Part shown: piece by piece, positions 1 to 35,703 of the stretch
Numbering within the stretch: position 1 is the first letter of the stretch
How the letters are laid out: each line of letters starts with the position of its first letter
Assembly (NCBI GenBank): GCA_937922045.1
Contig: CAKZXA010000086.1
Span: 1-35,703, forward strand
Length of the DNA stretch: 35,703 bases
Origin: an uncultured Acidimicrobiales bacterium
Lineage (GTDB): Bacteria > Actinomycetota > Acidimicrobiia > Acidimicrobiales > SZUA-35
Direction: 5' to 3'
Made by a program: the position numbers and the translations under genes
Notes under the pieces: model-generated
Told to the model about the DNA's origin: nothing
What the model saw: the letters and a program-made list of their open reading frames with translations, nothing else
The model's database searches: none

Positions 1-646
1 CTACATTCTGCCCAGTTTCGATCTCAGCGCCAGCGCAATTCGGAGCGCCCAAAGTGATCTCAAGAACATGCTCACCTCCCAGCTCACGCTCACGCTTTTC
101 AATAATCCCGAGCTGAAGCTTTGGAGTCGTCCCGGCGAATCCCGCGAAGACTTTTCAGTGCGCTGTGAGGCCGCGGCCGATGACGGCGCAGATGAAGAGG
201 GGGCGAAGCTCCGAGCCAAGCTGGAAGCTAAGCGGGACCGAGTCGAGGCCGCTATCGCCAAATCTGAAGATCGGGTATCGGTGCTGGAGGCTGAGGCTGA
301 GGGCCGCAAGCATCAGCAGGTTATCGATATCGGCACGTCGATCTTGGGTGGCCTTCTTGGGGGTCGTTCGCGAACCCGAGGTATGGCGAGCGCGGCACGT
401 CGCATGTCCTCGTCAAGCCGCCAGAAAAATACATCCGAAACCCGGGTGGACGCCGCTCGAAATCGCGTCGCCGAACACTTCGACGATCTCGAAGAACTCG
501 AAGGGCAATTGCACGACGCCGTGTTCGAGATCGATGCTGAGTGGTCCGAAAAGGCCGATGCCATCGAGGAGGAAGAGATCCCGATGGAAAAGACCGACAT
601 CAGGGTCAACGACTTCATGCTTGTGTGGATCCCGACCGAGCGTTAG
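1..646 (+). CDS. C-terminal part of a HerA/DUF87-like ATP-binding protein (5' end outside window)
   Basis: The reading frame is open from the first complete codon (base 2) to the stop at 644-646, so this is the tail of a longer gene and the first in-window ATG (68) is unlikely to be the true start. About 214 residues are visible. The middle part (AKLRAKLEAKRDRVEAAIAK and following) is a charged coiled coil, followed by a small Gly/Ser-rich hinge (SILGGLLGGRSRTRG) and a second charged helix (DDLEELEGQL). This coiled coil - GGLLGGR - coiled coil layout resembles, from memory, the C-terminus of actinobacterial ATPases of the HerA/DUF87 type. The ATPase domain itself would lie outside the window, so the name is an inference. 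It converges on the Lrp-family gene. Confidence 0.55.
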   Translation, partial: YILPSFDLSASAIRSAQSDLKNMLTSQLTLTLFNNPELKLWSRPGESREDFSVRCEAAADDGADEEGAKLRAKLEAKRDRVEAAIAKSEDRVSVLEAEAEGRKHQQVIDIGTSILGGLLGGRSRTRGMASAARRMSSSSRQKNTSETRVDAARNRVAEHFDDLEELEGQLHDAVFEIDAEWSEKADAIEEEEIPMEKTDIRVNDFMLVWIPTER

Positions 647-674
647 CCACCGCTCTTCGGGGCCTCGCTACTCG

Positions 675-1121
675 TCAAAGAGCAACCGATCGGGGAAACC
701 CATCGAGCATCTTCAAGACCAGACGCGTGTTTGTCTCCTGCGCGCCAAGCTCGTTCTTCAGGTGGGCGAGCAGCTCGTCGAGCTCGGCGACATCGCGGGC
801 CGCCACCTCGAGCTGATAATCGAACCGGCCGGTGAGGTGCATCGCTCCCACCACTGGCGCTAGGTCACCGAGAGCGGCGTCGAACACGTCGGTGTCTGCA
901 TCGGGATGGACCCTGACGTCGATGACGGCCCGGATGGTCCGCCCGACTGCCTCGAGATCAAGCTCGACGGTGAAGCGGCGGATGATGCCGGAGTGGCGGA
1001 GCCGACGTAGCCGCTCGGAGGTCGCTGAAAGGCTGAGCGGGATACTGTCGGCGAGGTCGGTCACTGAGATTCTGGCGTCTTCGGCCAAAGTGCCGATAAT
1101 TCTTCGGTCAACTGCATCCAT
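675..1121 (-). CDS. Lrp/AsnC family transcriptional regulator
   Basis: The protein (148 aa from the ATG at 1121) has the Lrp/AsnC layout. An N-terminal winged helix-turn-helix runs over about residues 3-60 (DAVDRRIIGTLAEDARISVT, then LSATSERLRRLRHSGIIRRF). A C-terminal RAM/ligand-binding domain follows (about 65-140), with the AMHLTGRFDYQLEVAARD signature. Such proteins sense amino acids and control their metabolism or export. It is divergent from a LysE-type exporter 82 bp away, the classic arrangement in which the regulator controls the exporter, which is my inference here. A TATTCT -10-like box lies 8 nt before the chosen ATG. An upstream in-frame start at 1160 would add 13 residues before the conserved domain. 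Confidence 0.88.
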   Translation of the reverse strand: MDAVDRRIIGTLAEDARISVTDLADSIPLSLSATSERLRRLRHSGIIRRFTVELDLEAVGRTIRAVIDVRVHPDADTDVFDAALGDLAPVVGAMHLTGRFDYQLEVAARDVAELDELLAHLKNELGAQETNTRLVLKMLDGFPRSVAL

Positions 1122-1191
1122 AGCCGTAGAGAATACTGCCAAACCTCCGCTGTCCCGCATACGTCCGACGCGTCTACGGCGCCGAACGCCT

Positions 1192-1200
1192 CACACTGTG
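1192..1200. promoter_or_regulatory. Small palindrome before the LysE-type gene
   Basis: CACA-C-TGTG is a perfect inverted repeat ending 3 nt before the exporter ATG, in the divergent intergenic region with the Lrp-family regulator. Its first six bases (CACACT) lie 6 nt before the ATG, where a leaderless -10 would sit. It may be an operator, but it is short. Confidence 0.3.
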
Positions 1201-1203
1201 TCC

Positions 1204-1794
1204 ATGACAACACTTCTTCTCGGACTGCTTCTCGGATTCGTCACCGTCGTACCCCTAGGGCCGATGTCGTTGTCCATCATCGGGGTCGGACTGACCCAAG
1301 GGCGAACCGCCGGATCGCAAGCTGGATTGGGCGTGGTCGGCGGCGACGCCATCACCGCTAGCGCTGCCGTCGCCCTCGTCGGTCTCGGGGCACGGCTGCC
1401 AGCCGGCGCCTTCGCCTTCCTCCGCTACTGCTCACTCGCCGTGCTGGCAGCCTTCGGTGTAGCCATGATCATCGGCTCAAACCGTTTCCAAGCTGCAGCA
1501 GGCGGCCTCCGTCGACCGGGACGGGTATTGATGGCGGCAACGGTGCTTTCCCCGCTTACCTTCGGCTCGTGGATCGCCATGTTCATGGCCATGCCATTCG
1601 CTCAGAGCCCCTCCCGTCTAGGCCTGTTCGCCACGGGAGTGATGTTGTCGTCGCTCTGTTGGCACCCACTACTCGGAGCGGGGGCTGGCCTGGTCGGGAC
1701 GAGGGTTAACGAAGGCGCCCTGACGGTGGTGGCTCGCCTCGGTGGACTCGCCCTCGTTGCGCTGGCTCTCGCCTTGGCCCTCAGCCAGGTCTAG
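1204..1794 (+). CDS. LysE family amino acid exporter
   Basis: This is a 196-aa polytopic membrane protein. It begins MTTLLLGLLLGFVTVVPLGP, and the PLGPM near residue 20 matches the conserved proline/glycine motif of LysE/RhtB transporters. Five or six hydrophobic segments follow (about 1-25, 38-60, 66-90, 105-130, 145-165, 172-195). The length matches the family (about 190-220 aa). The frame is open upstream but that part has no membrane character, so the ATG at 1204 is chosen. It likely exports a basic or small amino acid under control of the divergent Lrp-family regulator. The stop overlaps the stop of the convergent LLM oxidoreductase gene (shared CTAG at 1791-1794). Confidence 0.85.
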   Translation: MTTLLLGLLLGFVTVVPLGPMSLSIIGVGLTQGRTAGSQAGLGVVGGDAITASAAVALVGLGARLPAGAFAFLRYCSLAVLAAFGVAMIIGSNRFQAAAGGLRRPGRVLMAATVLSPLTFGSWIAMFMAMPFAQSPSRLGLFATGVMLSSLCWHPLLGAGAGLVGTRVNEGALTVVARLGGLALVALALALALSQV

Positions 1795-2759
1795 GACGGG
1801 GCAAGATCCCGTACGACCTGCATCGTGTCCATACCCTTGTAGCTCATCAAGGCCAGGGCAGGCGTTGTGACCCCATTCTCGACGTAGGCCTGAACCTTCT
1901 CCCGGCATTCATCGGGCGAACCGTGAACGATCAGATCGTCGACCACGGTGTCGGGGATGGCGGCCAGAGCGGCCTTGCGATCTCCGGCTTGCCATGCCTC
2001 CCACATCGGGGTGAGCAGGCCGCCTCGTCCAAGCCATTCGTGAAAGGCGGCGTAGACGGGCACATTCAGATAGGCGGCAATGGCGAACCTGCCAACGGTT
2101 CGGGCCACCTCCGCATCGGCGGTCGGACACACGAAGATGCGGGCAACGATCTCTCGCTCCGCCCCATTCGCAGCCCCATGCACGATCGGAGCCACCGTCG
2201 CTACATCACGAGCCGAGAGCCAGTTGATAATGGCCCCATCGCCCTCTCGGCCCGCCATCTTCAACATACCTTCGCGCAAGCCAGCAACCAGGATCGGCGG
2301 AGCCTCATCAAACGTTACGCCTAAACGGAACCCCTTGATATCGAAGGTGTCGTAGGTTTCGGTGACTTTCTCTCCGGCGAAGGCCTGCTTCATAAACCGC
2401 ACAACATCGCGTGTTCGCTTGTAGGGCTCGTCGAAGTCGATCCCGTTCCAGCGCTCGACAATGACGTTCGACGAGGACCCAATGCCCATGACGAAGCGGC
2501 CGGGGGCGGCCGAGGCTAGGGATGCAGCGCTCTGGGCCAGCAGGGCAGGACCACGGGTAAAGGCCGGAATGATGGCGACGCCGAGGCGCAGCTCCGGAGC
2601 CCACGCCGCAGCTAGGGCGAGAGGGGTGAATCCATCGGCCCCATCGGCCTCAGAACTCCAAAGATCCGTGTAGCCCAAATCCACCAGCTCTCGGTAGATG
2701 TCCTGGTGTTGAGCCAGCGTGTATCCCGGGAAAGGGGCGGAGATGCCGTAACGAGTCAC
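1791..2759 (-). CDS. LLM-class (luciferase-like) oxidoreductase, probably F420-dependent
   Basis: The 322-aa protein has the luciferase-like TIM-barrel pattern: an N-terminal strand (YGISAPFPGYTL), LGYTDLWSSEADGADGFTPLA (about 28-48), ELRLGVAIIPAFTRGPALLA, and FVMGIGSSSNVIVERWNG (about 89-107), which is the typical glycine-rich flavin/F420-contact loop. The C-terminal VVDDLIVHGSPDECREKVQAY is also typical of actinobacterial F420-dependent members. The substrate cannot be read from sequence. The start is GTG, with a purine-rich GAGAGAG Shine-Dalgarno-like run about 7 nt upstream. The AT-rich leader (2760-2830) has two copies of GTTGATTCA (2778-2786 and 2792-2800) that may belong to its promoter. 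Confidence 0.85.
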   Translation of the reverse strand: MTRYGISAPFPGYTLAQHQDIYRELVDLGYTDLWSSEADGADGFTPLALAAAWAPELRLGVAIIPAFTRGPALLAQSAASLASAAPGRFVMGIGSSSNVIVERWNGIDFDEPYKRTRDVVRFMKQAFAGEKVTETYDTFDIKGFRLGVTFDEAPPILVAGLREGMLKMAGREGDGAIINWLSARDVATVAPIVHGAANGAEREIVARIFVCPTADAEVARTVGRFAIAAYLNVPVYAAFHEWLGRGGLLTPMWEAWQAGDRKAALAAIPDTVVDDLIVHGSPDECREKVQAYVENGVTTPALALMSYKGMDTMQVVRDLAPS

Positions 2760-2777
2760 TGTCTGTTCTCTCTCACT

Positions 2778-2800
2778 GTTGATTCAGTTCAGTTGATTCA
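2778..2800. repeat. Direct repeat GTTGATTCA x2 in the LLM-gene promoter region
   Basis: Two exact 9-bp copies spaced 14 bp start-to-start lie about 20-40 bp upstream of the minus-strand GTG, in a locally AT-rich stretch. They could be a binding site for a regulator of the oxidoreductase; no family is recognised. Confidence 0.35.
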
Positions 2801-3001
2801 CTGTTTTATTGTTGCAAGTTTGATTGTTGCGAGGTTTCTTCCACCCACAACTCGCTCCCTAAGCTACTCAACGCTGCTCCGGGGCGCTAACCGGTGGGCC
2901 AAGAGCCGCCAGCTCAGCAGAATCGGCGCAAAACCCTATGAAAATGGCCACTATTCACCTGATCAGGCTTCACTGTCACACCCCTTGTTCATAGTTGAGG
3001 C

Positions 3002-3271
3002 ATGGCTACCGCCCAACTCCAACTAACGACGGCACCCCGCGAGTGGAAGCTCGACGAGCGCACCATCGAGATCGGCCGGGTCGGCCTTGCCCAGGCTAGA
3101 GCAGCTCTAGCCCAGGCCGAGGCAACCCCTACCCTTCTCCCAACCGACTCCGAGCTCACTCCCACCATCGAGCGGTCGCGTTCCGGCCGTCAACGCTCGA
3201 CCAAGATCATCGCTGGCCAGGGCGCCCTAGCCCTGTTCGACGAGCAAGACGAGCATCTCTTGGCCGCCTAG
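3002..3271 (+). CDS. Small hypothetical protein (89 aa)
   Basis: I do not recognise a named family. The protein is soluble, with no signal or membrane segment. Its middle is a likely amphipathic helix (ERTIEIGRVGLAQARAALAQ, residues 20-39), followed by a Pro/Thr-rich linker, a basic Arg/Ser/Lys patch (ERSRSGRQRSTKI, about 57-69) and an acidic tail. Codon use matches neighbouring genes. CATAGT lies exactly 6 nt before the ATG, fitting the leaderless promoter pattern of this window, and a strong terminator follows about 150 bp downstream. These points favour a real short gene. Function unknown. Confidence 0.55.
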   Translation: MATAQLQLTTAPREWKLDERTIEIGRVGLAQARAALAQAEATPTLLPTDSELTPTIERSRSGRQRSTKIIAGQGALALFDEQDEHLLAA

Positions 3272-3347
3272 ATCTTCCATTCAGTCCTTCGGTGTTGCGA
3301 TAAACGGGGCGATCGCGCTTTGCGGCTACGGCACCGAATGACAAGCA

Positions 3348-3387
3348 CACGGCGACGGTGTTCTGCGGCTACAGCGCCGTCGCTGTG
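3348..3387 (+). other. Stable 11-bp hairpin in an intergenic region
   Basis: CACGGCGACGG (3348-3358) pairs with CCGTCGCTGTG (3377-3387), 11 pairs including one G-T wobble. The loop itself can close further (CTG/CAG). There is no U-run after it, so it is not an obvious terminator. It may be part of a structured 3' UTR or a small RNA. The loop carries TGCGGCTAC, which also occurs at 3321-3329. Confidence 0.5.
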
Positions 3388-3421
3388 CGCCTCGCTGGAG
3401 AGCTCCACCCGGCGAAGCAAA

Positions 3422-3470
3422 GGAGCCACGGCCTTCCCTTCTGCGGGGAAGACCGTGGCTCCACTCTTTT
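3422..3470. terminator. Strong, probably bidirectional, rho-independent terminator
   Basis: GGAGCCACGG (3422-3431) pairs perfectly with CCGTGGCTCC (3453-3462). An inner 6-bp stem CTTCCC/GGGAAG (3433-3438 with 3446-3451) is separated by one C-A mismatch. ACTCTTTT follows on the plus strand; on the minus strand the stem is followed by a CTTTGCTT stretch. It lies between the convergent small ORF and pstS and can serve both. Confidence 0.85.
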
Positions 3471-3516
3471 CCGTACTGCTTTCCAGCTTCTGTCGGTGTG
3501 CTGAAACGCTGAAGGG

Positions 3517-4590
3517 CTAGCCCTTCACGGCCGCCCAGGCAGCATCGGTTGCAGCCTTCTGATCGGCAGGCAACGCCACGTAGCCGCTGTCGCCGAAGGT
3601 CTTGGTAACCGCTTCGTCGTAGGCGGCACCGAGGTAGTAGTCGACATAACCAGCTAATGCCGGGTTGCTCGCGACCTTGGCGTTGTTGACGTAAATGTAG
3701 AGACCGCGGCTCACAGGATACGATCCATCGGCAATGGTTTCGACCGTCGGGGCCACGCAGTCGCCGCCTGGCTCTTCGCTCACCTGAATCGATTTCACCC
3801 GGTCTTTGTTGGCTTCAGCGAAAGCAAAGCCGGCCCAGCCCAGGCTCGAGTCAGAGCCCAAGACTCCTTCGATAATGATGTTGTCATCGGCATTGCCGGA
3901 GAAGTCTTGACGAATGAGCTGAGCCCCTTCACCCTGCCGATCTTCGGCGATCCCCTCAAGCACGATCTCGATGAAGCTGTCGTAGGTGCCGGACTCGGTT
4001 CCAGGAGCGCTGATGTCGAGTGCCGCATCGGGCAGGTCAGTAGCTGAACCAAGCTCCGAAGCAATGGCCTGCGCATCGGCCCAGTTGGAGAAACCTTCGC
4101 TCTCGCCACCTAGCAAGCTGTAGAGATCAGCGAAGGAAAGACACTCGATGTCGTTGTTCTGGCTGCTCATGACGGCGATTCCGTCGAACGCCACCTTCAG
4201 CTCGGTGAACTCGACACCCGTTTCGGCGCAGTCGGCGATCTCCTTGTCTTTGATCTGGCGAGATGCATCGGCGATGTCGATATCGCCTTCACAGAATGAC
4301 TTGAAGCCATCACCTGTGCCGGGGCCATTGACGGTGATGCTTATGTCTGCACCGCAGGCGTCTTCGTAGAGTTCGGCTGCTCGGGAACTGATCGGCTCGA
4401 CAGTCGATGAGCCCGACACGTTGATCGTGCCTTCGGTGCAATCGCCAGCGACCATCGCCGCATCAGACGAAGTGTCGGAAGCGTCCGCTGTCTCAGCGGC
4501 ATCGAGAGACGAGTCCGATGTACAGGCGGTCGCGGCAAAGGCAAGCGTCAGCAGAAGGGCCAAGATCCTCAGGTAGGTCGACTTGTTCAA
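3517..4590 (-). CDS. pstS: Phosphate ABC transporter substrate-binding lipoprotein PstS
   Basis: PstS captures inorganic phosphate outside the membrane for the PstCAB importer. The TTG at 4590 is chosen because GAGGAGAGG sits just upstream. It yields a signal peptide (LRILALLLTLAFAATAC) with lipid-attachment Cys23, then a low-complexity Ala/Asp/Ser linker. Phosphate-contacting loops are visible: NVSGSSTVEPIS, the SRQIKDKE segment, and SAPGTESGTYDSF. An ATG at 4677 would add about 29 residues and spoil the signal peptide. Mature length is normal for the family. No pstC, pstA, pstB or phoU is adjacent: upstream is a divergent nuclease, downstream a terminator. The gene is therefore transcribed alone. 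A Pho-box-like repeat lies upstream. Confidence 0.92.
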   Translation of the reverse strand: MNKSTYLRILALLLTLAFAATACTSDSSLDAAETADASDTSSDAAMVAGDCTEGTINVSGSSTVEPISSRAAELYEDACGADISITVNGPGTGDGFKSFCEGDIDIADASRQIKDKEIADCAETGVEFTELKVAFDGIAVMSSQNNDIECLSFADLYSLLGGESEGFSNWADAQAIASELGSATDLPDAALDISAPGTESGTYDSFIEIVLEGIAEDRQGEGAQLIRQDFSGNADDNIIIEGVLGSDSSLGWAGFAFAEANKDRVKSIQVSEEPGGDCVAPTVETIADGSYPVSRGLYIYVNNAKVASNPALAGYVDYYLGAAYDEAVTKTFGDSGYVALPADQKAATDAAWAAVKG

Positions 4591-4697
4591 GGTTTCCTCT
4601 CCTCGTATCACTACGAAGCCCACGCAACTCGCGAGCAACACTGTGATACCGACGGTACGCAGAGCAGGTTTCTTCAACCCGGTCTAGAGGTGACATC

Positions 4698-4730
4698 CAG
4701 GTAAACAGCAGATCAACAGTCAGATCGTTC
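4698..4730 (-). promoter_or_regulatory. Pho-box-like direct repeat (PhoP-type operator)
   Basis: Read on the minus strand, CTGTTGATCTG and CTGTTTACCTG are two adjoining 11-nt units (4719-4709 and 4708-4698). Upstream is a weaker third unit, GAACGATCTGA (4730-4720). Adjoining 11-nt repeats with a GTTnAcC core are the organisation of actinobacterial PhoP (PHO box) sites. The site lies about 108 bp upstream of the pstS start and about 75 bp upstream of the nuclease start, so it could serve both. PhoP binding is inferred from organisation and context. Confidence 0.6.
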
Positions 4731-4792
4731 ACGTCGCACCGCTACCGTTAGCCTGGCACGACAACATCGCGGCAGAAGTCGCCGACAGGCCT

Positions 4793-4804
4793 GGGGAGCT
4801 CCCC
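4793..4804. promoter_or_regulatory. 12-bp palindrome GGGGAGCTCCCC abutting a start codon
   Basis: This perfect palindrome ends immediately before the nuclease ATG at 4805. Its left half (GGGGAG) is also the best Shine-Dalgarno candidate. It could be a protein-binding site or simply a ribosome-binding site by chance symmetry. TAGCCT at 4749-4754 is a possible -10 box for the same gene. Confidence 0.35.
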
Positions 4805-5344
4805 ATGGAAGATCGAGACGTGATGTTGCCAACGCCAACCGCTCTGCTCCAGGTCATCGGGGTCGCCATCGTCGTGCTTGTCACAGGCTGTCGGTCGAGC
4901 CCGCCGGCGGCCGAGGCTCAACCAACCATCGCCGATGTTATCGATGGAGATACGGTCGTTGTCGTACTGGCCGGACGACGAGAAACCGTCAGGCTGCTTG
5001 GGATAGACACCCCGGAGACGGTGCATCCAACGCTGCCCCAGCAGTGTTTCGGGGCTGAAGCTTCAGCCGCTCTCCACAACCTGCTACCGGCGGGCACTAC
5101 CGTCCGCCTTGAACGCGACGCCCAAGCCCGAGACCACTACGGACGACTCCTGCTCTACCTCTACCGCCACGACGACGACCTTTTCGTCAACGAGTGGCTG
5201 GTAGAACAAGGTCTCGCCGACACAAGCTTCTATGAGCCAAACACGGCCTTCGCCTCGACACTTCGGGAGGCCAGACGTCGGGCCAGAACCTCCGGCGCAG
5301 GCCTATGGGGATCGTGCGAAGGAGCCGACCAGCCTCTCAACTAG
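4805..5344 (+). CDS. Secreted thermonuclease (staphylococcal nuclease-like) lipoprotein
   Basis: This 179-aa protein has an N-terminal hydrophobic segment (LLQVIGVAIVVLVTGC) ending in a lipobox with Cys29, so it should be anchored on the outer face of the membrane. The SNase domain spans about 40-172 and keeps the catalytic set: D49 in DVIDGDTVVV, R62, D67 and E70 in RLLGIDTPE, and R113 in RDHYGRLLLYLY. The closing motif ARTSGAGLWG is also typical. Such enzymes cleave DNA and RNA in a calcium-dependent way. It is divergent from pstS across a Pho-box-like repeat, suggesting use in releasing phosphate from extracellular nucleic acid (inference). An alternative start is ATG 4823. Confidence 0.9.
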   Translation: MEDRDVMLPTPTALLQVIGVAIVVLVTGCRSSPPAAEAQPTIADVIDGDTVVVVLAGRRETVRLLGIDTPETVHPTLPQQCFGAEASAALHNLLPAGTTVRLERDAQARDHYGRLLLYLYRHDDDLFVNEWLVEQGLADTSFYEPNTAFASTLREARRRARTSGAGLWGSCEGADQPLN

Positions 5345-5387
5345 ACCGGCCGAACCATCACAGAACCCGACTCGCAGTCTTGGCTGC

Positions 5388-5738
5388 CTAGGAGCCTAGA
5401 GCTTCGAAGATTTCAACCAAGTACAACAGCTGCCCGGTCGGACCTACCGGCTTGATATCGCCCCGCATATAGGCCCGGGCCATCGAATCGGTGCCGTCGA
5501 GAAACTGTTCAAGCTGTTCAGCGGTGGTGGGCACCGTCAACTCGACGGCCTCGCCCTCAAGACCAGCACTGCCGCCAACAACACGGCCACCTTCGAGTAC
5601 GAGGACAGCGCCGCGCTTCTTGCCGATGGTCAAGGCCACCGGCGTTGAGGGTGCCTCGGTCGATGCCAGCTCGGCTGTGGCTGCTATGAGTTCCTGGACC
5701 CATTCATCGGTCAGGGCCTCTGCCGTTGGAAGCGCCAC
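5388..5738 (-). CDS. SCP2 sterol-binding-like small protein
   Basis: A 116-aa soluble protein. A predicted strand with a nucleus of hydrophobics (GAVLVLEGGRVVGG) is followed by VELTVPTTAEQLEQFLDGT and SMARAYMRGDIKPVGPTGQL. The last segment, with helix then GDIKPVG, resembles the C-terminal half of SCP2/alkyl-sulfatase-dimerisation-type lipid-binding domains (compare the usual GKLKxxGD). Ligand unknown. The GTG start lies one base after the stop of the mca-like gene, so the two form an operon and are probably translationally coupled. This could link it to thiol or detoxification functions, but that is only context. Confidence 0.65.
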   Translation of the reverse strand: MALPTAEALTDEWVQELIAATAELASTEAPSTPVALTIGKKRGAVLVLEGGRVVGGSAGLEGEAVELTVPTTAEQLEQFLDGTDSMARAYMRGDIKPVGPTGQLLYLVEIFEALGS

Positions 5739-5739
5739 G

Positions 5740-6585
5740 CTAGATCAACCCTGCCAACAGATCGTCTTCGGGCAGCGAGACCTCGACGTGCGACGTTGCC
5801 AGGATGAAATCCTCGTAGGGATAGGCAGCGGACGCCGCGTCATCGGGCAGGCCAAACCAGAACTTCTCTTCGGGATCGACCTGGGTTGCGTGGGCCAGCA
5901 AGGCTGCGCGACGCACCGAGTAGTAATCGGCGATGTTGATCTTGGTGGTGATCCGGTCGTCTTGTGAGGGGCGCTCGAACCAGCGGTCGTCATAGGGCGA
6001 CTCGAGACCCAGCTCAAGAAACTTGGCATGGTGGGCGTCGAGACGAGCTCGGCTCCACGTCGAGTAGTAGAGCTTCAGCGGCTTCCAGGGCTCGCCTGCT
6101 TCAGGATACCAGTTCGGATCGCTCGCACGTTCAAAGGCAGCGACGCTGACCTCGTGAACCTGAAGATGATCGGGGTGCTTGTAGCCCTGCTGGTCGTCCG
6201 AATAGGTGAGAATGACCTGAGGCTTCAGCCGGCGAATGATTCCGACAAGCCGTCCAGCCGCCTCGTCAAGATCGGCGGCGGCGAAACAGTCGGGATGAAA
6301 GTTGGCCTCCGATTCAGGCATGCCTGAATCTCGATACCCCAACCAGATGAGTTCGTGAAACCCGATGGCCTTCACCGAGGCATCGAGCTCTTGGGCTCGA
6401 ACCGCAGCGAGGTTTTCGTGGATCTCGGGGCGGTCCATCGCCTTGTTGAGGACTTCACCCTCTTCTCCCCCGGTGGCGCATACGAGAAAGGCTTCATGCC
6501 CTTCTGCCACGTAGCGGGCGATGGTGGGGGCTCCCTTGGACGCTTCGTCGTCGGGATGGGCGTGAACGCTCATAATGCGGGCCAT
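5740..6585 (-). CDS. mca: Mycothiol S-conjugate amidase
   Basis: Mca cleaves mycothiol S-conjugates, releasing a mercapturate for export and GlcN-inositol for recycling; it is a zinc enzyme of the LmbE/PIG-L family. The metal motif HAHPDDE is at residues 8-14, the second histidine site is GYKHPDHLQVHEVSVAAFE, and ATGGEEGEVLNKAMDRPEIH matches the Mca/MshB signature. The C-terminal HATQVDPEEKFWFGLP matches Mca rather than the deacetylase MshB, and the 281-aa length fits. The ATG at 6585 is preferred: TAGCTT lies 7 nt before it (leaderless promoter). A TTG at 6594 is the alternative. Its presence implies that the host makes mycothiol. Confidence 0.88.
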   Translation of the reverse strand: MARIMSVHAHPDDEASKGAPTIARYVAEGHEAFLVCATGGEEGEVLNKAMDRPEIHENLAAVRAQELDASVKAIGFHELIWLGYRDSGMPESEANFHPDCFAAADLDEAAGRLVGIIRRLKPQVILTYSDDQQGYKHPDHLQVHEVSVAAFERASDPNWYPEAGEPWKPLKLYYSTWSRARLDAHHAKFLELGLESPYDDRWFERPSQDDRITTKINIADYYSVRRAALLAHATQVDPEEKFWFGLPDDAASAAYPYEDFILATSHVEVSLPEDDLLAGLI

Positions 6586-6592
6586 CTCGACC

Positions 6593-6598
6593 AAGCTA
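6593..6598 (-). promoter_or_regulatory. -10 box (TAGCTT) for mca, leaderless
   Basis: TAGCTT on the minus strand is 7 nt upstream of the ATG at 6585, so transcription would begin at or next to the start codon. Confidence 0.5.
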
Positions 6599-6776
6599 GC
6601 GCCGAATACCGACAGAGCGAGATGACATGATCGCTCGCTTCGGCGTCGACGAGGCTCATAACCCTACTAGGCTCGCAGGTCTCGACCTGACGATGAGATC
6701 TGTGCCCTCCACCATGCTTCAAGAGGGAGTAATATCGTATCGATGGGTACTACAAGGGAGCGGATAGGACCGAGCT

Positions 6777-7247
6777 ATGGATGACGCATCAACCTGGGCT
6801 TTGATTTGGCTAGCCGTTGCGGCGGTCTTCGGCATCGGCGAGCTCTTGATGGCGGGATCCTTTTTCCTCTTACCGTTCGCGGCTGGCGCCTTGATCGCTT
6901 GCCTGACGACGGTTGCCACCGGCTCCCCGATGATCGGCCTCGCCGTCTTCATCGTGGCCTCGCTCATAGCATTCTTCGCCCTGCGGCCGGTCGCTCGCAA
7001 ACTCGACGAAAACGCTCCCGACGTTGGAGGCATCGGCGCCAACCGACTCATCGGCGCCACCGGCGTCACCCTCACACCGATTTCCGCCACCCCCGGTAAT
7101 GCTGGCATGGTCCAGGTCGGTGCCGAGGAATGGCGAGCCGATTCCCATCCTGGAACCGCCATAGCGGCCAATGCCAAAGTAACGATCGTCGACGTTCAGG
7201 GAACTCGATTAATCGTGGAGCCCGACGCTCCTGGACAGCTCTACTAA
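6777..7247 (+). CDS. NfeD-family membrane protein
   Basis: The 156-aa protein has two to three transmembrane helices in the first half (about 6-26, 28-48, 50-72, including SFFLLPFAAGALIACL) and a C-terminal OB-fold of about 75 residues (ANRLIGATGVTLTPI ... VTIVDVQGTRLIVEP). This is the short NfeD1b form lacking a protease domain. NfeD proteins pair with stomatin/flotillin-type SPFH proteins in membrane microdomains, and the next gene is exactly such a partner, 47 bp downstream. TAGGAC is 6 nt before the ATG, fitting the local leaderless pattern. Confidence 0.88.
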   Translation: MDDASTWALIWLAVAAVFGIGELLMAGSFFLLPFAAGALIACLTTVATGSPMIGLAVFIVASLIAFFALRPVARKLDENAPDVGGIGANRLIGATGVTLTPISATPGNAGMVQVGAEEWRADSHPGTAIAANAKVTIVDVQGTRLIVEPDAPGQLY

Positions 7248-7294
7248 ACCAACTACCTAATCCGCCGCTACAACTCACCGCTTGAGGAGCGACT

Positions 7295-8449
7295 ATGCCT
7301 TTCCTGGCTACTGCACTTTTTTTTATCCTGGCGCTGGTCATCGTCTACGTCATCATGGGCGTGCGCATTGTTCAGCCCTACCAGAAGGGCGTGGTCGAGC
7401 AACTCGGCCGCTACAAGGAGACCGTCGACCCCGGTCTGCGCATCATCAAGCCCTTCATCGAGCGACTCCGGCATGTGGACATGCGCGAGCAGGTCATCGA
7501 CGTACCACCTCAAGAGGTCATCACCCAAGACAACGTGGCTGTCTCGGTCGACGCCGTCATCTACTTCGAACCGACCGATCCTCAGCGCCTGCTCTACAAC
7601 ATCTCAAACTTCATCCTCGCCGTTACCAAGCTGGCTCAAACCAACCTGCGTAACGTGATCGGCGAAATGTCGCTCGACGAGGCCTTCACCTCTCGTGAAC
7701 GGGTGAACGCCGCACTCCGCCAGATCCTCGACGACGCCACCGACAAGTGGGGGGTTCGAGTGGTACGTGTTGAGATCCAACGGATCGACCCGCCCGCCGA
7801 TGTCATGAACGCCATGCACGAGCAGATGAAGGCGGAGCGCACCCGTCGAGCTGTTGTCACCGAAGCTGAAGGTTCCCGTGAGGCCGCGGTCACCCGGGCT
7901 GAGGGTCAGAAACAGGCCGACATCCTCTCGGCCGAAGGTGTGCGACAAAAAGATATCCTGGTGGCCGAAGGTGAGGCGCAGGCCGTCCGTACCCGCGCCG
8001 ACGCTGAGCAATACCGACAGCAAGTGGTTGCCAGCGGTGAAGCCCAAGCCATCGAGTCGGTGTATCGAGCCATCACCAACTCCGGCACCGACGACCGGGT
8101 CATCGCTATCAAATACCTTGAAGCGCTTGAGAAGATCGCCGATGGCCAGGCCACGAAGATCTTCGTCCCGGCTGACATGAGCGCCACCCTCGGCACCATC
8201 GGCGGCATAGCCGAACTCATCAAGGGCGGCGACTTCCCGCCTGCTGGCCCTCGACCCGAGCCGCCACCACCACCGGCCGACACAAACCCTCCGGCACCGG
8301 CCTCTGCCTCTCGACCACCGATCGTCGACCTCATGCCTGAGCCCGGCATCTCGCCTCCCCTGCCGCCTGAGCCGGACACAGCGCTCGACTTTGGTATCCC
8401 CGGGCCGGATGACATCCCACCGCCTCCTCGCCCGTTCGACGTTCGGTAG
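7295..8449 (+). CDS. SPFH/Band 7 (stomatin/prohibitin-like) protein
   Basis: 384 aa. An N-terminal membrane anchor (about 4-22, [19 protein letters not shown]) is followed by the SPFH domain (about 24-190; [20 protein letters not shown], then [17 protein letters not shown]). An Ala/Glu-rich coiled coil comes next (about 190-255) with repeated AEG units ([20 protein letters not shown]), which drives oligomerisation in this family. The tail from about 310 is proline-rich ([10 protein letters not shown] and PPLPPEP) and longer than in typical slipins. GAGGAG lies just before the ATG as a Shine-Dalgarno. It should form an operon with the NfeD gene; a role in membrane quality control or microdomains is the family expectation. 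Confidence 0.92.
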
Positions 8450-8513
8450 TCGGCAACCGTTCAGCGTTCAACGGACACCAATGCGTCGGCACCGATCCGC
8501 GTTGTGGGCGAGC

Positions 8514-8519
8514 TAGGCT
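8514..8519 (+). promoter_or_regulatory. -10 box (TAGGCT) for the PEBP lipoprotein gene
   Basis: TAGGCT is followed after 5 nt by an in-frame GTG (8525) and after 8 nt by another (8528). This placement supports a start downstream of the longest-frame GTG at 8504. Confidence 0.45.
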
Positions 8520-8524
8520 TCCGG

Positions 8525-9217
8525 GTGGTGGAAACCTCCGGAACCCTCGCTCGCCCGCTCACACGGCCAACCTCACTCGAGGCTGGCTCCCGCGTCGGCC
8601 GGTTCCTCCGAGCCTGCGTTCTCTTCGGCCTTCTCGCTCTTGTCGCTGGCGGCTGCGCATCGGATGGCAAAGAGCTAGCCGAGCCATTGCCCTCGCAGAC
8701 GACCACAACCCGTCCACCACCGCCAACGTCGGCGCCGCCTCAGGCCGAGAGCCAGTCAGGTGTAAACCTGAACAGCCCCGATTTTGCCCCTGGCGCCGAC
8801 ATCCCAGCGATGGCTACCTGCGCTGGCGACAATGTCTTCCCCAACCTGACCTGGACCAGCGTGCCAGACGACACGGTCGAACTCGCCCTGTCGCTCTCGG
8901 ACCAGACCGACCCAGCTGAACCTCTCTTGCTCTGGCTCATGGCTGGCATCGATCCAGACGTCACCAGCCTCCAGCAAGGCACCCAACCCCCCGGCGCCTA
9001 CGAAACCCTCAACGACTACGGCAACTTGGGCTACGGCACACCCTGCCTTGAGAGCTTCAGTAACGGCATCCGAGATCTCCAGTTCAGGCTTTACATCCTT
9101 CCCCAGTCATCGGGCACAGCCGAGGCCGATCCCGGAAATGAGGCGTGGTCCCAGATCCGAGCTCGAGCTGGCGAATCGGCCACCCTTTTGGCCAAAGTCA
9201 ATGCGGTGGCGTCATAA
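8525..9217 (+). CDS. YbhB/YbcL-type PEBP-family lipoprotein
   Basis: About 230 aa. A hydrophobic signal (LRACVLFGLLALVAGGC) ends in a lipobox Cys, followed by a Pro/Thr linker (TTTTRPPPPTSAPP). The rest is a phosphatidylethanolamine-binding/YbhB domain, with SPDFAPGADIPAMATCAGDN and FPNLTWTSVP (the family's DG-IP-x-x-x-T-C-G-x-N pattern), LWLMAGIDPDVTSL, and a degenerate NDYGNLGYGTPC for the usual ND-x-G-x-x-G-Y-x-G-P-C. No substrate is known for bacterial members. The 5' start is uncertain (GTG at 8504, 8525 or 8528). The stop is 8 nt before the proposed start of the Nudix gene, so the two are probably co-transcribed. Confidence 0.82.
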   Translation: MVETSGTLARPLTRPTSLEAGSRVGRFLRACVLFGLLALVAGGCASDGKELAEPLPSQTTTTRPPPPTSAPPQAESQSGVNLNSPDFAPGADIPAMATCAGDNVFPNLTWTSVPDDTVELALSLSDQTDPAEPLLLWLMAGIDPDVTSLQQGTQPPGAYETLNDYGNLGYGTPCLESFSNGIRDLQFRLYILPQSSGTAEADPGNEAWSQIRARAGESATLLAKVNAVAS

Positions 9218-9225
9218 TCGCAGTC

Positions 9226-10095
9226 GTGCCCAACGACGCAGAAACAACCAGAAGCCAGCCACCCGAACCCGATGTGAGCGCAGAATCGGTCCCGGTCCGA
9301 CATGCAGCCACCGTCATGCTGGTTGCTGATAGGCCAGAACTCCACGTTCTGATGGTGCACCGAACCGCCAAGGTTGTGTTCGCCCCCGACTCTTGGGTTT
9401 TCCCTGGAGGTCGGGTTGACCTCGAAGATCACCTCGACGATTTCGACACGATCTGCGATGGGCTCTCCGACGCCCAAGCTTCCACCATTCTCGGCCTCGA
9501 GCGCGGTGGCTTGGCCTGGTGGATCGCAGCATGCCGCGAAACCCTGGAAGAAGCAGGAATCCTGCTGGCTGCAGACCATGCTCAGCCCGACCCTTCGCTG
9601 GTGGCTGAACTCCGATCCCAAGTCAACCAGGACGAATCGGTCTTTGTCGACCTCCTCCTCGAACGCGATGTTCGGCTCGACGTCACCACCATCGAGGAGG
9701 TCGCCCGCTTCATCACCCCGCTCGGACCACCTCGCCGTTTCGATGCTCGTTTCTTCGTGGCCCACGCCCCGGTCGGGCAAGAAGCCACCCACGATGCAGG
9801 CGAGATCGTCAACACCGAATGGGTTCAGCCCAGCGATGCTCTCGAACGGTGGCGTCGAGGTGAGATGGAGATGATGTCGCCAACGGTCCGCATGGTGGCT
9901 TGTCTGGCCAACTACAGATCGGCGGCCGACGTGATGGCGGCGGCGAAGCGACGACTCCCCTACCAGCGGGTGCGGGTAATCGACCCTGAGGGTGACTACT
10001 GGGTCGTGTTGCCAGGTGAACCCGGCTACGAAACCGCTGAGCTGGAGATCGAGACCGGCTGGGTGCGTCTCTATGACGAGTCCGCCACCAACTAG
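9226..10095 (+). CDS. Nudix hydrolase, NUDT19-like
   Basis: Proposed start GTG 9226, 8 nt after the previous stop, giving 289 aa; a longer frame upstream would overlap the PEBP gene. The Nudix box is split. FPGGRVDLEDHLDDF (about 52-66) supplies the first glycines, then about 30 residues intervene before CRETLEEAGILL, which holds the RE-x-x-EE-x-G metal-binding core. A large insertion inside the box is the hallmark of the NUDT19/RP2 group, whose studied members act on CoA derivatives. HAATVMLVADRPELHVLMVHR is the first strand pair. The C-terminal about 60 residues (VRVIDPEGDYWVVLPGEPGY) look like a small extra beta domain. Substrate is uncertain. Confidence 0.85.
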   Translation: MPNDAETTRSQPPEPDVSAESVPVRHAATVMLVADRPELHVLMVHRTAKVVFAPDSWVFPGGRVDLEDHLDDFDTICDGLSDAQASTILGLERGGLAWWIAACRETLEEAGILLAADHAQPDPSLVAELRSQVNQDESVFVDLLLERDVRLDVTTIEEVARFITPLGPPRRFDARFFVAHAPVGQEATHDAGEIVNTEWVQPSDALERWRRGEMEMMSPTVRMVACLANYRSAADVMAAAKRRLPYQRVRVIDPEGDYWVVLPGEPGYETAELEIETGWVRLYDESATN

Positions 10096-10153
10096 GCGAC
10101 GACGAGCCCACAGCTGAAAGCCCCATCCCATCGCTGATGAGCGTGGGATCGGC

Positions 10154-10159
10154 TAGTCT
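10154..10159 (+). promoter_or_regulatory. -10 box (TAGTCT) for the quinone oxidoreductase gene, leaderless
   Basis: TAGTCT ends 7 nt before the ATG at 10167, so the mRNA should begin at or next to the start codon. It also supports choosing 10167 over the upstream ATG at 10137. Confidence 0.5.
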
Positions 10160-10166
10160 CGCCGCC

Positions 10167-11135
10167 ATGTTCGCCATTCGCATTTCACAGCCCGGAGGAC
10201 CCGAAGTTCTGCAAGGGGCAGACGTCGACGAGCCATCACCAGGCCCCGGCCAGATAACGGTCGGCGTCGAAGCTGCTGGCATCAACTACATCGACACCTA
10301 TCACCGCACCGGTCTCTACCCGATGGAGCTGCCGTTCACCCCCGGTCTTGAGGGCGCAGGACGGGTCACCGAAATCGGCTCTGAGGTCTCCTCTGTCGCC
10401 ATCGGGGATCGGGTGGCTTGGACCGGGGCGATCGGCAGCTATGCCGAGCGGGTCACGTTTAGCGCTGACTCGGCGGTCGCCGTTCCCGACAGCATCGAGA
10501 CCGAGACCGCAGCAGCTGTCATGCTCCAGGGCCTCACCGCTCACTACCTCGTCGACAGCACCTATCCGTTGTCATCGGGAGATCGTTGTCTCATCCATGC
10601 CGGCGCCGGTGGGGTTGGGCTGCTGCTCATCCAGATGGCCAAGATGCGGGGGGCCGAGGTCTTTACCACCGTCGGGTCGGCCTCCAAAGCCGAGCTGGCA
10701 GCCGAGGCTGGAGCCGATCATGTGATCAACTACCGGGAGACCGACTTCGGCGACGCAATCGAAGCCATCGTCGGGAAAAAGGCGATCAGCGTGGTCTACG
10801 ACGGTGTGGGCAAGGACACCTTTGATCGAGGGCTCGAGGTGCTCGCCCCTCTCGGCATGATGGTCACTTTTGGCAACGCGTCGGGGCCGGTAGATCCGGT
10901 GTCGCCACTCGCTTTGAGTGGGGGCGGCTCGCTCTTCCTCACCCGCCCGACCTTGTTCGACTACATCGCTAGCCGGTCTGAGCTCGAACGTCGATGCAGC
11001 GACCTTTTCAGCTGGGTGGCCGATGGACGCCTCGATGTGAGGATCGGTGCCCGCTTTCCCTTGGCTGAAGCCGAGGCCGCCCACCGCCTGCTCGAAGGGC
11101 GCACCAATACCGGCAAGATCGTCCTCACGGTTTAA
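10167..11135 (+). CDS. Zinc-independent quinone oxidoreductase (MDR family, Qor-like)
   Basis: 322 aa of the medium-chain dehydrogenase/reductase superfamily. AAGINYIDTYHRTGLYP and PFTPGLEGAGRVTEIGSEV are the QOR signature, GDRVAWTGAIGSYAE follows, and the Rossmann motif HAGAGGVGLLLIQMAK begins near residue 147. The zinc-binding cysteines of alcohol dehydrogenases are absent, as expected for NADPH:quinone reductases. The C-terminal AHRLLEGRTNTGKIVLTV is typical. The enzyme reduces quinones or enones with NADPH. Its stop lies 16 bp from the stop of convergent dnaE2. Confidence 0.9.
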   Translation: MFAIRISQPGGPEVLQGADVDEPSPGPGQITVGVEAAGINYIDTYHRTGLYPMELPFTPGLEGAGRVTEIGSEVSSVAIGDRVAWTGAIGSYAERVTFSADSAVAVPDSIETETAAAVMLQGLTAHYLVDSTYPLSSGDRCLIHAGAGGVGLLLIQMAKMRGAEVFTTVGSASKAELAAEAGADHVINYRETDFGDAIEAIVGKKAISVVYDGVGKDTFDRGLEVLAPLGMMVTFGNASGPVDPVSPLALSGGGSLFLTRPTLFDYIASRSELERRCSDLFSWVADGRLDVRIGARFPLAEAEAAHRLLEGRTNTGKIVLTV

Positions 11136-11151
11136 ACGCACTCGACGGGGT

Positions 11152-14100
11152 CTAGCGAAAATCCCGGCTCGATGGCAGCGACCCTGTGGGAGACAACCCT
11201 GCCTTCTGCGACCCAACCGGCAAGGGTTCCAATTTCTCAGCCACCAGGTTGACCACCGACTCTTGACGCTCAACCCGACCTCGTATGAGAAGGGCCGGAG
11301 CGTTACAGGCAGTGGTGCGATACCGGGCCCAGCAACCGACCGATACGACGACGTTGATCAAGCCGGTCTCGTCCTCCAGACCCATGAAGGTCACCCCCGA
11401 AGCGGTGGCCGGTCGTTGGCGATGGGTGACGATACCTGCCACTCGCACCTTGGCTCCATGGGGGGCCTGGGCGAGCTGGGCCGCAGTCAAAACTCCCTGG
11501 CTGTTCAATCCATCCCGCAAGAAGATCGTGGGGTGACCGTCGACAGCCACCCCGGTAGCCCACAGGTCAGCCAGAGCAAGCTCATGGTCGCTCATACCGG
11601 GCAGTTGAGGGGCGGTGGTGCCGGTGGCTGTTCCCACCAAGGTGTTGCGGCCAGCCTCCGCCACCGCTCCGGCTTCCCAAAGGGCTTGGCGGCGCGTGTC
11701 ATCGCCAGATGAAGCCTCGACCGTAGTTTTGAAGCAGGCGAAAGCACCGGCGGTAGCCATCGCTTCGAGCGCCTTACGGCCGGTGTCGGTCCGTCGAGCC
11801 AGCTCCTCGATCGAAACAAAAGGACCGTTGGCCAATCGATCGGCCTCGATCCGTTCGGCCATGTCGTCACCCACCGAGCGAATCGAGCGCAGGCCAAGGC
11901 GCACCCCCCAGCCATCGTCATAACGTTCGAAAGTAGGCACGATCGGGTCGGGCTCTAACGCCGAGGAAACCCTTTCAAGATTGGCGTAAGCCAACGAGGC
12001 GTTCACACACGGTGGCAACGACGGCACCCCATGGCGGCGTGCATCCTGCACGAGGGAGTGAGACGAATAGAACCCCATCGGCTGGGCCTTCAGCAAGGCA
12101 GCACAGAAGGCGGCCGGATAATGCAGCTTCAGCCACGATGAAGCGTAAACGAGGTAGGCGAAGCTGATCGAATGGCTCTCGGGAAATCCATAGTTGGCGA
12201 AGGCGGCCAGCTTGTTCCAAATCTGGGTGATCACATCGCCCTCGACCCCCTTGATCGCTGCCCCCTGTTCGAATCTGTAGCGCAATTGCTCCATACGTTC
12301 CCGTGAACGTTTGGCTCCCAGCGCCTGGCGAAGTTCGTCAGCATCACCTGCTGTGAAGTCGGCAACATCGATCGCGATCTGCATCAGTTGCTCTTGGAAG
12401 AGGGGTATGCCCAGCGTCTTTTCCAAGGCCCTCTCCAGCAGGGGGTGCAGATAGGTGACGGGCTCCTCTCCGTTGCGACGCCGGATGTAGGGATGCACCG
12501 ATCCCCCTTGGATAGGACCAGGACGGATAAGGGCCACCTCCACCACCAGGTCATAGAAGGTGCGGGGCTTGAGCCGGGGCAGGGTGCCCATCTGAGCCCG
12601 AGACTCCACCTGAAACACCCCGACCGAGTCGGCCCGGCACAACATGTCGTACACCGCCGGTTCCTGTTCCAGCGCGGCCAAGTCAACATCGGTGCCATGA
12701 TGATCAGCCACAAAATCGGTGGCGTAGTGGAGAGCCGACAGCATGCCAAGGCCCAGTAGGTCGAACTTGACCAGACCAGCCGCGGCGCAATCGTCTTTGT
12801 CCCACTGCAGAACGGTGCGCCCTTCCTTGCGAGCCCATTCCACCGGGCAGACCTCGATGACCGGCCGATCGCACATCACCATGCCACCCGAGTGGACCCC
12901 GAGATGTCGGGGTAGGGATTCGAACTGGGTTGCGAGCTCGATCACGTCAGCGGGAATTCCGTCGGTGGCCTCCACACTCGATCCCCAGCCGCTTATCCCT
13001 TTGGAGAAGGTGTCTTGCTGCCCGGGGGCGTAGCCCAAAGCCTTGGCCGCATCCCGAACCGCCGATCGGGGACGATACGAGATCACGTTGGCCACTTGGG
13101 CCGCATGGCGGCGCCCGTGCTTGTTGTAAACGTACTGGATGGCCTCCTCTCGCCGGTCGGACTCGATGTCGAGGTCGATGTCGGGTGGCCCGTCCCGGTC
13201 GGTGGAGAGGAAACGTTCGAACAAAAGGCCAAGACTTACCGCATCGGCCTTCGTGATGCCCAGCACGTAGCACACAGCCGAGTTGGCGGCCGACCCCCGC
13301 CCCTGGCACAGGATGTTGTTGCGGTTGCAGAAGTCGACGATGTCCCATACCACGAGGAAATAGCCGGGGAATCCAAGCTTGTCGATCAGGTCGAGCTCAG
13401 CGTCGAGCTGGCGCCAGGCACCTCGTATGGAGGGCTGCTGTCGTGGCCCATACCGGATCGTGCCTCCCTCCTCCACCAGGCGGCGCAGGTATCCCATCTC
13501 ATCCAATCCGTCAGGGCACGGGTACGGGGGCAACCGGGGGGCGACGAGAGACAGATCGAAGGCGCAGGCCAGGCCCAACTCGGCCGCCCTCTCCACCACC
13601 CCGGGGTAGCGGGTGAAGCGGCGGGCCTGCTCATCACCGGAGCGAAGATGGGCACTGGCCGAAACAGGAACCCAGCCTTCCATATCGTCGAGTGAGCGCC
13701 GAGCTCGCACCGCTGCCATGGCGGTAGCGAGACGACGGTCGGCCGGGGTGGCGTAATGCACATTGTTGGTGGCCACCGGTTCCACCCCGGCCGACAAGGC
13801 CAGTTCGACCAGAGCATCGTTGCGCACAGTGTCGAGCGGGGTGCCATGATCCCACAACTCGACAACAACGTTGCCCCGGCCGAACCGGTCGATCAGTTGA
13901 TGAAGGGCCCGGGCCGCCGCGGCCGGGCCCTTCAGTTCTAGCGCCTTGGGCACCGCTGCCTTCCGGCACCCGGTGAGCACCACGAGGTGGTCGTATTCAG
14001 CGGGTTTGACCCAGCGGTCGAGGTCGTCCATCGTCATGCGCGGTGCGCCCTTGTGCCCGGCCAGCTGGGATTCGCTGATGATCCGGGCGAGGGCGGCGTA

Positions 14101-14571
14101 GCCTTCTGGGTCACGGGCCAACACCAGCAGATGGCCTCCATCAGGGTCGGCTTGGCCGGCGCTGACGTCGAGCTTGTCGATCGTCAACTCGGCGCCGAAC
14201 ACCGTGGGCAGACCGACAGCTCTGGCCGCCTCGGCGAAACGGACTACGCCATAAAACCCGTCGTGGTCGGTGACCGCCAAGGCGGCTAGATCGAGCCGGG
14301 CCGCCTCCTCGGCTAAGGCCTCGGGCGACGAGGCCCCGTCGAGGAAACTGAAGCTGGTGTGGCAGTGCAGCTCGGCGTAGGGCACGGTCGAGGGACGGCG
14401 GACGATGGCGGGTGCATCATAGGGCTGACGATGATGCGACCAAGCAGGGCTATCGCCTCCGTTTGCGCCCGGCCCAAACGGAGCCGCGCTCGGAGGCTGC
14501 TTGGCTGACGGCTTATCGGAGAGCGTACGCTCGATCTGTCGCCAGGTGACGGGAGGGTTCTGCCAGCCCAT
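11152..14571 (-). CDS. dnaE2: Error-prone DNA polymerase III alpha subunit DnaE2
   Basis: 1139 aa, C-family polymerase used in SOS mutagenesis together with ImuA and ImuB. It begins with the DnaE2 hallmark MGWQNPPVTW. A PHP domain follows (about 64-270; ELHCHTSFSFLDGASSPEAL with H69/H71). The palm carries catalytic aspartates in GPPDIDLDIESDRREEAI (about 460), then FQVESRAQMGTLPRLKPRTF and VEVALIRPGPIQGG, helix-hairpin-helix segments, and a C-terminal OB domain (VRVAGIVTHRQRPAT). No beta-clamp or tau-binding extension of replicative DnaE is evident. An SOS box and -10 box sit directly upstream. imuA-imuB lie about 10 kb away under a matching promoter. Confidence 0.96.
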   Translation of the reverse strand: MGWQNPPVTWRQIERTLSDKPSAKQPPSAAPFGPGANGGDSPAWSHHRQPYDAPAIVRRPSTVPYAELHCHTSFSFLDGASSPEALAEEAARLDLAALAVTDHDGFYGVVRFAEAARAVGLPTVFGAELTIDKLDVSAGQADPDGGHLLVLARDPEGYAALARIISESQLAGHKGAPRMTMDDLDRWVKPAEYDHLVVLTGCRKAAVPKALELKGPAAAARALHQLIDRFGRGNVVVELWDHGTPLDTVRNDALVELALSAGVEPVATNNVHYATPADRRLATAMAAVRARRSLDDMEGWVPVSASAHLRSGDEQARRFTRYPGVVERAAELGLACAFDLSLVAPRLPPYPCPDGLDEMGYLRRLVEEGGTIRYGPRQQPSIRGAWRQLDAELDLIDKLGFPGYFLVVWDIVDFCNRNNILCQGRGSAANSAVCYVLGITKADAVSLGLLFERFLSTDRDGPPDIDLDIESDRREEAIQYVYNKHGRRHAAQVANVISYRPRSAVRDAAKALGYAPGQQDTFSKGISGWGSSVEATDGIPADVIELATQFESLPRHLGVHSGGMVMCDRPVIEVCPVEWARKEGRTVLQWDKDDCAAAGLVKFDLLGLGMLSALHYATDFVADHHGTDVDLAALEQEPAVYDMLCRADSVGVFQVESRAQMGTLPRLKPRTFYDLVVEVALIRPGPIQGGSVHPYIRRRNGEEPVTYLHPLLERALEKTLGIPLFQEQLMQIAIDVADFTAGDADELRQALGAKRSRERMEQLRYRFEQGAAIKGVEGDVITQIWNKLAAFANYGFPESHSISFAYLVYASSWLKLHYPAAFCAALLKAQPMGFYSSHSLVQDARRHGVPSLPPCVNASLAYANLERVSSALEPDPIVPTFERYDDGWGVRLGLRSIRSVGDDMAERIEADRLANGPFVSIEELARRTDTGRKALEAMATAGAFACFKTTVEASSGDDTRRQALWEAGAVAEAGRNTLVGTATGTTAPQLPGMSDHELALADLWATGVAVDGHPTIFLRDGLNSQGVLTAAQLAQAPHGAKVRVAGIVTHRQRPATASGVTFMGLEDETGLINVVVSVGCWARYRTTACNAPALLIRGRVERQESVVNLVAEKLEPLPVGSQKAGLSPTGSLPSSRDFR

Positions 14572-14577
14572 GTTGCC

Positions 14578-14599
14578 ACCTTACCGAACAAATGTTCGA
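14578..14599 (-). promoter_or_regulatory. LexA (SOS) box abutting the -10 box of dnaE2
   Basis: On the minus strand TCGAACATTTGTTCGG (14599-14584) matches the actinobacterial SOS box, with a perfect CGAAC-N4-GTTCG core. It is followed immediately by TAAGGT (14583-14578) and then 6 nt to the ATG at 14571. LexA bound here would cover the promoter; the transcript would be leaderless. Confidence 0.88.
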
Positions 14600-14655
14600 G
14601 CAACAAGTGGTGCTTGCTTACGTATTCGAGGACGTCCTCGCAGAGTACACGGCTC

Positions 14656-15318
14656 CTACAACGAGTCAGCGACCGCCTTCAGCGTGGACAGTACCGACTC
14701 GGCCCGGCTGTCCTTCGCGTCGACTCGGCGCATCATCTCCACCCCAAACACCATCGACGAAACCACGTAGGCGAGGTCTTCAACCGGCAGGAGCTTTGCG
14801 ACATGGGTTCCTTCCAAGCATCGTTTCAGCGCCGCCTCAACCCGGTCCTCCCATGGTTGCAGAATCTCCAAGATACGCCGACCGACTTCACTGTTCGCCG
14901 GCCACCCTCCCACGATGGCGGCCACCGCCGCATTGTCCGCACCGGTGCGAGGCCCGAACAGGCGCTCGACGACGGCCAACAAATCAGAAACGTTCTGCGC
15001 CTCATCCAACCGGGGACCGAACTTCTCCATGCGACGATCGTTGGCGTAGTCGAGCGCCTCCAAGAGCAGTTCCTCGATCGAGCCGAAATGGTAGAAGACC
15101 AGGGCCTGGTTCAGATCTCCTTCACGGGCGATTGCTCGGGCGCTCGTTCCGACAAGGCCCTCGGTCAAAATCGTCTGCAGCGTGGCCTCGATGATCCTGG
15201 CCCGTGTCTCGCGGCCAGGCTTGCTCTGCCGTTTTGGCTTTACCTTCGGCGGCGCGGGCTTTGGCACTTTTGGCGAGTCAGCCTTCGTGCTCGGCCGCTG
15301 AGGCGAGGTGGCAACCAT
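14656..15318 (-). CDS. TetR family transcriptional regulator
   Basis: About 220 aa. After a Lys/Pro-rich tail (SPKVPKPAPPKVKPKRQSKP) the TetR helix-turn-helix runs over about 36-85 (TRARIIEATLQTILTEGLVG, then REGDLNQALVFYHFGSIEEL with the conserved YHF). The C-terminal ligand domain is about 130 residues, with GGWPANSEVGRRI. The ATG at 15318 is chosen because CACTAT lies 6 nt before it; a start at 15339 would add 7 residues. It lies upstream of and co-oriented with dnaE2, but dnaE2 has its own SOS promoter. Its targets are unknown; the N-demethylase-like gene upstream on the same strand is one candidate. Confidence 0.85.
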   Translation of the reverse strand: MVATSPQRPSTKADSPKVPKPAPPKVKPKRQSKPGRETRARIIEATLQTILTEGLVGTSARAIAREGDLNQALVFYHFGSIEELLLEALDYANDRRMEKFGPRLDEAQNVSDLLAVVERLFGPRTGADNAAVAAIVGGWPANSEVGRRILEILQPWEDRVEAALKRCLEGTHVAKLLPVEDLAYVVSSMVFGVEMMRRVDAKDSRAESVLSTLKAVADSL

Positions 15319-15430
15319 CAGTCCATAGTGCCCGGGCATCGCCGATGGTGCAGCATCGGGCGCAAAGAGTCAGCAAGAGACAGAAAGAGACAGCCCGAGA
15401 AACCCGCTCGCCCTACCTGCCGTTTTACAG

Positions 15431-15447
15431 ACCAGTCCAGGGCTGGT
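15431..15447. promoter_or_regulatory. Inverted repeat ACCAG-N7-CTGGT between the N-demethylase-like gene and tetR
   Basis: Perfect 5-bp arms lie about 110 bp upstream of the TetR start and just beyond the stop of the upstream gene. It could be an autoregulatory TetR operator, but the arms are short. Confidence 0.25.
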
Positions 15448-15468
15448 TCGGCATTAGCCTCAAGCGAC

Positions 15469-16380
15469 TCATGCGGGTGCGTCCATCAACGTCCGCAGCT
15501 GACTCAGCTGGGCCGAGGTGATGCTGTGGCTCCGAGCAAGATTCTCATCGGTTTCGTTCACGAACTGGGTGAAGCGAACTCGCTGTTCAGCGTCGGCAAT
15601 CACCTCGCCCAGAGGCGCATGCTGGGTACGGATCGTGAACAGTATCCATCCTGATTCAGGTAGGACTCGAAGCGTTTGACGTTCGCTACGAAAGTACATG
15701 TCGACGAGACAACGATCGGCCGGGCAAAGGTCGTCGTCGAGCCTGGTCGGTTGAAACATGTCCCAGGCCGGCCGCAAGAACCAGTTACGACGCCATACAA
15801 TGCGGCCGTTCAGCCGGTGAGCCAGCTGATCGAACAATGAATCAACGCGTCGATCCAGCACCTCGGCGTAGCCGGGGACCGGGCCATGGATCGCGGCCAT
15901 TGGAGCCCCCAACTTCTCCGCAAGGCTCCATTGACTGGGGAAACAAAGGGTGGCCGCTCCGAGCACCCAGCCGTCGGGGCCCGGACGCATCAAGCAGAGA
16001 TCCTCTTGTGCCATCTGCCCGGCCGCGTCGAGTGGGTGCAGGTTCTCTAGGCTTGGCTCGGTGGCCGAACCGACCGCCAGTCGCCCATCGAGATCGGCCT
16101 CGACCAGCTTCAACGTTTCAGACGAGGCGAGTTCCGATCCGTCTAGCGCGGCGAAGACCTCCCCATAGCGTTCCGCCAGAAGGTGGTGTTTGTAGGCCAG
16201 CTCCAGCTCCCACAGGTCATCGACAATAAGCCAACGTCGATCACCCAGATTCCGGGTGCCCATCGCTGGATGAGGCCGGTCGACGGCCAGGTCGATCTCG
16301 GCGTACCACGAGCGGTCCGAACTCGTCATCATTCCCACGTGCGATGGATGCCAGCTCACAAGATGAGCGTAGACAATCAT
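15469..16380 (-). CDS. Heme-dependent oxidative N-demethylase-like protein (DUF3445)
   Basis: 303 aa. The DUF3445 core is clear: AGQMAQEDLCLMRPGPDGW, LGAATLCFPSQWSLAEKLGA, AAIHGPVPGYAEVLDRRVDS (about 170-190), then RIVWRRNWFLRP. LRVLPESGWILFTIRTQHAPL follows near the C-terminus, with the conserved IRT-x-x-xPL segment. Characterised members are a heme-containing subunit that oxidatively demethylates methylamines; the partner subunits are not visible here. The ATG at 16380 overlaps head-to-head with an ATG of larE on the other strand (CATG), so the two promoters must overlap. GAAGGG about 8 nt upstream is a possible Shine-Dalgarno. Alternative starts are at 16332 and 16329. Confidence 0.8.
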   Translation of the reverse strand: MIVYAHLVSWHPSHVGMMTSSDRSWYAEIDLAVDRPHPAMGTRNLGDRRWLIVDDLWELELAYKHHLLAERYGEVFAALDGSELASSETLKLVEADLDGRLAVGSATEPSLENLHPLDAAGQMAQEDLCLMRPGPDGWVLGAATLCFPSQWSLAEKLGAPMAAIHGPVPGYAEVLDRRVDSLFDQLAHRLNGRIVWRRNWFLRPAWDMFQPTRLDDDLCPADRCLVDMYFRSERQTLRVLPESGWILFTIRTQHAPLGEVIADAEQRVRFTQFVNETDENLARSHSITSAQLSQLRTLMDAPA

Positions 16381-17254
16381 GAGCGGTACCCTTCAGTTGG
16401 TGGCTGAACAATCCATCGCACCCGCTCCCTCCGTCGTCGCCGACGAGGCATCGCTTCTCACCATCGTCGCCGACATTGGGCCGATGGTCGTGGCCCTCTC
16501 CGGAGGTGTCGACTCAGCCTTGCTGGCCGTAGCCGCCCACAAGGCTCTGGGCGACAGCATGATCGCCGTGACCGCTGATTCAGCGTCCTTAGCCAACGGC
16601 GAACTCGATCACTGCAGCTCGCTGGCCGCCGCCCACGGTTTTTCCTGGCGGACGGCTCGCACCGATGAGCTCGCCGACGAGCGCTACCTCGTCAACGACA
16701 CCGACCGCTGCTACTGGTGCAAGACCGCTCTGATGGACCAGCTGGAACCGATCGCTCAAGATCGTTCGGCCACCGTGGTTTTGGGTGTCAACCTCGATGA
16801 CCTCGACGATCACCGCCCCGGGCAACAGGCAGCCGCCGAACGGGGGGCACGCTTCCCGTTGGTGGAGGCCGGGTACGACAAGCAAGCGATACGCGAGCTG
16901 GCCAAACAATGGGGAATCAGTGTCTGGGATCGACCTGCCATGCCCTGCCTCTCCAGCCGACTGCCCTACGGCACCACCGTTTCAATCCCCCTTCTTGGCC
17001 GTATCGATCGAGCCGAAGCCGCCATGCGGACCTTGGGCTTCGAAGACGTACGAGTCCGGCACTACGACGAGACCGCACGTATCGAGGTCCCGGTCGAACA
17101 ACTTCGACTAGCCAGCGAGCAAGCCGAGGCCATCCATCGGTCGCTAACCCAGCTCGGCTATCGCTATGTCACCCTCGACCTCGGCGGGCTGCGCTCCGGC
17201 AACCTCAACCAGGGCGACACCGAAAACAAGACCACAGAGAGCACTAGCGCCTGA
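16379..17254 (+). CDS. larE: Nickel-pincer cofactor sulfur transferase LarE
   Basis: LarE is an ATP-dependent PP-loop enzyme that inserts sulfur into the pyridinium dinucleotide precursor of the nickel-pincer (NPN) cofactor. The PP-loop SGGVDS is at residues 41-46. Three cysteines are placed as in the three-cysteine class: C111 and C114 in DRCYWCKTAL and C190 in WDRPAMPCLSSRLPYGT. Known three-Cys LarE proteins bind a [4Fe-4S] cluster there, unlike the one-Cys sacrificial type; assignment to that class is from the residues seen. The true start may be GTG 16400, 7 nt after a TACCCT -10-like box (16387-16392). The stop overlaps the larB ATG by one base. Confidence 0.93.
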   Translation: MSGTLQLVAEQSIAPAPSVVADEASLLTIVADIGPMVVALSGGVDSALLAVAAHKALGDSMIAVTADSASLANGELDHCSSLAAAHGFSWRTARTDELADERYLVNDTDRCYWCKTALMDQLEPIAQDRSATVVLGVNLDDLDDHRPGQQAAAERGARFPLVEAGYDKQAIRELAKQWGISVWDRPAMPCLSSRLPYGTTVSIPLLGRIDRAEAAMRTLGFEDVRVRHYDETARIEVPVEQLRLASEQAEAIHRSLTQLGYRYVTLDLGGLRSGNLNQGDTENKTTESTSA

Positions 17255-17907
17255 TGGACACGACGGGTCCCTTCGCCCGGCTCGACCTCGATCGAAGTCG
17301 CCGCATCGATCTTCCCGAGGCGATCTACTGCCAATCGAAGACCGCTGAGCAGTGCGTGGCGATCGTCGAGGACATGCTCACATCCGGTGCCGATGCCGTG
17401 ATCGCAACCCGGGCTACCGATGAACAACAGGCCGCCCTCGCCGCGCTCGGTCCACATGCTCACGAGTACACGACTCTTAGCTGGCAGCATCGGAAACCAA
17501 CAGGCCGAACGGTGGCTGTCGTGGCCGCTGGCACCTCCGATCTTTCGGTGGCAGCCGAATGCCAACTCACCCTTGAAGCCCTCGGCCATGGGGTAAAGCC
17601 GATCACCGATGTCGGCGTGGCTGGGCTCCAACGCCTCCTCGATGTGCTCCCAGACCTCGACGATGCCGACGTCATCGTGTCGATCGCCGGCATGGAAGGG
17701 GCGCTGCCGACCGTGATGGCCGGGCTCGTCGCCCAACCGTTAATCGCCGTGCCGACCTCGGTCGGCTACGGCGCAGCCTTCGACGGACAGACCGCCCTAG
17801 CTTCCATGATGACAAGCTGTGCCCCTGGGATCTCGGTCGTCAACATCGACAATGGCTACGGAGCCGCTTGTGCCGCCCACCGGATACTCCGGACGCTCGG
17901 CCGATGA
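17254..17907 (+). CDS. larB: NPN cofactor biosynthesis carboxylase/hydrolase LarB
   Basis: LarB carboxylates nicotinic acid adenine dinucleotide and hydrolyses its phosphoanhydride, the first step of NPN synthesis. 217 aa. The N-terminal part has ARLDLDRSRRIDLPEAIYCQ with SKTAEQCV, the family's E-x-I-Y-x-x-GK-like segment. The PurE-like C-terminal domain includes VAVVAAGTSDLSVAAECQLT, GVKPITDVGVAGLQRLL, VIVSIAGMEGALPTVMAGLV and VPTSVGYGAAFDG. Both overlaps, one base with larE and ATGA with larC, show a translationally coupled operon. Confidence 0.94.
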   Translation: MDTTGPFARLDLDRSRRIDLPEAIYCQSKTAEQCVAIVEDMLTSGADAVIATRATDEQQAALAALGPHAHEYTTLSWQHRKPTGRTVAVVAAGTSDLSVAAECQLTLEALGHGVKPITDVGVAGLQRLLDVLPDLDDADVIVSIAGMEGALPTVMAGLVAQPLIAVPTSVGYGAAFDGQTALASMMTSCAPGISVVNIDNGYGAACAAHRILRTLGR

Positions 17908-19094
17908 CCACGCTGTGGCTCGATCCTCGTTTCGGTGCCTCGGGCGACATGTTGCTCGGCACCCTCGTCGGGCTCGGCGTCGACCTCGATCAGCTCGACA
18001 CCGACCTACGCTCCACCTTCACAGATCTGCCGAGCTGGCGTTTCGAAAGATCCACGACCTCGCGCTGCTCGCTCGCCGCGACCAAGGTGACCGTCTCCGC
18101 CGAAGAGACCCACGCCCACCGAGCCTGGTCCACCATCGATGCTCTGCTCGCTGATGCAGCGCTTTCCGAGATGGTTATCGAAGGAGCGCGCCATACTTTT
18201 CATCAACTCGGTACAGCCGAGGCGAGCATCCACAGCACCACCATCGACCAGGTCCATTTCCATGAGGTTGGGGCGGTCGATGCGATCGTCGACATCGTTG
18301 GTGTCTGGCTCGGCTTAGACCAGTTGCGAACCACAATCGGACTCGATCGAGTGATGGCCGGGCCAGTCGGCATCGGTCATGGCACCGTCGAGGCGGCCCA
18401 CGGCACGCTACCCATTCCCGCCCCCGCCACCGCTGCCCTGCTCGAAGGCGTTCCGGTCCAGCCACTACCCACGCCTACCGAAACAATCACACCGACAGGG
18501 GCAGCTCTCCTGCAGACGATGGTGGACGGGTGGGGCCCGATGCCCGCCGGCGTGCTCCGAGCCTCCGCTCGTGGCGCAGGTGGACGCGATCCAGCGACAC
18601 ATCCCAATGTGCTCACCGGCTACCTGCTCGATGCCTCGGCAACCTCAAGCCTCGGCCAGGTACCAGCTCTTGAGCTACAGGCCCGAGTCCAGCTCAGCAC
18701 CAACCTCGACGACGTCACCCCTGAGATCGTCGGCCATACGATGCAGCTCTGTCTCGCAGCCGGAGCAGATGATGTGTGGTCAACGCCCATCATCATGAAG
18801 AAGGGACGTCCTGGCGTCGAAGTCAACGTGTTGATCTCGGCCGACCGAACTGACGAACTCTGTCGGCTGCTCATGGCTGAGACCGGTACGCTCGGCGTTC
18901 GTTCAATGCCTCTTTCCCGCTTCGTGGCCCCTCGCCACTTTGAGACGGTCTCGGTGCGAGGCCGTGCGATTGCCATTAAAATTGGGCCTTACGGGGCGAA
19001 ACCGGAATACGGCGACCTTGCGCTCGCAAGCGCAGACCTCGGCGTGCCACTCCGTCAACTCGCTCAAGAAGCGTTGGACGCATGGAACGGCTGA
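17904..19094 (+). CDS. larC: NPN cofactor nickel insertase LarC (single unsplit frame)
   Basis: LarC is a CTP-dependent cyclometallase that puts nickel into the pincer cofactor. 396 aa. The N-terminal half contains LWLDPRFGASGDMLLGTLVG and DQVHFHEVGAVDAIVDIVG; a Thr/Pro loop (PLPTPTETITPTGAALLQ) leads to the C-terminal half with LSTNLDDVTPEIVGH, SAGADDVWSTPIIMKKGRPG-like residues and EYGDLALASADLGVPLR near the end. In Lactobacillus plantarum larC is read through a programmed frameshift (larC1/larC2); here both halves are in one frame. The usual histidine-rich linker is nearly absent. No larA is next to the operon, so the client enzyme is encoded elsewhere. Confidence 0.94.
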   Translation: MTTLWLDPRFGASGDMLLGTLVGLGVDLDQLDTDLRSTFTDLPSWRFERSTTSRCSLAATKVTVSAEETHAHRAWSTIDALLADAALSEMVIEGARHTFHQLGTAEASIHSTTIDQVHFHEVGAVDAIVDIVGVWLGLDQLRTTIGLDRVMAGPVGIGHGTVEAAHGTLPIPAPATAALLEGVPVQPLPTPTETITPTGAALLQTMVDGWGPMPAGVLRASARGAGGRDPATHPNVLTGYLLDASATSSLGQVPALELQARVQLSTNLDDVTPEIVGHTMQLCLAAGADDVWSTPIIMKKGRPGVEVNVLISADRTDELCRLLMAETGTLGVRSMPLSRFVAPRHFETVSVRGRAIAIKIGPYGAKPEYGDLALASADLGVPLRQLAQEALDAWNG

Positions 19095-19133
19095 TTTAGC
19101 TCCGAACCCTGAAACAGGTAACAATTACAACAG

Positions 19134-19616
19134 ATGGCAGCGCAAACAACAGTCAACGTCGACCTAAGGCGTCGAGTAGGTTACGCATGGCGGGAGATTC
19201 GTCGTGGTGCCAGCGCGGTCAAGGTTCGAGAGCTTTTCTACAGCTCTGACGATCAGCTTCTCGACCAGGCCCTTGCCGACACGCTGGGCGTGATCTGCCA
19301 GCGCGGCCCTATGCGCATGGGCGATCTGGCTGAAGCCCTTCACATCACCCCAGCTTCGACCACGCGGGCTGTCAGCTGCCTGGCCGACAAAGGGTATGTG
19401 CAGCGAGTTCGAAACGAGCACGACCAGCGATCGGTTATGGTCGAGGCGACGCTTCCAGGACGTGAACGCTACGGAAAGATCAGTGCCCGGATTCAGCGGG
19501 GGCTCACCGACATTCTCAACGAGTTCACCCCTGAAGAACAGGTCCAGCTCGCCGAATATCTCGACCGCTTCGTGGCCGCTGTCGACAAGCTGGCCCAAAC
19601 CGATCCAGCCGAATAA
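19134..19616 (+). CDS. MarR family transcriptional regulator
   Basis: 160 aa. The winged helix-turn-helix lies at about 45-110 (LADTLGVICQRGPMRMGDLA, LHITPASTTRAVSCLADKGY, then a wing with RVRNEHDQRSVMVEATLPGR). Flanking helices give the dimer interface (RIQRGLTDILNEFTPEEQVQ). It is 48 bp upstream of the alcohol dehydrogenase gene on the same strand and probably co-transcribed with it, which suggests that it controls that enzyme or responds to its substrate. Ligand unknown. Confidence 0.86.
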   Translation: MAAQTTVNVDLRRRVGYAWREIRRGASAVKVRELFYSSDDQLLDQALADTLGVICQRGPMRMGDLAEALHITPASTTRAVSCLADKGYVQRVRNEHDQRSVMVEATLPGRERYGKISARIQRGLTDILNEFTPEEQVQLAEYLDRFVAAVDKLAQTDPAE

Positions 19617-19664
19617 CGACAAACGTTCAAACACATACCACGAAACCCAGGAGAACCAAACGAA

Positions 19665-20750
19665 ATGAAGGCAGCCGTCCTCAACTCTGCGCCCGGCAAG
19701 CTCGACATCGAAGATGTCGACCTCGATAGCCCCGGACCTCGAGAGGTCCTGATCGAGACCAAGGCCGCTGGCCTTTGCCACAGTGATCTTCATTTCATGG
19801 AAGCCCTGTATCCCTACCCGCTTCCCGCCGTGCTCGGTCACGAGTCCGCGGGAATCGTGCGCGAGGTCGGTCGGGACGTCACCTACGTCAAGCCCGGCGA
19901 TCACGTCATCACCTGCCTTTCGGCCTTCTGTGGTCACTGCGAGCAGTGTTTGAGCGGCCACATGTCGCGCTGTGAGCGAAAGAACAAAGACCTCGTCCGA
20001 CAAGCTGGTGAGCCGTCACGGCTGACACGCGGCGGTGAAGCCATCAATCACTTTCTCCATCTGTCGTCGTTCGCCGAACAAATGCTGGTTCACGAGCATA
20101 CGATCGTGAAAATCCCCGAAGAGATGCCGATGGACAAGGCTTCTCTGATCGGTTGCGGTGTCACCACCGGGCTCGGTGCCGTATTCCGTACAGCCAAGGT
20201 TGAGCCCGGCTCCGACGTGGTTGTTATCGGCTGCGGCGGGATCGGCCTTTCCGCCATCCAGGGGGCCCGGATTGCGGGTGCTAACAAGATCATCGCCGTC
20301 GATGTCGTCGACTCCAAGCTGGAGCTGGCCACAGCGCTCGGCGCCACCCACACCATCAACGGCAAGGAAGACCCGGTAGCTCAAGTTCGCGAGCTAACCC
20401 AAGGTTTAGGCGTTCACAACAGCTTCGAGGCCATCGGGCTTAAGGCCACCGCCGAACAGGCCTTCCGGATGCTGCGCAGTGGTGGTCAGGCAACAGTGAT
20501 CGGGCTGATTCCCATCGGTATCAACATCGAGGTCCACGGTGTCGACCTCATCGATGAGAAAAAGCTGACCGGATCGAACATGGGATCCAACCAGTTCCGC
20601 ACCGACATGCCTCGCTTCGTCGACATGTACCTCACCGGACGCCTCAAGCTCGATGAGATGGTGTCAAAGCATATCTCTCTAGACGAGATCAACGAGGGTT
20701 TCGACGAGATGAAGACGGGCGCGATCGCCCGCAACGTAATCACGTTCTAG
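19665..20750 (+). CDS. Zinc-dependent alcohol dehydrogenase (MDR family)
   Basis: 361 aa. The catalytic zinc ligands are in AAGLCHSDLHFMEALYPYPL and LGHESAGIV; the structural zinc site is CLSAFCGHCEQCLSGHMSRC with four cysteines. The Rossmann motif is VVVIGCGGIGLSAIQGARI (about residue 185), followed by IIAVDVVDSKLELA with the Asp that selects NAD. The fold and length match the class III-like/group III alcohol dehydrogenases of actinobacteria, which are often tied to formaldehyde or long-chain alcohol oxidation; the specific substrate is not readable. CCCAGGAGAACC, with AGGAG about 13 nt before the ATG, provides the ribosome-binding site. It probably forms an operon with the MarR gene. Confidence 0.9.
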   Translation: MKAAVLNSAPGKLDIEDVDLDSPGPREVLIETKAAGLCHSDLHFMEALYPYPLPAVLGHESAGIVREVGRDVTYVKPGDHVITCLSAFCGHCEQCLSGHMSRCERKNKDLVRQAGEPSRLTRGGEAINHFLHLSSFAEQMLVHEHTIVKIPEEMPMDKASLIGCGVTTGLGAVFRTAKVEPGSDVVVIGCGGIGLSAIQGARIAGANKIIAVDVVDSKLELATALGATHTINGKEDPVAQVRELTQGLGVHNSFEAIGLKATAEQAFRMLRSGGQATVIGLIPIGINIEVHGVDLIDEKKLTGSNMGSNQFRTDMPRFVDMYLTGRLKLDEMVSKHISLDEINEGFDEMKTGAIARNVITF

Positions 20751-20796
20751 CTGATCCAGCAGTTCCGCGCCGACCTTCACCGGCGTTCATAGCGGC

Positions 20797-20812
20797 GAAA
20801 CATGCCGGAAAC
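20797..20812 (+). promoter_or_regulatory. GlnR-like half-site pair upstream of amt
   Basis: GAAAC-ATGCCG-GAAAC: two exact GAAAC units separated by 6 nt, about 45-60 bp upstream of amt. GlnR sites of actinobacteria consist of GTnAC/GAAAC half-sites with 6-nt spacing, and amt is a core GlnR target. The opposing GTnAC units are not conserved, so the call is tentative. Confidence 0.5.
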
Positions 20813-20856
20813 ATAACTTCCCTACGGTGTTGTGAAAGACATCCGGAGGAGAAATT

Positions 20857-22230
20857 ATGTCAATTCTTTCATCGGTCGTCGTCGAGCTCAGCGCGACGGC
20901 CGAACAGTACGACCGAACCCAGGCCAGCGGGGCCGAAGTTCTCAACATGGTCGTGCTCGACAACATCTTTATCTTTGTCTGCGGCGTGCTCGTCTTGCTC
21001 ATGCAAGCCGGGTTCGCCCTCGTCGAAGCAGGCCTGACGAGGGCGAAGAATGCCGCCAACATCATGATGAAAAACATGATGGACGCCTGTATAGGCATCC
21101 TGGCATTCGCCGCGGTCGGTTGGGGTATCGCCTACCCCGGCACCTTCAACGGCTGGCTCTCCTCCGCCGGGCTCGGCATTGGCGGCTTCTTCGATGGCGC
21201 CCTGGTCGACCTCAGCCCCGAGGCGGTATCGTCCGACGGCTTCTATCCTCTGGCTGTTCCCGTCGACTTCTTCTTCCAGGCTGCTTTCGCTGCCACCGCG
21301 GCCACCATCGTTTCAGGCGCGGTGGCCGAACGAACCAAGTTCGTCGGTTACCTTCTGTACTCGGTTCTTCTCACCGCCTTCATTTACCCGATGGTCGTCA
21401 GTTGGAAGTGGGGCGGCGGCTGGCTCGACGAGTTGGGGTTCATCGACTTCGCCGGATCGGGCCTCGTCCACATGACCGGCGGTTTCGCTGCCCTGGCCGC
21501 CACGATGGTGCTTGGGCCACGGATCGACAAGTTCGACGAAGACGGCAATCCTCGTGGCCTCCCTGGCCATTCGATTCCGCTCGCCATGGTGGGTGTACTG
21601 CTGCTCTTTATCGGCTGGTTCGGTTTCAATCCGGGTTCACAACTCCAAGCCGACTTGATGGTGCCGATCATCGCCGTACTCACCATGTTCTCGGCCGCGT
21701 CCGGCGGTGTCGCCGGTATGGCTGTCTCGTGGATCAAGGGCGGCAAGCCCGATGTCTCTATGGCTGGCAACGGCATGCTGGCCGGCCTGGTATCGGTCTG
21801 TTCGGGCATCGGCGAATTCGACTGGTTCGGCACGATTGCTACCGCCTTCGTAGCGGGAACACTCGTCGTCTTCTCGGTCTATGCCATCGAACGACTCCGC
21901 ATCGACGATCCGGTCGGCGCCTTCTCCGTGCACGGTGCCGCTGGACTCTGGGGCTTGGTCGCTACCGGGCTCTTCGCCACCACGACCCCCATCAACGGCG
22001 CAACCGAAAGCGCCGGGCTTTTCTACGGCGGCGGTTTCGGCCTGCTCGGCGATCAGATCATCGGCGGCCTTGCCATCGCAGTCATCGTCTTCGCTGTTAG
22101 CTACATCATGTTTACCGCCCTCTTTCGACTCGGACTGTTCCGAGTTGACGCTGAGGAAGAGCGAATCGGACTCGACATCTGTGAACACGGCAGCGCTGGC
22201 TACGGCCCTGAGCTGTTGACCGTCGTCTAA
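20857..22230 (+). CDS. amt: Ammonium transporter (Amt/AmtB family)
   Basis: 457 aa with eleven predicted membrane helices. The pore-lining twin histidines occur in SGLVHMTGGFAALAATMVLG and FSVHGAAGLWGLVATGLF. Other Amt motifs are MQAGFALVEAGLTRAKNAAN, DFFFQAAFAATAATIVSGAV, and SWKWGGGWLDELGFIDFAGS. The N-terminus has an extra hydrophilic segment (about 1-30). A strong Shine-Dalgarno, CCGGAGGAGAAATT, precedes the ATG. It is paired with glnK, whose product blocks the channel when nitrogen is plentiful. A hairpin and degenerate direct repeats separate the two genes. Confidence 0.95.
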   Translation: MSILSSVVVELSATAEQYDRTQASGAEVLNMVVLDNIFIFVCGVLVLLMQAGFALVEAGLTRAKNAANIMMKNMMDACIGILAFAAVGWGIAYPGTFNGWLSSAGLGIGGFFDGALVDLSPEAVSSDGFYPLAVPVDFFFQAAFAATAATIVSGAVAERTKFVGYLLYSVLLTAFIYPMVVSWKWGGGWLDELGFIDFAGSGLVHMTGGFAALAATMVLGPRIDKFDEDGNPRGLPGHSIPLAMVGVLLLFIGWFGFNPGSQLQADLMVPIIAVLTMFSAASGGVAGMAVSWIKGGKPDVSMAGNGMLAGLVSVCSGIGEFDWFGTIATAFVAGTLVVFSVYAIERLRIDDPVGAFSVHGAAGLWGLVATGLFATTTPINGATESAGLFYGGGFGLLGDQIIGGLAIAVIVFAVSYIMFTALFRLGLFRVDAEEERIGLDICEHGSAGYGPELLTVV

Positions 22231-22236
22231 ACCACG

Positions 22237-22258
22237 TCCCAAGACGATGAGCTTGGGA
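22237..22258 (+). other. Hairpin between amt and glnK
   Basis: TCCCAAG (22237-22243) pairs with CTTGGGA (22252-22258) around an 8-nt loop, 6 nt after the amt stop. No U-run follows, so it is more likely an mRNA-stability or attenuation element than a terminator. Two degenerate direct repeats (AACACGATGAACCT and AACACAATGAACTT, 18 bp apart) lie just downstream. Confidence 0.5.
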
Positions 22259-22273
22259 ACACGATGAACCTAG

Positions 22274-22654
<381 letters not shown>

Positions 22655-22656
22655 GT

Positions 22657-23616
22657 TTAGGACTCAAGCCTCGTCAACGACTCAACGATGTACTCGTTGG
22701 CGAGCTTGAACGGTGCTCCACCCGGGGCCCGACAGGAGATGGTGGGGAGCTGCCGAGATACCGAGATGACTGCCTCCCAACGGTCGTCCGAAGTGGCAAT
22801 AGTGCAACGTGTCATCGGATCTGAGTCTTCAGGCAGCGTTACGGTAACGGTTCGAAGCTGGGTGTCAACTGCTCGGCCCTTCTCAGCTCGAACCGCTAAC
22901 TCCGCTACCTGTGCGAAGCCGGTCTCGGCTCCCCACCATCCCCGACAATGATCACGAGGAAAGTCACCGTCGAGGACCTCGCCCAACACGTCGAGATCGA
23001 GGTTGGCCCACATCCTGCCGTCGGGCAGGGTCATGGCGGTTGGGGCGAAACGGTGGCCGCCGGTATGGCTCACCCGGTAGATCGGAAGATCGACAAAACG
23101 CTCAGCAGCGGCCGCCGCGAAGCGAGCCCCCTCGGCTCCACAACAAACATCGTGGCTCCCCTGAGTACAAACCAGCATGACCGGTGCGGTGAGTAGATCG
23201 TCGTAGAGGCAGAGAGGCTTACATGCAGACTCGTCGCCATCGACGAGCGACGTGGCCACGTCGAGCAGTTCGTTGGGATCCGAAGCCATGTATCGGTGAT
23301 GCCGAACAGTGCCATCGGCTAGGCGATCAAAGACGAGAACCTCAGTGGCGGTTGTGTGGAGACGTTCATCGTCGGGCACCGACGCCAACAGACGAGTAGT
23401 AGGCGAGGCGTTGATGACGTTCTTGATCTCCCGGAGGGTCGGATGATCGAAGACAGGCTTGGGCCATGGCAGAGATGTCTCGACTAGCATTACCCGATCG
23501 GCTCGAATGGCCGTACCCGCCGGTTGCAACCCGATCGTCTGAGCGAAGTCGGAACAACGTGGCGACTCGTCGTCGGCGGGTAGAAGAGCCTCAAAGAGGT
23601 GATCGAGCGAAGCCAT
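22657..23616 (-). CDS. Sucrase/ferredoxin-like protein (Suc_Fer family, thioredoxin-like ferredoxin)
   Basis: 319 aa. The family pattern is visible: an N-terminal Cys-Ser (SPRCSDFAQTIG), MLVETSLPWPK, then LVCTQGSHDVCCGAEG (the C-x-x-G-x-x-D-x-CC motif thought to hold a [2Fe-2S] cluster) and YRVSHTGGHRFAPTAMTLPD, which is diagnostic. Function in bacteria is unknown; the family resembles Apd1-type Fe-S proteins. The ATG at 23616 is chosen because TAGGTT lies 7 nt before it; an upstream start at 23643 would put the start outside the promoter. The stop is 2 bp from the stop of convergent glnK. Confidence 0.83.
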   Translation of the reverse strand: MASLDHLFEALLPADDESPRCSDFAQTIGLQPAGTAIRADRVMLVETSLPWPKPVFDHPTLREIKNVINASPTTRLLASVPDDERLHTTATEVLVFDRLADGTVRHHRYMASDPNELLDVATSLVDGDESACKPLCLYDDLLTAPVMLVCTQGSHDVCCGAEGARFAAAAAERFVDLPIYRVSHTGGHRFAPTAMTLPDGRMWANLDLDVLGEVLDGDFPRDHCRGWWGAETGFAQVAELAVRAEKGRAVDTQLRTVTVTLPEDSDPMTRCTIATSDDRWEAVISVSRQLPTISCRAPGGAPFKLANEYIVESLTRLES

Positions 23617-23623
23617 GAGACCT

Positions 23624-23629
23624 AACCTA
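23624..23629 (-). promoter_or_regulatory. -10 box (TAGGTT) for the Suc_Fer gene, leaderless
   Basis: TAGGTT on the minus strand is 7 nt from the ATG at 23616, consistent with transcription starting at the start codon. Confidence 0.45.
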
Positions 23630-23670
23630 CACCTGTCATTCAAAACCCTATCTATCTCAACCTGGCCTAT

Positions 23671-24987
23671 CTAAACCTTGTCTATCTGAACAAGGTCGGC
23701 GTTCATGGAGCGGAACCCGCCTTCGGCCACCACATAGGCAACAGCCGCGGCGACGGTGATAACCCCCATGATCGTGATCACATTGCGCAGACCGATTTGT
23801 TCTGCCAGCAGGCCAAGCGGCGCCGCGGCCAACCCGAAGCCGGCAAACGAGAGTTGCATGAGCGACTGAATTCGCCCTTGGAAGGCGTCCTCGGCCATGG
23901 CCAGCGCAATGGTGTTGGACAGGGTTTGATAGGTGGTGGTTGCGGCTCCGACGAAGGCGATGGCGAACATCGCTTCGATCACGGTTGGCGCATTGCCGAA
24001 GGCGATGACGCCGAGCCCGAAACAGAGCCCACCGATGGACATCGCCGTCTTGGCCTTGGGCGAGTCGGCCCTGCTGGCCAGCGGGATCGAAGCGATCACC
24101 GCACCGATGGCGGACGCCGAACTAACGAAACCGACCCACTCCTCCCCCAGCCCGAACACCCCTTCGATCATGGCGGCGTAAAAGGCCACATAGTTGAAGC
24201 CGAACATCACGATGATGAACGAGGACAGCATCAACCGGCGAAGTTTCGGGCGTTGCATCACATAGCGAACACCATCGACGAGCTCAGCCAGAGGAGCCCG
24301 GCCAGATGGTTCAGCTTTTCGTCCGGCGGGCACTCGGAGAAGATAAACGAAGCTAACGAGCGAGGCGACGGCTGCTACCACATAGGCCCCACCGATACCC
24401 ACGAAAGCCACGCCAGCCAGCACACCAGCCAATGAGGGTGCGAAGATTCTCGTCCCGTTCATCGACAACAGGCTGAGGGCGATGGCATTGCCCAGGTTCT
24501 CTTTGCCAACCAGCTCGGCACTCATCGCCGTGCGGGCCGGTCCGAAGAACCCGAAGGCAGTACCTTGAATGACGGCGGCCACCAGAAGCATCCAGAACTC
24601 AACGATGCCGGTTAGCACGGCGAGACCCATGCCAGCGGCCGCCACCATGATCGCCCCTTGAGCTAGCACGATGATGGTGCGCTTGGAGAACCGATCGGTA
24701 GCGACACCACCGAGTGGAGTGCTCACCAACATCGAGAGTCCAAAGACAAGATACGTGAGCCCGAGTGCGCCCTCGCGCTCGGTCAGTTCCCACGCCAGGA
24801 TGCCTCGCAGGAGGAACTGCATTTGTACGGAGATGAACGAGAACAACCCACCCCACCACAAAATGCGGTAGTCCGGATTGCGAAGCGAAGCAAAGGCGCC
24901 GCCCGAAGTCGAGGTTTGTGACGGGGTTTCCTCGGAATCGGGGAGGCCGAGTTCTTCGTTCTGACCGGCCGGCGCCGTTTGGGGCAT
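23671..24987 (-). CDS. MFS transporter (MFS_3 / EntS-like)
   Basis: 438 aa with twelve predicted transmembrane helices. After a hydrophilic N-terminus (ESEETPSQT-like, to about 30), FASLRNPDYRILWWGGLFSF starts helix 1. The loop motif LGGVATDRFSKRTIIVLAQG (about 95-115) is the MFS loop 2-3 signature, and the middle loop RVPAGRKAEPSGRAPLAELV is followed by DGVRYVMQRPKLRRLML. This matches the MFS_3 group, which exports enterobactin and varied drugs; substrate unknown. The start codon is embedded in a long palindrome, suggesting tight repression by a regulator not present next to it. Confidence 0.88.
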   Translation of the reverse strand: MPQTAPAGQNEELGLPDSEETPSQTSTSGGAFASLRNPDYRILWWGGLFSFISVQMQFLLRGILAWELTEREGALGLTYLVFGLSMLVSTPLGGVATDRFSKRTIIVLAQGAIMVAAAGMGLAVLTGIVEFWMLLVAAVIQGTAFGFFGPARTAMSAELVGKENLGNAIALSLLSMNGTRIFAPSLAGVLAGVAFVGIGGAYVVAAVASLVSFVYLLRVPAGRKAEPSGRAPLAELVDGVRYVMQRPKLRRLMLSSFIIVMFGFNYVAFYAAMIEGVFGLGEEWVGFVSSASAIGAVIASIPLASRADSPKAKTAMSIGGLCFGLGVIAFGNAPTVIEAMFAIAFVGAATTTYQTLSNTIALAMAEDAFQGRIQSLMQLSFAGFGLAAAPLGLLAEQIGLRNVITIMGVITVAAAVAYVVAEGGFRSMNADLVQIDKV

Positions 24988-25007
24988 AGTTAGAGATTCT
25001 AACTATG
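24985..25007. promoter_or_regulatory. 23-bp palindrome overlapping the MFS start codon and -10 box
   Basis: CATAGTTAGA (24985-24994) and TCTAACTATG (24998-25007) form perfect 10-bp arms around GAT. The left end is the start codon of the transporter (CAT on plus = ATG on minus). On the minus strand TAGAAT lies 8 nt before the ATG and would serve as -10, fully inside the palindrome. This is the layout of a repressor operator that blocks promoter and start together. Confidence 0.75.
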
Positions 25008-25068
25008 TTCGACCGGCGACGCCTAACTCGGTCGGAGTTTGTGACCGATTTCCTACGAGCCGACGCGC

Positions 25069-26631
25069 CTAGTCATAGCTTGCCTCGATAAACCAGGACT
25101 GGCGCTCGACCATAAGTAGATGGGCGGATCCATCACCGAGGCAAACCTGCATTCGAGCCCTTCGCGATCTGGTCAAAGGATCCCACCAGCGTTGCTCCGC
25201 TGGCCACGGTCCCGCCCATGTAGCAACCATCTGCGATGGTCGCCCCGCCATACACATCATGGCCGGGTCGCCGCTCAACAGGCCGCGGCCACCCACCACC
25301 ACCAGCTGGCCAGAACGGTCCCGGAGTTCGATCGGCTTTGGATCGGCATGCACTTTGGCCGGAGACGGGGCTGGCAGCTGGCCCGGCCATGGTTCGTTCA
25401 GCCAGCCTGCGGAGGCGGCCGGCCGGGGCTGGGTGAGATCGACGGCAGCCGCTGGCACCAGACGTATCCGCTCCCCCGGACCAATACCTCCCTTGAACTC
25501 AGGCACGGTCACCGAATCGGGGCCAAGCATGGTTTGGAGACGGGCCACAGCTCGGGTGACGGCTTCAGCTTGATCATTGGTGGCGCCCCAGAAAGCGAGC
25601 TGGTTGCCGGTGGCCGGTACAACTTCATCGGGGATGAGACTCAGGTGCACAATCCCTGACGTCGGCCGACTGTTCACACCCTGATGGAGCCAGCTATCGA
25701 GCTGCCAGCGAGCCCGATCGGCCACATCGGCCGCCGACAGCAAGCCCTGGTTGCGCCAGAGCCGAAGCGACCGCTCCCCTGCTTCGGTTTCGGCTTCAAT
25801 CGCCACCCGGGTGCAGGCCAGACCACGCGACTGGAGTCCAGCATGAAATTCCTCTGCCAACGCCTTCGCTGCGTAGGCACAGGTTTCGATGCGGTCTGCC
25901 GGTGGCTCGAAGGCCCACGAAACCGACAGATCGAAGGCCGGACGACGCAGGTCTGGCGGATGATCGTCTTCGCCTTTGGCCAGCCGATGTGCCAGCAACC
26001 CATCCCGACCAAATCGCCCGACCACATCGGTGCTCGATAAGGCAGCGAACCGACCAAGGGTTGTGATCCCCAATCGGGTCAGCACCTCGGTTAGTTCCGG
26101 ATCGTCAATGGCCGTGATCGGCAGATCGGCCAGGAAGGCAGCGCTTTGGCCCGGGGCCACAACCGTGATCGGCTCACCAGTTCGGGCCGCCAGGCGAGCG
26201 GTGAACACACCATCGGCGAGTGCGACCCTCAGCTCCCCTCGCCGAGCCAGAAGCGGCTGGACTTTCTCGTAAACCATCTCCGCTAGCGCACTATCTCCTC
26301 CGAAAAATCGTGAAGGACCACGAGTGGGAAAGCCGACCAGGCCCGGCCCTGTCACCTCTACCCGAGGGGCGAACTCATCGACCGCAGCCACCACCGGGTC
26401 GAAGAGGCGAGCCTCACGGTCGAGATCTCGACCGAGAAGTACCACCTCCGGGCAACGACCTTGAGCTTCCCGCCGGCGCTGTCCCAAGGCCACCCCTTCA
26501 GCCCGAGCGGCTGGGGTGGTGGCCACCACCCGGTTAACCTCCAGCACGAGAGCTGGCTCATCCATCGGCACCCCCCAAGACACCAACGGCCAATCCGGGC
26601 ACCACACCACAAGCATCCTTACGCCCGCCAT
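25069..26631 (-). CDS. imuB: ImuB, non-catalytic Y-family polymerase-like mutasome protein
   Basis: 520 aa. ImuB is the hub of the SOS mutasome, bridging DnaE2, ImuA and the beta-clamp. The Y-family fold is seen in LVVWCPDWPLVSWGVPMDEP, the small helical segment LTEVLTRLGITTLGRFAALS (about 188-205), and the little-finger region with WAFEPPADRIETCAYAAKAL. Where true Y-family polymerases have the catalytic D-x-D and SIDE motifs, this protein has CPDWP and VEVTGPGLVGFPT, so catalytic acids are lost as in other ImuB proteins. Start ATG 26631; M6 (26616) is an alternative. It follows imuA by 37 bp in the same transcript. Confidence 0.92.
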   Translation of the reverse strand: MAGVRMLVVWCPDWPLVSWGVPMDEPALVLEVNRVVATTPAARAEGVALGQRRREAQGRCPEVVLLGRDLDREARLFDPVVAAVDEFAPRVEVTGPGLVGFPTRGPSRFFGGDSALAEMVYEKVQPLLARRGELRVALADGVFTARLAARTGEPITVVAPGQSAAFLADLPITAIDDPELTEVLTRLGITTLGRFAALSSTDVVGRFGRDGLLAHRLAKGEDDHPPDLRRPAFDLSVSWAFEPPADRIETCAYAAKALAEEFHAGLQSRGLACTRVAIEAETEAGERSLRLWRNQGLLSAADVADRARWQLDSWLHQGVNSRPTSGIVHLSLIPDEVVPATGNQLAFWGATNDQAEAVTRAVARLQTMLGPDSVTVPEFKGGIGPGERIRLVPAAAVDLTQPRPAASAGWLNEPWPGQLPAPSPAKVHADPKPIELRDRSGQLVVVGGRGLLSGDPAMMCMAGRPSQMVATWAGPWPAEQRWWDPLTRSRRARMQVCLGDGSAHLLMVERQSWFIEASYD

Positions 26632-26650
26632 AATGCGCCGCTACCCCAGA

Positions 26651-26692
26651 GCCTTCAACATCCGGCCTTCAACATCCGGCCTTCAACATGTG
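26651..26692. repeat. Three tandem copies of a 14-bp repeat at the imuA-imuB junction
   Basis: GCCTTCAACATCCG (26651-26664), an identical copy (26665-26678) and GCCTTCAACATGTG (26679-26692). The array runs across the imuA stop codon into the 37-bp gap before imuB. Fourteen is not a multiple of three, so loss or gain of a unit would change the last residues of ImuA and the spacing to imuB. Confidence 0.85.
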
Positions 26693-27328
26693 GCCATCGA
26701 CATCCGGAAGAGAGACGACCCGTCGCCGAGCCATCGCCATCGAACGGCGACCCTGCGCTTCGACGGTGAGCTTCCGAGAACACAGATACCCCGAACCTTG
26801 CCCCAGCCCTTCCCACGTTCCCGCTTCCACCCACAACGACAGATCGAGTGGCACCGGCCAAGCGCGACCGCCGTCCAAATGAACGAGCACCGTCTGCTGC
26901 TCTCGGGCCCGAGCTATAAGCCGTCGAGCATCGCGCTGCCCGATCGGATGGCTCGGATTGATGCAAAGAACGCTCACCGCCTCCACCAGCACCGCCATCA
27001 CCGTGGCCCACTGCTGCGGCTCAGGGTGCTCGACCAGCAGAACACGATCCAGGGGTAAGCCGACCTCGCTGGCCGCTACCAACCCAAACTCTTCCGCCCC
27101 GACAAAGGCAGCCCAACGGTGGTCTTCCACCAGCGCCCCCGCCAACGCCGCCACCAGCGACCAGGAACCGACACCCGAGACACCCACCGACCAGCCGGTC
27201 GGCAGGCCTCCAAGGGGAAAGAGCTCAGCGAGGGCGACCGGCACCGGCAGCTGATGCTGCCCAGCCAAACGTACGGGCGCGATCCGCTCACGGATCTCTG
27301 GTAGCGTCATCGAGCCCGGCGACTCCAT
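26669..27328 (-). CDS. imuA: ImuA-like RecA-fold accessory protein of the SOS mutasome
   Basis: 219 aa, the size of actinobacterial ImuA'. The fold is RecA-like (PTGWSVGVSGVGSWSLVAAL where RecA has its P-loop, then AAFVGAEEFGLVAASEVGLP and RVLLVEHPEPQQWATVMAVL), but the Walker A GKT is missing, so ATP hydrolysis is doubtful. It recruits or regulates the ImuB-DnaE2 polymerase complex (family knowledge). The start at 27328 is set by the promoter: SOS box, one base, TAAAGT, 6 nt, ATG. Its C-terminus runs into the 14-bp tandem repeats. Confidence 0.82.
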   Translation of the reverse strand: MESPGSMTLPEIRERIAPVRLAGQHQLPVPVALAELFPLGGLPTGWSVGVSGVGSWSLVAALAGALVEDHRWAAFVGAEEFGLVAASEVGLPLDRVLLVEHPEPQQWATVMAVLVEAVSVLCINPSHPIGQRDARRLIARAREQQTVLVHLDGGRAWPVPLDLSLWVEAGTWEGLGQGSGYLCSRKLTVEAQGRRSMAMARRRVVSLPDVDGHMLKAGC

Positions 27329-27334
27329 CCGCTT

Positions 27335-27357
27335 ACTTTACCAGAACATTTGTTCGG
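27335..27357 (-). promoter_or_regulatory. LexA (SOS) box next to the -10 box of imuA-imuB
   Basis: On the minus strand CCGAACAAATGTTCTG (27357-27342) is an SOS box with one mismatch in the distal arm (CGAAC-N4-GTTCt). After one base comes TAAAGT (27340-27335), then 6 nt to the ATG at 27328. The geometry matches that at dnaE2. CGAACA at 27362-27367 forms an inverted repeat with TGTTCG at 27351-27356. Confidence 0.85.
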
Positions 27358-27375
27358 TTAGCGAACAGAGCCAGC

Positions 27376-28089
27376 TCAGGTTGGAAACGCTACCTTAGGG
27401 AACTGCTGGAAACCCGGCCTGGCCAGGAGGTACCCCTGGAAGAGATCGATACCTTCGCTGCGGAACCACCAGAACTCTTCCTCGGTTTCGACACCCTCAG
27501 CAATAACTTCGATACCGAGATCTTCGCACGTCCGCTCAAGCCCTCGGACGATGGCTTGTCGAGGACCATGCTTCTCGATACCCCGCACCAGTTCTCGGTC
27601 CAGCTTGATAGCGTCCGGCTGAAACTCAGCGAGAAGATTGAGCCCGGCATATCCCGCGCCGAAGTCATCGATGGCATAGCGCACGCCGGTAGAGCGGTAC
27701 TCATTGGCCACCGCCACGAATCGAGGAAGGTTTCCGATAATCTCGCTCTCGGTAATCTCGATGGTGATAGCACTGGGTGGGATACCGATGGCGGCGGCGG
27801 TCTCAAGTGTGGATGCGAGTGCGCCTGAGGAGATCTCCAGTGCTCGCGGCATCAGATTGAGATTTACTCGCACCTCACCGTCTGCGCCGAGCTCACAAGC
27901 GAGCCGGAGAGCGGCCATTCTGAGCTCCTCGTCGAAGGCGTAGAGCTCCGATTGGCACACGCTGCTCAGGACGCTATATGCCGATTCACCATTCGGCCCA
28001 CGAACCAAAGCCTCTTGTGAGATGGTCTCGCCAAGGTCGACGTCGACGATGGGTTGGAAGGCGAACGTAAACTCAGGCAGCAGGGTCAT
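27376..28089 (-). CDS. Stand-alone EAL-domain c-di-GMP phosphodiesterase, catalytic residues intact
   Basis: 237 aa, almost nothing but an EAL domain. EAL enzymes hydrolyse c-di-GMP to pGpG with two metal ions. All expected residues are present: E26 in EALVR, N76/N78 in RVNLNLMP, E111 in ITIEITESE, D141-D142 in IDDFGAGYAGL, K162 in IKLDREL, E198 and E201 in IAEGVET, and the FQG near 217. It has no sensor or membrane segment. Its ATG overlaps the stop of the BLUF-EAL gene (ATGA, 28086-28089), so it is translationally coupled to it. Sequence around VRGIEKHGPRQAIVRG closely resembles the partner's EAL domain, suggesting duplication. It is probably controlled by that partner through EAL-EAL dimerisation (inference). 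Confidence 0.93.
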   Translation of the reverse strand: MTLLPEFTFAFQPIVDVDLGETISQEALVRGPNGESAYSVLSSVCQSELYAFDEELRMAALRLACELGADGEVRVNLNLMPRALEISSGALASTLETAAAIGIPPSAITIEITESEIIGNLPRFVAVANEYRSTGVRYAIDDFGAGYAGLNLLAEFQPDAIKLDRELVRGIEKHGPRQAIVRGLERTCEDLGIEVIAEGVETEEEFWWFRSEGIDLFQGYLLARPGFQQFPKVAFPT

Positions 28090-29330
28090 TGCAGCACATC
28101 GCTCGGCAACATCATCTCGGTTGAGAGCTGTTCGAAAGCGGGTCCCGCAATAAGGTCACCCTGGAAAAGTTCGACGCCTTCGCTGTGGAACCACTGGAGC
28201 TCAGCGCTGGTTTCCAGATGCTTGACGATCACATCGATGCCTAGGTCGTCACACGTCTGGATCATTCCACGCACCATTGCCTGGCGCGCTCCGTGCGACT
28301 CAATACCTCGGACCAGGTTCTTGCTCAACGCGATGCTGTCGGGCTGGAAGCTGTCTATGAGACCAAGCCCAAACCGGCTTCCCCCGGAGCCGTTGATCGA
28401 AAAACGCAGTCCAGCCCCACGTCGCTCCTGAATCAGTGCGCTGAACCAGGAAGGGTTGCTCCCGATGTCATGCTGCTCAACCTCAAAGGTGAGCTGGGAC
28501 GGGCTGACCGAAGATCTACTGGCCATCTGGAGTGCCGAATCGATTATGCGGGGTATCTCTTCGATCTTGGGAACGGGGTAGCTGAGCGTTAGACCGCCGG
28601 TCAACCCAAGCCGACCAGCCATACCAATGGCCATCTCGATCGACTGGATCTGCATCCGGACCCGGCCTTCCTCGGTGGCATAGCGAGAGAGAACCTCACG
28701 GGGGTCTTCACCTTCCTTGCTCCGCACGATGGCCTGATAGCCGGTGATCGTGCGATTGGAGAGATCAACCAGCGGCTGGAAGGCAAACGAAATTTCCGGC
28801 CGTTCGTCTTCATCCTGAACGACGGGTGCCTCCGATGGGGAACTGGCAGACGTCGCCTTGGCTGCCACAGAGGCAACCTCAGCCGCTTGCTGTCCGGCTA
28901 TTTGAGAACGCCACCGTCCCGCTCTGAACGCCTTCAGAAGCTTCTTGGTCCGACCTGAATCCAGATCGGTGAAGCAGCTCTCCATCTCGAAGAAGTCGTT
29001 CAATCCGACGATCGAGTCCAGGTCATCAGCACTGATGTCGGCAAGACCCATACTCCACTCCCCGAAGTCGCGTTTGGCGATCGGCTCATGAATGATCGTG
29101 ACCACACCACCATGACGTGGATCACCGGAGATAACGTCGAACAGCTCCTCGACCGCATGAGGCTCACCCTCCAACACTTGCAAGAAGCTTCCCTCAACGT
29201 AGAGAAGCATCCCGGTGATGCCAAGGGAGCTGTTCTTCGCTCGGGCCCGGTCTAGCAAATCGACCAGTTCAGCTCGGGGTAGCGGCTTCGTGGCCGCACT
29301 GCTGTAGATGAGATGCACGAGCGGTGACAT
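28086..29330 (-). CDS. BLUF blue-light photoreceptor with C-terminal degenerate EAL domain
   Basis: 414 aa. The BLUF domain (about 3-97) binds FAD and senses blue light; its photocycle residues are all present: Y9 (LIYSS), N33 (AKNSSLGITG), Q51 (GSFLQVLEG), W92 and M94 (EWSMG). A helical cap and a low-complexity Ala/Ser linker (about 100-178) lead to an EAL-type domain (179-400) that has lost catalysis: Q199 for Glu in YQAIVR, no Asn in LTLSYPVP, N313-G314 for the Asp pair, A334 for Lys in DSIALSK, K370 for Glu in IVKHLE. Only E283 and FQG remain. GAGGTAATCC is the ribosome-binding site. The next gene in the operon is an intact EAL enzyme. Confidence 0.93.
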   Translation of the reverse strand: MSPLVHLIYSSAATKPLPRAELVDLLDRARAKNSSLGITGMLLYVEGSFLQVLEGEPHAVEELFDVISGDPRHGGVVTIIHEPIAKRDFGEWSMGLADISADDLDSIVGLNDFFEMESCFTDLDSGRTKKLLKAFRAGRWRSQIAGQQAAEVASVAAKATSASSPSEAPVVQDEDERPEISFAFQPLVDLSNRTITGYQAIVRSKEGEDPREVLSRYATEEGRVRMQIQSIEMAIGMAGRLGLTGGLTLSYPVPKIEEIPRIIDSALQMASRSSVSPSQLTFEVEQHDIGSNPSWFSALIQERRGAGLRFSINGSGGSRFGLGLIDSFQPDSIALSKNLVRGIESHGARQAMVRGMIQTCDDLGIDVIVKHLETSAELQWFHSEGVELFQGDLIAGPAFEQLSTEMMLPSDVLQ

Positions 29331-29438
29331 GGATTACCTCGTTGTACGATCCAATGAGTGTTCTCCATGGCTATCGACCATCACCGATTGATGCTGAATC
29401 GGAATTAGAGCACTTTCATGGCCAGATAATCCCCGGCC

Positions 29439-30209
29439 TCAAAACTTGCCTGTGTTCACCCAGGTCTCTTTGGGGGAAATCGTCTCGGTTACGTCCCAAT
29501 GCTCAACAATGCGGTCGTCGTCCAGGCGGTACAGATCGATCACCGCCAGCCTCTCGGCCTTCGATTCAACCTCAGCCAAGGTGGCCACAAAGTCGCCGCA
29601 ACCGACCACAAGGTGCAGTTCGACACAGCGCAACGCAGACTCGATGGCGAAGGCCCGAAAAGCGGCCCCTCCGTCGATGAGATCGGGATTGTGTTGGACA
29701 CAATCCTCGGCGACGAATTGGGGGATCAGATCGTAGTTCGCCGGGGCGAGAACCTCGTCCACATAGCGTCGCACAAACTGCTTGTTCGCATCGGTGCGAT
29801 CAAGGTACCGGGGTTCGGTTGGACCGTCGAGCTGGGTCCTACCGCTCGCGGTCGATGTCCGTACCTCTTCGATAATGTCCCAATGCTCGATCAGTTTGGC
29901 CTCGTCGTCGGTGTCGAAGATGTCGGCGGTGACGTACTGGAACTCACCGTGGTTCAACCGTTGAAGCACATGGAGAAAGACGTAGCGACCGTCCTGGAAC
30001 GCTCGGACAACCTGGATGTCTCGGACCGGATTGCGTTCAACGAACCCGGCGAAGAATTCGATGAAGCCTTCCCTACCATCTCGCACCGGCGTTGAATGCT
30101 GCGTGTAACGATCACCCGAGTAGGTGTTTATAGCCGAAACAAAGTCACCATCACGGATGGCCTGAAGATACAAACCCTTCGCGTTCTCCAGAGCCTGTTC
30201 GATCGTCAT
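29439..30209 (-). CDS. Protein with two tandem SnoaL/NTF2-like domains
   Basis: About 256 aa from ATG 30209. Each half has the NTF2-like alpha+beta cone pattern ending in the same signature: HWDIIEEV in the first domain (about 108-115) and HWDVTETI near the C-terminus. DRYTQHSTPVRDGREGFIEF and EDCVQHNPDLIDGGAAFRAF are matching segments from the two halves. Single-domain members are often hydrolases, isomerases or ligand binders; no catalytic assignment is possible. The frame is open further upstream (to 30290) but without conserved content. It lies upstream of the BLUF operon on the same strand, 108 bp away, so co-transcription is possible but not shown. Confidence 0.75.
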   Translation of the reverse strand: MTIEQALENAKGLYLQAIRDGDFVSAINTYSGDRYTQHSTPVRDGREGFIEFFAGFVERNPVRDIQVVRAFQDGRYVFLHVLQRLNHGEFQYVTADIFDTDDEAKLIEHWDIIEEVRTSTASGRTQLDGPTEPRYLDRTDANKQFVRRYVDEVLAPANYDLIPQFVAEDCVQHNPDLIDGGAAFRAFAIESALRCVELHLVVGCGDFVATLAEVESKAERLAVIDLYRLDDDRIVEHWDVTETISPKETWVNTGKF

Positions 30210-30300
30210 AGGTGGCTCAGCGTAACCTACGCTCTTGCTCAAAACCGGACGAGACCGCGCCTTTCGGCACGGCCCCGTCGGATCGAACATTTACCCTGAG

Positions 30301-31185
30301 CTACAGAGCAGCCACGATCTCAGCCATGAGTTCACCGGCTTCGGTCGGGTTTAGCCCGACCTTCACACCAGCATCGCGCAAGGCGTCCATCTTGGCCTGG
30401 GCCGTACCTTTGCCACCGGACACGATGGCGCCAGCGTGGCCCATCTTCTTGCCTGGAGGAGCGGTAACACCAGCGATGTAGGAAGACACCGGCTTGCTCA
30501 TGTTGTTCTTGATGAACTCGGCTGCCTCTTCTTCGGCTGAGCCACCGATTTCACCGATCATCATCACAGCCTTGGTGTCGGGATCGGCTTCGAAGGCCTC
30601 AAGGCAATCGATGAAGCTGGTTCCCGGGACAGGATCGCCACCGATACCGACACAGGTGGTAACGCCAATGTCTTTCTGCTTCAGCTCATACAGGGCCTGG
30701 TAAGTGAGCGTGCCGGAGCGGCTCACGATCCCAACCGGACCCCCAGCCTTGGCGATGTGCCCGGCCGTGATCCCGATGTTGGCCTTGCCCGGGCTGATGA
30801 TGCCGGGGCAGTTCGGACCGAGCAGCCGGGTGTTGGGGAAGTCGTTCTTCAGCTTGTTGAAGAAGTAGGCCTCGTCGTGAGCCGGAACACCCTCGGTGAT
30901 AGCGACGATGAACTCGATGCCGGCCTCGGCCGCCTCGAGCACAGCGCCCTGCACGCCAGGGGCCGGGATGAAGATGCAACTGGCGGTTGCACCCGTGGCC
31001 TCCATGGCCTCGGCCACCGTGGCGTAGACGGGCACACCGTCTACATCGGTGCCAGCCTTCTTCGGATGGGTTCCGGCTACCACCTGGGTGCCGTATTCCT
31101 TGTTCAACTTGCCGTAGTAGCTGCCTTGAGACCCGGTGAGTCCCTGGTAGATGACCTTGGTGTTCTCGTCTACGAAAATACTCAT
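30301..31185 (-). CDS. sucD: Succinyl-CoA synthetase alpha subunit
   Basis: SucD carries the CoA-binding Rossmann domain and the phosphohistidine of the enzyme that makes ATP or GTP from succinyl-CoA in the TCA cycle. 294 aa. QGLTGSQGSYYGKLNKEYGT is the N-terminal CoA-binding loop, LLGPNCPGIISPGKANIGI the conserved Cys segment, GIGGDPVPGTSFIDCLEAFE and MIGEIGGSAEEEAAEFI the ligase domain, and KKMGHAGAIVSGGKGTA holds the phosphorylated histidine. AGGGAGATTCG precedes the ATG. It lies 9 bp after sucC in the same operon. Confidence 0.97.
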   Translation of the reverse strand: MSIFVDENTKVIYQGLTGSQGSYYGKLNKEYGTQVVAGTHPKKAGTDVDGVPVYATVAEAMEATGATASCIFIPAPGVQGAVLEAAEAGIEFIVAITEGVPAHDEAYFFNKLKNDFPNTRLLGPNCPGIISPGKANIGITAGHIAKAGGPVGIVSRSGTLTYQALYELKQKDIGVTTCVGIGGDPVPGTSFIDCLEAFEADPDTKAVMMIGEIGGSAEEEAAEFIKNNMSKPVSSYIAGVTAPPGKKMGHAGAIVSGGKGTAQAKMDALRDAGVKVGLNPTEAGELMAEIVAAL

Positions 31186-31194
31186 CGAATCTCC

Positions 31195-32337
31195 CTAGGC
31201 CTCGGCCAGTTCCACAGACCTACGGGCTGCGCTCAACATGGTGTCTTCCATCATCAGCTTGTCATCGAGGTGAGGACGCAGAATTTCGCGGCCCTCCTCG
31301 GCATTCGTTCCGTCTAGCCGGATCACGATAGGAGCGTCGATCGACACCCGCTTCATCGCTTCGAGGATGCCATTGGCCACCTCTTCACCTCGGGTGATGC
31401 CGCCAAAGATATTGATGAAGATCGACTTCACCGCCGGGTCGTTGTTGATCACTTCGAGAGCGCCGGCCATGACGTCGGCATTGGCGCCGCCGCCGATGTC
31501 GAGGAAGTTGGCTGCTCCGCCACCGGCCTGACTCACAACATCGACGGTGCTCATGGCCAGACCAGCACCGTTGGCGATAACGCCGACCGAACCGTCGAGG
31601 CCAACATACTGCAGACCCTTGGCGTGAGCTGCTTCTTCGCGCTCGTCACGAGGCTGGCTGGCGTCGTACTGTGCGTAGTCGGGGTGCTCATAGATGGCAT
31701 TGCCATCCAGGCTCACCTTGGCATCGAGTGCGTGGACCTCGCCCGTTGGCTTGAGGATCAAGGGATTGATCTCGGCCAGGTCGGCGTCGCCCTCGACATA
31801 AGCGGTATAGAGCTTGGTGAGGATTTCGACGGTGCCTTCGGTGGCCTGCGGGTTGAGGTTGGCGGCTGCCACCCATTCGCGGCAGGCTGCGTCGGTGAGA
31901 CCCTCGGTCGGGTCGATCCAGATCTTGGCGATGGCGTCGGGGTTCTCCTCGGCCACGGTTTCGATCTCAACGCCGCCTTCGGCCGACAGCATGCCAAGAT
32001 GCTTCTTAGCTGAGCGGTCGAGGGTGAAGCTGGCGTAGTACTCCTCAGCGATGTCGGATGCCTTCTCGACCCAGATCGTTTCCACGATGTGGCCCTTGAT
32101 AGCGAGGCCCAAGATGTTGGAGGCGTGGGTGCGAGCTTCCTCAGCGTTTTCGGCCAATTTCACACCACCAGCCTTGCCTCGGCCTCCGGTGTGAACCTGA
32201 GCCTTGACGACGACCGGGTAGCCGACACGGTCGGCGATAGCTACGGCGTCGTCGACGTTGCTGGTGGCTTCACCGTCCGACACCGGAATGCCATAGGTGG
32301 CAAAGAACTGTTTGCCTTGATATTCGAGTAGATCCAC
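31195..32337 (-). CDS. sucC: Succinyl-CoA synthetase beta subunit
   Basis: SucC contributes the ATP-grasp nucleotide site and succinate binding. 380 aa from the GTG at 32337, which has GGAGG 5 nt upstream and gives the standard N-terminus (VDLLEYQGKQFFATYGIPVS). Later motifs are YPVVVKAQVHTGGRGKAGGV, ITKLY-like EILTKLYTAYVEGDADLAEI, DAKVSLDGNAIYEHPDYAQY, and the C-terminal FINIFGGITRGEEVANGIL with IVIRLDGTNAEEGREIL. The open frame extends to 32448, but that part is not conserved. TAGTAT near 32412 on the minus strand is a possible -10, giving a leader of about 65 nt. Confidence 0.97.
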   Translation of the reverse strand: MDLLEYQGKQFFATYGIPVSDGEATSNVDDAVAIADRVGYPVVVKAQVHTGGRGKAGGVKLAENAEEARTHASNILGLAIKGHIVETIWVEKASDIAEEYYASFTLDRSAKKHLGMLSAEGGVEIETVAEENPDAIAKIWIDPTEGLTDAACREWVAAANLNPQATEGTVEILTKLYTAYVEGDADLAEINPLILKPTGEVHALDAKVSLDGNAIYEHPDYAQYDASQPRDEREEAAHAKGLQYVGLDGSVGVIANGAGLAMSTVDVVSQAGGGAANFLDIGGGANADVMAGALEVINNDPAVKSIFINIFGGITRGEEVANGILEAMKRVSIDAPIVIRLDGTNAEEGREILRPHLDDKLMMEDTMLSAARRSVELAEA

Positions 32338-32456
32338 AGGGGCCTCCGTCGGTATGCGACCGCGGCGCGTCAAGACCGCGGAGTGTGATCGCAGCTCGCA
32401 ATCACCAGGGCTGATACTAGAGCGCCCCGGCCCAAGATCCCGACTCAAGCGCGGCT

Positions 32457-32603
32457 TTAGGCCTCGTTTGACGCATCAGCGTCGGTCTTGTTTCGCCACG
32501 AACGAGCCATCCAGGCAATACCGGCTGCTGGGAGCAAGCCGATGAGCGACAGGCGATCGCCAAAGGCCGACCGACCTGCGACGAGCATGTACAAGATGGA
32601 CAT
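32457..32603 (-). CDS. Possible small hydrophobic protein (48 aa)
   Basis: An ATG at 32603 gives a 48-aa peptide. A hydrophobic segment (LSLIGLLPAAGIAWMARSW, about 19-37) is followed by a basic then acidic tail. It fills the space between sucC and the divergent phosphatase gene. I recognise no family and see no clear ribosome-binding site or leaderless -10. Reported as a possible membrane peptide; it may equally be noise. Confidence 0.3.
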   Translation of the reverse strand: MSILYMLVAGRSAFGDRLSLIGLLPAAGIAWMARSWRNKTDADASNEA

Positions 32604-32640
32604 AGACGAGCGACGGGCTGATCTTGTGACAGAGGTTCTG

Positions 32641-32646
32641 TAAGCT
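32641..32646 (+). promoter_or_regulatory. -10 box (TAAGCT) for the tyrosine phosphatase gene, leaderless
   Basis: TAAGCT is exactly 6 nt before the ATG at 32653. Confidence 0.5.
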
Positions 32647-32652
32647 CGCTCC

Positions 32653-33456
32653 ATGAGCCAGCTGCCTTCCATCCTTGCCAATCGCCTGCTCGATGTGGAC
32701 GGCACCTTCAATTTTCGAGATGCTGGCGCCCTGCCAACGACGGCCGAAGCCACATTGGTAGGTGGCAGAATCTTTCGGTCAGCCAGTCTCGACGGTCTTA
32801 CCGACAACGGCTTGTCAACCCTGGCAGGCCTCGGGGTGAAAACCATCATCGACCTGCGAGGTGCTCAAGAGGTCGACGAACACGGCAGCTTCCCCGTCGA
32901 ACAGTTCGCGGCCACCCACTATCCGGTAAAGCTCGTTGCGTTCAAGCCAGACTTCGGCCCTCCGGCCGGCAACGTCGATGACGACAGTGCAACCGCCGAC
33001 CTTCGTCGACGTGTCTTTGCCGCCGATGATCCGATGAGCATCGTGTTCGCTTCGCTGGTCGACGCCTTCGATGAACCTCTGGTCGAAACGCTACGTCTTC
33101 TCACCGAGGTAGCCAATCTTCCCGCCGTGTTCCACTGCACGTCCGGCAAGGACCGCACCGGCTACCTGGCCGCCGTGATCCAGCTACTTCTCGGCGTTGA
33201 GCGGGCCACGGTAACGGCCGACTTCGTCGCATCGGCCCACTTCGCCGACATCGTCCAAGCCGACATGGAAGTGCGCTATCCGGAGATGATGGCTCTGCCG
33301 GTGGAGAAGCGACGGCAGATGTCGGGAATGGACCCAGCCTGGCTCGACAGTGCGGTCGCTCGCCTCGGCGGCGCCGAAAACCTTGCGACATCTCTGGCCG
33401 ATCGGGGTTTCGACGCTACCGAGCAGGAAGCCTTGCGCAAGACGCTGATCGGCTGA
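32653..33456 (+). CDS. Tyrosine-protein phosphatase (Y_phosphatase3 / LpxA-type PTP)
   Basis: 267 aa. The catalytic P-loop is FHCTSGKDRTGY, with nucleophile C162 and R168 (C-x5-R). The N-terminal segment DVDGTFNFRDAGALPTTAEA and the following FRSASLDGLTDNGLSTLAGL with TIIDLRGAQEVDEHG are characteristic of this PTP group (the MptpB-like/Y_phosphatase3 family), which acts on phosphotyrosine and sometimes phosphoserine or phosphoinositides. No signal peptide. It is followed 45 bp later by a metallophosphoesterase gene that has its own promoter-like box. Confidence 0.9.
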   Translation: MSQLPSILANRLLDVDGTFNFRDAGALPTTAEATLVGGRIFRSASLDGLTDNGLSTLAGLGVKTIIDLRGAQEVDEHGSFPVEQFAATHYPVKLVAFKPDFGPPAGNVDDDSATADLRRRVFAADDPMSIVFASLVDAFDEPLVETLRLLTEVANLPAVFHCTSGKDRTGYLAAVIQLLLGVERATVTADFVASAHFADIVQADMEVRYPEMMALPVEKRRQMSGMDPAWLDSAVARLGGAENLATSLADRGFDATEQEALRKTLIG

Positions 33457-33489
33457 GTTGGCGGTGAGCCAGGGTTCTCGGCGATGAGC

Positions 33490-33495
33490 TAGTGT
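33490..33495 (+). promoter_or_regulatory. -10 box (TAGTGT) for the metallophosphoesterase gene, leaderless
   Basis: TAGTGT is exactly 6 nt before the GTG at 33502 and supports that start. Confidence 0.5.
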
Positions 33496-33501
33496 TGGAA
33501 C

Positions 33502-34281
33502 GTGCTGATCGCTCAGCTAACCGACACTCACGTACTCGACCCCGCTGCCGCCGAAGAACCCCCCTGGGTTCATATCGTCGACTGCAACGACCGGCTACGC
33601 CAAGCCGTGGCTTTGCTGATCGAGGAAACGGTGCAACCCGATGTGGTGCTACTCACCGGCGACCTTGTCGATACCCCAGCCGACGGGTCCATGGCTATTC
33701 TGGCTGAGCTACTCTCACCGATCGAAGCGCCGATCCTCGCTGTGCCCGGCAACCACGATGACCGGTCGTACTTTCGCCAGGCCTTCTATCAGCCCTACAC
33801 CTCAGACGACCACCTCGGCTGGGCGGTAGATCTCGGCCCGCTCGTCATGATCGGCGTCGACACGCTCGATCCACCCCTGCCTGGCGGACGGTTCGACGAG
33901 CAACGACGCGTCTGGCTTGAGGCCACGCTGGCCGATGCCGCCGACAAGCCGGTGGCTATCGCCATGCACCACCCGCCATTCCTCACCGGTATCGACATGA
34001 TGGACGCGATGGGCCTTATCGGCCTCGAGGATTTCGCCGACACGATCTCGCGCTACCCCAACGTGACGCGGATATTCTCCGGCCATATGCATCGCCCCAT
34101 AACCTCGATAGTGGCCGGTGCAACCGCTTCGGTTGGGCTGGCCACCGTGCATGCCGTTCAGCTCGATCTGGCGCCCGATGCCGATCTTGGCGTAGCCGAT
34201 GAACCAGCTGGCTATCAGCTCCATCGGTTCGTCGGGGGGTCTTGGGTCACCCACACCCGCTATCTACCAGCCGGTAGCTGA
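33502..34281 (+). CDS. Class III-type metallophosphoesterase (CpdA-like)
   Basis: 259 aa from a GTG start. All five metallophosphoesterase blocks are visible: D8 and H10 in QLTDTHVL, D54 in LLTGDLVDTP, N84-H85 in VPGNHDDRSY, the HH pair in AIAMHHPPFLTG, and SGHMHRPIT. This is the dinuclear-metal phosphodiesterase fold of CpdA/Rv0805-type enzymes, which cleave cyclic nucleotides and other phosphodiesters; the physiological substrate cannot be read. No membrane segment. Confidence 0.9.
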   Translation: MLIAQLTDTHVLDPAAAEEPPWVHIVDCNDRLRQAVALLIEETVQPDVVLLTGDLVDTPADGSMAILAELLSPIEAPILAVPGNHDDRSYFRQAFYQPYTSDDHLGWAVDLGPLVMIGVDTLDPPLPGGRFDEQRRVWLEATLADAADKPVAIAMHHPPFLTGIDMMDAMGLIGLEDFADTISRYPNVTRIFSGHMHRPITSIVAGATASVGLATVHAVQLDLAPDADLGVADEPAGYQLHRFVGGSWVTHTRYLPAGS

Positions 34282-34305
34282 CAACAAACGGCTGGCTGCG
34301 CCCGT

Positions 34306-34776
34306 CTACCCGATCCCGAGGTTGAGCTGCACCTTGCTGTCGTCGGTGATGGTGACGGGGTACTGCTTCAATCCCTCGCCATTCTCGGGATAGGTCGTGC
34401 CATTGCAGGTGTCGACGAACTCGCTCTGAGCGGCGTTCCAGTCGGCGAAGCAATCTCGCGGTGCTTCAAGCGGACGCACGGCAAAGGCCAACCAGCCATC
34501 GGTCGGGTCTGGGCCAAGGTGCTGAAGCCAGATGTCGCGCTCACCACCCGAAGCATCAGGCAAGAGAAGAGGGCCGCTTTCGGCCACCGATACGGCCAGA
34601 TCACTGGCGTCTCCCATAACAAACGACGTTCCACCGGGGTTGATCGGCACCTGGTCACCGCCAATATTGCCGAGTTGGACAACCAATAAGAAGATGGTTG
34701 CCAGAGCAGCGAGAGCCCCGATTCCAACGAGCAAAGCTTGCCGAGCCGGCGGCGTTGATGGTTCAGCGATTGGCAC
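34306..34776 (-). CDS. Membrane-anchored hypothetical protein, faintly Rieske-like
   Basis: 156 aa from a GTG start; GATACT lies 6 nt before it (34783-34788), as in the leaderless pattern. One N-terminal helix (about 12-36, ALLVGIGALAALATIFLLVV) anchors an exported domain of about 115 residues. The end, CFADWNAAQSEFVDTCNGTT followed by YPENGEGLKQYPVTI, has the rhythm of a Rieske domain (C-x-x-W, F-x-x-x-C-x-G-x-x-Y, then a closing G-x-x-x-x-YPV), but the His ligands are absent. It may be a degenerate Rieske-like fold without cluster. Not a recognised family. It is divergent from the HAD-VOC gene. Confidence 0.6.
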   Translation of the reverse strand: MPIAEPSTPPARQALLVGIGALAALATIFLLVVQLGNIGGDQVPINPGGTSFVMGDASDLAVSVAESGPLLLPDASGGERDIWLQHLGPDPTDGWLAFAVRPLEAPRDCFADWNAAQSEFVDTCNGTTYPENGEGLKQYPVTITDDSKVQLNLGIG

Positions 34777-34804
34777 CCTTCAAGTATCGCAGGATTGGGA
34801 GCGG

Positions 34805-34810
34805 TAGCCT
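34805..34810 (+). promoter_or_regulatory. -10 box (TAGCCT) for the HAD-VOC gene, leaderless
   Basis: TAGCCT is exactly 6 nt before the ATG at 34817. Confidence 0.5.
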
Positions 34811-34816
34811 CCTCAG

Positions 34817-35703
34817 ATGCGCTTTGATGCGGCAATTTTTGATATGGATGGTCTGTTGCTAGAGTCCGAATCACTCTGGCGCGTCGCCGAACAGGATGCA
34901 GCGACCCGCCTCGGCCTACCGCTAACCAACGCCGACTTCGATCAGACCATGGGCATGCGTATGCACGACGTCGCTCAGCACTGGTATGACACGTTGGGGT
35001 GGGAAGACGGCCCTGCACCCGATGTGGTTGCCGATGAGATCATCGATCGGGTGATCGAACTGGTGGCAAACAGGGAACCTCTGCCCGGCGTGTTGGCTTC
35101 GCTCGACATCGCCGCTCACGCTGGCCTGCGAATCGCCCTCTGCTCATCATCGGACGACCGGCTTATCGAGGCTGCGCTTGGCGCCCTCGGAATCGGCGAT
35201 CGCTTCGAGCTTACCCATTCAGCCCAACATAACGAGTACGGCAAACCCCACCCGGAGCCCTACCTCAGCACGGCGGCCAAGCTTGGCGTCGATCCACGAG
35301 CCTGCCTGGTGTTCGAGGACTCGATGGCGGGTTGTGTGTCGGCCAAGGCGGCGGGGATGTCGGTGGTAGCCGTGCCCGACCCGGCCGTTGCCGGCTCAGG
35401 TCGCTTTGGCTTCGCCGATGTGGTCCTTGGCTCGTTGACAGAATTCGATCAACGTCTACTTAGCGACCTGGCCGACGGCACACCTTTACCAAACATGTCG
35501 CGGCCACGCTTCCACCTGGCCTTCCCGGTCGACAATCTGACCGATGCCCGTTCCTTCTATGGCGAAATCCTGGGCTGTGCCGAGGGACGGTCGGCTGAGA
35601 CCTGGGTCGACTTCAACCTCTGGGGCCACCAGATCGTGGCCCACGTCGGTCCAGAGGCACAACGCCCGGCAACCAACGCCGTCGATGGCAAGCAGGTACC
35701 GGC
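34817..35703 (+). CDS. HAD-family phosphatase fused to a VOC (glyoxalase-fold) domain, 3' end outside window
   Basis: The frame is open from ATG 34817 to the end of the window (295 codons). Residues 1-215 are a HAD phosphatase of the HxpB/YniC type: nucleophile D9 and D11 in [13 protein letters not shown], motif II CSSSDDR, the lysine of GKPHPEPYL, and VFEDSMAGC for motif IV; the cap carries [15 protein letters not shown]. Without any stop, at residue 227 a second domain begins ([20 protein letters not shown], then [20 protein letters not shown] and GHQIVAHV). This matches the start of a stand-alone VOC/glyoxalase-type protein. I checked codon by codon that both parts share one frame. HAD acts on a small phosphate ester; the VOC reaction is unknown. 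Confidence 0.85.

Follow-up and report, generated by a model that had tools for sequence, protein, structure and literature searches.

We describe here two overlapping genes of an uncultured Acidimicrobiales bacterium, one encoding a BLUF photoreceptor with a degenerate EAL domain (B) and the other a stand-alone EAL protein (E). We consider it fairly probable that B and E are unequal halves of one blue-light-controlled c-di-GMP phosphodiesterase, paired through the EAL-EAL interface. The domains, the dead residues of one EAL and the live residues of the other, the conserved pairing and a dimerization helix frozen in both partners are all features of the sequences themselves. Furthermore, light probably controls the partner enzyme E through B-E pairing, because the dead and the intact EAL are kept together in related bacteria. 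The genes lie in a stretch of 35,703 nucleotides, which we call the window.

Structure of the gene pair

Reading of the open reading frames in the window placed the BLUF-EAL gene B and the EAL-only gene E on the minus strand with a 4-nt ATGA overlap (Table 1), as the initial annotation had reported. The Pfam search found BLUF and EAL in a single chain in B, as in proteins of the BlrP1 type. In addition, the BLUF photocycle residues that had been listed as kept in B are present and are invariant in the alignment of four B proteins.

Table 1. Coordinates of the B-E gene pair and its parts in the window
Feature	Position	Strand	Basis
Gene B, BLUF photoreceptor with degenerate EAL, 414 aa	28086..29330	-	ORF, Pfam
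BLUF domain, residues 4-95, with Y9, N33, Q51, W92 and M94	29046..29321	-	Pfam (6.2e-29), alignment
BLUF C-terminal capping-helix region, residues 98-141 (limits chosen by us), 57% between B clades	28908..29039	-	
Degenerate EAL of B, about residues 176-397, 7/10 catalytic/ligand positions lost	28140..28802	-	Pfam (7e-29)
Dimerization helix in B (BlrP1 327-354), the best-conserved segment of its dead EAL	28236..28319	-	Name from PMC3989770, limits chosen by us
Compound-helix segment of the dead EAL (BlrP1 307-316)	28350..28379	-	Name from PMC3989770
ATGA, stop of B and start of E	28086..28089	-	
Gene E, stand-alone EAL, 237 aa, all ten residues present	27376..28089	-	Pfam EAL, residues 6-225 (1.8e-48)
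Dimerization helix of the live EAL (BlrP1 327-354)	27511..27594	-	
Compound-helix segment of the live EAL (BlrP1 307-316)	27625..27654	-	

The closest solved sequence relative of B was BlrP1 (2e-46, residues 4-400), and those of E were 6ifq (6.1e-54; a standalone EAL of Vibrio cholerae, judging by its title) and then BlrP1 (1.7e-50). The predicted structure of E, of middling confidence (mean pLDDT 64.6), matched EAL structures, for instance FimX (Z 16.8, rmsd 3.5, 201 aligned) and BlrP1 (Z 15.8, rmsd 3.7, 201 aligned). Meanwhile, B was predicted from an alignment of the two window proteins alone with a mean pLDDT of 41.9, and we draw no conclusion from that model. The host genome has 1 BLUF place, 20 EAL places (the pair included) and 25 GGDEF places. 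Because of the EAL and GGDEF places, c-di-GMP is very probably both made and broken in the host.

Several other genes lie near the pair. A protein with SnoaL-like domains is encoded at 29439-30290 on the same strand, 108 bp upstream of B. The region is flanked by components of an SOS mutagenesis system (window 11152-14598 and 25069-27356), namely an error-prone polymerase of the dnaE2 type and imuA', after which comes a Y-family (imuB-like) gene. An identical LexA-like box, CGAACAAATGTTC, stands upstream of dnaE2 (14585-14597) and upstream of imuA' (27344-27356). The B-E pair sits directly upstream of imuA', and the other pair-bearing genomes are flanked differently where scanned.

Distribution of the pair

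B was searched in three overlapping sets, namely 198 relatives, 397 genomes of the order and 396 genomes of the phylum. It was found in nine genomes (the window's own, G035, G037, G142, G173, G179, G250, G269 and G413), which represent three families (f1, f17 and f27) of one order. Among the 396 genomes of the phylum, a match covering BLUF and EAL jointly at 1e-30 came solely from the window's own genome. Furthermore, 5 of 246 genomes sampled from the phylum, counting that of the window, had BLUF, which agrees with the earlier statement that BLUF proteins are uncommon in actinobacteria.

The initial annotation had proposed a search of genomes for the same adjoining pair, and this search found B next to E in seven of the nine B genomes. 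The 4-nt overlap is present in six of them (own, G035, G142, G173, G250 and G269), and in G179 there are 7 nt between the stop of B and the ATG of E. Most B genomes are drafts of many contigs. B of G179 spans two contig ends with 141 identical bases in common, its pseudo-EAL and E being on one contig; in G037, B and E are each cut, at the ends of different contigs; and in G413, where B is cut by a contig end, E was not found. In the latter two genomes, the place where B and E would join is thus masked by contig ends. No stop was found within B across the nine genomes.

The flanks differ among the neighbours scanned, which come from the window and six other loci. They are imuA' and the SnoaL-like gene in the window, an iron-sulfur protein and a VCA0040-like protein in G035, DUF808 in G142, TetR and SDR in G250, SDR and a transglycosylase in G269, ketopantoate hydroxymethyltransferase in G179 and a poly(A) polymerase type in G413. 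The last two genomes, of one genus, seem to have a common upstream gene, judged from its listed start. By our own arithmetic, the chance of a same-strand EAL within 1 kb downstream is about 0.2% (about 20 EAL places in 4.88 Mb). By its distribution among these sequences, the pair is co-inherited and not a one-off.

Beyond Actinomycetota, the phyla were sampled solely through the genome-contig, viral and plasmid scans and the loci opened from them. The single-protein scan of genome contigs gave one weak Chloroflexota EAL and nothing else, and the viral scan gave no relative. The plasmid collection gave 367 records, in 135 of which a single place spanned 80% or more of B (30 listed), and 173 records at a stricter limit (45 listed). 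The annotated BLUF-EAL loci of K. pneumoniae, Erwinia, Duffyella, Rahnella, Cronobacter and E. coli had no directly adjoining EAL gene in their tables, which are incomplete for plasmids; the Variovorax plasmid record is without annotation. In addition, the short BLUF proteins of G001, G011, G013, G040 and G169 had no EAL place nearby among the EAL places listed. One of these, in G013 (L027 / L059, contig C2, about 215365-215787), is a BLUF-only frame of 181 aa that matches the BLUF and capping helices of B (1.1e-27). It is of the same family and likewise has no close EAL among the places listed.

Active sites of the two EAL domains

Ten positions were scored in BlrP1 numbering (E188, N239, E272, E275, D302, D303, K323, E359, E362 and Q379). 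We take E188, E272, E275, E359 and E362 to be catalytic or ligand positions. The roles of N239, Q379, D302, D303 and K323 are given in PMC3989770. Window E is canonical at 10/10 positions, whereas window B reads, in order, Q, S, E, Q, N, G, A, K, E and Q. With its EAL profile and the full catalytic and ligand set, E has the sequence expected of an EAL c-di-GMP phosphodiesterase, and its completeness had been recognized in the initial annotation. When B and E were aligned with 14 further EAL domains from the host genome, Q199, N313-G314, A334 and K370 of B were seen to replace a near-invariant E, DD, K and E. These losses had been correctly identified before, and two further ones had been missed, namely S250 at BlrP1 N239 and Q286 at BlrP1 E275.

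Seven genomes have both EALs fully readable, and the residue table keeps B of G413 and E of G037 as partial rows. The partner E proteins had 10/10 residues in all seven genomes, and the partial eighth E kept 6/6 visible residues. In all seven B proteins, Q or H stands in place of E275, A or S in place of K323 and K, G or S in place of E359, and D302, D303 or both are gone. In these alignments, the dead/live split between B and E is conserved without exception among the fully readable rows. As for the single-chain homologues, BlrP1 and those of Erwinia, Duffyella and Variovorax had 10/10 residues, and E. coli BluF and those of Cronobacter and Rahnella were partly degenerate at the ten positions.

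A BLUF-EAL frame on the Variovorax plasmid (L118, around 4001-5158) is seemingly without the first BLUF strand and the photocycle Tyr, and its EAL has 10/10 residues. We read this frame as a frameshift or a light-blind variant.

Conservation of the dimerization helix

The dimerization helix was taken as BlrP1 327-354 (28 residues, limits set by us), and the EAL domain was divided into ten segments. In both B and E, the helix carries the stretch RQA(I/M)VRG. Between the B clades, this helix was 68% identical, and five of the ten EAL segments were 16-29% and four 38-51% identical. Between B and E of the same genome, it was 66% identical, with the nine other segments at 22-56%. Between the E clades, identity was 70% in the helix and up to 80-83% in other segments. 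Meanwhile, the helix was 43% identical among 11 standalone relatives, under their own window median of 53%.

When identity was scored in 28-residue windows, the best value of B versus B was 0.74 (median 0.31; top five starting at 331-336), and that of B versus its own E was 0.69 (median 0.32; top five starting at 328-336). Random sets of 28 columns reached the observed value in 0/20,000 cases for B and its own E, 0/20,000 for B-B and 109/20,000 for E-E. Circular shifts, which keep the correlation between neighbours, reached it in 10/217, 13/217 and 26/217 cases, respectively; for the helix, this control is weaker than that of random columns. Gene conversion was considered as a source of the common helix and rejected. 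Third codon positions agree in 67/144 cases within own pairs and in 391/850 across genomes, so homogenization of the DNA is not the cause of the likeness.

The compound helix of B was only 38% identical between clades, and that of E is canonical. With respect to a dimer of the BlrP1 type, the dimerization helix is thus strongly conserved and the compound helix less so, as judged from sequence. In the remainder of B (G179 excluded from the BLUF segment table and Variovorax from the full-length alignment), identity between clades was 52% in the BLUF core, 57% in the capping helices and 14% in the linker; among three active single-chain homologues, the capping helices were 29% identical.

Some positions of the interface also differ between the partners. 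Helix position 347 is Gln in 7/7 B and Arg in 6/7 E. Position 308 of the compound helix is Arg in 4/7 B and Tyr or Phe in 7/7 E. In BlrP1, the two Tyr308 residues come together in the middle of the compound helix (PMC3989770), and because of this we would guess that Arg308 may disfavour B-B pairs in that B clade. The conservation of the helix in a dead and a live EAL fits a heterodimer. However, a helix frozen in both proteins could equally serve two homodimers or a common third partner.

The standalone EAL relatives L124, L125, L127, L128, L129, L088, L089 and L064 have a Cys pair (CxxC, in several GCxxC) shortly before the EAL domain. The E proteins of the pair are without this N-terminal CxxC.

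Phylogeny and origin of the pair

The EAL tree included 47 domains. Three fragments of the own genome (L017, L019 and L020), the partial B of G413, B and E of G037 and the BLUF piece of G179 were dropped, and the tree without helix columns likewise leaves out the three own-genome fragments. B and E each fall into two identical sets, one of own, G035, G250 and G269 and the other of G142, G173 and G179. This split cuts across families, because members of f27 occur in both sets, and it would be as expected if the two genes travel together. In addition, the pairwise distances of B and E were correlated (r = 0.94, 21 genome pairs, which are not independent), and the EAL of B evolves about 1.6x faster than E.

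B formed one clade with support 82/94, and E was not one clade in the best tree. Without the columns of the dimerization helix, the bootstrap trees recovered B as a single clade in 12% of cases and E in 20%. Thus, the case for a single origin of B draws in part on the helix. The 11 standalone EALs formed their own clade, which excludes E. In the BLUF-domain tree, the B rows were joined by short branches, and long-branched short BLUF proteins attach among them.

The initial annotation had regarded long similar stretches of the two EALs as expected after duplication, and had suggested a tree of both with single-chain BLUF-EAL proteins. The stretches are real and are concentrated in the dimerization helix, but B and E are not sisters in the tree, so a recent tandem duplication was not supported. 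The AU tests rejected none of the groupings, namely a clade of B and E (p 0.354), a clade of E (0.337), all BLUF-linked EALs together (0.252) and E with Variovorax (0.22). The EAL trees, as built from these sequences, neither prove nor reject a duplication origin, and the similar stretches are not by themselves a sign of recent duplication.

Comparison with known BLUF and EAL systems

BlrP1 of Klebsiella pneumoniae (a BLUF-EAL phosphodiesterase; PDB 3gfx and others) has the same domain order as B, and its EAL interface elements can be aligned. However, BlrP1 has the sensor and the active EAL in one chain and forms a homodimer, whereas in the pair the chain with the sensor is catalytically dead and a second gene supplies the active EAL. 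The pair is therefore not of the BlrP1 type, because its BLUF-linked EAL is dead.

In Rhodopseudomonas palustris, papA presumably adjoins papB. These genes encode a BLUF protein and a solo EAL enzyme, which form a heteromeric light-controlled complex with the light signal passing between chains (PMC8846402). A two-gene arrangement of BLUF and solo EAL had thus been described already, and the opposite statement of the initial annotation does not hold. E is likewise a separate solo EAL enzyme beside a BLUF protein. However, PapB is described as having no other identifiable domain, whereas B has in addition an EAL that is degenerate but conserved in its dimerization helix; because of this EAL, B is not of the PapB type. 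A pair of BLUF-pseudoEAL and solo EAL was found nowhere in the literature listings and passages covered, which were thin on subscription journals (PMC3989770, PMC5635695, PMC6848086, PMC3509220, PMC8846402, PMC4844311, PMC5301497, PMC2654016).

E is a short solo EAL like RimA (NCBIfam NF052265), which is its best NCBIfam model (5.8e-67), but at the model cut-off of 430 bits both E (225.5) and B (131) fall below; RimA is absent from the trees. E also differs from the 11 standalone EALs in standing outside their clade, its best solved relative being the protein of Vibrio cholerae. BluF (YcgF) of Escherichia coli resembles B in joining BLUF to a degenerate EAL. However, BluF acts on the MerR-like BluR, and it has lost three of the ten positions (D303, E359 and E362), whereas B has lost seven. 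Next to BluF is bluR, and in the stretch read no EAL gene is closer than pdeG, at a distance of five genes, whereas B adjoins E directly. By the features compared, the B-E pair resembles BlrP1 and PapB-PapA and is a member of neither.

Proposed mechanism and alternative explanations

We infer that B and E form a physical heterodimer that would signal in trans and be activated by light. The two products of the overlapping genes would pair by the classic EAL-EAL interface of compound and dimerization helices. In this complex, B would provide the BLUF sensor and a catalytically dead EAL as a dimerization scaffold, and E would provide the sole active site. Light would alter BLUF, and the capping helices would act on the common interface, which would set the metal-binding loop of E. 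The light signal of BlrP1 is described as travelling from the BLUF capping helices by way of the interface to the opposing monomer, where it reaches the EAL (PMC8846402). EAL activity is controlled by way of the dimer interface (PMC3989770, PMC5301497). If EAL activity is tied to dimerization and the signal takes a route like that of BlrP1, BLUF needs merely a scaffold EAL to reach the active site of its partner. B fits the sensor half, since its sensor, capping helices and dimerization helix are conserved and its active site is gone, and E fits the other half. Light would most likely raise c-di-GMP hydrolysis, and higher phosphodiesterase activity in light would be expected by analogy with BlrP1 and PapB-PapA. 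More strictly, B and E might be an obligate heterodimer of photoreceptor-pseudoenzyme and enzyme, one half without an active site and the other without a sensor, to which we give somewhat less than an even chance. In that case, light signalling would run across the EAL-EAL interface alone, because sensor and active site are in separate halves.

Several other explanations were weighed. B might bind E mainly through BLUF and the capping helices, with the pseudo-EAL as a relic or minor brace and an E-E homodimer in a larger complex. PapB, which has only BLUF, uses its C-terminal helices to control the solo EAL PapA, with which it forms a heterotetramer (PMC8846402); the capping helices of B are well conserved, and E keeps a canonical compound helix and is probably able to homodimerize. 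Nevertheless, a relic EAL would hardly hold one helix at 68% with the remainder at 16-51%, and we regard this arrangement as unlikely. It is also rather improbable that B works under blue light as an anti-repressor, with a transcription factor or some other protein as its target, while E is a separate phosphodiesterase of the same pathway and makes no contact with B. E. coli BluF does have such a role, since it antagonizes BluR and has no phosphodiesterase activity (PMC3509220). However, the Pfam scan found no MerR-type family among 5 neighbours in the window and 10 flank proteins of six other loci, so the pair is not a BluF-BluR system by its scanned neighbours. Moreover, the constant neighbour of B is E, and one frozen helix is common to both.

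The dead EAL of B might instead be a c-di-GMP receptor of the LapD/FimX kind that feeds the level of the messenger back to E, as inactive EALs are able to bind c-di-GMP (PMC3989770, PMC5301497). Q379 is kept in 5/7 B proteins, but most B proteins have lost the other contacts to the substrate (N239 remains in 1/7, D215 in 2/7 and R192 in 1/7), which makes a receptor very unlikely. Even harder to accept is that B is a decaying gene whose place beside E reflects chance or mere co-transcription. The faster evolution of its EAL would suit decay, but the BLUF core is held at 52% and the dimerization helix at 68-70% between clades, B has no internal stop in nine genomes, and the pairing persists where the flanks differ. 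Thus, we continue to favour two halves of one enzyme that meet at the EAL-EAL interface.

Implications

Compared with PapB-PapA, the difference here is a photoreceptor with an inactive EAL of its own; the conservation of the dimerization helix in both B and E is a new observation. The symmetry of the BlrP1 homodimer makes it difficult to know if BLUF acts on its own or on the neighbour's EAL, and if the enzyme requires both active sites. If true, a natural division into one protein that only senses and one that only cuts would separate these two questions. If the obligate heterodimer is true, nature would have demonstrated that a BLUF can signal to an EAL in trans and that a dimer needs no more than one active site. 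In addition, the B-E pair could serve as a two-gene optogenetic c-di-GMP switch. Furthermore, the pair would plainly illustrate how, in bacterial second-messenger signalling, an enzyme domain can lose its activity and yet be kept for the dimer interface that it offers.
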